Source of the DNA: Nodosilinea sp. E11
Lineage (GTDB): Bacteria; Cyanobacteriota; Cyanobacteriia; Phormidesmidales; Phormidesmidaceae
Reading direction: 5' to 3'
Length of the DNA: 64,000 nt
Assembly: GCF_032813545.1 (NCBI RefSeq)
Contig: NZ_CP136520.1
Coordinates: 1,606,001-1,670,000, forward strand
Part shown: piece by piece, positions 1 to 64,000 of the stretch
Position numbering within the stretch: the first letter of the stretch is position 1
How the letters are laid out: the number at the start of each line of letters is the position of its first letter
The notes under the pieces: generated by a model
The model's database searches: none
Seen by the model: only the letters and a program-made list of their open reading frames with translations
What the model was told of the DNA's origin: nothing
Program-made: the position numbers and the translations under genes

Positions 1-2
1 AG

Positions 3-1139
3 CCACCGCCCAACCGATCAATGATTGTGATTGACGCCACCGACACCGGTGAGCTCGTGGGCTGGGCCAACCTCCCCCACCGGCTGGGATCTGATAGCCA
101 GGCCTTTACCGGCGAAGTCAACGCGCCACCTAAAGACAACCCCGACTGCACCCAGGCCTACACCTATCCGTTTGTGCTGGCTACGCTCAACGACAAAAAC
201 GAGAGCCTCAACGAGCTGCGAGCCTTAGAGCCCGCCATGACTAAGGCTGAGCACCGCCAGGAGTTTGACCTAGAGGGGTTTCCGTTCTTTAGCTTTGGCA
301 GCGTGTTTAACTACCGCCGCATTGTCAGCCAGGTGTCGGGCGATTCTAACGTCAACCTGACTCGCCCTGGCGAGATGACCCTTATTAACTGGAACAAGGG
401 CAACGACTGGCACTTTATGGATCCGCCCCTGGTCTTTACCGAAGAAGATGTGCGGCTGTCGGGCCAGCGCCAGGACTGGCTGGGGGGGCTATCGGTAGAA
501 TCGCTCCACCACGGCGAGCTTCACGCGCTCATGTTTGCCGAGTGGCTGATAGAAACCGAAGCGACCAGCAAGCTGCCCCTAACCCTACTGCGGGGAGCCG
601 ATGCCCCGCTGGGCACTCAATCTGGGCTAAGCATGGTGCCCTACATTCGCGAGGGACGACGAATTTTGGGGCGTCCGGCCTACGGCCAAGATAGCTTTAT
701 GGCCGTAGAAGCTGACCTGCGCGAAGACATGACCGGAGGGCGCGATTTTAGCACTACGGCGGTGGCCCTCGCCCACTACGACATTGACATTCACGGCTGC
801 CGCTATCGATCGTGGCGACCCACCTACGAGGCGGCGGGGGCCAGCATTAAAGAATTCGTGGTGCGACCGTTGCAGATTCCGTTAGAGGCGATGGTGCCCC
901 AAGGGGTAGACAACGTGCTGATTGGCGGCAAAAGCGTCGCCGTTAGCCACATTGTCAATGGGGTGAGCCGGGTACACTACGGCGAGTGGAGCATTGGCGG
1001 GGCGGCGGGGGCAACAGCGGGCTGGTTGCTGCGCCACGCCAAGCCCTACGACCTGACCCCGGCCCAGGTAGTGGTGACGGGCCAAATGCCTGACCTGCAA
1101 CAATTTTTGGTAGAGCAAGGGCTGCGGTTTACCTGGTAG
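3..1139 (+). CDS. FAD-dependent oxidoreductase, C-terminal part (5' end outside window)
   Basis: The reading frame is open to the left edge, so the start and the FAD-binding Rossmann segment lie outside the window. What remains matches the C-terminal part of large FAD-dependent oxidoreductases of the FAD_oxidored (GidA-like) type. Near the end is the usual block running from VDNVLIGGKSVAVSH to GGAAGATAGWLL, which in this family closes the dinucleotide-binding fold around the flavin. An internal ATG at 21 exists but cuts into conserved sequence, so I do not take it as the start. The substrate cannot be told. The next gene downstream is on the same strand but 128 bases away. Confidence 0.75.
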   Translation, partial: PPPNRSMIVIDATDTGELVGWANLPHRLGSDSQAFTGEVNAPPKDNPDCTQAYTYPFVLATLNDKNESLNELRALEPAMTKAEHRQEFDLEGFPFFSFGSVFNYRRIVSQVSGDSNVNLTRPGEMTLINWNKGNDWHFMDPPLVFTEEDVRLSGQRQDWLGGLSVESLHHGELHALMFAEWLIETEATSKLPLTLLRGADAPLGTQSGLSMVPYIREGRRILGRPAYGQDSFMAVEADLREDMTGGRDFSTTAVALAHYDIDIHGCRYRSWRPTYEAAGASIKEFVVRPLQIPLEAMVPQGVDNVLIGGKSVAVSHIVNGVSRVHYGEWSIGGAAGATAGWLLRHAKPYDLTPAQVVVTGQMPDLQQFLVEQGLRFTW

Positions 1140-1267
1140 CGATCGCCCACCAGCCCGCCCCACCCCTTGAGAGAATCTGGGCACTCCGCAGTTTGGCAAA
1201 GACACCTTGGTAACGTCGACCTTGGCCTATCCTAGAGGGTGCTGACCAGTAGAGTAGGGTGGGATCG

Positions 1268-2437
1268 ATGGCAGAGGGCATGCGCCGAAGACGTGGGCTG
1301 GTCAGATGGGGGCGATCGCTAGCCCTGATCTTAATGCTGGCGCTGACTAGCTGTGCTATCCCGCAGCTCAAGGCTGAAGACCGACTGTTTGTGCCCATCA
1401 CCGTCGATCTGCTCGATGTCTACAACCTACCGCCCCAAGAGTTTGAGGGCACCACGGTCGGCGGCCTGTCAGCCCTGAGCTACGATCGCCCCCGCAACCT
1501 GCTCTACGCCCTCTCCGACGATCGCAGTCGCTTTGGCCCCGCCCGTTTCTATACCCTGGCCGTCACCCTGGGGGGCAGCGCGAGCCAGCCCCGGTTCGAC
1601 ACCGTCAGCATCCAGTCGTTTACCCCCCTGCTCGATGCCGACGGCAACCCCTATCCTCGGGGCAGCGTTGACGCTGAAGGGATGGCCCTATCGCCCCGCG
1701 ACACCCTATTCATCAGCAGCGAAGGGGATGTGCGGCAGAATGCACCGCCCTTTATCGGCGAGTTTGATCGCCAAACCGGGCAGATTATCACCACGCTGCG
1801 GCTGCCAGAACGCTATTTGCCCGACGACCCCGACACCCCCACCCAAGGGGTACAAAACAACCTGAGCTTTGAAGCGTTGACGATCGCTGGATCATCCAGC
1901 GGGGCAGGCATGATCGAGCCCTTTCGGCTGTTTGCGGCCACCGAGTCAGCCCTAGTGCAAGACTACAACGACGATCCTAGCCAACCCCTCAATGCTCGGT
2001 TTTTGCACTACCTAATCGGCGACGACCAGAGCACGCTAATTGCCGAGCACCGCTACCCGCTTGATCTGGAGCCCTCCGGAGCGGTAATCAATGGCCTCAC
2101 AGCGCTGCTAGCGATCGACCCCGGCGGGCACTTTCTGGCCTTAGAGCGGGCTTTTGGCCTGCGGGGGCTACAGGTAAAGCTCTACCAACTAGCTACGGGC
2201 GGGGCCACCGATACTTCAACGATCGCTAGCTTGGCCGGGGATGTATCGGGTATTGCCCCCATTCGTAAACAGCTGGTGCTCGACTTTGCCGACACCCCCC
2301 TAGCGGTGGATAACCTGGAAGGTATGACCCTGGGGCCGCGCCTGCCCGACGGCAGCCAAAGCCTGCTGCTGGTCAGCGATAACAACTTTGAGGGCGATCG
2401 CGCTACCCAGCTAATTTTGCTGCGTTTGCAGATGTAA
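1268..2437 (+). CDS. Esterase-like/phytase-like lipoprotein
   Basis: About 390 residues. The N-terminus is basic (RRRRGLVRWGR), followed by a hydrophobic stretch ending in a lipobox LTSC, so the protein is probably a lipoprotein anchored at the outer face of the inner membrane or in the outer membrane. The mature part has the 'esterase-like activity of phytase' beta-propeller signature: VGGLSALSYD and LLYALSDDRS near the start, VDAEGMAL in the middle and NLEGMTLGP...LLLVSDNNF at the end. These acidic motifs suggest metal-dependent phosphoester hydrolysis, but the substrate is unknown. I chose ATG 1268; an in-frame GTG lies 9 bases upstream. The stop codon TAA overlaps the first bases of a dispersed repeat. 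Confidence 0.8.
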   Translation: MAEGMRRRRGLVRWGRSLALILMLALTSCAIPQLKAEDRLFVPITVDLLDVYNLPPQEFEGTTVGGLSALSYDRPRNLLYALSDDRSRFGPARFYTLAVTLGGSASQPRFDTVSIQSFTPLLDADGNPYPRGSVDAEGMALSPRDTLFISSEGDVRQNAPPFIGEFDRQTGQIITTLRLPERYLPDDPDTPTQGVQNNLSFEALTIAGSSSGAGMIEPFRLFAATESALVQDYNDDPSQPLNARFLHYLIGDDQSTLIAEHRYPLDLEPSGAVINGLTALLAIDPGGHFLALERAFGLRGLQVKLYQLATGGATDTSTIASLAGDVSGIAPIRKQLVLDFADTPLAVDNLEGMTLGPRLPDGSQSLLLVSDNNFEGDRATQLILLRLQM

Positions 2438-2640
2438 TACCAATCGTCCATGCCGCCAAGACGACACCCCCAAACGATGAAAATTGTAGGGTGCATCCGC
2501 GCAGCGATGCACTGTCTCAGGGTTATCTTTAGAGCCAATCCGAATTGTATAGGCCTGATTTCGTCAGAGCCAAACTGTAGGGGCAAATGGCATTTGCCCT
2601 CCCAAGTAGGAGGTAACCAAACAGGATTGGGTATCAGGTA
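2436..2640. repeat. MITE-like dispersed repeat, long copy A
   Basis: Starts with AATACCAATCGTCCATG overlapping the stop codon of the preceding gene. It shares about 110 bases with the copies near 26471 and 43359 (GATGAAAATTGTAGGGTGCATCC and on). It then contains the family core: an AATCCGAATT box, a GGGCAAATGGCATTTGCCC hairpin and the closing GGTAACCAAACAGGATTGGGTAT, which is close to the reverse complement of the opening ATACCAAATCC-type end. It encodes no protein. A second hairpin (GGGCAAAC/GTTTGCCC) follows at 2667-2686. The rest of this gap up to 2853 holds only the terminator listed separately. Confidence 0.8.
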
Positions 2641-2767
2641 ATTTCTAAGAAGAACGCCCCTGCATTGGGCAAACGGTTGTTTGCCCCTACGGTAGAACAA
2701 CTCGTTGGTAGGGTATTTACTTTGCTGAGATCTCCTCAGACTTCTATCACGCGGAAATAGGGCACAC

Positions 2768-2817
2768 AAAAACATCCTCTAGGCAATGGCTCACGCTCAC
2801 TGGCCCAGAGGATGTTG
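2768..2817 (-). terminator. Rho-independent terminator of the 2854-3408 gene
   Basis: Read on the minus strand, AACATCCTCT pairs with AGAGGATGTT around a GC-rich inner stem and is followed by a short T run. It lies directly downstream of the minus-strand gene that ends at 2854. Confidence 0.7.
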
Positions 2818-2853
2818 CACGACCGCTCTCAGCAGCGATCGCAGAGAAACTGA

Positions 2854-3408
2854 TTAGCTAGCCGCGCTGCCGATCGCCCCTTTGAGCGCCGCAATGCCTT
2901 GCTCGACGCTGGCCCACAGGCCCATGTCAGGCTCTTGACCCGCGATTTCACGGGTACCAACAAAGTAAAGTACGCCCTTGAGAACTTCTTGGTGAGCCCG
3001 GTTTTCAAAGTTAACTTTATTGAGCGGCTCCATGGCATCTTGAAGATCATCGCTCAAGGTTTGACCGACTTTGTGCAGCACCAAACCCGTCATAGTCTGC
3101 TGGTGCTTCAGCAATTCAAGCTGAAAAAACTTGTCGTACAGGGTCAATTCTGAACCCTGCATCATTTTGGTGACGGCCTCAGCATGTTTTTGGGTAATAT
3201 CGCGCGGCTGTGCGGTGGAGCCTAGCTTAGTCCCAGCCTCTTCGATGGCGCTGAGGTTTTCGCGATCGCTCTTCAGCATTCCTTCGAGACGCTCACGAAT
3301 GGTGTTGTCATCGGTGGCCGCCATTAGCTTTTGCTCGCTGTCAATCAAGACATTTTGGAAAAGCTTTAGATCGGCAAGCTTGGTTGATAAGGTCGTCATA
3401 TCAGTCAT
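2854..3408 (-). CDS. Conserved cyanobacterial helical protein, hemerythrin-like
   Basis: 184 residues if started at the ATG whose upstream sequence carries GGAGAT; an 18-residue longer frame has no good ribosome site. The protein looks all-helical, with repeated E/H-containing segments (DSEQKL, QKHAEAV, LLKHQQTMTG, ENRAHQEVLKG). From memory, proteins opening with LSTKLADLKLFQNVLIDSEQKL are widespread in cyanobacteria and often annotated as hemerythrin HHE cation-binding proteins. Metal binding is therefore plausible, but I cannot confirm the ligand set. It stands alone, has its own terminator, and no pathway is indicated by neighbours. Confidence 0.75.
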   Translation of the reverse strand: MTDMTTLSTKLADLKLFQNVLIDSEQKLMAATDDNTIRERLEGMLKSDRENLSAIEEAGTKLGSTAQPRDITQKHAEAVTKMMQGSELTLYDKFFQLELLKHQQTMTGLVLHKVGQTLSDDLQDAMEPLNKVNFENRAHQEVLKGVLYFVGTREIAGQEPDMGLWASVEQGIAALKGAIGSAAS

Positions 3409-3672
3409 AGATCTATCTCCTAACTGGAAGATTGTCAGTGCGTCACCACTCACAATCTTCATGATTCCGTGATAAATCAGGGGTACCCTCTCTCTTTGGA
3501 AAGGTTCGAGTCGAAAGCCTATCTACTGGCTACATTGATGACCCACCGATCAGGTTCTACACACCCAAATCTCCCTCCCAGCAGACCAGCATCTCCTTAC
3601 CCGGTTGCTACCATAGCTATAGCGCTCAGGCTGTCGGCTTCTGTAGCTTTTTAACCAAGGGAATCATCGCCC

Positions 3673-4374
3673 ATGTGTGGACGGTTTAGCCTCAATCAAA
3701 CCGGTGATGACCTGGCCGATGCCTTTGACCTCAGGCCCACTCCTCCCGTCGTCCCGCGCTACAACATTGCCCCCAGCCAGCCCATCGCCACGGTAGTGGC
3801 CACCGCTGAAAACCCAGATCCCCATTTCGACTTTCGCCTGTGGGGGCTGATTCCCAGCTGGGCCAAAGACCCTACCATTGGCAACCGCATGATCAACGCC
3901 CGCGCCGAAACCGTGGCCGAGAAGCCCTCCTTTCGCGCCGCCTTCAAGCGCCGCCGCTGCCTGATCTTGGCTGATGGCTTTTACGAATGGGAAACCGTGC
4001 CGGGGCAGAAAACTAAGCAGCCCCACTACATCTTTCTCAAAGACCACGCGCCTTTTGCCTTTGCCGGGCTGTGGGAGCACTGGGCCGACCCAGCCAGCGG
4101 CAGCGAACTGCAAACCTGTACCATTCTCACCACCGCCCCTAATGCGCTAATGGAGCAAATCCACAATCGCATGCCGGTGATTTTGGCCCCCGACGACTAT
4201 GCCCCCTGGCTCGATCCCGATTTTGATCAGCCGCAGATGCTCCAGGCTATGCTGCGCCCCTACGAGGCCGACGCGATGGATCGCTACCCGGTTTCGACAG
4301 TGGTGAATAAGCCCCAAAACGACTTACCCGACTGTCTCGAACCTTTAGATGAGGGGGTAGCAGAGAGCGATTAA
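3673..4374 (+). CDS. SRAP domain protein (SOS response-associated peptidase, YedK/HMCES family)
   Basis: 233 residues, the normal length for the family. It begins MCGRFSL; after removal of Met the Cys2 is the nucleophile that forms a thiazolidine DNA-protein crosslink with abasic sites in single-stranded DNA. Other family blocks are present: RYNIAPSQP (about residue 36), INARAET (about 76), ADGFYEWE with the catalytic Glu (about 100), and the His-containing HNRMPVIL (about 172). It shields abasic sites during replication. It converges with the flavin reductase gene, and their 3' ends overlap by four bases. Confidence 0.93.
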   Translation: MCGRFSLNQTGDDLADAFDLRPTPPVVPRYNIAPSQPIATVVATAENPDPHFDFRLWGLIPSWAKDPTIGNRMINARAETVAEKPSFRAAFKRRRCLILADGFYEWETVPGQKTKQPHYIFLKDHAPFAFAGLWEHWADPASGSELQTCTILTTAPNALMEQIHNRMPVILAPDDYAPWLDPDFDQPQMLQAMLRPYEADAMDRYPVSTVVNKPQNDLPDCLEPLDEGVAESD

Positions 4375-4952
4375 AAGGGTTTGCCCTTTTCCTGGCGTTG
4401 ACGTTGCAGTGCTTCCTCATACCACTCCAACTCGTCTAAAAAAGAGCCCAACCGTTTGACCAAGGCCGGATCTTGGGGAGAGCCTTCGGCATCAAGGGTA
4501 TCCGTAATTTTTGAGATGGCAAACATTGATGAAATCGTCGGCATGCCCATCTCCCCCAGCATCACCCGCAGGTGAACGGCGGCCCGCACGCCCCCAAAGC
4601 CGCCCACCGAGTAAGACACAATCCCCGCCGGGCGAAAGTAATACTCTTCGAGGAAGTGATCCATCAGATTGCTCAACCCCGGCAGAACCGAGTGGTTGTA
4701 TTCGCCCGTCACCACCACAAACCCATCGGCAGTGCGAATATGCTCGGCTAGCTCCTCCATTTTGGCCGGAGCCTGGCCGAGTTCGTACTCTTTATACATG
4801 CGGTCGAGCAGGCCAAAGTCGTACTCTAGGGCATCGGCAAACACGGTGGTGTGGCCACGCTGAGCTAGCTGATCGAGCAGAAATTTGGCCGCACGAATGC
4901 CGTTGCGATCGCGCCGGTAAGAGCCGTAGAACACTACTGTTTTAAATGCCAT
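4371..4952 (-). CDS. NADPH-dependent FMN reductase family protein
   Basis: 193 residues with the flavodoxin-like fold of NADPH-dependent FMN reductases: VFYGSYRRDRNG binds the FMN phosphate near the N-terminus, and FVVVTGEYNHSVLPGLSNLMDHF is the family's central flavin-contacting block, followed by VSYSVGGFGGVRA. It probably reduces FMN or quinones with NAD(P)H in the cytoplasm. ATG 4952 is preceded by a GGGGGC purine-rich site. It is transcribed toward the SRAP gene and overlaps its stop codon. The exact substrate is not predictable. Confidence 0.87.
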   Translation of the reverse strand: MAFKTVVFYGSYRRDRNGIRAAKFLLDQLAQRGHTTVFADALEYDFGLLDRMYKEYELGQAPAKMEELAEHIRTADGFVVVTGEYNHSVLPGLSNLMDHFLEEYYFRPAGIVSYSVGGFGGVRAAVHLRVMLGEMGMPTISSMFAISKITDTLDAEGSPQDPALVKRLGSFLDELEWYEEALQRQRQEKGKPF

Positions 4953-4983
4953 AAGCAGCCCCCGTGGATGGTCTGGGCCTAGG

Positions 4984-5817
4984 CTAGCGCACCAGCCGGG
5001 GATACAACCTCCCGCAAAAGGCGATCAGTCCAGCGGCCACCGTCACCAAAATTCCCAGGCTCAGCCCCAGGCTGTAGCTGCCCGCCGGTTCCACCAGCAT
5101 CAGCTGGCGCAGGGCATCGACCATGTAGGTCAGCGGGTTGAGCCGCGACACCACCTGCAACCAGGCGGGCATGATCGCGATCGGATAGATCGCATTGCTG
5201 GCAAAGAACAGCGGCATCATCATCAGCTGTCCGACGCCCATCACCCGCTCGTGGGTCTGCGCCCAGCAGGCCACAATTAGCGAAAAAGTTGAAAACAGCG
5301 CCGCCCCCAGCATCACCACCAGGGCTACGCCGAGAATTGCTGCGGGGTTCCAGTTAATCCCCACCCCCATCAGCGCCGCCACAATATAGATGATCAGCAG
5401 TTGCGACAGGCAGCGCACCCCCGCCCCGATCGCCTTACCTAGCACCAAAGCCGACTTGGGGGCCGGGCTGACCATCAGCTTGTGCAAAATCCCCAAATCC
5501 TTCTCCCAGATCACCAGCAGCCCGGTGAAAATCGACATAAAAAGAACGCTCTGGGCCAAAATGCCCGGCGTCATAAAGTCGATGTAGCTCAAGTTACCGG
5601 TGGGGATGCCCCGCACCTGGGTAAACACCTGGCCAAAAATCGTTAGCCACAGCACCGGCTGCACCGCACGGGTAAACAGCTGAATCGGGTCGTGGCGCAG
5701 CTTGCGAACTTCCAGCTCGGCGGCGACTAGAGCCTTGGCCATGAAGTCTTCGACTGGGGCGGTCAGGCGGGGGCTAGCCCAGCCGTTTGGCGGTGCGTCG
5801 TGTAGTTGACGTGTCAC
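4984..5817 (-). CDS. ABC-2 type exporter permease (DrrB-like)
   Basis: 277 residues from GTG 5817, which has an AAGGA site seven bases upstream; this start lies inside the end of the ATPase gene (44-base overlap, typical of coupled ABC pairs). ATG 5742 is an alternative. About six membrane segments follow a cytoplasmic start, beginning PVLWLTIFGQVF. The family-typical blocks FMTPGILAQSVLF and NPLTYMVDALRQLM are present. With the overlapping ATPase it should form an exporter in the inner or thylakoid membrane. The cargo (drug, lipid or polymer) cannot be deduced. A MarR regulator lies upstream of the pair on the same strand. Confidence 0.87.
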   Translation of the reverse strand: MTRQLHDAPPNGWASPRLTAPVEDFMAKALVAAELEVRKLRHDPIQLFTRAVQPVLWLTIFGQVFTQVRGIPTGNLSYIDFMTPGILAQSVLFMSIFTGLLVIWEKDLGILHKLMVSPAPKSALVLGKAIGAGVRCLSQLLIIYIVAALMGVGINWNPAAILGVALVVMLGAALFSTFSLIVACWAQTHERVMGVGQLMMMPLFFASNAIYPIAIMPAWLQVVSRLNPLTYMVDALRQLMLVEPAGSYSLGLSLGILVTVAAGLIAFCGRLYPRLVR

Positions 5818-6571
5818 GGTAGCGTCCTTCGGTTTCAGTACTGAGCGAGTTGCGGGTGTAGTGGATGAATACGTCATCCATGGTGGCTTCAGGGATGGGC
5901 ACGGTGGCCTTGAGGGCGGCGGGGGTGCCGATCGCCACCTGCTGCCCCTGGTAGAGCATGGCAATGCGATCGCACAGCACATCGGCCTCTTCCATAAAGT
6001 GGGTGGTGAGAAACACCGTGGTGCCGTAGTCGCGCCGCAGCTGCAAGATCAAGTCCCACATGGTTTTGCGGGCCACGGGGTCGAGCCCCACGGTGGGTTC
6101 GTCGAGGAATAAAACCGGGGGCCGGTGCAGGGTAGCCTGGGCCATCTCCAGCCGCCGAATCATGCCGCCGGAGTAGGTATTCACCAGGCGGTGAGCCACT
6201 GAGTCTAGCCCCACATAGACCAGCGCCGCCTGAATGCGATCGAGCCGCTGTCGCCGGGGCACCCCATAGAGCTTGGCGAGAATCAGCAGGTTTTCATAGC
6301 CGGTCAGGGTGCCATCGACCGAGAGGGCCTGGGGCACATAGCCAATGCTGCGCTGCACCCCGCTAGGCTGGCGGCGAAGGTCATACCCGGCGATCGCAGC
6401 CCGGCCACTGCTGGCGGGCAACAGGGTCGTGAGCATTTTGATCAGCGTGCTCTTGCCCGCGCCATTTGGCCCTAGTAGGCCAAAGACTTCGCCCGGTTCT
6501 ACCGTCAGGGAGAAGCCGTCTACCGCCGGTTTGGAGCCGAAGCGTTTAGTGAGTTCCTGGATGTCAATCAT
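5774..6571 (-). CDS. ABC exporter ATP-binding subunit (DrrA-like)
   Basis: 265 residues from the ATG that gives MIDIQELTKRFG; a longer open frame reaching 6733 translates repeat and low-complexity DNA and is not convincing. Walker A is GPNGAGKST (about residues 36-44), the signature is YSGGMIRRLEMAQ, Walker B is VLFLDEPTVGLDP, and the switch His is in TTHFMEE. The C-terminal PEATMDDVFIHYT is typical of DrrA/CcmA-type exporters. It powers the permease encoded immediately downstream and overlapping. The gap up to the MarR gene contains a hairpin repeat and CCCA-rich simple sequence. Confidence 0.92.
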   Translation of the reverse strand: MIDIQELTKRFGSKPAVDGFSLTVEPGEVFGLLGPNGAGKSTLIKMLTTLLPASSGRAAIAGYDLRRQPSGVQRSIGYVPQALSVDGTLTGYENLLILAKLYGVPRRQRLDRIQAALVYVGLDSVAHRLVNTYSGGMIRRLEMAQATLHRPPVLFLDEPTVGLDPVARKTMWDLILQLRRDYGTTVFLTTHFMEEADVLCDRIAMLYQGQQVAIGTPAALKATVPIPEATMDDVFIHYTRNSLSTETEGRYRDTSTTRRTAKRLG

Positions 6572-6689
6572 TTGTGTGGGAGTAGATGGGTAGAGAGTGG
6601 GTGGGTGGGGAGTGGAGAGAATTGGTTGAATGAGGGGCTGTTGTGACGAGATTCGATCCCCCCAACTTTCGCAGTCAAAAACCCACCCA

Positions 6690-7244
6690 TTACCCCCCTT
6701 CACAAGGGGGGCAGGGGGGATCTCCGAAAGCATCCCCTTCGCACAGAACCCTCTCCCTCGAAACGTCTGGAAAAGTGCTCAGGCGATCAACCACCCCTTC
6801 ATCAAACAGACCGCCCAAGATCGCCAGCCCCGCCTGCACCTGCTGAAGTTCGGCTGCCGTCAGCCCAGCTAGGCGATCGGCCACGGTTAATAGCGTCGCG
6901 TCGTAGACTCGCTCCATCTCCGCTGTGCCCTCGGGCGTCAGGGTGAGAATGATCCGCCGCCGTTCCTTCGGATCGCTTACTCTGTGGATCAGCCCTCGCT
7001 GCACCAGGCGCTCGACCATGGCCGACATGGTGGGCCGAGTGACGTCTAAATAGTCAGCCACTTCGGATAGGGAAGATTGCGATCGCCGCCGCAAAAAATA
7101 CAGCACCCGCAGCTGCGACAGCGACAGATGGGGCTTGCCGTGGCGGCGAATGCCCGCCCGCAGAAATCGCGTCACCGCCGGTACTGCCGTCATCAGGTCT
7201 GCCGCACATTGGGCCGGGGTAAGGGCTTGGGTCACCACAGGCAA
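6690..7244 (-). CDS. MarR family transcriptional regulator
   Basis: About 184 residues. The winged-helix core is clear: LSLSQLRVLYFLRRRSQSSLSEVADYL, the recognition helix region VTRPTMSAMVERLVQRGLI, and the wing SDPKERRRIILTLTPEG with its conserved D-x-R. It probably controls itself and the ABC exporter downstream on the same strand. The start is uncertain: TTG 7244 follows a GGAG site, and GTG codons two and three codons in are alternatives. The last ten or so residues (DPPCPPCEGG) are translated from a dispersed hairpin repeat, so the native C-terminus was probably shorter or different. Confidence 0.85.
   Translation of the reverse strand: MPVVTQALTPAQCAADLMTAVPAVTRFLRAGIRRHGKPHLSLSQLRVLYFLRRRSQSSLSEVADYLDVTRPTMSAMVERLVQRGLIHRVSDPKERRRIILTLTPEGTAEMERVYDATLLTVADRLAGLTAAELQQVQAGLAILGGLFDEGVVDRLSTFPDVSRERVLCEGDAFGDPPCPPCEGG
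6692..6727. repeat. C6TT/AAG6 hairpin repeat, copy 1
   Basis: CCCCCCTT-cac-AAGGGGGG followed by CAGGGGGGATCTCC. The same arrangement occurs at 26396-26430, and the hairpin part alone at 50786-50806. This copy lies under the 3' end of the MarR gene and supplies its last codons. Confidence 0.75.
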
Positions 7245-7260
7245 TCAGCTCCAGCCAATA

Positions 7261-7288
7261 GTTAGTTTAGCTAACTGTTAGCTTAGCT
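7261..7288. promoter_or_regulatory. Candidate MarR operator
   Basis: Contains the perfect palindrome AGCTAAC-T-GTTAGCT (7269-7283) overlapped by a second inverted repeat GTTAG-TTTAG-CTAAC (7261-7275). It lies just upstream of the MarR start and about 180 bases before sqdB. Size and position fit an autoregulatory MarR site; this is inference. Confidence 0.5.
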
Positions 7289-7448
7289 CAGCATTTTTGA
7301 ATTGTGGTCGTGGCAGGGTTAAGGGAGATCTGCTGACGACCCGCAATCTACTGACGACAGAAAAATACCCCACCTCTGAATCTTCCATTCGGTGGTTTAC
7401 AGGGTCTCCAAACCTGGTAGATTGTCTTGGTATCGGCAAAATGAATGA

Positions 7449-8612
<1,164 letters not shown>

Positions 8613-8760
8613 CGTAGATGGGTGGATGGGTAGAGGAGTAGATGAGTTGGTTCAACGTCACTGAACACAGATGTCTCTGGCCAACTCGAATGCTTCCTAA
8701 ACTCATCCACCCGCCCACTCATCCACCCGCCCACCCATCCACCCGATCACCCCCCGAAGC
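8613..8760. repeat. Four-base simple repeat tracts between sqdB and sqdX
   Basis: Two tracts, one G-rich (GATGGGTGGATGGGTAG, just after sqdB) and one C-rich (8702-8753, alternating ATCC, ACCC and GCCC units), face each other and could fold on each other in the mRNA. Similar ACCC/ATCC/ATCT tracts occur at about 6575-6620, 16866-16895, 39776-39835 and 49866-49896. Confidence 0.6.
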
Positions 8761-8764
8761 CCCT

Positions 8765-9898
8765 ATGCGGATTGCTCTCTTCACCGAGACCTTTTTGCCG
8801 AAAGTTGACGGCATCGTGACCCGTCTCAAGCACACCGTCGATCACTTGCAGCGTCAGGGCAATCAGGTATTGGTGTTCTCCCCCGAAGGCGGGCTGACCG
8901 AGTATCGAGGAGCAAAAATCCACGGCGTGTCGGGGTTTCCGCTACCGCTCTACCCAGAGCTTAAGCTAGCGCTGCCAAGACCCTCCATCGGCGAAGCGCT
9001 GGAAGCTTTTCAACCCGATTTAGTCCATGTGGTCAACCCGGCAGTCTTAGGATTGGCGGGCATTTATTACAGCAAAACCATGGATCTCCCCCTGGTGGCG
9101 TCGTACCACACCCACCTGCCCAAGTACCTAGAGCACTACGGCCTGGGTATGCTCGAAGGGGTGATGTGGGAGCTGATCAAGGCCATGCACAACCAGGCCC
9201 AGATCAACTTAGTCACCTCCACCGCTATGCAGTCTGAACTATCAGAGCACGGCGTTGAGAATATTGAAGTGTGGCAGCGGGGGGTTGATACCGAGCTGTT
9301 TCGACCAGAGTTGGCCAGTGCCGAGATGCGCGATCGCCTCTCAGAGGGCAACCCCGACGCCCCCCTGCTGCTCTATATTGGGCGGCTCTCGGCAGAAAAA
9401 GAAATTGACCGCATCAAGCCTGTGCTCCAGGCCATTCCCAATGCTCGCTTGGCGCTGGTGGGCGACGGCCCCTACCGCACCGAGCTAGAGGCCCACTTTG
9501 AGGGTACGCCCACCAACTTTGTCGGCTACCTGGGCGGCGAAGACCTGGCCGCCGCCTACGCCTCCGCCGATGCCTTTGTCTTCCCCTCCCGTACCGAGAC
9601 CCTGGGCCTGGTGCTACTGGAAGCGATGGCGGCGGGCTGTCCGGTGGTGGCGGCGAACTCCGGCGGCATCCCTGACATTGTCACCGACGGGGTGAATGGC
9701 TTTTTGTTTGACCCAACCGATGAAGAGGGGGCGATCGCCGCTACCCGCCGCCTGATCGAAGCCAAGGCTGAGCGCGAGTTGATGCGCCGCAACGCCGTTG
9801 CCGAAGCCGAGCGGTGGGGCTGGTCGGCGGCGACCCGGCAGCTTCAGCAGTTTTATCGGCAGGTGCTGGCTGGGCGATCGCTGCCGATGGCTGCTTAG
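8765..9898 (+). CDS. sqdX: SQDG synthase, sulfoquinovosyltransferase SqdX
   Basis: 377 residues from the ATG giving MRIALFTETFLPKVDG, the standard start of cyanobacterial SqdX. It is a GT-B, GT4-family enzyme that moves sulfoquinovose from the UDP donor to diacylglycerol at the membrane. The N-terminal acceptor domain contains SYHTHLPKYLEHYG, and the donor domain contains LLYIGRLSAEKEIDR and the EX7E element within SRTETLGLVLLEAMAAGCPVVA. A longer in-frame start at 8642 would translate simple-repeat DNA and is rejected. It works directly after SqdB. Confidence 0.95.
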   Translation: MRIALFTETFLPKVDGIVTRLKHTVDHLQRQGNQVLVFSPEGGLTEYRGAKIHGVSGFPLPLYPELKLALPRPSIGEALEAFQPDLVHVVNPAVLGLAGIYYSKTMDLPLVASYHTHLPKYLEHYGLGMLEGVMWELIKAMHNQAQINLVTSTAMQSELSEHGVENIEVWQRGVDTELFRPELASAEMRDRLSEGNPDAPLLLYIGRLSAEKEIDRIKPVLQAIPNARLALVGDGPYRTELEAHFEGTPTNFVGYLGGEDLAAAYASADAFVFPSRTETLGLVLLEAMAAGCPVVAANSGGIPDIVTDGVNGFLFDPTDEEGAIAATRRLIEAKAERELMRRNAVAEAERWGWSAATRQLQQFYRQVLAGRSLPMAA

Positions 9899-9983
9899 AA
9901 GGGTTCTGGGTAAGCAAAACTGGTTACCGGTTTCTTTGAGCCAAGGTAGTCATGGCCCAGTTCGTTGTCTGCGGATAATCAGG

Positions 9984-10047
9984 ATGGTGGGCAGTGCCCA
10001 CCCTACGGATTAGCTAGCGCTCGGGTAGGGTGGGCACTGCCCACCAT
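9984..10047. repeat. Perfect 23-bp inverted repeat of the GGTGGGCAGTGCCCACC family
   Basis: Arms 9984-10006 and 10025-10047 are exact reverse complements around an 18-base spacer. Each arm is itself nearly palindromic (GGTGGGCA-G-TGCCCACC), so several folds are possible. A decayed third arm follows at about 10059-10077. Single arms recur at 31182 and 32378. Confidence 0.8.
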
Positions 10048-10099
10048 CAGCCGTCCTAGGGTAGGCATTACCCACCAGCCCTGTCAAAGTGGGGCTGGT

Positions 10100-10218
10100 T
10101 TAGGGGGTGATCCCTCAGATTAACCGCTGAGCCTTGGACGTCTAGTCCTAGGCTCAAAGCAGACATCCTCTGAAGAGGATTACAATCGGGCTCTCCAGTC
10201 TGCTCTAGCAGACTTTTG
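10100..10218 (+). ncRNA. Candidate structured leader RNA with terminator/antiterminator
   Basis: Three hairpins follow in order: TGAGCCT-t-GGAC pairing with GTCC-t-AGGCTCA (10128-10156), ATCCTC-TGAA-GAGGAT (10165-10180), and AGTCTGC-tcta-GCAGACT followed by a T run (10197-10217), which looks like an intrinsic terminator. The bases GCAGAC at 10159-10164 can instead pair with GTCTGC at 10198-10203, which would break the terminator. It lies about 90 bases before the UbiH-like gene, so it may be a regulatory leader or a free small RNA. I do not recognise a known family. Confidence 0.4.
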
Positions 10219-10309
10219 CTATGAGCCAGGGGAAGGTTTCAACTGACCTTGATTTCTTGCAGAAAATCGAGCCAGAATGAAGCTATAGCAACGGTGAATA
10301 CCTGCTCCT

Positions 10310-11587
10310 ATGACTGCCACCACTCCGCAATTTCGGTCTCCTGCTCCGTCAGATCAGCCCAGCTTGAGCGCTCAACGGTCGGAGCTAGCGGTGGATGTGG
10401 CCATTGTCGGCGGCGGCATTGTGGGGCTGACTCTGGCGGCGGCGCTGGCCCCAAGCGGCATGCAGGTAGCCGTCATTGAAGCTCAAACAGCGGCGGGGGC
10501 GGCCTCCCGCCAGCGGGCCTATGCTTTTTCGCTGACCTCAGCGGATATTTTCAAGGGTCTGGGGCTATGGCCGCAGATCGGGCCGCACATCTGTCACTTC
10601 GACAAGGTGCAGCTCTCCGATGGCGACTACGCCAGGGTGGTACAGTTTTTGCCGACCGACCTGGGCACCGAGGCGGTGTACTACGGGGCCGAGCATGGGG
10701 TGCTGATGGCGGCACTGCAAGGGGCGATCGCGGCTTTGCCTAACATTCACTACCTCTGCTCGGCCACCCTGGGAGATATCCACGACCGGGGAAATGGCAC
10801 TGTGGCTGAGGTGAGTTTGCCGGAGGGGAAGATTGCAGTGCGATCGCCCCTGTTTGTTGCCGCCGATGGCAAAGGCTCACTGTTGCGGCAGCGGGCCGGT
10901 ATTGGCAGCTTTGGCTGGCGCTACCCGCAGTCCTGCGTTACCGCTGTGCTCGAACCCGAGCATTCGCACCAAAACACCGCCTACGAGCGGTTTTGGCCCA
11001 GCGGCCCCTTTGCCATTCTGCCCCTGCCGGGCCAGCGCTGCCAGATCGTGTGGACCGCTCCCCACGCCGAGGCCGAAGCCATTCTAGCAATGCCCGAAGC
11101 CGAGTTTATGGCCGAGCTAGAGCGGCGCTATGGCCACCAGATGGGGCGGCTCAAGCGGCTGACAGCCCCAGCATTATTTCCGGTACAGCTGATGCAGTGC
11201 GATCGCTATGTGCTGCCTCGCTTGGCCCTGGTGGGCGATGCGGCCCACAGTTGTCACCCCGTCGGCGGCCAGGGGCTTAACATGGGTATTCGCGATGCCG
11301 CCGCCCTCTCCGAGGTACTGATTGCGGCCTATCACCGGGGTCAAGACCTTGGCAGTGTGGCTGTGCTGCGGCGCTACGAGCGTTGGCGGCGACTCGAAAA
11401 CTGGGTGATTCTCACTTTTACCGACGTGCTTACCCGCCTGTTCTCCAACCAGGTGTGGCCATTGGTGGTACTACGGCGCGGAGGGCTGTGGGTACTCAGT
11501 TCTGTAGCTCCCCTTAAACGCTTAGCGCTGCGGCTGATGACCGGTCGCCTAGGGCGGGTGCCCCAGCTAGCCAAAACAAAATCGTGA
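10310..11587 (+). CDS. UbiH/COQ6-type FAD-dependent hydroxylase
   Basis: 425 residues, a group A flavoprotein monooxygenase. The N-terminal dinucleotide motif is VAIVGGGIVGLTLAAALAPSG (about residues 29-49), and the second FAD motif RLALVGDAAHSCHPVGGQGLNMGIRDA lies near residue 303. It resembles the enzymes that hydroxylate the aromatic ring of ubiquinone precursors. Cyanobacteria make plastoquinone rather than ubiquinone, so the true substrate is open; prenylquinone or tocopherol chemistry is possible. A proline/serine-rich stretch of about 25 residues precedes the fold. The gene lies behind a possible attenuating leader. Confidence 0.85.
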   Translation: MTATTPQFRSPAPSDQPSLSAQRSELAVDVAIVGGGIVGLTLAAALAPSGMQVAVIEAQTAAGAASRQRAYAFSLTSADIFKGLGLWPQIGPHICHFDKVQLSDGDYARVVQFLPTDLGTEAVYYGAEHGVLMAALQGAIAALPNIHYLCSATLGDIHDRGNGTVAEVSLPEGKIAVRSPLFVAADGKGSLLRQRAGIGSFGWRYPQSCVTAVLEPEHSHQNTAYERFWPSGPFAILPLPGQRCQIVWTAPHAEAEAILAMPEAEFMAELERRYGHQMGRLKRLTAPALFPVQLMQCDRYVLPRLALVGDAAHSCHPVGGQGLNMGIRDAAALSEVLIAAYHRGQDLGSVAVLRRYERWRRLENWVILTFTDVLTRLFSNQVWPLVVLRRGGLWVLSSVAPLKRLALRLMTGRLGRVPQLAKTKS

Positions 11588-11678
11588 GACTAAGACCTGT
11601 GTGTAGAGCCATGAAGTAAATCCAACCTGGTATTTCTTACCGCCCTACAATTAATCAGTACCTTATCGGCTTAATGTT

Positions 11679-11897
11679 ATGTCTGTAGAAACCGTCGGCA
11701 GCCCGCCCCCCGAGGCCGATCGCGTACGATCTGTGCTACAAGAACAACTGCCGCAGATCATCGCCAGCTTCAACCAGGTCTTAAAAGACCAGTACGGCAT
11801 TGAGGGCATTAGCGTGGGCGGGTTTACCGTAGTGCCCGAGAGCGCGGTGTCGTCTAAAGTGACCTGTGATCAAGATGGCTGCTCGGTCAGCGAGTAG
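11679..11897 (+). CDS. Small conserved cyanobacterial protein, unknown function
   Basis: 72 residues, acidic, with one predicted amphipathic helix (VRSVLQEQLPQIIASFNQVLKDQYG) followed by a strand-rich end containing CDQDGCSVSE with two cysteines five apart. I recall short cyanobacterial proteins of this type but no function. It follows the UbiH-like gene by 91 bases on the same strand and is closed by a strong hairpin, so it may be the last gene of that unit. Confidence 0.65.
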   Translation: MSVETVGSPPPEADRVRSVLQEQLPQIIASFNQVLKDQYGIEGISVGGFTVVPESAVSSKVTCDQDGCSVSE

Positions 11898-11927
11898 TGT
11901 GCTAGGGGGGTAGTGCTATTCAGCGGC

Positions 11928-11957
11928 AGCGCCACCCTCACCAATGAGAGTGGCGCT
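11928..11957. terminator. Bidirectional hairpin terminator
   Basis: AGCGCCAC and GTGGCGCT pair around a 14-base loop between two convergent genes. There is no long T run on the plus side, so it may be a weak or factor-assisted terminator serving both. Confidence 0.6.
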
Positions 11958-11983
11958 ACTTTAGTTAGGGGATTAAGAGACGT

Positions 11984-13252
11984 TTAGTTGCTGGCGATCG
12001 CATCGACGGTCAGGTCTGAGCGCAGGATGAGGTCGAGTTCGCTCGGGCGAATCACTACCACCGCACTGTTAGATGTGGGCTGGTTTTCACCTGTGATAAT
12101 CGAGCCGACGACGCTACCAATGGTGCGATTACCGGTGATGGTGGTCAAAATTGACTCAGCAGCCCCCGTGATCAGCGCCCCTTGCAGCGTGCCACTGTTG
12201 ACGGTATTGGTCGCTGCGATCGGGCTCGATTCGGCATTGATGGGGTAGGTGCGCCCGTTAATCGTGAGGTTGTCGGCCACAAACCTAGCGGCTGTCACCG
12301 TAGCCCCGCGAATTTCAACCGGCACAATGCGCCCCTGAACAGTGCTGCCGACGGGAATGAGCACCTGATTTTGGCTATTGCGAACGGGTTCAGTAATTTG
12401 CAGACTCGTGGCTACGGTCTGACCAGGGGCAACCACAATATCTACATCCGCATTGGGATAGCGCACATCTAGCTGGGTGCCGTTGGGCACCAACCGTGGC
12501 GAGTTGCTCGTTTGGCCCGATCCAGAACCCGAGCCAGCGCCGGGGGTGGGGGCGGTACCCACAATGTAGTTGCTGGCGCTCAGCCCAGCTTGCAAAGCGG
12601 GCATGCGACCCTGGGCCACCAGAGCCTGGTAGATAAAGGCGGCCACATCGGCGCGGGTGGCGGTGCGCTGGGGGCCTAGCACATCGACGTTGGGATAGTT
12701 GACCACTAGACGGTTCTGGGTGGCGGCGGCAACGGGGCCTTGGCCATACTCAGGAATTTGGCCGCGATCGCGGTAGACGCCCAACACCTCATTCACCGAA
12801 CCGCTAGAGTTGTAGTTGAGGCCATTAGCCAGCGCCACCAGCACCTGCACCCGAGGAATCTGGGTTTCGGGTTGAAATGCGCCGTTGGGGTAGCCAGACA
12901 TAAATCCTTGACTGTAGGCGTCGGCGATCGCAGCGCTGGCCCAGTAGTTGCTCGGCACATCGCTAAAGCGGGGAGCGGTGCGATCGAGGGGCTGCTGAAA
13001 AGCGTTGCGCACAATGGCAGCAAACTGGGCACGGGTCACCGGCTGGTCGGGCCGAAAGGTGCCGTCGGGGAAACCAGCAATGATCTCCTCATTGGCCAGG
13101 TTTTCAATAAAGGGACGAGCCCAGTAATTGGTGCTAACGTCGTCAAATTGGGCAGTTTGCGCCGTAGCGGGTAGGGCAAAAGTGGCTACCGCCACCGCTC
13201 CTAGCGTAGCTAAGGTAGCTGTTCTCGCCGATTGATTCAGTACGGTGCTCAT
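11984..13252 (-). CDS. Secreted S-layer homology (SLH) domain protein
   Basis: 422 residues. A signal peptide (hydrophobic run ending FALPATAQTAQ) is followed by three SLH repeats: FDDVSTNYWARPFIENLANEEIIAG, FSDVPSNYWASAAIADAYSQGFMSG, and a weaker third around VLGPQRTATRADVAAFIYQAL. A Gly/Ser-rich linker (GAGSGSGSGQTS, about residue 250) joins to a C-terminal beta-rich domain with PVGSTVQGRIVP and a glycine-rich turn region. SLH domains usually bind envelope polymers, so it probably sits in the periplasm or cell surface. An AAGGACG site precedes the ATG. Confidence 0.88.
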   Translation of the reverse strand: MSTVLNQSARTATLATLGAVAVATFALPATAQTAQFDDVSTNYWARPFIENLANEEIIAGFPDGTFRPDQPVTRAQFAAIVRNAFQQPLDRTAPRFSDVPSNYWASAAIADAYSQGFMSGYPNGAFQPETQIPRVQVLVALANGLNYNSSGSVNEVLGVYRDRGQIPEYGQGPVAAATQNRLVVNYPNVDVLGPQRTATRADVAAFIYQALVAQGRMPALQAGLSASNYIVGTAPTPGAGSGSGSGQTSNSPRLVPNGTQLDVRYPNADVDIVVAPGQTVATSLQITEPVRNSQNQVLIPVGSTVQGRIVPVEIRGATVTAARFVADNLTINGRTYPINAESSPIAATNTVNSGTLQGALITGAAESILTTITGNRTIGSVVGSIITGENQPTSNSAVVVIRPSELDLILRSDLTVDAIASN

Positions 13253-13458
13253 GAGTAAACGTCCTTAAAAGCGGAGTGTTAATGCAATATCAATGGAGGG
13301 TAAAATTGACCGCAGCAAACTAGCTCAGGACTAGCCGGAACTGGTTAGAGACGGTTGATGTAGAGCCTGACCGTTTCCCTGAGGCATGTTGGGCCAGCCA
13401 GACTGGAAGCAGAGGGTGGTGGTTGGCCTGCCGGTGGAAACCGCGTGGAAACCGTTTT

Positions 13459-13520
13459 GTACCAAATCCGAATTGCATAACCCCGGTTCAGCCGGGGGTT
13501 AACCAAACAGGATTCGGTCA
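13459..13520. repeat. MITE-like repeat, short copy
   Basis: ACCAAATCCGAATT...ATAACCCCGG and CCGGGGGTTAACC...GGATTCGGT form inverted ends with almost no interior, so this is the minimal form of the family. It lies in the 713-base gap 13253-13965, which otherwise shows no gene I would support; a 66-codon minus-strand frame there has no homology I recognise. Confidence 0.75.
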
Positions 13521-13844
13521 ATGGCTATTGTGCCTTTAGTCACCAGACCATCCGCACCAGGTCGCTGTTCCCCGGTTTTGGGCCGTTAGCCCAGACGACT
13601 CAATAAATCAGTCTAAGGAGATAGCGCGATCGGTTAGGGATGGCAGGAATAGCGCAATTGCCCTCTTGTTCTCTCCCTGTCGTTGTTGAACTAGTGTAGT
13701 TATTGCTGCTCCGGAGCACCTGTACCGACCGGTAGGCTCTGGCCCCGCCCTTAGCAAGAGATGGCCAGCACCCACTCGGCCAGCATCCCTTAAACTTGAG
13801 TCACACAAGATGAGTCTTACCGAGAATCTCCCCTCCGTTCACTC

Positions 13845-13952
13845 ATACCAAATCCGATTTGGTAAACCCCGGTTCATAATCAGGAACCCCGTAGGGGCGT
13901 AGCCTGCTACGCCCCTACAAATCGGGGATATTTATTCAGGATTCAGTATCAG
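13845..13952. repeat. MITE-like repeat, medium copy
   Basis: Starts ATACCAAATCCGATTT, has the inner palindrome GTAGGGGCGTAG...CTACGCCCCTAC, and ends CAGGATTCAGTATC. It ends 13 bases before the start codon of the next gene, so it must lie in or next to that gene's promoter or leader. Confidence 0.8.
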
Positions 13953-13965
13953 CACTCAACCCACT

Positions 13966-14982
13966 ATGAAAGCCGTTGCCCTAACCGAGTATTTGCCCAT
14001 CAGCGACCCGCGATCGCTGTTCGATGCTGACCTACCCCAGCCCCAGCCTACCGGGCATGACCTGCTGGTGCGAGTCGAGGCGGTGTCGGTCAACCCTGTC
14101 GATACCAAGGTGCGTGCCCCCAAAGACAAGGTAGAAGACACTCCCAAAGTGCTGGGCTACGATGCCGCTGGCGTGGTCGAAGCCGTGGGCGATGCCGTCA
14201 CCCGCTTTCAGCCGGGGGATGCCGTCTACTACGCTGGCGATATCACCCGGCCTGGCTCCAATGCCGAGTTTCAGCTGGTGGATGAGCGAATTGTGGGCCA
14301 CAAACCCCAAAGCCTCTCCTTGGCCGAGGCCGCAGCGCTGCCCCTGACCACGATCACCGCCTGGGAGGCCCTGTTTACCCGGCTGGGCATCAACCGGGCC
14401 GGGGGTAACCGGGGCGATTCAATTTTGATCATTGGCGGGGCCGGGGGAGTGGGGTCGATCGCCATTCAGCTCGCCAAGCTGGCAGGACTGGTGGTGATTG
14501 CCACCGCCTCGCGCCCCCAGTCCCAGGCATGGGCAAAAGCCATGGGAGCCGACCACGCCGTCGATTACAGCGACGCCCTGATTGAAGAAATGGCCCAGCT
14601 TGGCCACCGCGAGGTCGATTTTATCGCCAACTTCAACAATACCGATGCCTACTGGGGGGTGATGGCCGAGCTGATTCGGCCCCAGGGCAAAATCGTCGGC
14701 ATCGTCGGCAACACCGACCCCCTCGACCTAAATTTGCTCAAAAACAAAAGCGCCACCTTCGCCTGGGAATTTATGTTCACCCGCTCGATGTACCAAACCG
14801 CCGATATGGCCGACCAGGGCCACCTGCTCGACGAGGTGGCGGCCCTAATCGATGCGGGCAAGCTACGCACTACGTTGCAACAAACGCTCTCACCGATCAA
14901 TGCCGCCAACCTGCGCCAGGCCCACGCCCAGCTTGAGTCGGGGCGCACGATTGGCAAGCTAGTGCTGGCGGGGTGGGGGTAG
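13966..14982 (+). CDS. Zinc-independent MDR family NADPH:quinone reductase-like protein
   Basis: 338 residues, medium-chain dehydrogenase/reductase fold. Catalytic-domain blocks are VSVNPVDTKVR, VLGYDAAGVVEAVG and PGDAVYYAGD. The NADP-binding motif is IIGGAGGVGSIAIQLAKLAG (about residues 149-168), and AMGADHAVDYS follows. I see no structural-zinc cysteine cluster, which fits the quinone reductase branch sometimes labelled 'zinc-binding alcohol dehydrogenase'. It probably reduces quinones or enones with NADPH in the cytoplasm. It converges with the small secreted-protein gene downstream. Confidence 0.87.
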   Translation: MKAVALTEYLPISDPRSLFDADLPQPQPTGHDLLVRVEAVSVNPVDTKVRAPKDKVEDTPKVLGYDAAGVVEAVGDAVTRFQPGDAVYYAGDITRPGSNAEFQLVDERIVGHKPQSLSLAEAAALPLTTITAWEALFTRLGINRAGGNRGDSILIIGGAGGVGSIAIQLAKLAGLVVIATASRPQSQAWAKAMGADHAVDYSDALIEEMAQLGHREVDFIANFNNTDAYWGVMAELIRPQGKIVGIVGNTDPLDLNLLKNKSATFAWEFMFTRSMYQTADMADQGHLLDEVAALIDAGKLRTTLQQTLSPINAANLRQAHAQLESGRTIGKLVLAGWG

Positions 14983-14990
14983 TCAACGCC

Positions 14991-15425
14991 TTACTTGATC
15001 GAAACCCGGCCATCGGCTTCGATGGTAATGCTGCGATCGCTCGGTTCGCTAGGGGCGTCAAACAACTCTACCCGCAGAGTGGTGGGGTTAGGGCGGTTCA
15101 ATCGTGCCCGCACGGGCAACCGCTCCTGCGACCAAAAAAACACCGAGGGGTTGGGCTGAGTCGTCCAGCCCACCTGGGTTTCGATGGTGTTGCCGGTGTA
15201 GAGCAGGCGGGGGCCGAGCCGGGGCGGCTGCTCTAGGCTGAGGGGGCGACTGCCCACATTGACAACCTGAATGGTGATGCGATCGCCCGGCGTAAACTGA
15301 ATCTGCCCCGACTTACAATTCACGGTGCAGGGGGTGGCCAGGGCCACAGGCACAGTCCACAGCCAGGCCAGCAGCCCCAGCCCAACTCCTCCCAGCAACC
15401 ATCCAGCGGGCAAAAGCGATTTCAC
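14991..15425 (-). CDS. Secreted protein of unknown function
   Basis: 144 residues from GTG 15425, which has GGAGGATC upstream. A signal peptide (LLPAGWLLGGVGLGLLAWLW, cleaved near ALATP) is followed by CTVNCKSG, whose cysteine pair may form a disulfide, and a beta-rich domain with ITIQVVNVGSRPLSLEQPP, much like a small immunoglobulin-like or copper-binding-like fold. Export to periplasm or thylakoid lumen is likely. I do not recognise a functional family. Confidence 0.7.
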   Translation of the reverse strand: MKSLLPAGWLLGGVGLGLLAWLWTVPVALATPCTVNCKSGQIQFTPGDRITIQVVNVGSRPLSLEQPPRLGPRLLYTGNTIETQVGWTTQPNPSVFFWSQERLPVRARLNRPNPTTLRVELFDAPSEPSDRSITIEADGRVSIK

Positions 15426-15569
15426 AGCAACGATCCTCCAGTAACGATTCCCATAGGGTGGAACAGATCTTTATTTAGCCGTTGGTGTGTTGCCCTGGGG
15501 CCTTGTCTACACATCTCGTAGGAATTGAGAGAGTGCAATGGGGTGCATCCCACTTTTGTAGCTGCCTGC

Positions 15570-15591
15570 GTCATTCCCGCGCGGGAATCCA
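15570..15591. repeat. Short palindrome of the genome-repeat type
   Basis: GTCATTCCCGCGCGGGAATCC contains the perfect 16-base palindrome ATTCCCGCGCGGGAAT. It lies in the gap between two minus-strand genes, where it could also end or separate transcripts. Confidence 0.4.
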
Positions 15592-15660
15592 TTCGGGAGC
15601 CAGATGCCCGCTGTGGATTCCTGCCCCACGCCTTCGCAAAACAAGATCTAGTATCAGGTT

Positions 15661-16761
15661 CTAAGGTGGCTCTAGTTGAGACTTTTGCTCTAACAGCGCT
15701 TCTACCGCCGCCAAAAGCTGCGACTGGCCCCAGTTTTGGTAAAGTGAGGCCGCGATCGCACAGCCTCCCGCCCCCACCCCCTCTTTGACAAACCCCCGCT
15801 CGTAGGCCCGCAGCGCTTCAAACCGCGACGTCTCAAAGCTCAGCTGGGTAGCCAGCAGACAGGCCCCGGTTAGCTCCGCCAGCCCCACCGTATCGCCAGT
15901 GGCATCTTCCGCCACCCAGCGAGTCGTACCCACCACCACGTTTTGCGGGTTCCAGGCGTAGTTTTCGGCTTTGGCGATCGCCTTCATCAGCGCATACACT
16001 GCCAGCATTTGTGTGCCCCCCGCCAGCAGCACAGGCCGGGTGCGGCTAGCCGCCAAAGCCATCCCTGCTACCACGGGCTGCATTGGGTCGCCCACCGCCG
16101 CCGCCACCGCTAAGGGATGGGGCCGATCTGACAACTCAGCACGGGACAACCCCTGGGTGACTAAGGTCTGCTTTTGATCGTGGTTACAGGTGGGATGGCT
16201 GCTATTCACTCGCGCCGCCGCATCTAGCCCTAGCCCTGTCAGCAGGCCCAGGGCCGTCGTGGTGCCGCCCACCACGCATTCCGCCAGCAGTATATAGTCG
16301 CTTTGAGCACCCAACAACTTCCCCTGGGCTAACCCTTGTCGCCAGAGGTGATGCACCACATCTAACGGTAAAGCCGCTCCAGTGCTCAGGCACTGAGCAG
16401 GCTTACCCCCCAGATCTACCCAGGGGACTGTCGGCGACTGAGGCAACCCGGCATTCAGAACGACAAGCGGAATCCTCTGCCCTGCAATAACAGCTTTGGA
16501 AATTAGCGCCGGAGACGCCCCCGCCTGAAGCGGCGGTAGCGGATACTTTGGGCCTGGCGCGAGGCCATTGACCATAAACTCGGCATCGGCTAGGGCAGTG
16601 TAGCGGCGATCGCGCGGTGTCGCCCCCGCCGCCGAAATTCCCTCGATCAGCCCCGTCTCCGTAAACCCCAGCGTCAGCACCATCGCTGGCCGCAGACCCT
16701 GCCCTTGTTCTAGCCAAGCTTGGCCTTGCTGAAGCCGGGTGTAGATTTTAATTGGAGACAT
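15661..16761 (-). CDS. CobT-like nicotinate-nucleotide phosphoribosyltransferase family protein (TIGR00303 type)
   Basis: About 366 residues from the ATG giving MSPIKIYT. The protein has the features of the archaeal/cyanobacterial CobT-like family: VLTLGFTETGLIEGISAAGATP near the start, DYILLAECVVGGTTTALGLLTGLG in the middle, PVLLAGGTQMLAVYAL, and the late VKEGVGAGGCAIAA loop, where CobT enzymes hold a Glu. The proposed role is activation of the lower ligand base for cobalamin or pseudocobalamin. No other cobalamin genes are beside it. A shared promoter with upstream genes is unlikely. Confidence 0.85.
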   Translation of the reverse strand: MSPIKIYTRLQQGQAWLEQGQGLRPAMVLTLGFTETGLIEGISAAGATPRDRRYTALADAEFMVNGLAPGPKYPLPPLQAGASPALISKAVIAGQRIPLVVLNAGLPQSPTVPWVDLGGKPAQCLSTGAALPLDVVHHLWRQGLAQGKLLGAQSDYILLAECVVGGTTTALGLLTGLGLDAAARVNSSHPTCNHDQKQTLVTQGLSRAELSDRPHPLAVAAAVGDPMQPVVAGMALAASRTRPVLLAGGTQMLAVYALMKAIAKAENYAWNPQNVVVGTTRWVAEDATGDTVGLAELTGACLLATQLSFETSRFEALRAYERGFVKEGVGAGGCAIAASLYQNWGQSQLLAAVEALLEQKSQLEPP

Positions 16762-16890
16762 ACTGAGCAAAAGGCTGAAGCATAGAGCTGATAGGGGCGT
16801 AACTGGGGCCTGGTCAGGTTAAATACTGATTTGATAACTTTATTGATCGGTGGGCAGTGCCTACGCCTACCCATCTACCCATCCACCCAT

Positions 16891-17676
16891 CTACTCCTTC
16901 AGCAAATCTTGCACCCACCCCGGTGGCGCTGGAATTTTGGTGCCCAAACGACTCAACAGCAGCCAGGCCGCCAGATGCACCGTAAACAGGTACACAATAT
17001 TGCTGGCCAGCACCGACAGCAGTGCCAGCAGCTGCACTGCCTCTACATTGGCCTGTCCCAGCACCCCCACATCTAAAATGCCTAATCCCACCAGGCGCTC
17101 AAGCCCCCAGTTCAGCATTTGGGTCACCTGGGTGGTCAAATACACCCATAGATCTTCGCCCACCAGCACTGACGACAGCCACAGCCGAAAGAAAAACCCC
17201 ACTGTGCCCAGTAGCGACCCAACGGCGATCGACCAGTACCAATTTGACCGTCTCACCCAAAAAAAGCCCAGCTGCACCCCCAACAGGGCGTAGGGCATGA
17301 GAAACAGCAGACTGCGGGGCGGCCCCATCAGCACCGACAACAACAGCCCCGACACCAGCGCCGACATCCAGGCGGCCCGTGGCCCCCAACGCAGGTAGAC
17401 CAAGGCCATAGGCAGCGGAAACAGCAAACGCAAAATTGGCCCTGGCGGGAAATAAGTATTCACCAACCAAATTAGCGCCGCCGTGCTGGCTAAAAAGGCC
17501 GTCTCGACCATCGCCAGGGGGCCAACCTTAAGGCGGTGGGATAGATCGGGTTCGTCAGCCTCAGCCTCTGGATCACGGTAGTCCAAGTAGGTTTCTAGCT
17601 CGTCGAAGTCGCTCGCGGTGGTCTCGACAGGGGGCACAAATTTGGCCCCAGAGGCCGGGTCAGGGGGGTGACTCAT
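16891..17676 (-). CDS. DUF2232 multi-pass membrane protein
   Basis: 261 residues. An acidic cytoplasmic N-terminus of about 60 residues (DELETYLDYRDPEAEADEPD) is followed by about seven membrane helices, beginning VETAFLASTAALIWLVNTYF and including RLLFPLPMALVYLRWG, which is typical of the DUF2232/YybS-like family. The function is unknown; relatives are sometimes compared with ECF transporter S components. It starts six bases after the end of the CRP/FNR gene on the same strand, so the two are almost certainly cotranscribed. CCCA-type simple repeats lie just beyond its stop. Confidence 0.83.
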   Translation of the reverse strand: MSHPPDPASGAKFVPPVETTASDFDELETYLDYRDPEAEADEPDLSHRLKVGPLAMVETAFLASTAALIWLVNTYFPPGPILRLLFPLPMALVYLRWGPRAAWMSALVSGLLLSVLMGPPRSLLFLMPYALLGVQLGFFWVRRSNWYWSIAVGSLLGTVGFFFRLWLSSVLVGEDLWVYLTTQVTQMLNWGLERLVGLGILDVGVLGQANVEAVQLLALLSVLASNIVYLFTVHLAAWLLLSRLGTKIPAPPGWVQDLLKE

Positions 17677-17682
17677 GAATAG

Positions 17683-18387
17683 CTAAACCAGCAGACGTTC
17701 TAGGGCGTTGATGTCAGGAATACTCATCATGTCTCTTTCCCGCACGATCAACCCTTTCTTTTCTAGCTTACTCAGTACGCGGGTCACCGTCTCACGGGCC
17801 AGCCCACTAAGGCTGCTCAGCTCTCGATGGGGCAGGTTCGGAATTTCGATACCACCGGCTCCCGCTTGCCCTTGCCCATCGGCCAAAAAAAGAATGATAT
17901 CGGCCACCCGCGAGGTGCTGTCAGACTCCCGCAGCCGCAGCCGCCGATTCACCTGGCGGAGCCGCCGCGCCATCAGCTGAGAGAGGCGAATACCCGCTAA
18001 AGGCTGGGTATTGAGCAGTTTGACAAAGTCGCTGGCGGGCATGCTACCAATCACCGTAGGCACCAGGGTAATCACGTCGGTGGAGCGAGGCACCTCTTCT
18101 AGGGGGGCCATTTCGCCAAATAGCTCACCTTTACCCAAAATATTCAGGGTGACTTCTTTGCCGTCAAGATTATAGGTACGAATCTTAACCCAGCCATCCA
18201 AAATAAAATAGACTGAAGACCCCCAGTCGTTTTCCAGCAAAATCACCTGATTTGCCGGATGACGGCGAGTGACAACGTGGCTGGTGGCTTCAGCTACAGC
18301 CTCTTCTGGCAGGTCGCGGAATATCAGAGCCGAACGAATTAATTTGAGATCGGCATCAGAGTCGCGAGGGTTGTAGCGAGCATCCAT
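17683..18387 (-). CDS. CRP/FNR family transcriptional regulator
   Basis: 234 residues from ATG 18387, chosen because GGGGGAA lies just upstream; an ATG five codons earlier has no such site. The N-terminal cyclic-nucleotide-binding fold contains GELFGEMAPLEEVPRSTDV: the Glu of FGE and the following Arg-Ser correspond to residues that bind cAMP in CRP, so ligand binding is plausible. The C-terminal winged helix has HRELSSLSGLARETVTRVLSKLEKKGLI. No cysteine cluster for an Fe-S centre is present, which argues against an oxygen-sensing FNR. It is divergent from the giant ATPase gene. Confidence 0.88.
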   Translation of the reverse strand: MDARYNPRDSDADLKLIRSALIFRDLPEEAVAEATSHVVTRRHPANQVILLENDWGSSVYFILDGWVKIRTYNLDGKEVTLNILGKGELFGEMAPLEEVPRSTDVITLVPTVIGSMPASDFVKLLNTQPLAGIRLSQLMARRLRQVNRRLRLRESDSTSRVADIILFLADGQGQAGAGGIEIPNLPHRELSSLSGLARETVTRVLSKLEKKGLIVRERDMMSIPDINALERLLV

Positions 18388-18783
18388 CAATTCCCCCAAC
18401 ATTAATTTTTTTGTTTAAGTTAGTGATATTAAAACGACCCAACCAATCCTATCCCAGGGCAGGGGTAGAATGCTTGACTGGTGGATAAACGGTAGAATTC
18501 AAAGCCCTAGAACTATATCATTCCCCCAACTACAGACCGGTGACTATAAATAGGGTGCGATCGCAAGCCCAATGTCTACGCAAATCGCCCCCAGCATAGC
18601 CCTACCGCCTGTCGCTTTAGTGAAACAAACGGGGGATGCTTAGGTAAAGGGCAGTGCCGCTAGACTGATCTAGCCTGATCGAGTTGATAGCTTGATTTTA
18701 ATGATTTGGCTTTGATGATTTTTAAAGCCGCCTGACATACACTTTGGCAATCGCTGGGGTACAAGGTAAGCAAAGGGGTAACC
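18388..18783. promoter_or_regulatory. Divergent control region
   Basis: 396 bases between the CRP/FNR gene and the giant gene. It holds both promoters, but I cannot name convincing -35/-10 pairs. The right end carries AAAGGGGTAACC, a good ribosome site for the GTG start at 18784. No repeat of the window's families is seen here. Confidence 0.4.
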
Positions 18784-21700
18784 GTGCAGCAGGATGAATT
18801 GGAAGCTCTGGTAGCCGAAATCGATTCAATTCTGGGGGAAGCCGCGCCCCGGCTACCCTGGGTGATGTCGAATGATGCCAATCAGCGGCAGCTGTTGGCT
18901 CGGGCTCGGGCTTGTCTAGCGTCAGTTAAGGCGGCTTCAGAGGCCGAGCCACAGGCCCTGGGCCCGAGCGGTTTGCCCAACGACCCCACTGCGGCGGCAT
19001 CAAGCCAGGTGCTCAAAGCGCTGCTGCAAGAAATGCAGTACCTGCGCGGTCAGACCATGCAAATTCTCGATCCGCTGCGCAACGAGGTGACCACCCTCAG
19101 GCAGCAGCGAGAGCTATTGCTGCAAGAGGTGCAACAGCTGCAACAGCAGCGGTTACAGGTTGACCAGGGGGCCACGCTTCACCAACTCCCCCCCAGTTGG
19201 GAAGCCGCCCTGCAGCAGATGGCTCACCAGATTGAAGCCAACCTCAGTGCCCAGGTCAGCCAGTCGGTGCAGCGGCTAGAGTCGGCCACGGCCAACGCCT
19301 ACGGTTTGAGCCAGGGAGCGCAAGGATTTGCCGAGGGCGATGCTCCAGGGCTAACGCCAGCCCAGCGGCTAGAGTTTCTCAAACAGCTTCAGGCCCAGGC
19401 CGACCAGGTCATGCTGGGGCTAGACCAATCGCTGCGATCGGTGTTCGACACCCTCCACCAGAGTATCTATAGCTATCAAGACTCGCTTAACCAGGGGCTA
19501 AACCAAATGCACTCCCTGGGACAACAGGGTGAGCTGATGTTTAGTGCCCTGGTCAATCATCTGGGCCAGCAGATTACCCCCGATACCCTGGCCTATTTAG
19601 AGTCGGGCCAGCGCCGCGAATTACCCCAGCCCCGACTAGAAACCGCTGCCCCCGAGACCCGAGGCGAGCAAAACTTCGCGGCGGAAGGCAGTGGTAACTT
19701 GTCGCTAGACCTAGAGGATGATCTAGCCCTAGATGCCCTCGACTTTGACCTCGATCTAGATGTTGACGACATTACCCTGCTGCAAATCGAGGACGAAATT
19801 ACCGAGCTTCAGCTAGATGACAATCTAGACGATGCGATCGCGGCTGAAGCCGATGCTGATTCTCGCCTAGACCTGCAACTGCTGAATAGTCTAGATGTCG
19901 CTGACCCCGACCCGTCGCCGGCGGTGTCACTGCCCGATGGGGTAGAGAGCGATCTCACCGCCGAAGTGACGGCGGGGGAAGAGGCAGACTCAGGCCTAGA
20001 CGAGCTCTATGAAAGTTTGTTTGGCAACGGTGGGAGCTTGGGTGACCTCACTGAGATGCCCCTAGACCCTGAAGCCGGGGAGACGGATACGATAGATGAT
20101 TTCTTAGGAGCTGACCTGGAGACCGATTTTGAGATCAACCTAGAGACTGGTCTGGTGGGTGAGGGAGCGCTTGATGATATTGACGCAGCGATCGCAGACG
20201 ACCCTACGGAACAGATCACCCTCACCGATGAGTTGCCCCGCCCCGAAGACTTGGCCCAGCTGACTTTGGCCGCTGAGATGGCCGAGGCCGACCCCAGCGC
20301 CGACGTCACCAACAGCAGTCTAGATGGGCTGTTTGGAGCAGGCACCGCCGCCCAGATCGAAACCAGCCTGGGTAGCCCGCTCGGGGTCGATATTCCCGAG
20401 GTAATTACTTCGTTTGACGACCTGTTGCCCGCAGGCCCTGGCGAAAACGGCGATCGCGAAGCGGCATCGGATGATGACGATATGTTTGGCGAGTTTATCG
20501 CCGCCTCTCCCGAAGAAGATCTGCTGGCCCAAGACGATCTCACCGCCACCGCCTCCTATGACCTGGTGGTAGATGACGCCATGGTCGATCAGCTGCAGCA
20601 AGACCTGGAGAACCTAGAGACCGAAACGGCGATCGCCTCTGAGAGCCGTCCCTGGGCCGATGGCGGTCTAGATCGCTTCTCTGCCCCCGAGCTTTACTCC
20701 AGTGAGACCACCCCCGACTTGGCCGCAACGGAGGCCACCGAAGCCGCCTTTAACTTACCTCCAGACCTGTTTCAATCGCAGCCCACTGCCCCAGCCCCGG
20801 CTGAGCCTGTAGATTGGTTTGGTGCAGAAGCCCCCTCTGCAGAGACCTCTGACCCCAATCCAGGGGTAGACCTATTTGGCCCCATACCCTCTCTACCAGA
20901 CGATGCGGCGCTCAGTTTGACTGAGCCTAATGACCCACCGCCCACCGCCGATCAGTCGGGTCTCGACCTGTTTAGCGATCCGACCCCCGAGTTGGGTGAG
21001 CCTACCCTCGATCTATCCCCCGACCTGTCGGCGATTGACCTGTTTAGTGATCCAGTACCCGCTGAAGGGTTCGCCGACAGTTCTGATCAGTCTGAAGCTG
21101 AACCAGCCCTCGATCTACCCTCTGACCTAGCCGCGATCGACCTCTTTGACAGCCCTGCGGCCACCGATACCCCGCCAGAGTCAGCCTTAGACTCAGACTT
21201 AGACTCAGAGTCGCCAGAGTTTGACCTGTTTGACGAGTTGCACTCCCCAGCCCCCGCCGATGGCGATCGCCTTGAGACAGCCCCCAGCCCTACCAGCGAC
21301 GCCTTTGGTCTCGATCTATTCGGTGAAGCCCCCCTAGAAGCTAGGGAGGAGCCGCTTGCCCCAGACCAAGTTGAGGCTGACCAGCCTGGGCTAGATTTGT
21401 TTGGAGGGTTAGCCCAGGCTGCCGAGTTTAGCGCTACTGAAGGCGATCGCGTTGAAGAACCCAGCGCAGCACCGATCGAGGCCCTCGACTCCGATGCCCC
21501 AGATTTCGAGGCCCCCAAGGCCCTTGGGTTAGATCTGTTTGGGGAGCCAGCGCCGGCCTTAGCCCTAGAGGACCTGCTGGCAGATCTCGACTTGAGCCTA
21601 GAGCCAGAATCCCCCGCCCTGGGTGAATCGGGCATGACCCTAGACGACCTCACGGATCTATCGGCTGAGGCTGCACCGGCTGACAATCTGCCCCCAGACT

Positions 21701-24700
21701 CGGCCCCCACGGTGTCTGCCCCATCTCTAACCCTAGAAAACCTGCTGGGAGACGATCTCACCCTTGAGCCGTTACCCCCAGAACCCCAACCCGAAGCCAC
21801 CCTAGACGACTTAGCTGCCGATGTCAGCTTTGCACAAACCAGCCCTGGGCAACCAGCGCCGCTGTCAGACGCTGATCCCTCCCGAGACGGTACCCTTGCG
21901 GATCTTGACTGGGGTAGTCTATCGGCGTTTAGCCCCCTAGAGTCTGCACGCCAGCCCGACCTCTTCCCCGAAACCGGGCCAGAAGGTGAACTGTGGGATG
22001 CCGGTCCTGACTCTGAATTTCCGACCCTAGACGAAGATCCCTTTGCCGACCTGTCGTCCGCTGAGGAGTTGCCTTCGCCAGATACGACTCCAGAGGCGTT
22101 GGCTTCCGAACCGCTTACCCTAGATGAACTCTCCCTAGGGCAAGACGCCTATCTCAATGGCCCAACCCCAGACGATCTGTTTCCCGAACAGCCCCCCGCC
22201 TTAGATCGCCTCACCTTAGATGAGCTGTCCTGGGAATCTGCCCCCCCAGTTTCGCCATCATCGTTAGGCGACAGCAGCTCGCCTCTGGCCGACCCCACAG
22301 TAGAGACGTGGAACCTAGATTCCCTTGAGCTAGACCCCCTTTCTCCGGCCCCCCAGGCAGACAGGTTCTCCTTTAATTTAGATGATTTGAACCTGAGCCT
22401 AGAGGGCGATGATGCCGAAGAGGAGAGCCCGGCTGACACGACATCCCCAGCAGCTAGCCTTGAGGATCTAGCCGCCCTTGGAGCCGACTGGGCAATAGAG
22501 GCCCCTAGCCAACCCGATACGCCCCCTCAGCCACCCACTGGGGAAACCGATTGGCAGCGAGAACTCAGCCTCGACACTATTCTCGACGCCGCTGGGGCCA
22601 GCCCCATGGCAGAGCCTAACGCGCCCCCAACCACGGCTGACGATGCGATGCAGACGGCGGCAACCCCAGCGGAGCAGCCGATGGAGGCCATGATCGATTT
22701 GATCAATCTCGATCCGGCGTTGGAAGAGCCGCTGCCGCCTGAGCCCAGTCTGGCTTTAGATCTGGACTTGAGCCTAGAACCTGAGAGCCTAGCACTCGAC
22801 AACTTCCCTGAGCCCGCTGCTTCAGGGCCTGACGAGCCGTTGGCTGGATCTGCTTTAGACTGGTTAGACCTGGGGGCTGAAGTGGGCGATCGCACCCCTT
22901 CCCCAGAAGCCGCACCCATCCTCGATCTCGACTTCGACCTGAGGCTTGAACCAGAAACCGATACGATCGATCGCTCTGGGGCTACAGACAGCCCCGACGC
23001 CTTGGCCCTCGACTTTGACACAGCGCCATCGCCCGATCGGTCTGCCACTCTAGAGCCTGCCCCTGGGAATGCCAGTGAAACCGACACCGTAATTGACTGG
23101 CTGCCTGCCGAGCCCCAAAACCTGTTTGAGGGTGATCTGTCTCTGAGTGCTATCCCTCAAGAGCCAGAGCCAGGACCAGAGCCAAATAACTCGATTGCTG
23201 ACTTGGCTGCACTAGAGGCCCTAGGTTTAGAGGTCACTAGCTTAGAGGTCACTAGCTTAGAGAACGCTAGCTTAGAGAATGACGATGACCTAGAGTCTCT
23301 CTTAGCAGACTTTCCCACCACGGAGACTGCGCCTGCCGTCAGCGATCATCTTGAGCTTGAGCGGTCTATGGACATCACCGCCGATGCTCCTGTACCGCCG
23401 CTGTTTGATCTAGACGATGATCTAGAGGTCCCAGAGCCATCCCAGCCCGCAAGTTCCGAGGCGACAGCAACCGATCTGTTTGAAACGTCTCCCTCAACGA
23501 CTCCCAGCGATGTCGCTCCCCCAGTGCTAGATCCCCCTGGGGTAGACCCGTTTGCTCTAGAGTCTCTAGAGGCGATCGCCCCGACCCCAGACCCGACTAC
23601 CGCAACAGATCCAGCCAATCGCGTCGAGGCTGAGACCCCGGCAGCAATTCCCCCCGCCGCCGCTGCATCTGCGGCGGCACCCACACCGCTGTGGTTTTTA
23701 GGTTTAGACGTAGGCACCACTGGCCTATCAGCGGTACTGCTAGAGCGACGCGGCGGCAATGTGTATCCGCTCTACTGGATCGACAATGCCATCTCTGGCG
23801 TGACCGCCGATAAATTCTTCCGTCTACCTACTTTGGCCTCTGTGGGTCGTGACGATGAGGCCGGTAACCTAGGCGTTCGGTCGGTGGGGTCGTCGGCGCT
23901 AACGGTGAACTGGAGCGATACCGAAGACCCTGCCGATCAGAGCACAGTGCTGATCAAGGCTCTCAAGCCTTACCTCAAGGTGGGCATTCCCACCGGGGGG
24001 GCCGACGAGGGCTCTGCCCAACCGCAGATTCAGTGGTCTGACCGCGATCAGTTGCCCTTGCAGGTGTTTCAAGACAGCTTGCAGAGGCTGCTAGCCACAC
24101 TACCCCAGGGTCTTGCTCCCGCCGCCGCCTTTACCGTTGGAGCCGTAGGTCTCGACAATGCCGCTATTTCTCTAGCCTTTGAGCAACTACTGGGGGTGAT
24201 TGTCAGCTACCCAGCCAACTGGCCCGACACCTACACCTTTAATCTGCGGGAAGCCGTGCTGGGGGCCAAGATCATTGCTAACCCCGACGATGTTTACTTT
24301 GTTGAGGATGCGATCGCAGCTGTGCTCTCTGGTCTACCCGACCCTGGTGCGCCCCTCCCCGAGGTCAGCAGTCAGCCCATGCAGCAGCAGACCCTCTATG
24401 CCTGCGCCTGGACAGGCGGCACCGTCGTCCTATCTGCCGGGGCTACGGTGACCGAAGTGGGCATGGTCAACCTGCCGCGATCGCTGAGCGACCTCACCTA
24501 CAACGACTTTGCCCTGCAATCCATGAGCTATGCAGGCGACGCCATTGATCTAGACATTGTTTGCCACCTGCTGCACCCCGCCGAACGTCGCCAAAGCCGC
24601 ACCAGTGAAGGCTATGGCCGCAGCAGCACCACCGATGGCTGGGGCTGGCAGGCCGCTATGCCCGAACTCGACGGCACCCATTGGGCTGATCTAGACCTCG

Positions 24701-25560
24701 ATAGCTGCGACTTTCCCCGCCCGGCAGAGCCCGATATTGCCCGCCGTCAACGCCTCTACCAGCGTTTAGAAAGTTCTCTGCTGGGCCAAAGCGTGCTCGA
24801 AGCCGCCCGCCATCTGAAGATCATTCTGCAGCACCAGCCCCAGTTTGAGCTAGAGCTAGCCGACCAGCGCTGGGTGGTGCGCAGCAAAGACCTCGAAGAC
24901 CGGATCATTCTGCCCTACATTCAGCGCATCAACGGTCACCTCAACCGGTTGCTGAGCGAGGCCAACCTCAACAGCCAGGGCATCAACCAGGTGATCTGCA
25001 CAGGCGGCAGCGCCTCCCTGCCCAAGATCGCCCGCTGGCTGCGGCAGAAGTTCCCTAACGCTACCATCGTGCAGGATACGTACCACAGCGATCGCCCCCC
25101 AAGTTGTAGCCGGGTCGCCTACGGCCTAGTCAACCTGGTGCGCTATCCCCAGGTGCTCGATCTTACCCGCCACCAGTACAGCGACATGTTCTTGCTGATG
25201 GAGGTGCTGCGCACCCTGCCCGAGCAGCCCATGCCCCTCAACGGCATTTTGCACCTGCTCAAAGAACGGGGGCTGAATGTCGATGCCTGCCAGGCCCATC
25301 TGATGGCTCTGCTCGAAGGTCGCCTACCCCCCGGTCTGCTGCCTAGCAGTACCAGCACCCCCCTGGTGCTGGCCCCCACCAGCGAAGCGCTAGCTGCCCT
25401 GGCTACAACTCCACTGTTTAAGCGCCCCAACGGCCAGGTGTATGTGCCTGACCTAGAGCAGGGCCAGCGGCTGCAAGCCTTTATGGAGATGCTGCTGGCC
25501 GATAAACGTCAAACCCTGGGCGACCCCCTGCTCAGCCAGCTAATGGCACTGAATGTGTAG
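18784..25560 (+). CDS. Giant protein: coiled coil, acidic D-L-F-rich disordered region and Hsp70/actin-like ATPase domain
   Basis: 2258 residues from GTG 18784, which follows AAAGGGG. Residues 1-60 form a helical start ([21 protein letters not shown]), about 78-130 a coiled coil ([19 protein letters not shown]), and to about 280 further helices. From about 300 to 1635 the sequence is acidic, rich in D, E, L, P, S and T, almost without lysine, and repeats short motifs: about a dozen D-L-F cores ([21 protein letters not shown]) and many LDDL/LDELSL units. Residues 1640-2258 are an Hsp70/FtsA-like ATPase: [18 protein letters not shown] (phosphate 1), a degenerate phosphate 2 (AWTGGT, 1875-1880) and [17 protein letters not shown] (adenosine, 2070). 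It may be a multivalent scaffold whose assembly is ATP-dependent; this is inference. The partner is unknown, and the gene stands alone opposite a CRP/FNR regulator. Confidence 0.85.
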
Positions 25561-25653
25561 CTGAGAAGAAGCCTGGGAGTGAAGCGTTAGACACCTTTAC
25601 CGCCCAGGACTGGGCTTACAGTAGGGTTACCTAGCGCTAGGGACAGACGGGCT

Positions 25654-26385
25654 ATGGTGATGACTGCGCAACAGCTGGCCGACCTGATGCCAGATGCGAC
25701 CCAGTTGGAGAGTAATGAACCAGAAATGGAAAGCTCGCTACATTACGCCCAGCTAGCGCTGCTGGTGGCCTGCTTAGACTGGCTGTGGCGAGAGCGAACA
25801 GATTTCTTCATTGGCGCTAATCTGACTATCTATTCCAGCCGCGAACAGCTCAAGAAGCGCGATTTTAGAGGCCCCGACTTCTTCATAGTCAATCAAACCC
25901 AGCGCCATCTTAGATGGACTAAATATGTACGCAATGTCGGGTTAACCGACTGCTTCCTCAAAAATCACATCCAGCGCCGCCACCGAAAATCGTGGGTGGT
26001 GTGGGAAGAAGATGGGCGGTACCCCGATCTGATTATCGAGCTGCTGTCTCCGGCTACGGCAAAAACAGATCGCACCCTCAAAAAGGTGCTCTATCAAGAT
26101 TGCTTTAGAACCCCAGAGTATTTTTGGTTTTCGCCAGAGACCCTGGAGTTTGAAGGGTACCGATTGGTGGGGCAGCACTATGATGCGATCGCGCCTAACG
26201 CCTCAGGCCACCGCTGGAGTGAGGTGCTGGGCCTATTTTTAGGCGTTCAAGACAATACCCTGCGCTACTTTCACCCCTCGGGTGAGCCGGTGCCCACCCC
26301 CGAAGAGGCAGCAGCAGCGGCCCAAGCCCGAGCCGATCGCCTAGCCGAGCAGCTAAAAGCCCTAGGGGTAGAGCCAAAAGCCTAA
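25654..26385 (+). CDS. Uma2 family protein (DUF820, restriction-endonuclease-like fold)
   Basis: 243 residues. It has the PD-(D/E)XK-like blocks of Uma2 proteins: GPDFFIVN (Asp of the active site) and WVVWEEDGRYPDLIIELLSPATAKTD, containing the E-x-L-S-P-x-T motif, then KKVLYQDCFRTPEYFWFSPE. A C-terminal helix rich in Ala/Glu (PTPEEAAAAAQARADRLAEQL) is usual in cyanobacterial members. Such genes occur in many copies in cyanobacterial genomes, and their role is unproven. ATG 25654 or a third-codon ATG could be the start. A repeat hairpin follows directly. Confidence 0.9.
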   Translation: MVMTAQQLADLMPDATQLESNEPEMESSLHYAQLALLVACLDWLWRERTDFFIGANLTIYSSREQLKKRDFRGPDFFIVNQTQRHLRWTKYVRNVGLTDCFLKNHIQRRHRKSWVVWEEDGRYPDLIIELLSPATAKTDRTLKKVLYQDCFRTPEYFWFSPETLEFEGYRLVGQHYDAIAPNASGHRWSEVLGLFLGVQDNTLRYFHPSGEPVPTPEEAAAAAQARADRLAEQLKALGVEPKA

Positions 26386-26395
26386 GTCACCTCAG

Positions 26396-26430
26396 TCCCC
26401 CCTTTCTCAAGGGGGGCAGGGGGGATCTCC
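26396..26430. repeat. C6TT/AAG6 hairpin repeat, copy 2
   Basis: Nearly the same as the copy at 6692-6727, including the tail CAGGGGGGATCTCC, with a CTC loop. It lies ten bases after the Uma2 stop and could also end that transcript. Confidence 0.7.
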
Positions 26431-26470
26431 ACTTTTGCTACGAGAAACAGGACTCTTCAAACGTCCTCTG

Positions 26471-26670
26471 ATACCAATCGTCCATGTCGCCAAGACGACA
26501 CCCCCAAGGATGAAAATTGTAGGGTGCATCCGCGCAGCGATGCACCGTCTCAGGGTTATTTTTAGAGCAAATCCGAGTCACATAACCCCGATTCATCATC
26601 AGTACCCCGTAGGGGCATTGCAGTGCCATGCCCCCACAAAGCAGGTGTATACAGACAGGATTTTGTATTA
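26471..26670. repeat. MITE-like dispersed repeat, long copy B
   Basis: Starts ATACCAATCGTCCATG and shares with copies A and C the 110-base left part. It has GTAGGGGCATTGCAG...CATGCCCCCAC in the middle and ends ACAGGATTTTGTATTA. The final TTA is the complement of the TAA stop codon of the minus-strand gene 26668-26949, so the element ends exactly at that stop. Confidence 0.8.
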
Positions 26671-26949
26671 CTCAATCAGCAGGGTTTTCGTCAGAATGAC
26701 CATCCACGTCATCCCCTCTGGGGTGGCTGCGCTTTGCACTCCGCTGGTAGGCGGCACTGGGATGGGGTCGCTCCAGTCATTGGGGTCGGCGTAGCCGTAG
26801 GCATGGAGGATTTTGATGGTGCGATCTATCCCCGCCAAGCTGCCGTAGAGCAGGTGGCGCACTTTCTCAGGGCGGGGATGAGGATGGGTTGGCTGGTCAG
26901 GCGGAAGATTGGACGCTCCGCTGGCGTCGGGTTCGAGGTATTCAAACAT
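26668..26949 (-). CDS. Small conserved cyanobacterial protein, unknown function
   Basis: 93 residues from the ATG giving MFEYLEPDASG, preceded by AAAGGA; a longer frame would start in repeat DNA. After a Pro/His-rich start the sequence EKVRHLLYGSLAGIDRTIKILHAYGYADPNDWSDPIP is the recognisable part; I recall short cyanobacterial proteins with this helix and the ADPNDWS motif, often scattered in repeat copies near transposition-prone regions. It ends MTWMVILTKTLLIE. The stop codon coincides with the end of a MITE-like repeat. No function is known to me. Confidence 0.7.
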   Translation of the reverse strand: MFEYLEPDASGASNLPPDQPTHPHPRPEKVRHLLYGSLAGIDRTIKILHAYGYADPNDWSDPIPVPPTSGVQSAATPEGMTWMVILTKTLLIE

Positions 26950-27018
26950 CGGTTCTGTATTCCTTTGGTGTTTGCAGTGAGCAAGCCCTGCCTGCAATTC
27001 CCTTGTAAAAGGGTAGAG

Positions 27019-27150
27019 TTTTCCCCTCCTGGGAGGGGCTAGGGGTGGGTTCAACTCAAGCAGCTAACCGACTTACTCGCGATAAGTAACGGGCTGGTTG
27101 CCAAAACAGACCCACCCCACCCTGCGGGCACCCCTCCGAGGAGGGGAAGG
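27019..27150. repeat. Inverted-repeat element flanking a 55-base centre
   Basis: The left arm TTTTCCCCTCCTGGGAGGGG...GGGTGGGTT and the right arm GACCCACCCCACC...CCTCCGAGGAGGGGAAGG are imperfect reverse complements. It has no coding content and may be a palindromic MITE or transcript end. The following stretch to 27614 is A+T-rich and without a supported gene. Confidence 0.5.
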
Positions 27151-27614
27151 GCGAGGAAGACAGAACGCGAAAACCCTAGCTAACCGCAGCTGAGGTGCAA
27201 ACTGGGAGAGCTAGGGTACGATCGACCTTAGCCCTGCAATCTGCGCAAGAGATTTGCCGGGTTAGCTGTTCGTAGGTGTTGGAAGCGCCTACGGACAGCG
27301 CCAAAGTTTTCGAGTTCTGCATGGTCACCGCTCGGATTGAACGGCTTAATGTAAGAGAATACTGGTACAACCGCTCCCCGTCAACCGTGGAGATGGAAGA
27401 TAGCACGATGCTATTTATCCTTATAAAAGCTATTATGCAAATTATCTACTAATCAGGAAGAGTCAGGATGCGAATAATCTGCCTATCTACTCAATTAAAG
27501 GAATCAGATAGTTAGAGTTATTCAATAAATTAATAGACGGATAAGCGGAAGCTTAAGATTGAACAATCCTGAAATTCAGGGCTTAATTATTTTCTTAGTA
27601 TTTTTTTGCGTTTT

Positions 27615-28895
27615 ATGAAAATCAAGATTAATGGGATAACGAGCCTCGCTGATTCCAATAGATTTTTGCGAGCTCTCTGGGCTGAATTACGAAAACAATT
27701 CGGGAAATTCGCCTGGAATTATCAACCATCCAAAGATGGAACTTCACAAACCATTTTTCTTGGCTGGGGAAATGGGATACCCATCTCTTTATTATATAGC
27801 CAGAAATCCATAGTAAACGGTGTCCTATTTGGGAATGGTTCTAGTGAGCCTGTAGATGAAGCAAGTGAGTTAGGCTTAAAACTAAAGCAAAGCGTTGTTG
27901 CAGCACTTCAGCATCGAAATATTCCTAAAACGGAGATTCTAGAGGTGCCAATTTCATCTCTTTATAGTTCACTTGCTCCCTATAAAGGTGAGTGGCTTGA
28001 AATTTTGCCTGGACAACGGCCTATCTCCTTGCTAACTGTTAGAGTAAAAGCTTTTGACGAGACGGATGCGAAAACAGAACTCTTTCGCATTTCTTCGTTT
28101 ATTTTGGACGTGCTTAGCATAGAAACAAATAACATGTTTTGGATTGACAGCCAAAAACAGGACAAAGTTTACGAATTAAAGTTAGGAACGGAAGAAGCAG
28201 TCTGCCCAGAAGTAAATACTTCTCCCAATGATGAAGAATGGATTGACACATATCCATCTCACAACGGATATATGCTTATTTCAAATCAGGCCATCCAATT
28301 CCTTGATCGGATTTTGTCAAAAGATGAGCTGAGTAGTACTGAAAGTTTATTTATCCGCTCTTGTCATCACTATCATATGGCAAGGATTCAAGATGCATTA
28401 ATTTACAATCGCTTGTATTCTCCGAACAGTCAGCCCAACGATGAACCACTTGGAATTATTTTGGAAGAAGATCCCCGCTTCAAAGAAGCACCTATATTTG
28501 CTGGACGAGCTAATGAGATTGCTACAGTACTTTATATGTCTGCAATTGAAGTTGTTTCAATGATTGACGCTAATCCTTCCGAGAAGTGTACAAGTTGTGG
28601 TCAAGAACAATATAGAATTTCAGCACGTGTTGCAGAATACGTCAATAAATATGATGAGGGGGGGCATTTATCTAAAGTCTTCAAGTCCCTTTATAGCAAG
28701 AGATCAAAGTATCTTCATGCAGGGGCTTTACTGAGTGATCATGCATATGTTGGGACAACCATACCTAAATTGGATCCCTCGTCAGACTCTGGTATGTCCG
28801 AGATGATCTCTGTTCCTGTCATAAACCTACGAGAATGGACTGGTTATATGCTTCGTCAACAACTTAAATCTTTATTATTAGCTGGTGGGCTATGA
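27615..28895 (+). CDS. HEPN-like (ApeA-type) protein in an A+T-rich island
   Basis: 426 residues from ATG 27615; a TTG three codons earlier is the only alternative. The gene is strikingly A+T-rich beside its neighbours and uses codons the other genes avoid, a sign of recent transfer. The N-terminal half is a beta-rich region of unknown fold (LFRISSFILDVLSIETNNMFW). The C-terminal region resembles Apea-like HEPN domains: AIEVVSMIDANP, a CTSC pair at residues 325-328, ISARVAEYV, and LYSKRSKYLHAG, where R363 and H368 make the R-x4-H ribonuclease motif. This suggests a growth-arrest or antiphage RNase, but no known partner gene is adjacent. Family assignment is by eye. Confidence 0.6.
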   Translation: MKIKINGITSLADSNRFLRALWAELRKQFGKFAWNYQPSKDGTSQTIFLGWGNGIPISLLYSQKSIVNGVLFGNGSSEPVDEASELGLKLKQSVVAALQHRNIPKTEILEVPISSLYSSLAPYKGEWLEILPGQRPISLLTVRVKAFDETDAKTELFRISSFILDVLSIETNNMFWIDSQKQDKVYELKLGTEEAVCPEVNTSPNDEEWIDTYPSHNGYMLISNQAIQFLDRILSKDELSSTESLFIRSCHHYHMARIQDALIYNRLYSPNSQPNDEPLGIILEEDPRFKEAPIFAGRANEIATVLYMSAIEVVSMIDANPSEKCTSCGQEQYRISARVAEYVNKYDEGGHLSKVFKSLYSKRSKYLHAGALLSDHAYVGTTIPKLDPSSDSGMSEMISVPVINLREWTGYMLRQQLKSLLLAGGL

Positions 28896-29087
28896 GCGCT
28901 GACTCACCAAAAGCCCCAAGCGCTTTAATCTTGCACTACGATCGCACCATCCCCCCCGCCCAACCAAACCTGCGACGACTACGAACCCCTGCTCGCCAGC
29001 CGTCGCGACGATACCACCATCAAAATTCGCGTCAACGCCCACACCCCAACAGATCTCGCTTATAGCTCCCACGGCTGGCCACGGTAA
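28892..29087 (+). pseudogene. Frameshifted gene remnant next to the HEPN-like gene
   Basis: An ATG overlaps the preceding stop (ATGA) and reads MSADSPKAPSALILHYDRT then IPPAQPN. Another frame then carries on with DDYEPLLASRRDDTTIKIRV up to SSHGWPR and a stop at 29085-29087. Each part looks like real protein in GC-rich host-type codons, so a single frameshift or small deletion joins them. I do not recognise the family. A programmed frameshift cannot be excluded. Confidence 0.4.
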
Positions 29088-29092
29088 CACCC

Positions 29093-29132
29093 AAAAAAAG
29101 CCCCCTGCTTTTCTTAAAAACAAGGGGGCTTG
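29093..29132 (-). terminator. Rho-independent terminator of sigC
   Basis: On the minus strand CAAGGGGGCTT's partner AAGCCCCCTTG pairs with GCAGGGGGCTT and is followed by seven T. It lies 20 bases past the stop of the sigma factor gene. Confidence 0.85.
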
Positions 29133-29151
29133 AGGTAGCTATGCAGGATCT

Positions 29152-30414
29152 CTAGTTCAGCGCTTCGAGGTAGTCGCGGACGCGATTGCGGCGCTTGGGC
29201 TGACGCAGCTTTTGCAACGCCTTCGACTCGATCTGACGCACTCGCTCGCGGGAAAGCTCCAGAGCGCGGCCAATCTCAGCCAGGGAGTAGGGGGTGCCGT
29301 CGCCCAGGCCAAAGCGCATGTTGATCACATCTTGCTCACGGGTAGTGAGGTCGGCCATCAACTGTTGCAGATCGCGGCGCAGCGACTCGCGAATCAGCAT
29401 GTCTTCGGGCGACATGCAGTCGGTTTCGAGCAGGTCGCCCAGCTCGGTGTCGCGGTCTTTGCCCACCTTAGTTTCGAGCGAGACGGCGCGGGGCACCCGC
29501 AGCAGCACTTCGCGCACCTGGGCGGCGGTCATGTCTAGCTCGCGGGCGATGTCTTCGACCGAAGGGGTACGGCCTTTCTCTTGAGAGAGCTTGCGCTGGG
29601 CCTTTTTGATTTTGTTGAGCTTTTCGGTGATGTGGACTGGCAGGCGAATGGTGCGGCTCTGGGTCGCGATCGCCCGCGTAATGCCCTGACGAATCCACCA
29701 GTAGGCATAGGTGCTAAAGCGATAGCCCTTGGTGGGGTCAAACTTTTCGACCGCCCGCTCTAGGCCCAGGGTGCCTTCTTGAATGAGGTCGAGCAGCTCC
29801 AGACCCCGGTTTTGATATTTCTTCGCCACCGACACCACCAGGCGCAGGTTGGCCTTAATCATGTGCTCTTTGGCGCGAATGCCCTCAGAGATGGCCTTTT
29901 CTAGCTCAGGCACAGTGAGGTTGCTGAGTGCAGCCCAGGCGCGCTTGCCTTCGGCCAGGGAGGGCTTGAGTTCGGTGATGGGCACCTCAGCAGCGGCGGC
30001 CCAGCGCTCTAGAGACGGGCGATAGCCCAACTGCGACGAAAGGCGATCGCGGGTTTGCAGCAGCTTGCTGTAAACGGCTAAAATGCCACCCTTGGCCTCG
30101 GCAGCGGTGTTTAAGTCTTCGAGCAGCTGCATATAGCCCTGCACGCACTGGGCCTCAGCGACCTCTTCGTGGCGCTCTAGCAGGCGTACTCGGCCAATTT
30201 CTTGCAGGTAGAGGCGCACTAGATCAGTGGTGCGACGCCCCTTCAGCACGGCCGCTGTGTCGGCCTCAAAGTCGCTGTCATTAGCATCGGCGGCAGCGAA
30301 ATCATGGAGCTTGAGGGAGCTGCCGTCCTCATCATCGCCTAAGCTAGGCAGGCCAAACTCCTGATCAGCCAGGGGGGAGGCTTTATCTCTGCTGTAGTGG
30401 GGTGTTGCTACCAT
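29152..30414 (-). CDS. sigC: Group 2 RNA polymerase sigma factor, SigC type
   Basis: 420 residues from the ATG giving MVATPHYSRDK. All sigma-70 regions are present: 1.2 (TTDLVRLYLQEIGRVRLL, about residues 62-79), 2 (LIQEGTLGLERAVEKFDPTKGYRFSTYAYWWIRQGI), 3 (ITEKLNKIKKAQRKLSQE) and 4 (YSLAEIGRALELSRERVRQIESKALQKLR). The VRLYLQEIGRVRLLERHEEVAEAQ form of region 1.2 is what I associate with SigC rather than the housekeeping SigA, which has VRMYLREIGRIPLL. It probably serves stationary-phase or carbon/nitrogen responses, as SigC does elsewhere. The symbol rests on this recall. Confidence 0.75.
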   Translation of the reverse strand: MVATPHYSRDKASPLADQEFGLPSLGDDEDGSSLKLHDFAAADANDSDFEADTAAVLKGRRTTDLVRLYLQEIGRVRLLERHEEVAEAQCVQGYMQLLEDLNTAAEAKGGILAVYSKLLQTRDRLSSQLGYRPSLERWAAAAEVPITELKPSLAEGKRAWAALSNLTVPELEKAISEGIRAKEHMIKANLRLVVSVAKKYQNRGLELLDLIQEGTLGLERAVEKFDPTKGYRFSTYAYWWIRQGITRAIATQSRTIRLPVHITEKLNKIKKAQRKLSQEKGRTPSVEDIARELDMTAAQVREVLLRVPRAVSLETKVGKDRDTELGDLLETDCMSPEDMLIRESLRRDLQQLMADLTTREQDVINMRFGLGDGTPYSLAEIGRALELSRERVRQIESKALQKLRQPKRRNRVRDYLEALN

Positions 30415-30764
30415 GACGCTCTCTAGTAACTTGTACCAAACATGTACCGATAGGCCATTTGCCAACCTGAGCTCAGTATTCCCAAACTGTCAGGACTTTG
30501 GAACAGCGGCTGGAGTTCCAGGGGAAAGCAGGATGGAGATCGGGGGGGTAGGTACTCTCCCCGAGGGCCAAAACTCACCGGGGTGAATTGAGGACCTAAC
30601 CATGCCGCAGGCTGAGGCCAGCAAAGACGTATCGTCCCCGTAATCTACGACGCCAGCAGGGATAATTCCTGACGGAACGTTACACCTTGGCAAAATCCTC
30701 ACATTGAACCCGAACTGGCCTATAGGATGTGAGCATTCGTTGCGATTGAGAGCAGGCTTCGCTC
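30415..30764. promoter_or_regulatory. Divergent region between sigC and the PCP_red gene
   Basis: 350 bases carrying the promoters of two divergent genes. The open frames inside lack protein-like composition. I see no member of the window's repeat families and cannot place promoter boxes with confidence. Confidence 0.35.
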
Positions 30765-30935
30765 ATGGTTGATGGTCTTTCCTGGGCAGCAGAGGCCCAG
30801 GCCAAACTCAAAAACATTCCATTTTTTGTTCGTGCCCAGGCCCGAAAGCGCATTGAAGATGTAGCCCGAGACCTAGGGGTCGAAGAGGTGACTGCGGAAC
30901 TGGTCGAGCAGGTGCGCCTAGAGCTAGGCCAGTAA
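30765..30935 (+). CDS. PCP_red domain small protein
   Basis: 56 residues. The sequence [26 protein letters not shown] with the following helix matches the PCP_red domain, the short C-terminal module of the ChlB subunit of light-independent protochlorophyllide reductase, here on its own as in many cyanobacteria. A role in chlorophyll metabolism is suggested by the family name but has not been shown for free-standing copies. A 14-base perfect palindrome CTCTACCGGTAGAG at 30986-30999 follows and may end the transcript. Confidence 0.85.
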
Positions 30936-31161
30936 ATAGGCCCGCAGGTTATCGCTTAACCTCGTCTCTGCCTGGCGAACATCGCCTCTACCGGTAGAGA
31001 TAGGTTCTCTATGGGAGGTAGCGCTAAGGTTATAAACGAGTTCACACGCTGGTTACGTGACCCAGGGCCCGTATCTAATCGGCGATCTCGCCCAAGCTTA
31101 CTGGGCACCCTCCGCCCTAACAATGTGGCCTTTGCCTCTGTAATTGACTCAGGGTCGAAGG

Positions 31162-31195
31162 GCACTGAATTAAGGCTGGTGGGCAGTGCCCTACG
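31162..31195. repeat. GGTGGGCAGTGCCC repeat, deleted copy
   Basis: GCACTGAATTAAGGCTGGTG and the following bases are identical to 32363-32401 except for four missing bases (CACC) in the palindrome. It lies 230 bases before dps, inside an open frame that runs into dps but is not protein-like. Confidence 0.7.
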
Positions 31196-31297
31196 GCGGG
31201 CCAAGGCTTTCGGCAATCTGCGAGAGCTTATTTCAGTGCCATCCGACTCAGGATCGCTTGATTCTGAAACAACTTTAAGGTGTCGGGTTGCAAGTCG

Positions 31298-31312
31298 TAC
31301 TCATAACGAGTA
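31298..31312. promoter_or_regulatory. Possible operator upstream of dps
   Basis: Inverted repeat TACTC-ATAAC-GAGTA, 113 bases before the dps start. Dps genes are commonly controlled by peroxide or iron regulators; this site does not match a PerR or Fur box well enough to name one. Confidence 0.3.
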
Positions 31313-31424
31313 TGATTTAGAGGTGCCCAAGGCGAGGATGGTACGATTTCAGCATCAAGCCCTCGGGCGCGTCAGTAGGTTTGTTGGTTACACAATTCGA
31401 TTGTCAGGTAAAAAGAGAGGCCCT

Positions 31425-31955
31425 ATGGTTGCAACTCCTGTAAAAACTCAAGCCAAACGTCGGTTTTACCCAACCCGCATTGATATGGCGGCCAATGTGC
31501 GATCGCAGGTCTGTGAGGTCTTAAACCAGACCCTAGCCGCTACCCTCGACCTCAAAACCCAGACCAAGCAGGCCCACTGGAATGTCAAGGGCATGGATTT
31601 CTTTCAGCTCCACGAGCTGTTTGACGAACTAGCAGGCGAGCTAGAAGGCTATGTCGATATGGTGGCTGAGCGCGTCACCGCCCTGGGGGGCACCGCCATG
31701 GGCACCGCCCGCATCGCCGCCAGCGAGTCGATCTTGCCCGAGTATCCCTTCGACGCCATTGACGGGGCCGAGCATGTAACAGCTCTGGCGGAGCGGTTTG
31801 CCGCCTACGGCAAGCATGTGCGCGAAGCGATCGCCACTACCGATGACCTGGGCGATGCTGACACCGCCGATCTCTACACCGAGATCTCTCGCACCATCGA
31901 CATGCGTCTGTGGTTCCTTGAGGCCCACTTGGTAAAGAAGTCTGAGCTTGACTAG
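31425..31955 (+). CDS. dps: Dps family DNA-binding ferritin-like protein
   Basis: 176 residues from the ATG giving MVATPVKTQAKRRFYPTRIDM; the frame is open for another 414 bases upstream, but that part is not protein-like and includes a dispersed repeat. Dps features: LDLKTQTKQAHWNVKGMDFFQLHELFDELAGELEGYVDMVAERVTALGG contains the His, Asp and Glu of the inter-subunit ferroxidase site, and the C-terminal helix ends RTIDMRLWFLEAHL. The basic N-terminal tail could bind DNA. The dodecamer oxidises and stores iron and protects DNA against peroxide. Confidence 0.95.
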   Translation: MVATPVKTQAKRRFYPTRIDMAANVRSQVCEVLNQTLAATLDLKTQTKQAHWNVKGMDFFQLHELFDELAGELEGYVDMVAERVTALGGTAMGTARIAASESILPEYPFDAIDGAEHVTALAERFAAYGKHVREAIATTDDLGDADTADLYTEISRTIDMRLWFLEAHLVKKSELD

Positions 31956-32036
31956 CCTAGATTCTTCGCGATCGGAGCAAGACGGGCCAGCAGCCTATCC
32001 CCTAAGCGGGTGTCCACTCAGGTTCTGAGGATGTCT

Positions 32037-32119
32037 AATACCGATCCGAATTCCATACCCCCGATACCCAACCGGTTGACCGGTTAGGCATCGGGGGTAG
32101 CCAAGGAGGCTTTGAGATG
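32037..32119. repeat. MITE-like repeat, short copy
   Basis: AATACCGATCCGAATTCCATACCCCCGAT at the left and ATCGGGGGTAGCCAAGGAGGCTTTGAGAT at the right, with an inner palindrome ACCGGTTGACCGGT. The surrounding gap 31956-32439 also has another small repeat (32363-32401) and the ho1 terminator, and no supported gene. Confidence 0.7.
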
Positions 32120-32300
32120 AGGACACTCCTGTGAGATAGCCGTTCCGGCTGTCCACTTCCGGCGACCAAGGCATCACAGCACCACCTGGCTCTCGGCGGC
32201 AGAGGGCGCTGCGATCGCAGCTCACGTCAAGCCCACCTGCACCAAACCATTTCTTAGCTGGCCGTCGGCAGCAGTCAGGTACAGCCCCAGGCTAATACCT

Positions 32301-32338
32301 AAAAATCGAGGGAAGCGATACTATATCGCTTCCCTCGA
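32301..32338 (-). terminator. Rho-independent terminator of the heme oxygenase gene
   Basis: A perfect 15-base stem TCGAGGGAAGCGATA/TATCGCTTCCCTCGA with a three-base loop; on the minus strand it is followed by five T. It is about 100 bases downstream of ho1, with a GGTGGGCAGTGCCC repeat in between. Confidence 0.85.
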
Positions 32339-32362
32339 CTAAAGCATGGTCTATCTGGAATA

Positions 32363-32401
32363 GCACTGAATTAAGGCTGGTGGGCAGTGCCCACCCTACG
32401 G
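32363..32401. repeat. GGTGGGCAGTGCCCACC repeat, intact single arm
   Basis: The full unit GCACTGAATTAAGGCTGGTG followed by GGCAGTGCCCACCCTACGG. It lies between the ho1 stop and its terminator. Confidence 0.7.
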
Positions 32402-32439
32402 TAGATCCAATCGGTCTACCTGTGTGACCAAGCCAGATG

Positions 32440-33156
32440 CTACTCGGCAGTAGCTAGCTCGGTGCTGCCCCGGCGACGGCGGCTGGTGAGGGTATTGAAC
32501 AGCATCTGGCCGATCGCCTTCACCAGGTTGCCTTCTAGCTCCTTAAACATCTCCATGTTCAAGCCAAAGGCGTCGTTAGCCTCTTCTACAATGCTGGCCA
32601 CCATAGCCTCATCCACCGGAGCGGCATCCATCGACTCGCGGTACTTAACCTTAAAGGCCTTCTCGTCAGAGATTTCGGGGAACTCGTAGAAGGCAGTGCC
32701 CTCGCCCTCAGAGAGATTCATCGCCCGCTGGGCAATGCCCTTGAGAATTTGACCACCGGACAGGTCGCCAATATAGCGAGTGTAGGAATGGCTGACCAAC
32801 AGCTCAGGCTGGGTATTGGCCACCTCGCGAATGCGATCGACGTAGCGCTGCCCACCGGGAGTCATAGAGATTTCGCTAGCCCAGTTAGGACCGTAGTAGT
32901 AGGCTAGATCAGCCTCTAGCGATGCCTTGCGGTGCAGCTCTGGGAAGTAAACCTTAGAGACCACCGGATGCTCTTTGTGGCGCTCTAGCTCTTCTTCCAT
33001 GGCTGCATAGGCGTAGTAGAAGTTGGCCACTAGCTTGCGGTAAGAGTTCTTCTCGACCACGCCGCGCAAAAAGCAGCGCACAAAGCCCATGTTTTCGGCC
33101 ATGGTATGGGCTTTTTTGGTGCCTTCACGCAGCTCGGTGGATAGGTTACTGCTCAT
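32440..33156 (-). CDS. ho1: Heme oxygenase (biliverdin-producing), HO-1 type
   Basis: 238 residues. It opens heme with O2 and reduced ferredoxin to biliverdin IX-alpha, iron and CO, the first step toward phycocyanobilin for the phycobilisome encoded 20 kb downstream. LREGTKKAHTMAENMGF carries the proximal heme ligand His17; the distal helix SHSYTRYIGDLSGGQILKGIAQRAM has the flexible Gly pair of all heme oxygenases. The C-terminus (SRRRRGSTELATAE) is basic. It is a single gene with its own terminator. The 360 bases upstream to the USP gene's stop hold its promoter. Confidence 0.96.
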   Translation of the reverse strand: MSSNLSTELREGTKKAHTMAENMGFVRCFLRGVVEKNSYRKLVANFYYAYAAMEEELERHKEHPVVSKVYFPELHRKASLEADLAYYYGPNWASEISMTPGGQRYVDRIREVANTQPELLVSHSYTRYIGDLSGGQILKGIAQRAMNLSEGEGTAFYEFPEISDEKAFKVKYRESMDAAPVDEAMVASIVEEANDAFGLNMEMFKELEGNLVKAIGQMLFNTLTSRRRRGSTELATAE

Positions 33157-33516
33157 GCTGACTGTCTCGCTCTAGGGTTGATGTAAAAGGTGAGGTTTAA
33201 ACGAAGGCTTGGTTTAGACAATGCCTGCTCAGGCAATATTAGCCCCCTACAAGTAAGGGCTTAACATGCCATTACACGAGCTACATTTGTTTAACTTAGA
33301 CCGATTTGATGACCGTTTTCATTACGAATTTTTACAAGCATTTACTCAAGGCCATACTGTTTTCAGGATAAGCCGTAGACCCTTGTCTTAACCGGTCTCT
33401 GGGGCTACAAAACGTTACGGAATACCGCGCCGGTTGGGTCGGAGATTTGCAGCCCCCAGTTTAGGGGTAGCTGTGCAGGCCGACCCCACCGACAACTGCC
33501 GAAAGGTAACTAGCCC
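33157..33516. promoter_or_regulatory. Upstream region of ho1
   Basis: A+T-richer than its surroundings near 33220-33370. It should contain the ho1 promoter; I cannot identify a regulator site. Nothing else is seen. Confidence 0.35.
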
Positions 33517-34371
33517 TTAGGCCGCCATCCGAGTCAGCAGCACCGGGCAGGTGGCATATACCCGCACGAAGTCGGTCAACGACTCACCGAGTACCTTATC
33601 TAGGTCGGGTAGGCCCTTGGCGATGCTGGGGCGGCGATCGGGTGAACCTAGAATGATCAGGTCCATATTGCGGTCTTCTGCCAGTTCACAGATGCGGCGA
33701 CCGGGCTTGCCCTCGGGGGCAGCCAGTTTGTAGTCAATGCCGTACTTCTTCGCCTCGGCGGCGGCAGCCATCAAAATCGGGTCTTGGTTGGGGTCGGCAC
33801 TGGCCACGTCAAAGGGCTTGCTCTTGAGGCTAGAAACCGTGTGCACCAGCGTTAGCTCGCCGCCTTTGATATCGCGCAGCAGAGAAATGGCAATATTCAA
33901 CCCTTCCTTGGCCGAGTCAGACTTGTCCATCGCCACCATCACCCGCTTGATGGGGCGAATGCTGTAGAGGTCGTCTTTGACCAGCAGCATGGGCCGCGAC
34001 GACAGTTGAAACACGTATTGGCTGACAGAGTTTTCGAGAATAGCCTTGAGCCCCTGCAAGCCCCGCGACCCCATGACAATTAGATCGGCGTCGACTTCTT
34101 CGGCCACCTGAATCACAACGTCTTTAGGGTCACCCTCCCGCAGTACGGCATTGACCCGGCTGGGGTCAAGGTTGAGCTGGGTAATAGCAGTGGCCAGGGT
34201 GCGGCCCCCCGCTTCCCAACGCTCTGCCATGGTTTCGGCAGACACTTGAGAGGGCACCACATGCAGCACCGTGATCGAGGCTCGCTGCACCAGGGGAATA
34301 TCCATTAGCGCCTTCATCATGGCTTCGGTGTTGCCGGTGCCAGAATCGGCTAAAAGAATTTTTTCGATCAT
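33517..34371 (-). CDS. Tandem-domain universal stress protein
   Basis: 284 residues with two USP domains. The first has the nucleotide-binding block DADLIVMGSRGLQGLKAILENSVSQYVF, with the G-x2-G-x9-G-S pattern partly kept, and the second has MDLIILGSPDRRPSIAKG, where that pattern is weaker, so perhaps only one half binds ATP. Such proteins support survival in stress or dormancy; the molecular role is undefined. ATG 34371 is preceded by GAGGAAACC. It is the only gene of its transcription unit. Confidence 0.9.
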   Translation of the reverse strand: MIEKILLADSGTGNTEAMMKALMDIPLVQRASITVLHVVPSQVSAETMAERWEAGGRTLATAITQLNLDPSRVNAVLREGDPKDVVIQVAEEVDADLIVMGSRGLQGLKAILENSVSQYVFQLSSRPMLLVKDDLYSIRPIKRVMVAMDKSDSAKEGLNIAISLLRDIKGGELTLVHTVSSLKSKPFDVASADPNQDPILMAAAAEAKKYGIDYKLAAPEGKPGRRICELAEDRNMDLIILGSPDRRPSIAKGLPDLDKVLGESLTDFVRVYATCPVLLTRMAA

Positions 34372-34593
34372 GGTTTCCTCGTATTGTTGCGCTCTATGGT
34401 GAGAGTGACTCTAATGGATTAGCGGGATATAAAACTGAAAAGTAACGTGATCTCAACCATCATAGGCACTGGGTTTGAGCCTATTTTGGCCGGATTAATA
34501 ATTTGTAGTAGAGTCGCCCATCGACCAACCCCGCCCAATACTATGGCCGCCATAGATGGGTTGCCAATTCAATTGTTATAGATTGAGAAAACC

Positions 34594-35025
34594 TTGGTAG
34601 AACAGTTTCGTTGGTTTGACTACCCAGTCACAGTGCAGCCCCACCACACCGACTACGCGGGCATTGTCTGGCACGGCACCTACATCGCCTGGATGGAGGA
34701 AGCCCGAGTGACCTACTTGAATGCCTGTGGATTATCTTTTGCCGATTGGGTCAAGGCGGGGGTAGACCTGCCCGTGGTCGATCTGGTGCTAAAGTATCGG
34801 CGATCGCTCACCCTGGGCGATACGGCCTTAGTCAAGGCTCGCCTGACTCCAACTAAGGGCGTGCGCGTGGTGTGGCATTACGACATTCAAAACGCCGCCA
34901 CGGGTGAGACCTGCATTGAGGGCACCGTCACCCTGGCGATGGTTGATTTCAGCACCCGCCGAGTGCTGCGTCGCCTGCCCGCCCCGTTACAGGCTGTCCT
35001 CGACCAGATGCCGCTGATGAGATGA
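34594..35025 (+). CDS. Acyl-CoA thioesterase, 4HBT hotdog family (possibly DHNA-CoA thioesterase)
   Basis: 143 residues from TTG 34594; no ATG is possible because a stop lies just upstream. The hotdog-fold active site HHTDYAGIVWHGTYIAWMEEAR contains the catalytic Asp of the 4-hydroxybenzoyl-CoA thioesterase group. In cyanobacteria a protein of this size and motif hydrolyses 1,4-dihydroxy-2-naphthoyl-CoA in phylloquinone synthesis, which is the best guess here, but other aryl- or acyl-CoA esters are possible. It is followed by a pentapeptide-repeat gene on the same strand after 158 bases. Confidence 0.82.
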   Translation: MVEQFRWFDYPVTVQPHHTDYAGIVWHGTYIAWMEEARVTYLNACGLSFADWVKAGVDLPVVDLVLKYRRSLTLGDTALVKARLTPTKGVRVVWHYDIQNAATGETCIEGTVTLAMVDFSTRRVLRRLPAPLQAVLDQMPLMR

Positions 35026-35183
35026 CCTAGCCAGGAAACTTCTCTGGAGGCTGACCCCCAAAACTTTGTAGGATGAGCAAAGCGAAGCGTGCCCATCATG
35101 GCTACTCAGCATGATTAGGATGGGCACAGGCGATCGCTTTTGCCCATCCCCCTTTGCCCATCCAAACAGTGTCTCAACCAGCC

Positions 35184-35690
35184 ATGTTGCTCTCTCTCCC
35201 TAGATTCTTTGCCGTTGCGTTGTCTCTGCTAGTGATACTGGTGGGCGGGCTCAGTATTGCCCCTGCGGCCTACGCCCAAGACAACACCGTAGACTACACC
35301 CTCACCGATCTGAGCTTCCGCGACTTTTCGGGTAAGCAGCTCTCAGGCACCTCCTTCGCGGCGGCAGAGATGCGGGAGGCTAACTTCGCCAAGGCTGATC
35401 TGAGCAAAACCATTCTGACTAAGGCGTCGTTTTTGCGGGCTAACCTGGCGGGGGCTAACCTGGCGGGTACTTTTGCCGATCGCGTTATTTTCGACGGAGC
35501 CGACCTCTCCAACGCCATCTTTAGCGATGCCCTGCTTACTAGCAGCAGCTTCGGTGAAGCCAACATTACTGGAGCAGATTTTTCGGGGGCCATTATCGAT
35601 CGCTTTCAAACAGCGCAGATGTGCAAGTACGCCGACGGCGTCAATGAGACCACCGGGGTGGCAACGCGGGATAGTTTAGGCTGCCGGTAG
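35184..35690 (+). CDS. Secreted pentapeptide-repeat protein, probably thylakoid lumen or periplasm
   Basis: 168 residues from ATG 35184. The signal peptide FFAVALSLLVILVGGLSIAPAAYAQ is followed by about 17 pentapeptides of the A(D/N)LSX type (for example EANFAKADLSKT, RANLAGANLAG, ADLSNAIF), which build a right-handed beta-helix. The end CKYADGVNETTGVATRDSLGCR, with a cysteine at each end, is shared by lumenal pentapeptide proteins of cyanobacteria and plants (I recall TL15/TL17-like proteins). The biochemical role is unknown. An in-frame TTG at 35154 would only lengthen the leader. Confidence 0.85.
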   Translation: MLLSLPRFFAVALSLLVILVGGLSIAPAAYAQDNTVDYTLTDLSFRDFSGKQLSGTSFAAAEMREANFAKADLSKTILTKASFLRANLAGANLAGTFADRVIFDGADLSNAIFSDALLTSSSFGEANITGADFSGAIIDRFQTAQMCKYADGVNETTGVATRDSLGCR

Positions 35691-35768
35691 GGCAGAAGGG
35701 TGAATGGGTAGGAGAGTGGATGAGAATAGATAATTAGCGATCGCAAGCAGCCGAGGACTTCGCCATGC

Positions 35769-35951
35769 TTGCCACTAAGCCAGAAAGCTACTTTAGCTCC
35801 TGCAACAGTTCCACCTCGACCAATCAGAACGACCGAGTCAATTGTCTCGGCTATTCTCAATGGCCAACGCAATGTCACCGTTGAGCACATTGAAAAGTTG
35901 GCTGATTTCTTCCACAGTTCCCCCGCCCCATGCTTTCCTCGAATATCGTGA
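35769..35951 (+). pseudogene. Remnant of a HigA-like XRE antitoxin gene
   Basis: The readable part ESIVSAILNGQRNVTVEHIEKLADFFH is the end of a helix-turn-helix domain as found in HigA/XRE antitoxins (S-x-I-L-N-G-x-R). The region before it has lost its frame and has no ATG; only a TTG would start it. No toxin gene is nearby. The next gene begins inside its last codon (TGATG). Confidence 0.55.
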
Positions 35952-36766
35952 TGAATCTGCTTTTTCGGCCTCTAGTAATTGCTCTGCTCTGCCTACTGTG
36001 TCTCACGGGTTGGAGCCTGCCCACCTGGGCACAATCCGACCCGGCGGACCTCTCGCCCCAGGCGGTGCAAGAGATTTCTGACCTACGCCAAAAAGCGTTT
36101 ACCGCTTCCCAAACAGGGCAGTTCAACGAGGCCGAGACCTACTGGAGCCAGCTGATCGACTACCTGCCCGACGAGGCCGCCCTCTGGAGCAACCGGGGCA
36201 ATGTGCGGGTCAGCCAAAACAAATTAGCTGAGGCGCTGGACGACTATAACCAAGCGGTGGCCTTGGCCCCAGAACAGCCCGACCCCTACCTCAACCGGGG
36301 GGCCGCGCTAGAGGGGCTGGGGCGGTGGGAGGATGCGATCGACGACTACAGTCAGGTGCTGGCCCTCAACCCTGAGGATGCCGCCGCCTACAATAATCGG
36401 GGCAACGCCCAAGCCGGCCTGGGCCACTGGGAAGATGCGCTGGCCGACTACCAAACAGCCGCCGACCTCGACCCCAAATTTGCCTTTGCCCGCGTCAACG
36501 CCGCCCTAGCGCAGTATCAACTGGGCCACGCCGACGAGGCCATTCGCCAGTTTCGCAGCCTTACCCGTCGCTACCCCAGCTTTGCTGACGCCCGCGCCGC
36601 CCTCACCGCTGCGCTGTGGAGCGAGGGCATGAGTGGCGAAGCCGAGAGCAACTGGGTTGCCGTCATGGGCCTCGATCGCCGCTACAAAGACCTCGACTGG
36701 GTCAGCACCGTGCGCCGCTGGCCCCCCGCTATGGTTGCCGCCCTAGAGAAGTTTTTGCACCTATAA
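35951..36766 (+). CDS. Secreted tetratricopeptide-repeat protein
   Basis: 271 residues from ATG 35951, which begins a good signal peptide (MNLLFRPLVIALLCLLCLTG, cleavage near TWAQS). It has four to five TPR units: FNEAETYWSQLIDYLPDEAAL, AEALDDYNQAVALAPEQPDP, WEDAIDDYSQVLALNPEDAA, WEDALADYQTAADLDPKFAF, and a divergent last one. TPR proteins scaffold other proteins; here in the lumen or periplasm, where relatives support photosystem assembly, though the role of this member is not known. A strong hairpin follows the stop. Confidence 0.87.
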   Translation: MNLLFRPLVIALLCLLCLTGWSLPTWAQSDPADLSPQAVQEISDLRQKAFTASQTGQFNEAETYWSQLIDYLPDEAALWSNRGNVRVSQNKLAEALDDYNQAVALAPEQPDPYLNRGAALEGLGRWEDAIDDYSQVLALNPEDAAAYNNRGNAQAGLGHWEDALADYQTAADLDPKFAFARVNAALAQYQLGHADEAIRQFRSLTRRYPSFADARAALTAALWSEGMSGEAESNWVAVMGLDRRYKDLDWVSTVRRWPPAMVAALEKFLHL

Positions 36767-36802
36767 GGGTGCGGGAGAAGCGATCGCCCCTCCCGCACCC
36801 TT
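36765..36802 (+). terminator. Hairpin after the TPR gene
   Basis: A perfect 13-base stem AAGGGTGCGGGAG/CTCCCGCACCCTT overlapping the stop codon, its loop including the HIP1-like CGATCGCCC. The T run is short, so terminator strength is uncertain. Confidence 0.6.
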
Positions 36803-36910
36803 ACGTCAGTAGACGAGTACAGCCTGGCAAAAGCTAGCCAACCCTTCCTGAAACCTCAAACCTAGCACCTGACACCCCTAGCCAGGGTTACCTATTCCTA
36901 CCAGCCAGCC

Positions 36911-37063
36911 CTACCCCTCCTCCCCAGTCAAAACCGCGACCAAGGTGGCCTCAACCATCTCCTGGGCCTGGGCGATGTAGTCGGGGTCGCTCACCTCATG
37001 ACCTTCAAAGTAGAGGGCCAAGGGCAGCGCCGCCAAGATGACCTCGGCGGGGCGAGGGGCCAC
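36911..37063 (-). CDS. Possible small protein, doubtful
   Basis: A minus-strand frame reading MAPRPAEVILAALPLALYFE...DPDYIAQAQEMVEATLVAVLTGEEG from GTG 37063. Codon use looks like host coding sequence and the frame stays open to 37137 with LLTAAIATATLCLV ahead, but there is no ATG there. It may be a decayed gene. No family recognised. It lies in the 386-base gap between the TPR and PH-like genes. Confidence 0.3.
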   Translation of the reverse strand: MAPRPAEVILAALPLALYFEGHEVSDPDYIAQAQEMVEATLVAVLTGEEG

Positions 37064-37153
37064 GAGGCAGAGGGTGGCGGTGGCGATCGCAGCGGTCAGC
37101 AGTTTGAGGGGTCTAAAAACAAGAGTGCTCCAGGGTTATGGGTGAAAACTAGG

Positions 37154-37684
37154 TTATTCACGAAAACTGACAGTGTCGGGGGTTAGCCCCGATCGGGGTT
37201 GAGAAGGCTCGGCTGTGGCGCGGGCGACTTGATCTTCTAGGGCGCTGAGAAACTGCGGGCCGCCATTCATCGGGGCAATTTCGATCACCAGGATTTCGCC
37301 AGAGTGAGCGAAGATTTGAATCACGTCGCCGATCAGGTTTTGCACTTCGTGCTCAATGCGAGCAATCTCATTTAGGGGAATGCTGGTAGTCGCCGATGAC
37401 CGGTGATAGAGAATGCGGCGATCGGTCAAAATAGCCGCTTCGGTCCCCTTTAAAGCAATGGTGGCGTCGTAATAGGCGATCACCTTTTCGCCTTCCTCAA
37501 GCAGGTTGTGGGTCTGAAGATATTGGGTGGCGTAAGGCTCCATGGTGCTAGTAAAGCGCACGCCGCCAGCGGGTCCAAAACTGAAGAAAATCAGCAGACC
37601 TAAGGTTGTCGCCGCCAGGGCACCAGCGGGTATGCCCAAGCCAAGGAGCAGCCAGCGCCGGGGGGTGTTTTGAGTGGCTTGCAT
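37154..37684 (-). CDS. Membrane-anchored PH-like domain protein
   Basis: 176 residues from ATG 37684, preceded by GGAGATAACGACT. One N-terminal membrane helix (WLLLGLGIPAGALAATTLGLLIFFSFG) is followed by a region with EEGEKVIAYYDATIALKGTEAAILTDRRILYHRSSATTSIPLNEIARIEHE, which has the pattern of bacterial PH-like domains (a Y-D-x-T start, a TDRR-I-hY turn). It may sense membrane or lipid state. It starts a run of minus-strand genes that are separated by long leaders rather than forming a tight operon. Confidence 0.7.
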   Translation of the reverse strand: MQATQNTPRRWLLLGLGIPAGALAATTLGLLIFFSFGPAGGVRFTSTMEPYATQYLQTHNLLEEGEKVIAYYDATIALKGTEAAILTDRRILYHRSSATTSIPLNEIARIEHEVQNLIGDVIQIFAHSGEILVIEIAPMNGGPQFLSALEDQVARATAEPSQPRSGLTPDTVSFRE

Positions 37685-37766
37685 AGTCGTTATCTCCGGG
37701 TAAAGTATTCAAAATGGGAAAATAGTGCAGGGCAGAAACCCAGTTAATTCATGGCTAGAATGACGG

Positions 37767-37791
37767 GCTAGCTAGCTGTCAGCTAGCTAGC
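37767..37791. repeat. Perfect 25-base palindrome built of CTAG units
   Basis: GCTAGCTAGCTG-T-CAGCTAGCTAGC, arms of 12 with a single-base centre. It lies between the PH-like gene start and the cupin gene stop, 82 bases upstream of the former. It may be an operator or transcript end. Confidence 0.6.
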
Positions 37792-37834
37792 TATCAGAAT
37801 GATGAATTGACAAATTCGGGATGCACTCGAAGGT

Positions 37835-38299
37835 CTAAGCAGGGTTGAAAATGCGAACCTGGTGGCGATCGCAAACAGCCAGAAACTCATCGAGATGGTC
37901 GGGCAAGACAATGGCGCGATCGCCCACTTCCCGGTAAAAGGCATCGGCAAAGCCCGGCAGAATAATCAGCAGCTTGGCCTCAGGTGAGCTGACCCGAAAC
38001 CCATGGGCGATATCGGCTGGAAAATGAATGGATGCCCCGGCAGCAGCCACCACCTCGCGACGGCCAATGGTGACCTCTAGTTCACCGCTGAGCATGTAAA
38101 AGGTCTCCTCCCAGGGATGCGTGTGCAGCGGGGCACCATTGCCCAGGCTGTCACTGGCTTCGTACATCACCCACTGATTTTGGGTGGCGTCGCGATCAAT
38201 TTTGACCACCATCTTGTGGGTCAGCATTTGAAAGCGATCGCCTTTCCCAGGAGCAAGAACCTTGGGGGTAGAGGAGGCCTGAGTCATTACTTGAGTCAT
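37835..38299 (-). CDS. Single-domain cupin protein
   Basis: 154 residues from ATG 38299, which has GGAGATTTCACC upstream. The first cupin motif is GAPLHTHPWEETFYMLSGELEVTIG, containing the H-x-H-x4-E metal ligands; the second is FPADIAHGFRVSS with the fourth ligand His. It is a small metalloprotein of unknown reaction. The neighbour upstream is a VOC protein that may act in similar small-molecule chemistry, but the two are not tightly linked. Confidence 0.85.
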   Translation of the reverse strand: MTQVMTQASSTPKVLAPGKGDRFQMLTHKMVVKIDRDATQNQWVMYEASDSLGNGAPLHTHPWEETFYMLSGELEVTIGRREVVAAAGASIHFPADIAHGFRVSSPEAKLLIILPGFADAFYREVGDRAIVLPDHLDEFLAVCDRHQVRIFNPA

Positions 38300-38478
38300 G
38301 GTGAAATCTCCAATAGTGTTTGTTCGGGTAGGTGAATCGGGTGTGTGAACCCGCTGAAAAATTGCGCTAGACAACCTGCCGCCACTCCGGCTGGGAGTAG
38401 CGATCGCAGCAAAGCTAAGCAGCGAAAAAGCTGGGGTGCCACTCCGCCTCTGGGGTGGAGTAGGGTTTCTAGCGTGGC

Positions 38479-38655
38479 CTAGGGAGCGACGAACCCTAGC
38501 AGGGCCACCCGGTGTTCCTGGGTTTCGGGGTGGTAGGTGATGCGGTAGCGGGTGGGGTGTAGCCCTGGCTGGCTATAGCGTTTCGGCTGGGCAAACTCCT
38601 GCTCGACCGTGGCCTGACTCTTCTCAGGGCCATGCCTCGCAGGGCCATAGACCTT
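38479..38655 (-). pseudogene. Coding-like fragment after the VOC gene
   Basis: One minus-strand frame without a start codon reads protein-like sequence (ATVEQEFAQPKRYSQPG, RYRITYHPETQEHRVALLGF) and stops at 38479. It begins where the VOC gene ends, in another frame. It may be a detached C-terminal part or a truncated gene. No family recognised. Confidence 0.3.
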
Positions 38656-39139
38656 AGCCCCGCATCGGCACCGTGGCCAGTTGGGTCTGGAGGCGCTCCA
38701 GGTTGGCAGGGCTCATGGTTTGCAGATAGCCCTCGGCCATCTGCGGGGGCAGCAGTTCCAGCATCAGCCGGTTTTCTACCCAAAATTCCACCAGGTCAAA
38801 CAGGCCATCGCGGTTGCAGGCTAGGGTGCGCCACCCCTCCCGCTGGGCGATCGCCTCAATGTCGTCCTGGCTAACCGGCACCGAAATCGCCGCATGGACG
38901 GCGGTGAAATGGTAAGGGTGGGCATTCTGGCAAAAGCTGGCCTCATCCTGCCCCTGGCCCGGCATAATTTCGCTGCCGATGGGATAGACCTCGAATAGGG
39001 TGCCGTAGTCATCCTTGACGGCAACCGCATAGGCCCCCTCCAAGGGGGGGAAGGGCATCACGCTGCCCTGGCACAGTTCGGCCAAAATCAGAGCAACCCG
39101 GTGGGGATCCTTGGCCGGAATTGAAATGTGGTGAATCAT
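38654..39139 (-). CDS. VOC/glyoxalase-like superfamily protein
   Basis: 161 residues from ATG 39139, preceded by GGAGGTTGTT. It opens MIHHISIPAKDPHRVALILAEL, the usual VOC start with a His metal ligand, and continues with a second beta-alpha-beta half containing HFTAVHAAISVPVSQDD and FDLVEFWVENRLMLELLPP (Glu ligand). Members bind or convert small molecules with a metal; the substrate here is unknown. The cupin gene lies 350 bases further on the same strand, with the doubtful fragment between. Confidence 0.75.
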   Translation of the reverse strand: MIHHISIPAKDPHRVALILAELCQGSVMPFPPLEGAYAVAVKDDYGTLFEVYPIGSEIMPGQGQDEASFCQNAHPYHFTAVHAAISVPVSQDDIEAIAQREGWRTLACNRDGLFDLVEFWVENRLMLELLPPQMAEGYLQTMSPANLERLQTQLATVPMRG

Positions 39140-39464
39140 AACAACCTCCCATTAGGGAAAAGCGGAGAGAAAAAGCGGAGAACGGCCTAAGAAAACGCTT
39201 GTGGTGAACGTTTCGTTGGTCTAACTATCGCTTTCTCACTGCCGGGAAACCAGGGAGGATAGGGTAAGTTAACCGGCAAGTTTAGAAGCAGGATTCAGCC
39301 TGTCGTCGCCGACTGGCTACAGGTACCGGTGCTAAACCCCTTTGAGTAGAACCTCTAACGACCACTGTTGCAGCTTGTATAAACGATGACTCTGGCTGTT
39401 TGAGTTTGTGCGATGATATCGCTGATCCTGGGGTAAAACTCCCCTGGGCACTCGATTCAACGGT
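39140..39464. promoter_or_regulatory. Divergent region upstream of the VOC and STAND genes
   Basis: 325 bases between divergent genes. No repeat of the window's families, no clear promoter boxes, and no open frame that looks coding. Confidence 0.35.
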
Positions 39465-43118
<3,654 letters not shown>

Positions 43119-43358
43119 GACAGGCTGGTAGAAATAGGGCAACCCTTGCTGGGGAGTCAGGTAATGGGTTTCAGGGCTTGGGTTTCAGGCCTCGGGAATA
43201 TAGCTGTAGCCAGTCTGGTTAAGACATTTTCCCTCAAAACGTTTGAACGTTTCTAAGGTATCTGGATATCCTAACCCAAGTGACTATGGCTATAGCTGGC
43301 CGACTTATGCTGCAAAGTAGAAGCTGTCAGGCCAAAGAGGAACGAGAGAAATACGGTT

Positions 43359-43563
43359 TAATACCAATCGTCCATGTCGCCAAGACGACACCCCCAACGA
43401 TGAAAATTGTAGGGTGCATCCGCGCAGCGATGCACCGTCTCAGGGTTATTTTTAGAGCAAATCCGAATCGTATAACCCCGATTCCCAACAGGCCAGCTCG
43501 TAGGGGGCGCATGGCATGCGCCCTGCCGGAATCGGGGGTAACCAAGCAGGCTTTGGGATAAGC
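43359..43563. repeat. MITE-like dispersed repeat, long copy C
   Basis: Shares with copies A and B the left 110 bases, then has CCCCGATTCCC...AATCGGGGGTAACC ends around a GGGCGCATGGCATGCGCCC palindrome. It lies in the 600-base gap between the STAND and TetR genes. The same gap has degenerate tandem units AAACCGCAAACC/TTGAACCCTAAACC at 43579-43619, and no gene. Confidence 0.8.
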
Positions 43564-43693
43564 CATACGGGAAGCTACAAACCGCAAACCTTGAACCCTA
43601 AACCTTGAACCGCAAACCCTAGCCCGCTAAAGCCCGCCATAACTAACTCGGCTCAGCCCCTGTCACCCCAAAAACCTATGCTACCCTTAAAAA

Positions 43694-43710
43694 TAACGAG
43701 CGCTCAGTTA
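43694..43710. promoter_or_regulatory. Candidate TetR operator
   Basis: TAACGAGCGCTCAGTTA has the central palindrome GAGCGCTC and lies eight bases before the TetR start codon. The GAGCGCTC core is common in TetR-family operators. It would give autoregulation of the three-gene unit. Confidence 0.5.
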
Positions 43711-43717
43711 AAAATAA

Positions 43718-44302
43718 ATGCCCAAGGTTGTCGACCACGACGAGTATCGCAAAGCGCTGCTGAACCAGTGCTTTGACCTATTTGCCGATCACGGCTACGC
43801 CAGCCTGACCACCCGGCAGATCGCCAAGGCGCTCGGCGTTTCCACCGGCACGCTGTACTACTACTTCCCCAGCAAGGAGGATCTGTTCATGCAGCTGATC
43901 GAAGAGATGACCACCCAAGATTTGCTGCGCGCCAGTGCTGAGATTGAAGGGTTGAGCAGCCTGCGGGAGCGCATTCTGGCTCTGGCCGATTTTTTAGAAA
44001 CCAACGCAGACTATTTCATCAAGCAGAATTTGCTGCTCATGGATTTTTACCAGCATGCGGGGGTGGGGCCATCGCGGGTGAACGAGGCGGTGCAGCGGGT
44101 GAGTGTGCGATCGCGCGATGAAATCATGACCGCCCTTCAGCTCGACAACCCCCTGATTGCCACCCACGTGCTCTGCCTGTTCGACGGGATGATCTCCGAG
44201 CGCATGGTGAACCCCGAGATGGTGTCCTACCGTCAACAGGCCGAACTGCTGGCGGACCTGCTCACTGCCTACCTGGAGAAATTTCCGGGAGGGAAGCAAT
44301 GA
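43718..44302 (+). CDS. TetR family transcriptional regulator
   Basis: 194 residues. The DNA-binding domain is standard: LLNQCFDLFADHGYASLTTRQIAKALGVSTGTLYYYFPSKEDLF. The ligand-binding half is helical (DLLRASAEIEGLSSLRERILALADF) with no identifiable ligand. It is the first gene of a tight unit: its stop overlaps the next start by four bases (ATGA), and the acetyltransferase gene follows, likewise overlapping. A palindrome just before its ATG is a likely autoregulatory site. The unit probably answers a small toxic compound, by inference. Confidence 0.92.
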   Translation: MPKVVDHDEYRKALLNQCFDLFADHGYASLTTRQIAKALGVSTGTLYYYFPSKEDLFMQLIEEMTTQDLLRASAEIEGLSSLRERILALADFLETNADYFIKQNLLLMDFYQHAGVGPSRVNEAVQRVSVRSRDEIMTALQLDNPLIATHVLCLFDGMISERMVNPEMVSYRQQAELLADLLTAYLEKFPGGKQ

Positions 44303-44523
44303 GGCTGCGTTCCCGGAAATTAGCCATTGGCCAATTGCCCTGGGTATGGCTGCGCTATGGCCGCCGCCAGCTTTACCCCTGGTGGGTGCTGATGGTAGCG
44401 GGCTGGCAGCTGCTGGTGCAGTGCGGGGTAGACCGAGACCGCGCCGCCATTCGCTGGATGGCCACCGCCGTCAAAATTGACGGCGCTAAGCTGACCGAGT
44501 TTCTCAACGACTTAATCTGGTGA
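44299..44523 (+). CDS. Small membrane-interacting protein between tetR and GNAT genes
   Basis: 74 residues, basic at the start (RLRSRKLAIGQ), then a tryptophan-rich hydrophobic segment LYPWWVLMVAGWQLLVQCGV and a C-terminal helix (AAIRWMATAVKIDGAKLTEFLNDLIW). I do not recognise a family. Both ends overlap the neighbouring genes by four bases, which supports translation and a shared function. It could sit at the membrane. Confidence 0.6.
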   Translation: MRLRSRKLAIGQLPWVWLRYGRRQLYPWWVLMVAGWQLLVQCGVDRDRAAIRWMATAVKIDGAKLTEFLNDLIW

Positions 44524-45140
44524 ACCCAATGAAAACACTATCGCCGCTAACCGTTTTGCAGCCCACCCAGTTTGATGCCGCCACCACGCTGCTGTGCGAG
44601 GCCTTTGCCGACGACCCGCTGTTCAACTACTTGGTGCCTGCCGATGTGGGCGATCGCCCCAGGGTGATGGCCTATGTCTTTCGCCTGCTGCTGATCTGCG
44701 GCGGCGACCACAGCTACGGCCTCACCGACACCGATGGCCAAACCCTCAAAGGCGTCGCCCTTTGGCTGCCGCCAGGGCAGTCGGTGGGTTTGGTGGATAT
44801 GCTGCGGGCGGGTCTGTACCAACTGCCTTTTCGCCTACCCTGGCAGTATCTAACCCGTTGGCAAGCTGCCCTGGCCCTCGACCACTACCACCACCAGGCC
44901 ATGCCGATGCCTCACTGGTACCTGATGCTACTGGCAGTCAGCCCCCGCTACCAGCGCCAGGGCGTCGGTCACCAGCTGATCCAGCCGGTATTAGAAGAAT
45001 GCGATCGCACCGGCCAATCCTGCTATCTCGAAACCTCCACCGAGGGAGCCCTCCGCTTTTACCAGCGCCACGGCTTTGAAATTCTCAAAACTGGCCCCTT
45101 CGTCGAGCAAGCCCCACCGTTTTGGACAATGCAGCGGTAA
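44520..45140 (+). CDS. GNAT family N-acetyltransferase
   Basis: 206 residues. GTG 44520 overlaps the previous stop (GTGA); ATG 44529 is an equally good start. The GNAT core has LLAVSPRYQRQGVGHQLIQPVLEECDRTGQSCYLETSTEGALRFYQRHGFE, with the acetyl-CoA pyrophosphate loop R/Q-x-x-G-x-G/A in RQGVGH. It would acetylate a small amine or protein. Since it is in a TetR-led unit, it may inactivate the compound that the regulator detects, a guess only. It converges with the DUF4912 gene three bases later. Confidence 0.88.
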   Translation: MNPMKTLSPLTVLQPTQFDAATTLLCEAFADDPLFNYLVPADVGDRPRVMAYVFRLLLICGGDHSYGLTDTDGQTLKGVALWLPPGQSVGLVDMLRAGLYQLPFRLPWQYLTRWQAALALDHYHHQAMPMPHWYLMLLAVSPRYQRQGVGHQLIQPVLEECDRTGQSCYLETSTEGALRFYQRHGFEILKTGPFVEQAPPFWTMQR

Positions 45141-45143
45141 AAG

Positions 45144-46277
45144 TCACTCGGCGGCGGGCACTCGCACTGGCTCAGACTTGGCAAGGACCTGCCACTGATA
45201 GCCACTATTGACGTAGCCAATTTCGACCAGGTAGTCGCGATCGGCAATGGCGATCGGCAGGTGCAACTCGCCAGGGGTTTGTAGGGGAGCCTTAAACTCT
45301 TGCAGACTATTGAGACCATTGCTACGGCCAGGCAACTCGGTAACATCGTAGAGCCGGGCCTTAAAAGCACGAGAACCGGCTTTAAGCTCTGCGACGGTAG
45401 TCGGGGGCAATTCCCAGTAGGCGTAGGCATTTTTGCGATCGCGCGGAGTCAGAACGACCCGCGCCGGGGCTAGCTCTAAAGGTTGAGCCAGAGCCGCCGA
45501 TCCCACATCAGCAACATCAGCGATCTCCCCCCCTGGGGCCTCTTCGGCAACCGGGCTGGGGCAGACAGGTACGCGCACAGGGGCCGAACGGGCTAGGGCA
45601 TGCCAGCTATCGTCAGTGCCCCCATAGCCCAGTTCGACCAGGTAGTCGCGGTTGTCAACGGCAACGGGTAGGGACTGATCGCCCACCGCTACGGTGTCAC
45701 AGGCAAACGGGTAAGTATGGTGGGGGGCTTGGCTATCGACATCAGCGATATCGGTGACATCGTGGAGCTTGAGCGCTAGGGAATAGTTTTGCTGCCTCAG
45801 GGCCTCTACCTCTAGCTCAGGCATCTCCCAGGAGGCGCAGGCAGCGCGGCAGTCCCGCGGCGTGAGAACAATGCGGCGATCGCTAGGCGTAACGGTCAGC
45901 GAGGCCGCCACCGGAGCGCGATCTTTGAGCAGCCACCAGAGCAGCCCCCCCAGCAAAGGCAACGCGAGCAGCCAGGGCCACCAGGGCAGTCCCTGGGCAG
46001 AGGTCAAGGGCGGCGCAGACACCGGAGCCGTTGCGTCCAGGGTCGCTTCTGAAGCAGCGACAGCTAAAGGACGGGCGATCGCCAACCGACTACCCGGCCC
46101 AAGCGAGGCCAAAGTTTCACCCCCCTCTCGGGGATGATTGGCCTGGGCCAACAGCACCCCATAGCGCTCAGACCCAATGACAACGGCAACCAGCAACGGT
46201 GCAGTAGCCGCCCACCGCAGCGATCGTTGCCAAGAGGCCCTAGCGCAGGGGGCCTTTACCCCAGAGCGTTTAGACAT
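45144..46277 (-). CDS. Membrane-anchored protein with two DUF4912 domains
   Basis: 377 residues from the ATG giving MSKRSGVKAP. A first hydrophobic segment (AATAPLLVAVVIGSERYGVLL), a spacer and a second one (WWPWLLALPLLGGLLWWLL) precede two copies of DUF4912: RIVLTPRDCRAACASWEMP and RVVLTPRDRKNAYAYWELP, each followed by RDYLVELGYG or RDYLVEIGYV. DUF4912 is a beta-sandwich domain of unknown role, in cyanobacteria usually near the envelope. The linker between copies is Ala/Glu-rich. It converges with the GNAT gene. Confidence 0.85.
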   Translation of the reverse strand: MSKRSGVKAPCARASWQRSLRWAATAPLLVAVVIGSERYGVLLAQANHPREGGETLASLGPGSRLAIARPLAVAASEATLDATAPVSAPPLTSAQGLPWWPWLLALPLLGGLLWWLLKDRAPVAASLTVTPSDRRIVLTPRDCRAACASWEMPELEVEALRQQNYSLALKLHDVTDIADVDSQAPHHTYPFACDTVAVGDQSLPVAVDNRDYLVELGYGGTDDSWHALARSAPVRVPVCPSPVAEEAPGGEIADVADVGSAALAQPLELAPARVVLTPRDRKNAYAYWELPPTTVAELKAGSRAFKARLYDVTELPGRSNGLNSLQEFKAPLQTPGELHLPIAIADRDYLVEIGYVNSGYQWQVLAKSEPVRVPAAE

Positions 46278-46429
46278 AAGCGGCACCCAGATAAGGCAGA
46301 ACAGGAAAACATCGCTAACCAAATACTGAACAATCGCTATAGTTGGGCCATCAAACCCAGAGATCGAAGCAATTTATCTGACATTGCCAGCTTCGATTGA
46401 AGCGCGTTAGCAAAATACCCAGTGTCAGG

Positions 46430-46512
46430 AATACCAAATCCGAATTACATAACTCCGATTTCCAAAAGGCCAAACCTTAGGGTCGCATAGCATGCACCCT
46501 GCTGAACTGACA
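46430..46512. repeat. MITE-like repeat, short decayed copy
   Basis: ATACCAAATCCGAATTACATAACTCCGATT at the left (16 bases of it identical to the family consensus), then AGGGTCGCATAGCATGCACCCT and a decayed right end. It lies in the 347-base gap between the DUF4912 and protease genes, where nothing else is seen. Confidence 0.65.
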
Positions 46513-46624
46513 AATAGGTATCTTTAAAGAACCCACCAGTTTTTGGGCCGAAACAATTCACTTTGGTACTCAGAGATTAGATCAAAAACCTAATAAACTC
46601 ATAAAATCAGGCCAAAAACAACGC

Positions 46625-47479
46625 TTAAACCCTAGGCAAATCAAAACTATTGCATTGGTTAATATCGCCACCTGCCACGCCGCGATAAAACCACTCGACG
46701 CGCTGCTGCGATGACCCATGGGTAAAAGAGTCAGGGGTAACATAGCCCCGAGCTTCCATTTGCAGGCGATCGTCGCCGATTTGACTAGCGGCGTTGAGGG
46801 CTTCTTCAATATCGCCCTCTTCTAGAATGTCGCGGGTCACATGGGCGCGGTGAGCCCACACACCAGCGAAGCAGTCGGCCTGAAGTTCGAGCCGCACTGA
46901 TAGATCGTTAGCCTGGGTGCGGCTGCTCCCCTGCTGTGCCCGCCGTACCTGACTGGAAATACCCAGCAAATTTTGCACATGGTGTCCTACCTCGTGGGCA
47001 ATCACGTAGGCCTGGGCAAAGTCGCCCGGAGCACCATGACGCTCCGACAGATCTCGAAAAAAGCTGGTATCGAGGTAAATCATCTGGTCAGCAGGGCAGT
47101 AAAACGGCCCCATGGCAGCCTGACCCAAGCCGCAGGCTGACTGGGTCGCACCGGAGTACAACACCAGGTTAGGCTCCTGATAGCGAGCCCCAAACTCGGT
47201 TTGGAAGATGCGGTGCCAGGTATCTTCCGTTTCGCCTAGCACTGCTGAGACAAACTCTGCCGAGCGATCGCTCTCAATCTGGCTCACCGGAGGAGCAGTA
47301 TCGTAGAGACTCAACGCCCCCCCAGGCTCAAGCACGACCGAGGGGTCACCGCCTAAAAAAGCGACCACTAGCGCTAAAAGCAACGCCCCCAAACCACCCA
47401 CTGCGGCCCCGCCTCGAGGCGCACCCATACCCCGGCGATCCTGTACGTTGGTGCTGCGTCGACTCGATTGCCACTTCAT
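46625..47479 (-). CDS. Neutral zinc metallopeptidase (YpfJ/zinc-metallopeptidase family)
   Basis: 284 residues. A short basic start, a Gly/Ala-rich membrane segment (AAVGGLGALLLALVVAFLGG) and then a catalytic domain with the zinc motif AYVIAHEVGHHVQNLLG (H-E-x-x-H), the third ligand in LELQADCFAGVWAH, and the CGLGQAAMGPFYCPADQMIYLDTSFF block, whose cysteines probably form a disulfide. The domain faces the periplasm. Substrates are unknown in this family. The end IEEALNAASQIGDDRLQ...TPDSFTHGSSQQRVEWF is diagnostic. Confidence 0.93.
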   Translation of the reverse strand: MKWQSSRRSTNVQDRRGMGAPRGGAAVGGLGALLLALVVAFLGGDPSVVLEPGGALSLYDTAPPVSQIESDRSAEFVSAVLGETEDTWHRIFQTEFGARYQEPNLVLYSGATQSACGLGQAAMGPFYCPADQMIYLDTSFFRDLSERHGAPGDFAQAYVIAHEVGHHVQNLLGISSQVRRAQQGSSRTQANDLSVRLELQADCFAGVWAHRAHVTRDILEEGDIEEALNAASQIGDDRLQMEARGYVTPDSFTHGSSQQRVEWFYRGVAGGDINQCNSFDLPRV

Positions 47480-47522
47480 GGGTTTACCTCAATTCCCAAC
47501 GGGAAAGCTTTAGAACACAACA

Positions 47523-47546
47523 CCCCTGAGGATATGCCCTCAGGGG
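47523..47546. other. Hairpin upstream of the protease gene
   Basis: CCCCTGAG and CTCAGGGG around an eight-base loop, 43 bases before the protease start on the minus strand. It may belong to its 5' leader. Confidence 0.4.
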
Positions 47547-47640
47547 ATTTATGGGTAACAGTCTGGGGTTAGACTTGGCCCTCGGCACCTACGTCTAGAC
47601 GCTTACTTAAGCGCCCGATCAACCGTGCCTTTAGCTCTAT

Positions 47641-47673
47641 AAGCAAACCCCAGCTCTCAAGAGAAAGCTGGGG
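47641..47673 (-). terminator. Rho-independent terminator of avtA-rimM
   Basis: On the minus strand CCCCAGCT...AGCTGGGG with an inner pair is followed by TTTGCTT. It lies 70 bases past the rimM stop. Confidence 0.7.
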
Positions 47674-47742
47674 CGAATTTGGTCGTTCCATTTATGGTCG
47701 TTGTGCCAACAATAGAATTTAAAGATAAGAAAGTCATAAAGC

Positions 47743-48318
47743 CTAGGCGTCTAAAAGCCCTGCCGGAGGACTAATTTCGACATAGCCTTCAGCCAAATTC
47801 ACCACAGGAACAATGGCGTTGACAAAGGGCACTAGCACGCAGCGAGGCTTAGCAGGCGGCAAATTCTCTGTTTTAGGAGAATAGTAAGTAACTTCTAAGA
47901 GGTCGTTACCGGCGGCAAAAATGTCGGTCACAGTGCCAATGTCGTCGCCAGTGGCCTGCACAATCACCCGTAGCCCGATTAAGTCGGCAACATAAAACTC
48001 ATCGGGGTCTAGCTGGGGGCGATCGCCCACGGGCACCATCAACACCGCACCCCGTAGCGCCTCGGCATCATCGCGGCTGTTGACCCCGGCAATCTGCACT
48101 ACGTACACCCCTTTGCCGTCTATATATCTACCTCGCACCAGCTCCACCCGTTCTGGGGTCAAACTGCGAGGGCGCTGTAGCCAGCGATCGCCCGGTTCCG
48201 TAAACCGCTCCGGAAAGTCAGTATTGGGGTAGACGCGCATCTCTCCCTTCACCCCCTGGGGGGCAACAATGCGGCCGATTTCGACCCAGTCTTCAGCGGT
48301 TGTAGGCACAGTAGTCAT
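47743..48318 (-). CDS. rimM: 16S rRNA processing protein RimM
   Basis: 191 residues. The N-terminal RimM domain has [28 protein letters not shown], and the C-terminal PRC barrel has [14 protein letters not shown]...[16 protein letters not shown] and [14 protein letters not shown]. It binds ribosomal protein S19 and helps form the head of the 30S subunit. Its start overlaps the stop of the aminotransferase gene by four bases, so it is translated from the same mRNA, and a terminator follows. Confidence 0.95.
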
Positions 48319-49640
48319 CGGGCAGGCACCGCTACAGTAGACGACTCAAGGGCCGATTCAGGCTGACTGGGCTGTCCCTGGTACACCTCCGTCACCAGAG
48401 CCCCCAACCGCCCAGCGGCCTCGACTAGGTCTTCGCGGCTAGCGGTCAGGCTCAGACGCAGGCACTGGCGAGTGTGGGGCCAGTCTTCGCGCAGCCCAGG
48501 AAAGAAGGGGTTGCCCGGCACCACGATCACCCCCCGCTGTTTGAGCTGCTGATACAGCTCTTGGTCAGAAATCGGCAGCTGATCAAACCACAGCCAGGCA
48601 AAAATGGCCCCTTCGCCATAGTGCAAATACCAGGGCAGATCGGCGGGCAAAGCGCGATCGAGGGCAGCCTCTAAGACCGCAAACTTGTCTTGGTAGTAGG
48701 GGCGAATCACCTGCTCAGACAGGCGGGCTAGCTCACCGGAGGCGATCGCTCGGGCAGCGATCGCCTGCCCGTAGCGCGACGAATGAATGCAGAAGTTGGT
48801 CTGAAAACATTCCAGCACTTGAATAATCGCTGGATCGCCGATCGCGATTCCCAAGCGCTCCCCGGGCAGCCCGGCCTTCGAGAGACTCATGCAGTGAAGA
48901 ATGTTGTCGCCAAACACCGGCTCCATCGCGGTGAAGTTCAGCGCTGGGTAGGGCGGTGCGTAGGCCGAGTCAACCAGCACAGGCACGTTGTGGGCCGCCG
49001 CCAGACTGGCGATATGCTGCACATCTTCAGTGCTAATCACGTTGCCCGTAGGGTTGCAGGGGCGCGAAAACAGCACAAACCCCGTGTCGCCATTGATGGT
49101 GAGTTGGCTAAAGTCAGGCCGGTAGCGAAACCGATGCGTCGCCTCATCCACCAGGAGGGTAGGGCGGTAGGCCCGCACCGCCTCGGGCACCAGCGAAATG
49201 CCACCGTAGCCGGTGTAGTCGGGGCTGAGGGGCAGCACAATATCTTTCATGCGACCGGTGGCGTGATAGCCCCCAAAAGCATTGGCCGCTAAGAAATACA
49301 GCGCCTGGCTGCCAGCGGTAATCAAAATGTGGCGATCGCTCAGCGCCAGCCCGTAGCGCTGGTTAAAGTCGTCTTTAATCGCGGCAATCAGCGGCTCATA
49401 GCCCTGGCTAGCCCCGTAGCGACACACCACATTGCCATACTCAGGACTGGCCAACAGGTCCTGGGTACAGTCGCGCCAGAGCTGCTCAATTTCGGGCAAA
49501 ATTACCGGGTTGCCCGCGCTGAGATTAATGAACTGCTGCCCCTGCCCCGCTCGCAGCGTCTCAATGATGTCTTTCATAATGGCGCGCACGCCAGTGAGAT
49601 GAGACATTTCCTCGCCAAAGCGGGTGAGTTCTGGAGTCAT
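48315..49640 (-). CDS. avtA: Valine-pyruvate aminotransferase (AvtA-type)
   Basis: 441 residues, fold type I PLP enzyme. [19 protein letters not shown] is the AvtA-type start; [16 protein letters not shown] and [12 protein letters not shown] are the cofactor Asn and Asp regions; [20 protein letters not shown] carries the Schiff-base Lys. It would exchange the amino group between valine (or alanine) and pyruvate/2-ketoisovalerate. It is the first gene of a two-gene unit with rimM, an odd functional pair. The C-terminal tail [19 protein letters not shown] is not part of the fold. Confidence 0.9.
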
Positions 49641-49897
49641 GGTCGAAGAGTAGGTGAGTGGATGAGTAGCGGGTGAGTGAGTAGGGGCGTTGGCGCAGCC
49701 TAGCCATAGGCTTTATCGCGTTCGCCCAGAGGCATCGAAAGCAATCAGACCAGATTTGGTATAAGCCTTTGCCCTCAGCTGAGTGAGCCTTAGCTAAGCC
49801 AACTTAGGTTTAAAGGGGTCAGATTAGTATAGTAGCCTCGCCAGAGTTACTCACTCACAGTTATCCCACCCATCTACTCTCCCACCCATCCACCCCC

Positions 49898-50671
49898 ATG
49901 AACCCTCTAGCCTCTGGATTTCTCGCGAGTCTCTTTGCTGGCTTGAGTACAGCCCTTGGCGCATTACCGGTACTGCTGCCCTTTGAGCCCTCAGAACGCA
50001 CCCAGGGCATTTTGTTGGGCATTGGCGGCGGCATGATGTTGGCGGCCACCTCCTTTTCGCTGATCTTGCCCGGTACCGATGCGGCGATCGCCCTGGGATA
50101 TTCTGGCCCGATCGCCGCGCTGGTGATGGTCGCGGGGGTTTTGCTCGGCGGTGCGTTTCTGTGGGCGGCCCACAACCTGTTTCCCCACGAGCACTTTTTC
50201 AAGGGGCAAGAGGGGCCAGAGGCCCAAAACATTAAGCGCATCTGGCTCTTTGTCATGGCGATCGCCCTGCACAACTTCCCTGAAGGACTGGCCGTCGGCG
50301 TGGGCTTTGGCGGCGGCGAACAGGCCGGGGCGATCGCCCTAGCCATCGGCATTGCCCTACAAAACATTCCCGAGGGGTTTGTGGTGGCGATCGCCCTGCG
50401 CGACCTGGGCTACGCCCCCCGCTATGCCTTCACCGTATCGTCGCTCACCGGCCTGATTGAACCGATTGGCGGACTGGCAGGGGCCGCTGTGGTCACCATG
50501 GCCCAAGCCGCCCTGCCCTGGGCCATGGGCTTTGCCGCCGGAGCCATGCTGTTTGTGATTGTCGATGAAATTATTCCCGACATTGACCAAAAGGCCTTTG
50601 GCCAGCGCGGCACCGTCGGCCTGATGGGCGGCTTCGTCGTCATGATGTTTTTAGACATTGCCTTGGGCTAA
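49898..50671 (+). CDS. ZIP family divalent metal transporter
   Basis: 257 residues, about eight membrane helices. The two metal-binding helices carry ALHNFPEGLAVGVGFGGG (H-N-x-P-E-G) and ALQNIPEGFVVAIALRD (N-x-P-E-G), as in the GufA/ZupT branch of ZIP transporters. It imports Zn2+ or Fe2+/Mn2+ across the inner membrane. Residues between helices 3 and 4 (HEHFFKGQEGPEAQNIK) form the variable cytoplasmic loop, here short and with two His. The start follows a CCCA/ATCC simple-repeat tract that forms its leader. Confidence 0.92.
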   Translation: MNPLASGFLASLFAGLSTALGALPVLLPFEPSERTQGILLGIGGGMMLAATSFSLILPGTDAAIALGYSGPIAALVMVAGVLLGGAFLWAAHNLFPHEHFFKGQEGPEAQNIKRIWLFVMAIALHNFPEGLAVGVGFGGGEQAGAIALAIGIALQNIPEGFVVAIALRDLGYAPRYAFTVSSLTGLIEPIGGLAGAAVVTMAQAALPWAMGFAAGAMLFVIVDEIIPDIDQKAFGQRGTVGLMGGFVVMMFLDIALG

Positions 50672-50785
50672 ATTGCCTTGGAAGGGTACTCCATGCAAAT
50701 ACTGGTTAGCCCTCCCCTTGCCCTAAGGGCTCCCGTGCATACACAACTGTAGTCTCGGCTGAATTGCTCTCGCTCGATCCCCCAC

Positions 50786-50806
50786 CCCCCCTTAAAAGGG
50801 GGGCAT
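50786..50806. repeat. C6TT/AAG6 hairpin repeat, copy 3 (hairpin only)
   Basis: CCCCCCTT-AA-AAGGGGGGCA between the convergent ZIP and cpcS genes. It lacks the ATCTCC tail of the other two copies and may act as a shared terminator. Confidence 0.65.
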
Positions 50807-50852
50807 TAGATTCTCTTTTTCAAACGGGCGTTGCCTCGCCAGGCAGGGCCGT

Positions 50853-51434
50853 TTACCAACCAAAGGCCGATAGCGGCGCTAACGCTTTCACGCTTTCCCC
50901 CTCAGCCGGGGGTTCGCTCAAGCGCGACTCTGCACAAAACGACGCCGTGCTAAAGCCACCAAACCGCTTCACCACACTAGTCCGCAGCCGCAGATTGGGG
51001 TTGGCAAACCAAAACCGCTCTATCGAGCTCATGGTTTCATACTCGGTGATCAGCAACAGCCCTTCGTCGCCATCGATCTCGTAGCGGCCAATCACCGGCA
51101 CAATTTCGGCGTAGCCCCGCTCACGCAGTAGCTGCCCCTGGCTGGGGTCATCGGCATCGGGCACAAGCGCAAACACGGTGCTGCCCTCGTGGTTTTGATC
51201 CTCTCTATCCCAGGCCATAGCCCCGTTCCAGGTGACGTAGGCCCCACCTACCGCCAACGCTGGATCGACATCGTGGAGCTGGCAAATTTCGACCACGCTG
51301 GGGTGCCCCATATCCAGGGCTTCTACCGAAATTGTCGAGCCGCCGAGCTCGGCTCGGCGAAAAGGCAGGTGGTGGGTGGTGCGCTGGGAGTTCCACTGAC
51401 CAGCGCTCATGCGGAAAAAGTCCATTACGTCCAT
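50853..51434 (-). CDS. cpcS: CpcS/CpeS-type phycobiliprotein chromophore lyase
   Basis: 193 residues. The start MDVMDFFRMSAGQWNSQRTTHHLPFRRAE and the middle GSTVFALVPD...GQLLRERGYAEIVPVIGRYEID...EYETMSSIERFWFANPNLRLRTS are typical of the CpcS/CpeS lipocalin-fold lyases, which attach phycocyanobilin to Cys-82/84 of beta subunits. It lies 716 bases upstream of cpcB and is transcribed away from it. A plausible target is CpcB Cys-82 (or allophycocyanin), since CpcE/F modify CpcA. Which subtype (S, U or V) it is cannot be fixed by eye. Confidence 0.9.
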   Translation of the reverse strand: MDVMDFFRMSAGQWNSQRTTHHLPFRRAELGGSTISVEALDMGHPSVVEICQLHDVDPALAVGGAYVTWNGAMAWDREDQNHEGSTVFALVPDADDPSQGQLLRERGYAEIVPVIGRYEIDGDEGLLLITEYETMSSIERFWFANPNLRLRTSVVKRFGGFSTASFCAESRLSEPPAEGESVKALAPLSAFGW

Positions 51435-52150
51435 GGGGCAGGTTCTTATTACTTACTAGCGTTCTCAGAAATGTATCGACCCAGTACGGCGGCAAGCGAT
51501 ACCAAATTAGCCTTTAGCGATCATAGCGCTGTCGATGGAGTCGATCCAGCTAATCCCTCCAAATGGCGCGAGAATGGCGCGATCGCCCCCTCAGAGCCAG
51601 TCTCACACCCTAAGGCCAGCCCAAAAACGCCTCTATAAACAGTCCTAGGCAAGACTATTGGCACCTAGACCAAACTAGGGCCTATTGTTGCGAAATATTA
51701 CGTTACCTGAGAGGGTCGAGGCCTCTACCCAAAACCCCTAGAGTGCCCAGGGCAGCTGAATTCTTCCACTTTGCACCTACGGCAAAGGTCGCTTTTCCTT
51801 AATAACTTGTAAAAAACAAAGACCCACCAGCGGTGTATAAACATCTTTGGAGGGTTAATGAATTAGCGAAAGCCAATTCAGACAACGGTTTCGAGAAATG
51901 TTGCGGATCCCTTACAGAAACGCCTTTTCTCTTTCTCATCGGCCTTCTTTTTCGAGCTTGTCGAGCTGAACATGTAGAAGCTTGAACAACCTTGAAGAAA
52001 TGTAAACTAGATGAGAAAACAAACACCTCTGATCTTTAAGATCCTCACTATAGATTGGTTAGACAGCTCCGGCTGAACTAATGATTAACTCGGTCTTTCT
52101 TAGACCACTTCAAGCAAACTCAGCGACAAAAAATTAGGAGATTTGAGTCG
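51435..52150. promoter_or_regulatory. Long upstream region of the cpc operon
   Basis: 716 bases, A+T-richer toward the right. It must hold the strong, light-regulated cpc promoter and a leader. Near the right end are a small hairpin GGTCT-ttctt-AGACC and the ribosome site TTAGGAGATTTGAG ahead of cpcB ATG. I see possible -10 elements (for example TATAGA near 52049) but no pair I would defend. No coding frame is convincing. Confidence 0.5.
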
Positions 52151-52669
52151 ATGTTTGACGCATACACCAAGGTTGTTTCTCAAGCTGATGCACGGGGAGA
52201 TTTTCTGTCTACCGATCAGCTAGACGCTCTGTCTCGCGTGACTGGCGATGGCCTAAAGCGGATCGACGCTGTTAACCGCATGACCGGCAGCGCTTCTAAG
52301 ATTGTGTCTGATGCTGCTCGTGCTCTGTTCGCCGAGCAACCCCAGCTCATCGCTCCTGGTGGCAATGCCTACACCAACCGCCGCATGGCTGCCTGTCTGC
52401 GCGACATGGAAATCATCCTGCGTTACGTCACCTACGCTACCTTCACCGGCGATGCTAGCGTTCTGAACGATCGCTGCCTGAATGGTCTCCGCGAAACCTA
52501 CGTTGCTCTAGGCGTTCCTGGCGCTTCTGTTGCCGCTGGCGTTGAGAGAATGAAGGCTTCTGCTATCTCCATCGCTAACGATACTGCTGGTATCACCCAG
52601 GGCGACTGCAGCTCTCTCATGTCTGAGATCAGCAGCTACTTTGATCTGGCCGCAGCCGCTGTTGCCTAA
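52151..52669 (+). CDS. cpcB: Phycocyanin beta subunit CpcB
   Basis: 172 residues, the standard length. [20 protein letters not shown] is the classic start. Chromophore sites are Cys-82 in [12 protein letters not shown] and Cys-153 in TQGDCSSLM; Asn-72 of the gamma-N-methyl site is in GNAYTNRR. With CpcA it forms the (alpha-beta) hexamers of the phycobilisome rods. The codons lean to the preferred set of highly expressed genes. It is the first gene of the cpcBACDEF operon and is 106 bases ahead of cpcA. Confidence 0.98.
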
Positions 52670-52775
52670 GCTCAGATTAAATTGAGCCTGACTTGAATTA
52701 GATTAATTTGAATTTGATCTAGTTCAGCTATCTGTTCATTTGCTGTGGAAACAACATTAAGGAGAACATTCCAGT

Positions 52776-53264
52776 ATGAAAACCCCTTTGACCGAAGCAG
52801 TATCAACCGCTGATTCTCAAGGCCGTTTTCTGAGCACTTCTGAGCTTCAGGTTGCCTTTGGCCGTCTGCGCCAAGCCAACTCTGGTATCGAAGCTGCTAA
52901 GGCTCTGACCAACAAAGCTGATTCTCTAGTCAGCGGCGCTGCTCAAGCGGTTTACAACAAGTTTCCCTACACCACCCAAATGCAGGGCAACAACTACGCT
53001 TCTGACGAGCGTGGTAAGAACAAGTGCTCTCGTGACATCGGCTACTACCTCCGCATGGTGACCTACTGCTGCGTTGCTGGCAGCACCGGCCCCATGGATG
53101 AGTACCTGATTGCTGGTCTCGATGAGATCAACAGCACCTTCGAACTGTCTCCCAGCTGGTACGTGGAAGCTCTGAAGTACATCAAAGCTAACCATGGTCT
53201 GTCGGGTGATGCTGCTTCTGAAGCCAACTCCTACATTGACTACGCCATCAACGCTCTAAGCTAG
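52776..53264 (+). CDS. cpcA: Phycocyanin alpha subunit CpcA
   Basis: 162 residues, standard length, starting [20 protein letters not shown]. The single chromophore Cys-84 is in [18 protein letters not shown]. CpcE/CpcF, encoded in the same operon, attach phycocyanobilin there. AAGGAGAAC precedes the ATG. After the stop the operon has a 409-base gap with a hairpin before cpcC, as seen where cpcBA mRNA is more abundant than the linker mRNA. Confidence 0.98.
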
Positions 53265-53274
53265 GTTGGCCATT

Positions 53275-53333
53275 TGCCCGGAGGGGCAGACAGTTGTTAG
53301 CGATTTGTTAGCGATTGTTTGTTGCTCCGGGCA
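53275..53333 (+). other. Hairpin and tandem repeat between cpcA and cpcC
   Basis: TGCCCGGAG and CTCCGGGCA form a stem around a loop holding the tandem GTTAGCGATT-TGTTAGCGATT. It is ten bases after cpcA. It may protect the 3' end of the cpcBA message or reduce readthrough into cpcC. The rest of the gap to 53673 contains no gene; a TAAGGAGGATAATCC ribosome site lies before cpcC. Confidence 0.5.
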
Positions 53334-53673
53334 TTGTTGTATCTATGCTTAGCCCAGCGCGACCCAAGCGGCAGGCTAACCCTGTCTACTGAGCGGCACC
53401 ATGGGGTTATCCCCAACGCCATTGCTCCACATCTTTCAATCCATGTCCGGTGCTGGCGGCCAGGTTGCGACGTTAACCCGGTGGCCAGTCCTGTTAATAA
53501 CCTCGCTGGCAAAGCGCTGCCCTCGGTCTCGGCTAGGGGTGTACTGAGCTAATCCTGCCACTGCTCATACGGCTACGGGTAGAGTTGGCCTGGAGTGCTG
53601 CGCTGGTTTTTAGTCTGCTGTGTTGATTTCATGCTGAGTTAAGTCTCACTGTGTTGATAAGGAGGATAATCCT

Positions 53674-54549
53674 GTGCCTATTACAACAGCAGCATCCCGG
53701 TTGGGAACCGCTGCATACGATGAAACTTCGCCCGTGGAGTTGCGCGCCAATTGGACCGCCGACGATGCCGAACTAGTCATTCGGGCCGTGTACCGCCAGC
53801 TACTGGGCAACGACTACATCATGAATTCTGAGCGCCTCGTGGGTGCTGAGTCGCTGCTGAAGAATGGTTATATCAGCGTGCGCGACTTCGTGCGAGCTGT
53901 AGCCAAGTCTGAGCTGTACAAAGAAAAATTCTTCTACGGCAACTTCCAGACCCGCGTGATCGAGCTGCACACCAAGCACCTGCTAGGGCGCGCCGTCTAC
54001 GACGAGTCTGAAGTGGTTGAGCACCTCGATCGCTACGAAAACGAAGGCTACGACGCCGACGTTGATTCGTTCATCGACAGCGAAGAGTACCAGGCCAACT
54101 TTGGCGACAACACGGTGCCCTACTACCGCAGCTTTGTCTATCAGGCCGGGCAGCGTTCGGTGGGCTTCACCCGCATGTTCCAAATGTATCGGGGCTATGC
54201 CACCAGCGATCGCGGTCAGGCCGGGGGCAAAAAGTCTCGCCTAGCCGGAGAACTGGGGCGCAATACCTCGTCCTCCATCGTTAGCCCCACCAGCTCCGCA
54301 GCGGGCTGGTCGTCCCAGGCGAACAAGTTGGCTACCCCCAACCTGGCCCTGGGTGGACCTACCCCCTACGGCACCAATGCCGGTCGGGTGTATCGGGTAG
54401 AGGTTATGGGGGCCAACCTGCCTCGCTACCCCAAGGTACGCCGCGTCAACACGGCCTATCTGGTGCCCTACGAGCAGCTGTCGGCCAAGCTCCAGCAGAT
54501 TAGCAAGCAGGGTGGTCGGGTAACTAGCGTTACCGCCGCCAGCATGTAA
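53674..54549 (+). CDS. cpcC: Phycobilisome rod linker polypeptide CpcC
   Basis: 291 residues from GTG 53674, which follows a strong AAGGAGGAT site. The N-terminal linker (Pfam PBS_linker_poly) has [24 protein letters not shown] and [29 protein letters not shown], and a Ser/Gly-rich spacer leads to a C-terminal CpcD-like domain ([22 protein letters not shown]...[11 protein letters not shown]). The linker fits inside the central hole of phycocyanin hexamers and joins one disc to the next. Only one rod-linker gene of this kind is in the operon; rods may be short. Confidence 0.95.
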
Positions 54550-54558
54550 GGTCGCCCC

Positions 54559-54601
54559 AAACCCAGTAAAGGTACCATTTCAGTGCCTTTACTGGGTTTT
54601 T
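54559..54601 (+). terminator. Strong terminator between cpcC and cpcD
   Basis: AAACCCAGTAAAGG and CCTTTACTGGGTTT form a perfect 14-base stem with a T run. It ends the cpcBAC message within the operon. Confidence 0.85.
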
Positions 54602-54673
54602 GTAGAATCCTGTATAGCCGTCGCCACCAGGGTAGAACATTTTTGTAGGTAACCTATAAAGCGATGGCTTACG

Positions 54674-54742
54674 CCAGTTCGCTGCCCCAGTTTTTGCTAC
54701 AGGTAGTAGTACTGTCCTAAGCGAACTGGCCAGCGCTATAAT
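54674..54742 (+). promoter_or_regulatory. Stem and promoter region before cpcD
   Basis: CCAGTTCGCT (54674-54683) pairs with AGCGAACTGG (54720-54729), and a perfect TATAAT (54737-54742) lies just after it, 34 bases before the cpcD ATG; TTAGGAGAG follows as ribosome site. With the terminator upstream, cpcDEF probably has its own promoter here. Confidence 0.5.
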
Positions 54743-54775
54743 CACCCCCTTGAAAGGTTTAGGAGAGTTTAGTCA

Positions 54776-55006
54776 ATGCTCGCTCAAAACGCCTTTGGCA
54801 GTCAGACCGCTTCCGGAAGTCGGGTTTTTCTTTACGAAGTAAAAGGCCTGCGCCAAAACGACGAGTCTGACCGCAACAACTATCCCATCCGCCAGAGTGG
54901 CAGCACGTTTATCAAAGTGCCCTACAGCCGCATGAACGAAGAAATGCAGCGCATTACCCGCATGGGCGGCAAAATCGTCAGCATTCAGTCACTGTCTGCC
55001 GACTAA
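54776..55006 (+). CDS. cpcD: Phycobilisome rod-capping linker CpcD
   Basis: 76 residues: SGSRVFLYEVKGLRQNDESDRNNYPIRQSGSTFIKVPYSRMNEEMQRITRMGGKIVSIQ is the CpcD fold. It caps the core-distal end of a rod and limits its length. It is separated from cpcC by a strong terminator and preceded by its own candidate promoter and GGAGAG ribosome site, and followed after 34 bases by cpcE. Confidence 0.96.
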   Translation: MLAQNAFGSQTASGSRVFLYEVKGLRQNDESDRNNYPIRQSGSTFIKVPYSRMNEEMQRITRMGGKIVSIQSLSAD

Positions 55007-55040
55007 GCCGCAGGCAGGCTTAGACACGCGGAGAACCGGC

Positions 55041-55874
55041 ATGGGACAAAATCCACACCAGTTGGTCAACGCCGAGGGAGAATCCCTAACGGTGGATCAA
55101 GCCCTGGCCAACCTGCGCCAAACCGCTGATACAGGGTTGCGCTACTATGCCGCTTGGTGGCTAGGGCGTTTTCGCGTAGCTGAACCCGAGGCGATCGAGG
55201 CCCTGGTATCAGCGCTGGAAGACGAGAGCGATCGCGCCCCCGATGGGGGGTACCCACTGCGCCGCAATGCGGCTCGGGCACTAGGCAAACTAGGCGATCG
55301 CACCGTCGTGCCAGCGCTGATACAGTGTTTGGCCTGCGACGACTACTATGTGCGCGAGGCGGCGGCCCAGGCGCTAGAGTCCCTGGGCGATATCCAGGCG
55401 ATTCCGGCCCTGCGATCGCTGCTGGCTGGGGGAGTTGCCGCTGCGGTGGCGGTACCCGGCAAGCCCCACTTGGTGCAGCCCTACAACGCCATCCTAGAAG
55501 CCCTCGGCACCCTGGGAGCCACCGATGCGGTAGACGACATCACTCCCTTTCTCACCCACGACGTCGCTCAGGTGCAAAATGCCGCCACCCGAGCGCTCTA
55601 CCAGCTCACCGGGGAGGCCACCTACTGCGATCGCCTGGTGCAGCGCCTGCAAGAGCCCAACCTGCAACTGCGGCGATCGGCCATGATGGATTTGGGTGCG
55701 ATCGGCTACCTGCCCGCCGCCCAGCCCATTGCCGCCACCCTGGCCGAAAACAGCCTCAAACTCATTGCCCTTCAGGGCATTCTAGAATCTCACCTGGCCC
55801 AATCTGAGTTTCCCAGCGCGGGGCTGACCGCCGAAGCCCGTCAGGTGCTGGCCTTGATGGATGGGCTGTTGTAA
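55041..55874 (+). CDS. cpcE: Phycocyanobilin lyase alpha-subunit protein CpcE
   Basis: 277 residues composed of HEAT-like repeats (LRYYAAWWLGRFRVAEPEAIEALVSALEDESD, RRNAARALGKLGDRTVVPALIQCLACDDYYVREAAAQALESLGDIQAIPALRSLL). It works as a complex with CpcF to attach phycocyanobilin to Cys-84 of CpcA. DDYYVREAAAQALE is the conserved E-subunit block. A 15-base perfect hairpin follows the stop. Confidence 0.96.
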   Translation: MGQNPHQLVNAEGESLTVDQALANLRQTADTGLRYYAAWWLGRFRVAEPEAIEALVSALEDESDRAPDGGYPLRRNAARALGKLGDRTVVPALIQCLACDDYYVREAAAQALESLGDIQAIPALRSLLAGGVAAAVAVPGKPHLVQPYNAILEALGTLGATDAVDDITPFLTHDVAQVQNAATRALYQLTGEATYCDRLVQRLQEPNLQLRRSAMMDLGAIGYLPAAQPIAATLAENSLKLIALQGILESHLAQSEFPSAGLTAEARQVLALMDGLL

Positions 55875-55884
55875 TCATCTTCCT

Positions 55885-55925
55885 CCTAGGCACCCAGGTT
55901 AAGCCTCTTCACCTGGGTGCCTAGG
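55885..55925 (+). other. Perfect 15-base hairpin between cpcE and cpcF
   Basis: CCTAGGCACCCAGGT/ACCTGGGTGCCTAGG with an 11-base loop and no T run. It may set the ratio of cpcE to cpcF mRNA by stabilising or partly terminating the message. Confidence 0.6.
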
Positions 55926-55972
55926 CAATTCCCTTCAAAACTTGTGTACTGAACCAGAGAGACTCTCCCGGC

Positions 55973-56602
55973 GTGGGCGCGATCGTAGCAGAGCTAATTC
56001 AGGCCGTTGAAGCCGCCGATTCTAAAGGCGCAATGGTGGTGGCGGTGAGCAAACTGGCCGCTGCTCAAGATGTGGCCGCCATTCCTACCCTGATTACGGT
56101 GCTGGGCTACAACAATCCTGGTGCCGCCGTAGCTGCGGTAGATGGCTTGGCCGCCTTAGGCAGCGCCGCCGTACCCGCCCTGCTCGAACAAATCGACGGC
56201 TACAACTATGGCGCTCGGGCCTGGGCCATTCGAGCCGTCGCCCTGATTGGCGACCCTCGCGCCCTGCCCGTGCTGCTCGACACCGCCCGAGGAGACTTTG
56301 CTCTCAGTGTCCGTCGCGCCGCCGCCCGAGGGTTAGGCACCATTGACTGGTCGTTGCTGCCTGCTGAGCAGCTCGCCGCCGCCCAAGCAGAGGTGCTAGA
56401 GGTGTTGACGACAGCCACCACCGATGCAGAATGGGTAGTGCGCTACGCCGCCGTGGCGGGGCTACAAACCCTGGCCACCCATCTAGTAGAGCCTGCGACG
56501 CAACAGCCAATGATTCTAGCCGCCCTCGAACAAGCGCAGTACGACGACACCCTGGCCGTACAGGCCCGTGCCCGCCTGGCCTTAGAAGCACTAGACCAAT
56601 AG
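55973..56602 (+). CDS. cpcF: Phycocyanobilin lyase subunit CpcF
   Basis: 209 residues from GTG 55973. HEAT-like repeats: AAAQDVAAIPTLITVLGYNNPGAAVAAVDGLAALGSAAVPALLEQIDGYNYGARAWAIRAVALIGDPRALPVLLDTARGDFALSVRRAAARGLG. It partners CpcE. GYNYGARAWAIRAV is typical of the F subunit. It is the last gene of the cpc unit; no clear terminator follows before the next gene 150 bases on. Confidence 0.95.
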   Translation: MGAIVAELIQAVEAADSKGAMVVAVSKLAAAQDVAAIPTLITVLGYNNPGAAVAAVDGLAALGSAAVPALLEQIDGYNYGARAWAIRAVALIGDPRALPVLLDTARGDFALSVRRAAARGLGTIDWSLLPAEQLAAAQAEVLEVLTTATTDAEWVVRYAAVAGLQTLATHLVEPATQQPMILAALEQAQYDDTLAVQARARLALEALDQ

Positions 56603-56752
56603 AGGCAGCTGCGTTAAAGTCTTGCCGACGATGTTGAGAAATACGACACATTAATTCGATTTCGAGGTATGGTCTCTATGGTTAATGGGCAAAGGGCGTT
56701 GCCACCAGGCATCTAGCGCTCTAGCCTAGGGTCGAGGGTTGGGAGAGTAAAC

Positions 56753-57493
56753 ATGACGTTGGCAAATCGAGCAAACACCCCAGATGTATTGAAAGTCATG
56801 GGGTTACCCGTTCACTGGCGGGCCGACTATGCGGGCTGGCTGATCGATCACTATCGTCAGGGGCACGGTGCCCATGTGGTTACCCTCAACGCCGAAATGG
56901 CCATGCAGGCTGACCAAAACCCGGCCCTGCGCCAGGTCATTCTCAATGCTGAGCTAGTCATTCCTGACGGGGCTGGGGTGGTGCTGTACTTTCGCACCAA
57001 AGGGCAGCGCATTGAGCGGGCTCCGGGCATTGAGCTGGCGGCGTCAGTGCTCAAGCGCCTATCCCCCCAAGAAACAGTTTTCATGTACGGTGGCGTGCCC
57101 GGCGTGGCCGATCGCGCCGGGCTCTACTGGCAGCGGCAACTGGCTGGGTTACAGATTGCTGGCACCCAGCACGGCTACCTCGGGCCTGAAGACCAGCCCG
57201 ATTTTTTGCGGCATTTGGAGCGACTCCAGCCCAGCGTTATTCTGGTCGGCATGGGCGTACCCCGCCAAGAACTGTGGATTCGTGAACATCGTCACCTCTG
57301 CCCCAACAGCGTTTGGATTGGCGTGGGCGGTAGTTTCGACATCTGGGCTGGGGTCAAATCTCGCGCCCCCGAGTGGATGTGCCGCAACCACTTGGAATGG
57401 CTCTACCGCCTCTACAAAGAGCCCTGGCGTTGGCGTCGCATGCTGGCGTTGCCCCACTTTGCCTGGCGATCGCTGACTTACTCGGCGCGCTAG
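56753..57493 (+). CDS. WecG/TagA/CpsF family glycosyltransferase
   Basis: 246 residues, GT26 family. NAEMAMQADQNPALRQVILNAELVIPDGAGVVLYFRTKGQRIERAPGIELAASVL contains the family Asp-Gly loop; later blocks are FMYGGVPGVADRA, PSVILVGMGVPRQELWIREH, IGVGGSFDIWAG and RAPEWMCRNHLEWLYRLYKEPWRWRRM, which carries the membrane-binding C-terminal tail. It transfers a sugar to an undecaprenyl-linked acceptor in wall polymer or exopolysaccharide synthesis. It stands alone after the cpc operon. Confidence 0.92.
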   Translation: MTLANRANTPDVLKVMGLPVHWRADYAGWLIDHYRQGHGAHVVTLNAEMAMQADQNPALRQVILNAELVIPDGAGVVLYFRTKGQRIERAPGIELAASVLKRLSPQETVFMYGGVPGVADRAGLYWQRQLAGLQIAGTQHGYLGPEDQPDFLRHLERLQPSVILVGMGVPRQELWIREHRHLCPNSVWIGVGGSFDIWAGVKSRAPEWMCRNHLEWLYRLYKEPWRWRRMLALPHFAWRSLTYSAR

Positions 57494-57620
57494 CCTGCCT
57501 ATTTATGCAGGGCATTGCCGTGCAATGCCCCTACCAGAAAATTCCGCCTGTCAGGGTGTCCTACCTCAATCAACGGCTGCCATTGGGGCGCGATCGCCTT
57601 CATCCTTGCAGGATCTGGTC

Positions 57621-58349
57621 TTAGGCTAAAACAAGCGGGGCGAGACCCAGGTAACGCAGGCCGGCGGGAGTAATGTCAAAGCGGCAGGGCAAGATCTGCA
57701 CTCCCTTAGCGATCGCCTCGCGCAGCAGCAGCCCGTAAGTGGGGTCGGCCTCATCGCCGGGCGAAAACGCGGTGCAGTCGCCCCGGTTAATGAAGTACAA
57801 CATCACCGCCTGGGCGGTGGGAATCAATGCCGTCAGTTCTCTGAGGTGCTTTTGGCCACGGGTTGTCACCGTATCGGGAAATAGCGCCAGGGTACCCTTG
57901 GCCCAGGTGGTGTTTTTCACCTCGATATAGGTGATCGGAGCCGCGTCTTCCCCAGCGATCACAAAATCGATTCGGCTTTTACCATCGCCGCCGTAGCGTA
58001 CCTCTGGGCGAATGGTGGTGTAGTCACCCAGTTCTGGAATTTGCCGCGCCTCTAGCAGCGACTTCACCACCCGGTTGGGCAGCGCCGTGTTGACCCCGGC
58101 CCAGGTGGGCACCGTGTCGTTAACTTCCGCCAGTTCCCAGGTGTAGGCCAGCTTGCGCCTGGGGTCAGAACTCTGGGAAACCAGCACTCGCCCACCGATG
58201 TGGCACACCCCAGTCATCGGCCCCGTGTTGGGGCAGTGGGCTGTGATCACCTCCCCAGTTTCGAGTTCAATATCGGCAAAAAATCGCTTGTAGCGCTTTA
58301 GCAGAGTGCCCTCAATCAGGGGCGGCAAGGGATAGAACCAGTCGGTCAT
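57621..58349 (-). CDS. sfsA: SfsA family DNA/RNA nuclease (sugar fermentation stimulation protein homolog)
   Basis: 242 residues. It has the full SfsA order: GTLLKRYKRFFADIELETGEVITAHCPNTGPMTG at the N-terminus (OB-like), GKSRIDFVIAGEDAAPITYIEVKNTTW with the PD-(D/E)XK catalytic residues (D, E-V-K), and GTLALFPDTVTTRGQKHLRELTALI. The name dates from E. coli maltose metabolism; the fold suggests nucleic acid binding or cleavage. It follows recJ by 47 bases on the same strand, a likely operon. Confidence 0.93.
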   Translation of the reverse strand: MTDWFYPLPPLIEGTLLKRYKRFFADIELETGEVITAHCPNTGPMTGVCHIGGRVLVSQSSDPRRKLAYTWELAEVNDTVPTWAGVNTALPNRVVKSLLEARQIPELGDYTTIRPEVRYGGDGKSRIDFVIAGEDAAPITYIEVKNTTWAKGTLALFPDTVTTRGQKHLRELTALIPTAQAVMLYFINRGDCTAFSPGDEADPTYGLLLREAIAKGVQILPCRFDITPAGLRYLGLAPLVLA

Positions 58350-58396
58350 AACAAGGGCTAAGGGGGGGTAATGCTCACCCTATCAGGAATGTGACC

Positions 58397-60739
58397 CTAC
58401 CCAAACCTGGGGTCGTGCCCTAGGGCGCTCACCGGCACCTGGGCAAAATAGCGACGGCGAAACTGCTCCTCTTGCAGGGCATCTAAAAACCGCCTGACGG
58501 CGGCTGGGTCAGGGCTTACCGAGTCAGACTCGATGGGGTCGGGAGCAGGCTGTATCGCCAGGGTTTCTAGGTCATCAACTATCTCAAAGCCCACCGCTGC
58601 CAAGGCGGCCAACCCCAACGACAGACTCGTGGGAGACAGCCGCAGCCGCTGCATTAGCTGTACCCTGGTCACCACCGTTGCCGTACGAGCGAGGTATTTG
58701 GCAATGCCCACCAGTTCTTGCCACAGATCTAGCGGCAAGCGGTCATCGACCACCAAGGAAAATGCCAGCGCCACGGGCAACCCAGCCTGGACGGCCTGGC
58801 GCTGCCAATCTTGCCAATCGCGCCACTGGGTAGGGGCTTGGTCAACGACTAGGGCCGCATCTTGGGCGGCGGGGGTGGCCTGCCGCCAGTCGAGAATAGG
58901 CAGTATCTGGTCGGATATTGCAACAGCCGTCTCGACAAGCACCGGACGCACATCCACCAGTTTGACGTGGTAGCCGTTATAGCTGTTGAAATCTAGCTCG
59001 ACGACCAGGTCACAGCGACCGGGGGGCAGTTCATCGCGGTAGTGGCCCCACCACTCCCCAGGAAAGCCCGTCTGAGCGGTGTCGTCCCACAGCTCAAATT
59101 CAGTTTTGATGAACCCCACGGTTTTGTTGTGGCGATCGCGCAGTTTTCGGTGCGAGGTATTTCTAAACCACCCATTGCGAATCAGCAGCTTGGGCACTGG
59201 GTTACCCATACCGCAGGGTTCGAGCCCCTTCAGCTCGCGAAACAGCGGCTGACCCAGCTCAGCCACCGTCACGATTAAATCGATCGCCAGCGCGGGCTGA
59301 GGTGCACCGTCCCCCCCCAACTGTTCGCGCACCATGCGGTTGAGTGCCGCCGCCAGCACATCGATGTGGGCCACCGGCAGGGTAAGCCCCGCCGCCAACG
59401 GGTGACCGCCAAAGCCAGTCAGCAGCTCGGCCTGGGCCTGAAACAGCTGGTAGAGATCTAGCCCCGCTACCGATCGCGCCGACCCCCTGGCCATAGGGGG
59501 GCTGCCATCCTCCGGTGGCGGATCGAGGCGCAGCAAAATGGTGGGCCGCCCCAGGGCCTGGGTTACCTGCCCTGCCACCAGGCCCAACAGCCCTGGCTCC
59601 CACTGCTCGTCGGCCAGAACCACACAGCGAGTCGTAGACAGATCGACCTGGGCGACCCGTGCCATCACCTGGTTGTAGAGGTCGCGCTGGAGGGCTTTAC
59701 GGCGGGTGTTGGCCAACTCGGCCTCATGGGCCAGGGTTTTGGTGCGAGAGCCAGCTTGACTCGTCAGCAATTCCACACAAAAACTGGCATCGCCATGGAT
59801 ACGGCTGACAGCATTGATCCGGGGGCCGAGACCAAAGGAAATATCGGTGGGGCGATCGCCCGTGCGCTTGCACAGCGCCAACAACTCTGCCAGCCCTGGC
59901 CGTGGGTACGGCGGATGGGGCTGAGTTTGGGTTTGTAGCCGGGTCAACCCCACCTGCGCCAGATAGCGGCAGTCGCCCCGCAGCTCTACTAGGTCGGCAA
60001 TTAGGCCAATCGCCACCAGGTCTAAAACATGGTCGAGGGGCAGGGGCGGCGGCGACTCCAAGGCGGCGTAGAGGCCCTCCAGTAGCTTGTAGGCCACCGC
60101 CACCCCCGACAGCGTCGCCAGCGGATGATCGGACGACAGAGAGCGGGGGTTGATCAGGGCCACCGCGCCCAGCTCTCCCTCCGGCAGCGTGTGGTGATCG
60201 GTGACAATCACCTCCAGGCCGAGCGCCTTGGCGTAGGCAATTTCGGCCCCATTGGTGCTGCCGGTGTCGCAGGTCACCACCAGCGTGGCTCCCCACTCAG
60301 CTAGCTGGTCAAGCCCCCGCCGTGACAGCCCGTGGGACTCGCTCAGACGGTTGGGGATATAGTACGTGAGGCGATCGCCCTTGGGAATTAGCTGCCCCAG
60401 CCCATCCCACAACACAGCGGTCGAGGTCACCCCGTCGGCATCAAAGTCACCCCAGATCGCCACCTGCTCATCGGCCGCGATCGCCTGTTTAAGGCGCTCA
60501 ATGGCGATCGCCATCTCTGCCCCAAAGGCGCTGGCGGGGGTAGGCCGATACACCGCCGGGTTTAACCAGCCCGGCAGCTCTTCAAGCCCGCAGAGCTGCC
60601 GCTGCCACAGCACCTGGGCCAACCAGCGCGACGGCTGAGCCCCCGGCAGAGCCTGAGTCACCGCCTCTACCCAGCGATCGGGGCAAGCCTCGATCGGGGG
60701 CAGATCCCAGCGCAGCGGTAGTGCATCCATAGCGGTCAA
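58397..60739 (-). CDS. recJ: Single-stranded-DNA-specific exonuclease RecJ
   Basis: 780 residues, longer than E. coli RecJ (577) because of a C-terminal extension seen in cyanobacteria. DHH domain: VAIWGDFDADGVTSTAVL (motif I), VVTCDTGSTNGAEI and VIVTDHHTLPEGELGAVALINP (DHH); DHHA1 part: LVAGQVTQALGRPTILL and LLTGFGGHPLAAGLTLP, then an OB-fold (NGWFRNTSHRKLRDRHNKTVGFIKTEFELWDD). The extension of about 190 residues has no motif I know. It degrades 5'-3' single-stranded DNA in recombination and mismatch repair. The next minus-strand gene is sfsA. Confidence 0.94.
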   Translation of the reverse strand: MTAMDALPLRWDLPPIEACPDRWVEAVTQALPGAQPSRWLAQVLWQRQLCGLEELPGWLNPAVYRPTPASAFGAEMAIAIERLKQAIAADEQVAIWGDFDADGVTSTAVLWDGLGQLIPKGDRLTYYIPNRLSESHGLSRRGLDQLAEWGATLVVTCDTGSTNGAEIAYAKALGLEVIVTDHHTLPEGELGAVALINPRSLSSDHPLATLSGVAVAYKLLEGLYAALESPPPLPLDHVLDLVAIGLIADLVELRGDCRYLAQVGLTRLQTQTQPHPPYPRPGLAELLALCKRTGDRPTDISFGLGPRINAVSRIHGDASFCVELLTSQAGSRTKTLAHEAELANTRRKALQRDLYNQVMARVAQVDLSTTRCVVLADEQWEPGLLGLVAGQVTQALGRPTILLRLDPPPEDGSPPMARGSARSVAGLDLYQLFQAQAELLTGFGGHPLAAGLTLPVAHIDVLAAALNRMVREQLGGDGAPQPALAIDLIVTVAELGQPLFRELKGLEPCGMGNPVPKLLIRNGWFRNTSHRKLRDRHNKTVGFIKTEFELWDDTAQTGFPGEWWGHYRDELPPGRCDLVVELDFNSYNGYHVKLVDVRPVLVETAVAISDQILPILDWRQATPAAQDAALVVDQAPTQWRDWQDWQRQAVQAGLPVALAFSLVVDDRLPLDLWQELVGIAKYLARTATVVTRVQLMQRLRLSPTSLSLGLAALAAVGFEIVDDLETLAIQPAPDPIESDSVSPDPAAVRRFLDALQEEQFRRRYFAQVPVSALGHDPRFG

Positions 60740-61061
60740 CCTAGCGAAGTCAAGAAATGGTGAGGCGGGAGTGATGGAAGTTTGACAGACTAGGGCAGTT
60801 TAAATAAGCTTCCATAAATTACAGAAAGCCTAAAATCCTAGATCAATTTCCTACGATAGGGTGAGGAAGATCTTCAAAATCATCCGATTGGCTGAGTATA
60901 TCTATAGTAATCCTCCGTCTTAGGGTAGAGCTATAGATGCCCGCCATCTCCCATCGTCCCTGATGCGGTCAGGTTGACTGTCATGGAAGCTCCGGGTTCG
61001 TGGGACCCCACCCATAGCCACCTAGATTGTTTCTGGGGTTGTGTACTCCTCACTAATTACT
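60740..61061. promoter_or_regulatory. Divergent region between recJ and the triple-repeat protein gene
   Basis: 322 bases with promoters for both sides. A+T-rich in the middle (60780-60920). No repeat family and no small gene are seen. Confidence 0.35.
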
Positions 61062-62150
61062 ATGACCAAACGTAGCCACCCTGAGCTAGACGGGCAACAT
61101 CCTCAAACACTGTATCGATTTGAGCTCAAACGCCCTGGCCAAGCCCTGCGAGAACGGCTAGCCTGGGGGGCCGTTGGTCTATCCCTAGGCCTGGCCCTTG
61201 CCGGCGGATATTCACTGGTGACCTCTCAGCCGCGAGCCTGGTCATGGCCGCCCAATCGCGCTGCTGCCGCCGCCGTAGACAACCCCTTCTACCAGGGCAG
61301 CGAGCGGGCCATGTCAGCCGCCGAGCTCACCCAAACCGCCGAATTTAGCGAAGAGTGGGCCGAAGTAGCCATGCTGTGGGAGCAGGCCATTGGCTTTATG
61401 CAGTTGGTGCCTCAGGCCAGTGGCCAGGGCAGTCTGGCCCAAGAAAAAATTGCCGAGTACGGGCGCAATTTGCAATATGCCCAGAGTAACGTCACCAGCC
61501 GCCCCAGCAGCACTCCAACCGCCAAAACCTACTGGACCCTGGGTTCTGATCTAGACCTAGTCTTAGCGATTCAGGGCACTCCCTCCCAAACCACCCAGTT
61601 TCCCAACACCTGCCAGCAAACCCTGCGCTACGGCAACAGCACCATTGAGCTCAACAACGGCTACGTCAAGCAGTACAACAACGCCGATGGCACCCTCAAG
61701 GTGCTGGGCGAAGGGTCTATGATACTCTCGGCTCAAGCCGCCCAAGACACTTGGACGCTAGGATCGAGCGAAGCCCAGGTCATGCAATTGCAGGGCACCC
61801 CCACCCGCCAAGAGCAGTACACCTCGAACCGCTATACCACCCTGTATTTTGACAAAAGCTCAGTGCTCTTTGAAAATGGCCAGGTGATTGGATATTTTAA
61901 CGCTGACGACAATCTCAAGGTATCGCTAGACCTGCCTGCTCTGCTGGAGGGGCAGTCCGACGCCCAAACGTGGTCGCTGGGCTCAAGCCGCACTGACGTG
62001 CTGCGTGCCGAAGGCCAAACCCCAGTGGCCATTAGCCGCAATGACAACAGCTGTGAAGAAATCTTTCATTTCACCGAGGGAGAAGTTACCTTTCGCCAGG
62101 GGATAGCCACGGGCTATCGCAACCATAACCAAGCCCTGAAGGTGCGATAA
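61062..62150 (+). CDS. Membrane-anchored protein with three BamE/SmpA-like repeats
   Basis: 362 residues from ATG 61062 (GTG 61041 also in frame). One membrane anchor near the start (LAWGAVGLSLGLALAGGYSLV), a helical stretch with many glutamines, then three repeats of about 90 residues with the pattern W-(T/S)-L-G-S-x3-(D/E)-(V/L)-x-x-x-(Q/E)-G-T-P: YWTLGSDLDLVLAIQGTPSQ, TWTLGSSEAQVMQLQGTPTR and TWSLGSSRTDVLRAEGQTPV, each followed by a beta-rich part ending NNGYVKQYNNADGTLKV or similar. This recalls small BamE-type domains. Periplasmic, function unknown. Confidence 0.75.
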   Translation: MTKRSHPELDGQHPQTLYRFELKRPGQALRERLAWGAVGLSLGLALAGGYSLVTSQPRAWSWPPNRAAAAAVDNPFYQGSERAMSAAELTQTAEFSEEWAEVAMLWEQAIGFMQLVPQASGQGSLAQEKIAEYGRNLQYAQSNVTSRPSSTPTAKTYWTLGSDLDLVLAIQGTPSQTTQFPNTCQQTLRYGNSTIELNNGYVKQYNNADGTLKVLGEGSMILSAQAAQDTWTLGSSEAQVMQLQGTPTRQEQYTSNRYTTLYFDKSSVLFENGQVIGYFNADDNLKVSLDLPALLEGQSDAQTWSLGSSRTDVLRAEGQTPVAISRNDNSCEEIFHFTEGEVTFRQGIATGYRNHNQALKVR

Positions 62151-62308
62151 TGCGATAAACAGTCATCTCGCTAAAGGCGACTTACATTGAGTCTACATTT
62201 AGCGATCGGCTTTACAAGACAGTTCAGGGCAACGGCGCTAATCTAGAACGAGGTTCCTGCACAAGGCCCTTGGGCGGTGGCTGAGATCTGGTTCATCGTT
62301 TTGGTCTA

Positions 62309-63844
62309 ATGCCCGTATGCTTAAACCAACCCTGCCGTCTGTCCTGCCGCTGCACTGTGGATGATGCTTCTGCTGCCATTGACCTGGTGATCGTTGACGA
62401 CGATGCCGAGACTTCGCGCCTGCTCAACCGACTTTTGAGTCAGCAGGGGTACTGCATTCAGACGGCTGAAAGTGGTCAGCAGGCCCTTGATTTAGTGGCC
62501 AAGCGCCAGCCCGGCCTCGTGATGCTCGACATTCTGCTGCCCGATATGGACGGCTATACTCTCTGCAGACAGCTCAAAAATGACCCCCTCACCACCGAGA
62601 TTCCGGTAATTGTGCTGAGTTCTCTAGTCGACCCTTTAGATAAGGTCAAAGCCTTTCAGGCCGGGGCTACCGACTACATTACTAAGCCCTTTGCGGTACA
62701 GGAGGTATTGGTACGGGTGCAAAATCAGCTGCATCTGGCCCGCCAGCGACAGCAGCTCAGCCGGCAGAATGCTCTGCTCACGCAAGAGCTGCAAGAGCGT
62801 ACCCAGATGGAGCAAACGCTGGTTGCAGCCGAAACCAGCTATCAAAGCATTTTTGAAAATGCGACGGTGGGCATCTTTAAAGTCTCATCGACGGGCCGAC
62901 TTCTCAGCGTCAACCCATCCATGGCCAGACTGTACGGCTATGAGTCGCCGGAGGAAATGGTCAGCACCATAGAAGACATCGGCCGACAGATATACCACCA
63001 GCCCAAACGCCGCGACGAACTCGTGGTGTATCTCAACCGCTTTGACAAAATCACCGACGCCGAGTCAGAGGTGTTTCGTAAAGACGGCGATACCTTCTGG
63101 GTGAGCGAAGACATTTGGAAAGTGTGGGATAAAAACGGCACCTTTCTACACTACGAAGGCATTGTCCACGACATCAGCGAACGCCGCAAAATGGAAACCG
63201 AGCTGCGCCAGCAGCGCCAGCAGGCCGATCGCTTACTGATCAATATTTTGCCCTACCGCATTGCCCAGCGCCTTAAGGGGGGAGCCCGCACCATCGCCGA
63301 AAGCCTCGACCAGGTCAGCGTGCTGTTTGCCGATCTAGTTGACTTTACGGCGGCTTCCAGCCAGATGACACCGCGCGACTTAGTCAAAATACTCAACGAA
63401 ATCTTTTCGATGTTTGATCAGCTGGCAGAGTTTCATCATCTGGAAAAAATTAAGACCATTGGCGATGCCTACATGGTGGCGGGGGGCCTGCCTACCCCTA
63501 ACGATGACCATGCCGAGGCGATCGCCCAGTTTGCCCTCGACATCTGCGATGCCATCAAGCAATTTCCACGCCCCGATGGTCAGACTTTTCAAATTCGGGT
63601 GGGTATCAATACTGGCCCGGTGGTCGCCGGGGTGATTGGGCGGCGCAAGTTTGCCTACGACCTCTGGGGCGACACCGTCAACATTGCCAGCCGCATGGAA
63701 GCGACCGGTGAAGCCCAACGCATTCAGGTCACTCCCAATCTCTACGAAAAGCTCAAGGACAAATATCAGTTTGAGTCACGCGGCTATGTGGCCGTCAAAG
63801 GTCGGGGTCAGATGGTGACCTACTGGCTAGTGGGGCGGCTATAG
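62309..63844 (+). CDS. Response regulator with PAS and class III adenylate cyclase domains
   Basis: 511 residues. Receiver domain: VIVDDDAETSRLLN (acidic pocket), phosphoacceptor Asp-74 in MLDILLPDMDG, and TKPF with Lys. A coiled coil (LARQRQQLSRQNALLTQEL) leads to PAS (SYQSIFENATVGIF, then VHDISERRKME), a helix, and the cyclase: metal Asp-342 and Asp-345 (FADLVDF), substrate-choosing Lys-382 (EKIKTIGDAYM) and Asp-451 (YDLWGD), and transition-state Asn-458 and Arg-462. The Lys/Asp pair indicates ATP, hence cAMP. It links a two-component phosphorelay to cAMP; the CRP/FNR protein at 17.7 kb is a conceivable target. Its sensor kinase is not in the window unless downstream. Confidence 0.93.
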   Translation: MPVCLNQPCRLSCRCTVDDASAAIDLVIVDDDAETSRLLNRLLSQQGYCIQTAESGQQALDLVAKRQPGLVMLDILLPDMDGYTLCRQLKNDPLTTEIPVIVLSSLVDPLDKVKAFQAGATDYITKPFAVQEVLVRVQNQLHLARQRQQLSRQNALLTQELQERTQMEQTLVAAETSYQSIFENATVGIFKVSSTGRLLSVNPSMARLYGYESPEEMVSTIEDIGRQIYHQPKRRDELVVYLNRFDKITDAESEVFRKDGDTFWVSEDIWKVWDKNGTFLHYEGIVHDISERRKMETELRQQRQQADRLLINILPYRIAQRLKGGARTIAESLDQVSVLFADLVDFTAASSQMTPRDLVKILNEIFSMFDQLAEFHHLEKIKTIGDAYMVAGGLPTPNDDHAEAIAQFALDICDAIKQFPRPDGQTFQIRVGINTGPVVAGVIGRRKFAYDLWGDTVNIASRMEATGEAQRIQVTPNLYEKLKDKYQFESRGYVAVKGRGQMVTYWLVGRL

Positions 63845-63902
63845 CCCCTAAAGGTTTGAATTGATCTACAGCCTGGTAAGAGTCGGGTAGGTAGTTACTG
63901 GC

Positions 63903-64000
63903 ATGGCGGCACTTCGGCAAGCAACAATTTTAGTTGTAGACAGCGCACCCCACTTCACCCATGGGTTGACCCAGACCTTGACCCAGGTGGGCTACCAGGT
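63903..64000 (+). CDS. Start of a receiver-like gene, cut by the window end
   Basis: The first 32 codons read ATILVVDSAPHFTHGLTQTLTQVGYQV, matching the first strand and helix of a receiver domain. Where most receivers have a second acidic residue after ILVVD, this one has serine, so it may be a degenerate receiver. It lies 58 bases after the cyclase on the same strand and is likely cotranscribed. Confidence 0.6.
   Translation, partial: MAALRQATILVVDSAPHFTHGLTQTLTQVGYQ

What the first reader, a model, noticed from the sequence alone, without database searches (positions are those of the whole stretch)
18784..25560. Giant protein joining a coiled coil, a 1300-residue acidic disordered region and an Hsp70/actin-like ATPase
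The C-terminal ATPase shows phosphate-1 and adenosine motifs of the actin/Hsp70 superfamily, while the middle is long, acidic and full of short repeated motifs. This layout suggests a multivalent scaffold whose assembly is controlled by ATP, for example a polar or condensate-forming organiser. I recall cyanobacterial proteins with a similar N-terminus and ATPase, but not with a described function. It stands alone beside a CRP/FNR regulator.
Basis: partly seen in the sequence, partly recalled or inferred. Interest (0 to 1): 0.75.

Follow-up and report, generated by a model that had tools for sequence, protein, structure and literature searches.

The report
Cyanobacterial scaffold-ATPase, ancestrally slippage-split gene
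The giant protein is real: a helical coiled coil, a 1,335-residue acidic disordered arm and an Hsp70/actin-fold ATPase domain; in many related cyanobacteria the same gene carries a run of about ten A's exactly between arm and ATPase that probably makes it yield two proteins, with and without the ATPase, a switch this organism's lineage does not have.

Summary
In detail: a 2,258-aa ORF with a helical N-terminus (1-290), an acidic low-complexity arm (291-1625; 24% D/E, one Lys) and a C-terminal domain (1633-2258) predicted confidently (pLDDT 88, pTM 0.91) to have the actin/Hsp70 fold (DnaK Z 22, MreB Z 20). It matches no curated family above cut-off. It is a single-copy gene in about half of surveyed Cyanobacteriia genomes (201/390), usually divergent from the same Crp regulator. 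The larger finding lies in the relatives. Between arm and ATPase they carry an A9-A11 run (69 distinct sites, mostly A10). The ATPase lies in the -1 frame (32), the same frame (28) or the +1 frame (9) of the arm. The run stays while the phase changes at least 13 times on the tree, and a stop codon lies within 10 nt in an alternative frame in 88% of split genes. That is the pattern of programmed transcriptional slippage (as in Thermus dnaX): one gene, two products, scaffold alone and scaffold-ATPase. Other lineages separate or overlap the two genes; the window's clade is fused with no run. Scaffold assembly controlled by ATP is plausible but untested; slippage itself is inferred from sequence, not shown in RNA.

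The parts
18784..25560 (+). whole gene, 2258 aa, GTG start, single frame
   Evidence: conserved across same-genus genomes
18784..19653 (+). N-terminal helical coiled-coil module (residues 1-290), family-specific, no known relatives
   Evidence: alignment A3 of 42 relatives, AF2 all-helical, no PDB fold match at E<=0.001, no consistent Pfam family
19654..23658 (+). acidic low-complexity arm, residues 291-1625
   Evidence: composition
20005..20025 (+). conserved short motif LYESLFG (residues 408-414); pattern [LI][YF]..LF[GA] in 32 of 73 relatives' arms, 0.14 expected
20503..20526 (+). conserved short motif ASPEEDLL (residues 574-581); in 26 of 73 arms, 0 expected
20869..21543 (+). cluster of repeated (L/I)DLF / DLF(G/S/D) motifs (residues 696-920)
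23581..23694 (+). arm/ATPase junction; the region that carries an A9-A11 run in relatives; here there is no A run of 6 or more anywhere in the gene
23680..25557 (+). actin/Hsp70-fold (ASKHA) ATPase domain plus helical C-terminal extension (residues 1633-2258)
   Evidence: AF2 pLDDT 88.3, pTM 0.91; DnaK Z 22, MreB Z 20
23698..23724 (+). phosphate-1 motif LGLDVGTTG; Asp 1642 invariant in 48/48
24424..24459 (+). phosphate-2 region [12 protein letters not shown]; the usual first Asp is not conserved (Ser here, Asn/Ser/Asp elsewhere), Thr 1890 kept in 44/48
24994..25023 (+). adenosine motif [10 protein letters not shown]
17683..18402 (-). divergent Crp/Fnr-family regulator, conserved neighbour (81 of 107 loci)
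16891..17676 (-). DUF2232 membrane protein, conserved neighbour (76 of 107)
15661..16770 (-). CobT-family phosphoribosyltransferase (TIGR00303 above cut-off), conserved neighbour (66 of 107)

Best explanation
The gene is the permanently fused form of a Cyanobacteriia two-module gene: a self-associating coiled-coil scaffold with a multivalent acidic arm, and an ASKHA ATPase. In many relatives a single A9-A11 run at the module boundary lets RNA polymerase slip, so that one gene yields both scaffold-only and scaffold-ATPase chains in a set ratio, the logic of Thermus dnaX tau/gamma. In the window's clade (family f1) the run is absent and every chain carries the ATPase. Most likely mechanism of the protein: N-terminal helices oligomerise, arm motifs (LYxSLFG, ASPxxxLL, (L/I)DLF) bind partners multivalently, and the nucleotide state of the ATPase controls assembly or partner release. 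SHOWN: architecture, predicted fold, distribution, the conserved run, three phases, adjacent stops, split/overlapping/fused variants. INFERRED: that slippage occurs, that both products are made, that the N-terminus oligomerises, that ATP is hydrolysed, and what the complex does.
For: Run: 66 distinct sites in the first survey (A10 53, A9 8, A11 5) plus three more A9 split sites. Enrichment: 68 runs of A>=9 in 220 kb of junction versus 13 A/T runs >=9 (one of length 10) in 2.09 Mb elsewhere in the same loci counting both strands, and none in 637 kb of the rest of the same genes. Phase: -1 29, 0 28, +1 9 in the first survey; at least 13 phase changes on the ATPase tree among run-bearing genes, so the run rather than the frame is kept. 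In Nostocales the in-frame codons are GAA AAA AAA AAG; where the run is lost the Lys-Lys-Lys is lost too. Stops: frame ATPase+1 closes within 10 nt of the run in 88% of split genes versus 21-29% at control positions in the same arms. In 6 of 38 split genes no ATG/GTG/TTG lies in the ATPase frame between 60 nt before the run end and the phosphate-1 motif, so a frame change is needed to make the whole domain from standard starts. No downstream hairpin or upstream Shine-Dalgarno enrichment versus control, as expected for transcriptional rather than ribosomal slippage. Precedent: T. thermophilus dnaX slippage with nearby stops gives a 1:1 ratio (PMC5009743); A9 and A11 cassettes gave 40% and 63% frameshifting in E. 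coli (PMC3711429). Modules exist as separate genes (L155, L169, L170, L180, L185, L189) or as ATGA-overlapping genes (L188, L194). Fold.
Against: No RNA or protein data: slippage and two products are inferred. The window itself has no run, so the switch does not operate there. Absence from the window clade may be loss or never having had it (parsimony cannot tell). The first phosphate-2 Asp is not conserved and phosphate-1 is degraded in some lineages (L037, L039), so ATP hydrolysis may be weak or absent in places. N-terminal packing is low-confidence. One relative has practically no arm (L193), so the arm is not indispensable for every lineage.
Confidence: 0.6

Rival explanations
1. Ribosomal -1 frameshifting on A_AAA_AAG-type heptamers, rather than RNA polymerase slippage, joins or truncates the modules.
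For: Any A10 run contains a usable heptamer; -1 is the commonest split phase (29 of 38); in-frame Nostocales sites read GAA AAA AAA AAG, like E. coli dnaX.
Against: Nine genes need +1 (or -2) to reach the ATPase; no stimulatory hairpin or Shine-Dalgarno-like element above control; run length is held at 9-11, more than a heptamer needs.
Confidence: 0.2
2. The run is a replication-slippage contingency locus (phase variation): individual cells switch the ATPase on or off genetically.
For: Homopolymers of this length are mutable; L158/L164 (A10, -1) versus L160 (A11, +1) differ by run length.
Against: Most phase differences occur with run length unchanged at A10; phase is uniform within clades such as the f15 genera; stops placed right after the run suggest termination is part of the design. 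One genome per species is held, so within-species variation could not be tested.
Confidence: 0.12
3. The split genes are sequencing or assembly errors in homopolymers, or decaying pseudogenes, of an ordinary fused protein.
For: A10 runs are error-prone on some platforms; L147 and L163 look broken beyond the run.
Against: The run itself is conserved, in and out of frame, across many families, including single-contig genomes (L028, L033, L035, L122, L149, L150, L158); the ATPase frames are long, stop-free and conserved on both sides; lineages with separate or ATGA-overlapping genes have no run to misread.
Confidence: 0.04
4. The C-terminal domain is a degenerate, non-hydrolysing ASKHA domain acting as a protein-binding module, and the protein is a passive tether.
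For: First phosphate-2 Asp not conserved; phosphate-1 degraded in L037 and L039.
Against: Phosphate-1 Asp invariant in 48/48, Gly of the adenosine motif 48/48, phosphate-2 Thr 44/48.
Confidence: 0.25

Closest known systems
Hsp70 family (DnaK, HscA, Ssz1/Hsp110 nucleotide-binding domains)
   Same: NBD fold, Z 20-22; phosphate-1, connect and adenosine segments recognisable
   Different: No substrate-binding beta-sandwich in the model (helical C-terminal extension instead); all HMM scores below cut-off; joined to coiled coil and acidic arm
PilM / MreB / FtsA actin-like proteins
   Same: Same fold class (MreB Z 20.2); PilM_2 weakly matches 17 of 48 members
   Different: Below Pfam cut-off; gene is not in a pil cluster; polymerisation unknown
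Thermus thermophilus dnaX (programmed transcriptional slippage; PMC5009743, PMC3711429)
   Same: A10 run at a module boundary with nearby stops in other frames, predicted to give long and short products from one gene
   Different: Unrelated protein; here the phase of the DNA itself varies between lineages; the window's own copy has lost or never had the run; not shown experimentally
Magnesium-chelatase fs-genes of Antonov et al. 2013 (PMC3711429)
   Same: Poly-A joined pairs with fused homologues elsewhere; measured 40-63% at A9-A11
   Different: Different family; that paper's main text does not mention this gene (its supplement could not be read here)
Cyanobacterial DnaK1/DnaJ3 system (PMC9239167)
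   Same: Another cyanobacterial Hsp70-fold protein with a specialised role (type IV pilus, polysaccharide)
   Different: A true DnaK; no sequence or neighbourhood link to this gene found

Membership tests
Hsp70 chaperones | actin-type nucleotide-binding domain | tested here: met
Hsp70 chaperones | substrate-binding beta-sandwich and lid | tested here: not met
   model after residue 490 of the domain is helical with one short strand pair
Hsp70 chaperones | score above curated family cut-off | tested here: not met
   PF00012 17.9 bits versus 20.6; TIGR01991 28 versus 709
PilM (type IV pilus) | PF11104 above cut-off | tested here: not met
   11.4 versus 27 bits for the window; best member E 1.3e-5
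PilM (type IV pilus) | pilMNOQ gene cluster | tested here: not met
   conserved neighbours are Crp, DUF2232, CobT
MreB/FtsA cytoskeletal ATPases | filament formation | not testable with these tools
   fold alone is shared
Programmed transcriptional slippage genes (window copy) | homopolymer run of 9 or more at the frame junction | tested here: not met
   no A run of 6 or more in 18784-25560
Programmed transcriptional slippage genes (relatives) | conserved A9-A11 run at the module boundary | tested here: met
Programmed transcriptional slippage genes (relatives) | stop codons close by in alternative frames | tested here: met
   88% of split genes within 10 nt versus 21-29% control; weaker (46%) for in-frame genes
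Programmed transcriptional slippage genes (relatives) | heterogeneous mRNA and two protein products | not testable with these tools
   no RNA or protein data on hand

The most novel reading that the evidence does not exclude
A widespread and old cyanobacterial gene uses programmed transcriptional slippage at a phase-indifferent A10 site to set the ratio of ATPase-free to ATPase-bearing subunits of an unrecognised scaffold; some lineages replaced the switch by gene fission, overlapping start-stop coupling, or, as in the window's clade, complete fusion.
Probability: 0.65. Interest if true: 0.85.

Novelty: new variant of a known kind. Interest (0 to 1): 0.72.

Why it matters
It would add an uncharacterised ASKHA family, present in about half of the sampled Cyanobacteriia, and one of the broadest natural cases of programmed slippage in a non-mobile bacterial gene. 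Because the phase drifts while the run stays, the family is a natural experiment separating polymerase slippage from ribosomal frameshifting. It also means that annotation pipelines probably list many of these genes as two unrelated proteins or as pseudogenes. The variants (slippery, split, overlapping, fused) make the question 'does this complex need scaffold subunits without ATPase?' directly testable.

Tried and rejected
Crp binding palindrome between the divergent genes: 23 of 79 versus 20.3 in shuffles, rejected. Lys-Lys-Lys conserved for the protein's sake: rejected, because it is lost where the run is lost and phases encode different residues. Stimulatory RNA hairpin or Shine-Dalgarno element: none above control. 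Longer arm as compensation for the missing run: arms in the window's family are long (about 400-1,700 aa, mostly over 1,200) but fused genes overall are not longer than run-bearing ones. Relatives of the N-terminal module by fold or Pfam: only chance coiled-coil hits. Literature on function or on slippage of this gene: none found in seven searches of the open-access library. Search beyond the class: all listed matches were in the class; the sample outside it was small, so restriction to Cyanobacteriia is likely but not established.

Full report
WHAT IS THERE. The ORF at 18784-25560 (+) encodes 2,258 residues from a GTG. It has three parts. Residues 1-290 are predicted all-helical with two very long helices and are conserved in nearly every relative whose locus is complete. 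Residues 291-1625 are acidic and low in complexity (24% D/E, one Lys, half P/G/S/T/Q/N/A). Residues 1633-2258 form a confidently predicted domain (pLDDT 88.3, pTM 0.91) whose fold matches DnaK (Z about 22, 340-370 residues) and MreB (Z 20). Sequence scores to Hsp70, HscA and PilM are weak and below every curated cut-off, so it is an ASKHA domain outside the named families, not an Hsp70: the model has no substrate-binding sandwich. Phosphate-1 Asp and the adenosine Gly are invariant in 48 sequences; the first phosphate-2 Asp is not.

DISTRIBUTION AND NEIGHBOURS. The ATPase is found, normally once per genome, in 201 of 390 Cyanobacteriia genomes and 87 of 157 genera at E <= 1e-30. Close named relatives are Nodosilinea and Leptolyngbya, which is where the window belongs. 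A Crp/Fnr regulator divergent from it (81 of 107 loci), DUF2232 (76) and CobT (66; TIGR00303 confirmed for the window) are conserved neighbours; DUF2232, CobT and what looks like a reduced Crp remnant persist even next to the arm-less 588-residue homologue L193. No Crp site was found between the divergent genes.

THE UNEXPECTED PART. In many relatives the ATPase frame looks 'short' (about 600-830 aa), because the scaffold and the arm lie upstream in another frame. The two frames meet at a run of 9-11 A's, 16 to 475 codons before the ATPase domain. I collected 66 distinct sites: A10 in 53, A9 in 8, A11 in 5, and three more A9 split sites in more distant lineages (L182, L186, L191). In 29 of the 66 the ATPase is in the -1 frame, in 9 in the +1 frame, and in 28 in the same frame as the arm. 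Such runs are otherwise almost absent from the same DNA: 68 in 220 kb of junction against 13 in 2.09 Mb elsewhere (both strands), none in 637 kb of the rest of these genes.

WHY THIS LOOKS LIKE PROGRAMMED SLIPPAGE. On a tree of the ATPase the phase changes at least 13 times among run-bearing genes while the run remains; presence or absence of the run changes at least 12 times (a quick tree with some long branches, so the counts are approximate). A site that supplies all frames makes the phase of the DNA nearly neutral. The frame ATPase+1 meets a stop within 10 nt of the run in 88% of split genes, against 21-29% at random positions in the same arms; for in-frame genes the figure is 46%. In six split genes there is no ATG, GTG or TTG from which a whole ATPase domain could start independently. 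There is no enrichment of hairpins or Shine-Dalgarno elements, which ribosomal frameshifting often uses. The arrangement is that of Thermus dnaX, where slippage on a similar run with nearby stops in other frames gives two products 1:1 (PMC5009743; A10 in related two-ORF dnaX genes, PMC3711429); A9 and A11 cassettes from other genes gave 40% and 63% frameshifting in E. coli (PMC3711429). I have no RNA or protein data, so slippage and two products are inferences.

OTHER SOLUTIONS TO THE SAME LAYOUT. In L155, L169, L170, L180, L185 and L189 the two modules are separate adjacent genes; in L188 and L194 they overlap by ATGA, the usual sign of translational coupling; L191 has both an A9 run and an ATGA. 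The window's family (f1), f23 and f22 are fused with no run. In Nostocales the run is in frame (GAA AAA AAA AAG) and has been lost several times, the lysines with it. So the scaffold and the ATPase form a functional pair (split in some genomes, fused in others), and the fused giant of the window is one end of a series.

HOW IT PROBABLY WORKS. The helical N-terminus most likely self-associates; the arm carries motifs conserved across families ([LI][YF]..LF[GA] in 32 of 73 arms, ASPxxxLL in 26 of 73; about zero in shuffles) and local repeats of (L/I)DLF in the window, so it most likely binds partners at several points; the ATPase most likely controls assembly or release by its nucleotide state. 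In slippage lineages only part of the chains would carry the ATPase. These steps are inference; the cellular role is unknown, and I found no publication on this gene.

VERDICT. Observation confirmed; interpretation partly supported; the family is ordinary in neither domain layout nor expression. The most valuable next experiment is sequencing of cDNA across the run in a run-bearing strain.

Noticed in passing
18403-18783 and homologous intergenic regions: The 8-mer TACACTTT/AAAGTGTA occurs in 27 of 79 intergenic regions between the Crp gene and the giant gene (top shuffled 8-mer: 11), also in the window close to the start; a possible promoter or operator element.
   Followed up: no
L191:9926-9978: The junction carries both an A9 run and an ATGA stop-start overlap, possibly an intermediate between slippage and translational coupling.
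   Followed up: partly
L193:9188-10957 (588-residue open frame): A homologue with helical N-terminus and ATPase but practically no arm, next to DUF2232, CobT and what looks like a truncated Crp gene.
   Followed up: partly
window 39465-43118 (+): 1217-aa protein with many WD40 repeats (beta-propellers), unrelated to the finding.
   Followed up: no
window 25654-26385 (+): Uma2-family putative endonuclease gene directly downstream of the giant gene; a homologue is nearby in only 7 of 107 loci.
   Followed up: no
window 27606-28895 (+): 429-aa ORF with no Pfam or NCBIfam match.
   Followed up: no

Follow-up and report, generated by a model that had tools for sequence, protein, structure and literature searches.

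A solitary gene for a probable HEPN-family protein in an A+T-rich insert of a cyanobacterial chromosome and a recurrent structured element at its border

The locus and its A+T-rich insert

The DNA analysed here, referred to as the window, is a 64-kb stretch of a 6.1-Mb cyanobacterial genome. It carries a solitary gene for a 426-aa protein of the HEPN family, and no other gene lies inside the A+T-rich island that holds it (Table 1). The composition of this gene is foreign. Its G+C content is 39.7% and that of the insert is 38.4%, compared to 58.3% in the remaining window, and the lowest value among 597 other window stretches of 1476 bp is 49.1%. A 426-residue reading frame in an A+T-rich island had been proposed from the sequence, and this was borne out. 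The proposed start of the island at 27480 was not, as it falls within a non-coding leader; the true island spans about 27393-28868. The last seven codons of the gene (LLLAGGL) fall within conserved flanking sequence.

Table 1. Features of the window and of the orthologous inserts in congeners. Coordinates are window positions unless a locus is named.
Feature	Position	Strand	Basis or remark
Window, 64 kb	G000:C7:1606001-1670000
Uma2-type gene, one side of the HEPN gene	25654-26385		Pfam
Small orphan gene, 93 aa, MFEYLEP...	26668-26949	-	Divergent to the element at 40/40 copies examined
Left border, ~240-nt structured dispersed element	27153-27392	+	2-17 copies per genome in 20/25 congeners
A+T-rich insert, variable cargo allele between two congener-conserved borders	27393-28868	.	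G+C, homology limits
426-aa HEPN-family protein, solitary gene	27615-28895	+	ATG 27615, stop 28895
N-terminal a/b region, residues 1-172	27615-28130	+	AlphaFold pLDDT mostly 65-93
C-terminal HEPN domain, residues about 240-422	28332-28880	+	Model of residues 205-426
C325-TS-C328 (C325-x2-C328) between HEPN-domain helices, possible zinc knuckle	28587-28598	+	Both Cys invariant in 5/5
R363-SKYL-H368, predicted HEPN ribonuclease motif	28701-28718	+	Invariant in 5/5 family members
Right border, single-copy flank with truncated Uma2-type remnant (28954-29086)	28869-29086	.	Uma2 by inspection of aligned intact copies
rpoD-type sigma factor gene	29152-30465	Opposite to the HEPN gene	Reading of the sequence
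G420 insert, 546-aa TPR protein			40% G+C
G415 insert, 425-aa HEPN-like protein with LYNSRSKLVHDG	L046:2723-4000	+	38% G+C; itself without family match
G418 insert, 200-aa protein with RHIFAHG	L048:2232-2834	+	41% G+C; weak RiboL-PSP-HEPN match, E 0.025
G417 insert, repeat protein			50% G+C

Alternative cargos between conserved borders

Homology to congeners ends at 27391-27412 on the left and restarts at 28869-28896 on the right, with the exception of G415, in which the right homology restarts later, at 29077. Between the same borders, five different cargos are found in five congeneric genomes, including the present one (Table 1). These different single inserts with common borders indicate that the site exchanges single genes. 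Of these five alleles, two or three appear HEPN-like, namely the present one, that of G415 clearly, and that of G418 possibly, by a weak match. In other congeners the right border is kept, and the left border is altered or beyond reach. Chromosomal spots at which genes are swapped often hold anti-virus defence genes.

Two further observations concern the right border. In several congeners, the Uma2-type gene that is truncated there looks intact. In G429, the right border of the orthologous site adjoins a gene for an 8xMP-family membrane protein of 142 aa (L045:10672-11100, minus strand), and the 240-nt element is missing.

The probable C-terminal HEPN domain

Since the HEPN part came out too weak in the full-length model, residues 205-426 were modelled alone (mean pLDDT 60, with the motif-bearing loop poorly modelled). 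The nine best VIA-align rows for this model are all HEPN structures, with Z values of 10.1-6.0 over 120-139 residues. They include toxins of HEPN-MNT pairs (10.1-8.2), the HEPN domain of human sacsin (7.8), and 3jrt (6.0), and the first non-HEPN rows begin at Z 5.6. Helical bundles give inflated Z scores, and all of these values are below 13 for a helical bundle. For this reason, the assignment rests on fold, motif, and remote homology together. Foldseek returned no significant match for the same model, with sacsin HEPN top-ranked but not significant, and only noise for the whole-protein model. With the family profile, two proteins that are unrelated elsewhere in their length were detected by their C-terminal part, one in G415 (E 8.5e-4) and one in G436 (E 9.2e-4), and hhalign of the family against these proteins gave E 2.2e-5 over residues 301-371. 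Taken together, these lines of evidence make it very probable that the C-terminal part adopts a HEPN fold, in agreement with the original prediction. HEPN proteins also comprise non-catalytic and housekeeping members.

An R-x4-H motif had been pointed out in this domain, and it was confirmed as R363-SKYL-H368. The motif occurs once in the protein. Because 29% of shuffled copies of the 426-aa protein also contain one, R-x4-H was dropped as sole evidence for a HEPN domain. It exceeds chance by virtue of its invariance in the family, its alignment with two remote HEPN-like proteins, and the structural HEPN match. R363, H368, both cysteines, and the surrounding RSKYLH.G are invariant across five members at identities down to 34-37%, and RSK..H.G is in register with the G415 and G436 proteins. 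R363 and H368 form a predicted ribonuclease motif, and the metal-independent endoribonuclease activity of the superfamily would be expected of the protein. The CxxC pair noticed earlier also held up, as C325-TS-C328, and likewise occurs once. A single Cys pair is seen, and it may form a zinc knuckle.

The N-terminal half

The N-terminal half was said to match nothing, and by sequence this stands. In the model, an a/b region of about 172 residues is followed by helices, and residues 1-104 resemble a helix-grip/TBP-like fold of low specificity, with VIA-align Z values up to 7.4 against assorted helix-grip domains. The N-terminus of RnlA is among the rows, at a Z of 4.4 that many unrelated helix-grip domains share. 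TBP-like domains are on record at the N-terminus of HEPN proteins of the RNase LS family, and action on RNA in RNA:DNA duplexes has been suggested for these proteins (PMC3710099). The modelled likeness to RnlA is a lead rather than an indication of membership.

A rare family without constant neighbours

Searches that included about 440 cyanobacterial genomes found five loci in total, all of them cyanobacterial. One relative, in another genus of the same family as the host (G439), shares 59% identity, and another, with 37% identity, lies on a plasmid of Calothrix PCC 7716 near a mobilisation-type gene. The others are found in G346 and in Pseudanabaena SR411. No relative of the HEPN protein was found in the phage records and viral contigs searched. 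An IS1-like element, accompanied by a 9-bp duplication, splits the G346 copy, and that of SR411 is frameshifted close to its start. Both of these broken copies are Pseudanabaena-type, and such decay would be expected of a dispensable accessory gene. Comparison with the G439 homologue gave a dN of 0.30 and a dS of 1.51, which indicates purifying selection on the protein.

The contexts of the five loci, named partly from ORF reading, are plasmid genes, rpsD, Uma2, glutamate synthase with PIN-type genes, and the present site. No neighbour is shared among them, and the gene therefore looks like a single-gene system. A survey of homologue neighbours had been envisaged in the original prediction as a guide to defence islands. 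It gave no common gene, and no recognised defence system was seen beside the five loci. Searches of Pfam, PADLOC, NCBIfam, and PHROGs gave no family match for the 426-aa protein. In PADLOC-DB 2.0.0, zero families were returned for this protein (P0001) and for P0002 and P0006. A PDB sequence match to 7dz9 (E 0.004 over 54 residues) was judged to be chance.

Comparison with known systems

The closest structural counterpart is the HepT toxin of HEPN-MNT pairs (8xeh, 8xdj, 7bxo), which shares the HEPN helical bundle (best match Z 10.1, 122 residues, rmsd 2.7). However, identity to HepT is only 8%, and the present gene lacks an MNT partner and has about 240 extra N-terminal residues and the CxxC insert. 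No adjacent MNT nucleotidyltransferase gene is present in the island, which holds one gene only. Vpc_cass2 (3jrt) also has the HEPN fold (Z 6.0) and is carried as mobile integron cargo. It differs in its length of 166 aa and in having no N-terminal domain, and the present locus has no detectable attC-like site. RnlA of RNase LS combines an N-terminal TBP-like region with a C-terminal HEPN domain (PMC3710099). Its Z of 4.4 here is not specific, PDB sequence searches gave no match to RnlA, and no RnlB-like neighbour is present. No common adjacent gene that could encode an RnlB-type antitoxin occurs in the five loci.

ApeA is similar in being a single-gene protein with an N-terminal domain and a C-terminal HEPN domain. 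Its N-terminal domain, ApeA-NTD1, is mostly beta-stranded and about 300 aa long (PMC3710099), whereas that of the present protein is an a/b domain, and no Pfam match is over threshold. The 426-aa protein has no match to PF18739, and one homologue gave a sub-threshold score of 12.7 bits against a cut-off of 24.4 (E 0.17). A shallow hhalign comparison with true Apea members found nothing, and true members occur in the genus as separate genes. The description of the domain as Apea-like is not supported, given the sub-threshold PF18739 score, the null hhalign result, and the different N-terminal architecture. The 425-aa cargo of G415 has the same borders, the same A+T richness, and a HEPN-like motif, and is detected by the family profile. 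Nevertheless, its N-terminal half has no similarity to the present protein and it lacks the CxxC.

The left-border element and the small orphan gene

The small gene beginning MFEYLEP has no Pfam family, and the 240-nt element has no Rfam family and is absent from plasmid records. The element folds better than shuffled sequences (z -3.34), and its consensus is conserved and multi-branched, with 46 pairs, three of which show compensatory change. The flanks of 40 element copies in the genus (L088-L127) were surveyed. G+C in the first 1.5 kb is below 0.48 at 36 of the 40 copies on the element's other side versus one of 40 on the small-gene side; mean values are 0.427 for the cargo side and 0.575 for the small-gene side. 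Most cargo ORFs (86/94) are directed away from the element. Among the cargo genes are two for DRT-type reverse transcriptases (PADLOC Drt6/Drt4 models), along with NACHT, DNA methylase, HNH, and Fic genes, and by inspection also CD-NTase-like and HsdM-like genes. Beside these defence types, GNAT, GFA, MgtC, PIN, and other genes are found. As functions are mixed, the proposal of a mainly defensive cargo was rejected. The small-gene family is multicopy in other cyanobacterial genera as well, where it is paired, in the same relative position, with a conserved but diverged element of about 250 nt (L138-L153; G215, G233, G091). No A+T bias was seen beside the pairs in G215.

At two loci, a CD-NTase-like gene (L082) and a CD-NTase-like gene followed by a membrane protein gene (L085) lie downstream of the element. 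Judged by eye, these are possible CBASS-type cargo.

Integron integrases and attC-like sites

Integron integrases above the NCBIfam cut-off are present in 12 of the 25 congeners. Several, whole or broken, are convergent with the element and lie about 30 nt from its 3' end, or further at remnants (integrases or remnants at L062, L076, L088, L107, L129, L132, and L136), and others are located elsewhere without the element. A TIGR02249 search revealed an integrase remnant adjoining another copy of the element and no integron integrase at the HEPN locus. The host genome has an intact intI at G000:C7:51091-52029, 1.58 Mb away and without the element. Directly after many cargo ORFs come oriented, attC-like inverted-repeat sites of 75-180 nt with RYYYAAC/GTTRRRY cores. 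Such repeats (GTAGGTTGGGTTGACG...AAACCCAACA...TGTTGGGTTTC...CTCAACCCAACCTACTAACT) follow cargo ORFs at L098, L109, L111, L118, L121, L122, and other loci. Chromosomal attC sites are known in cyanobacteria (PMC8352920). Neither the 64-kb window nor the orthologous alleles gave a match to a profile of the attC-like sites of the genus, and on this ground the HEPN gene was rejected as an intact integron cassette. With neither an attC-like site nor an integrase at the locus, the term integron cassette cannot be applied to the gene.

A candidate defence ribonuclease and its alternatives

We put at about even the chance that this is a solitary gene for a HEPN endoribonuclease that moves horizontally, belongs to an undescribed cyanobacterial family, and is probably of the abortive-infection type. 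The grounds for a mobile HEPN ribonuclease are the foreign composition, exchange at the swap site, rarity, purifying selection, the lack of a constant partner, the fold match, and the invariant R-x4-H. HEPN families are widely employed in defence (PMC3710099). The superfamily and the site make defence the most likely function, which we infer with confidence and doubt in roughly equal measure. The antiphage or growth-arrest role suggested at first is plausible on these two grounds, and no defence-system model matches the protein. In such a mechanism, the N-terminal helix-grip/TBP-like region would sense or position an RNA or RNA:DNA ligand, and the Cys pair would stabilise the HEPN domain. When triggered by phage infection or in some other way, a HEPN dimer may cut cellular or phage RNA through R363 and H368, and this would stop growth and phage spread.

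The same ribonuclease could instead be carried by a degenerate integron-like platform and serve in an accessory role that has nothing to do with phage, such as stress response or RNA regulation. Elsewhere in the genus, arrays that carry attC-like sites and integron integrases start with the left-border element, and the mixed cargo (GNAT, MgtC, GFA, and PIN beside defence types) would suit such a role, but the window and the orthologous alleles lack attC-like sites and the HEPN locus lacks an integrase, so that we consider this reading rather doubtful. A toxin in a toxin-antitoxin or addiction arrangement, not serving defence, would be in keeping with HEPN-MNT toxins as the closest structural matches and with the plasmid-borne Calothrix copy near a mobilisation-type gene. 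As the island has no adjacent small or MNT gene and the five loci have no common neighbour, this is distinctly unlikely. A non-catalytic HEPN protein that acts as a binding or regulatory module is very unlikely; several HEPN families are inactive (PMC3710099) and the model is poor around the motif, whereas R363 and H368 are invariant in all members and inactive HEPN families tend to lose both.

The HEPN protein is a new architecture within a known superfamily, and present defence databases do not detect it. Of the two, the recurrent element at its border may be of greater novelty. A tentative and rather speculative reading is an undescribed cyanobacterial gene-capture platform, in which an MFEYLEP-family protein and a divergent, structured RNA or folded-DNA element of about 240 nt would mark or guide one-sided insertion of A+T-rich cargo. 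Defence genes would be among this cargo, integron integrases and attC-type arrays would be assembled on some copies, and the HEPN protein would be its new single-gene defence effector. A recurrent element with one side reliably loaded with foreign genes offers a place to look for more in one cyanobacterial genus. Two questions would become testable, namely which solitary HEPN proteins are cyanobacterial phage defences and how fixed chromosomal sites capture single genes.

In the element copy of the window, a short, GC-rich, MITE-like inverted repeat (CCCTCC...GGAGGGG, within 27010-27150) stands in place of the element's 5' hairpin.
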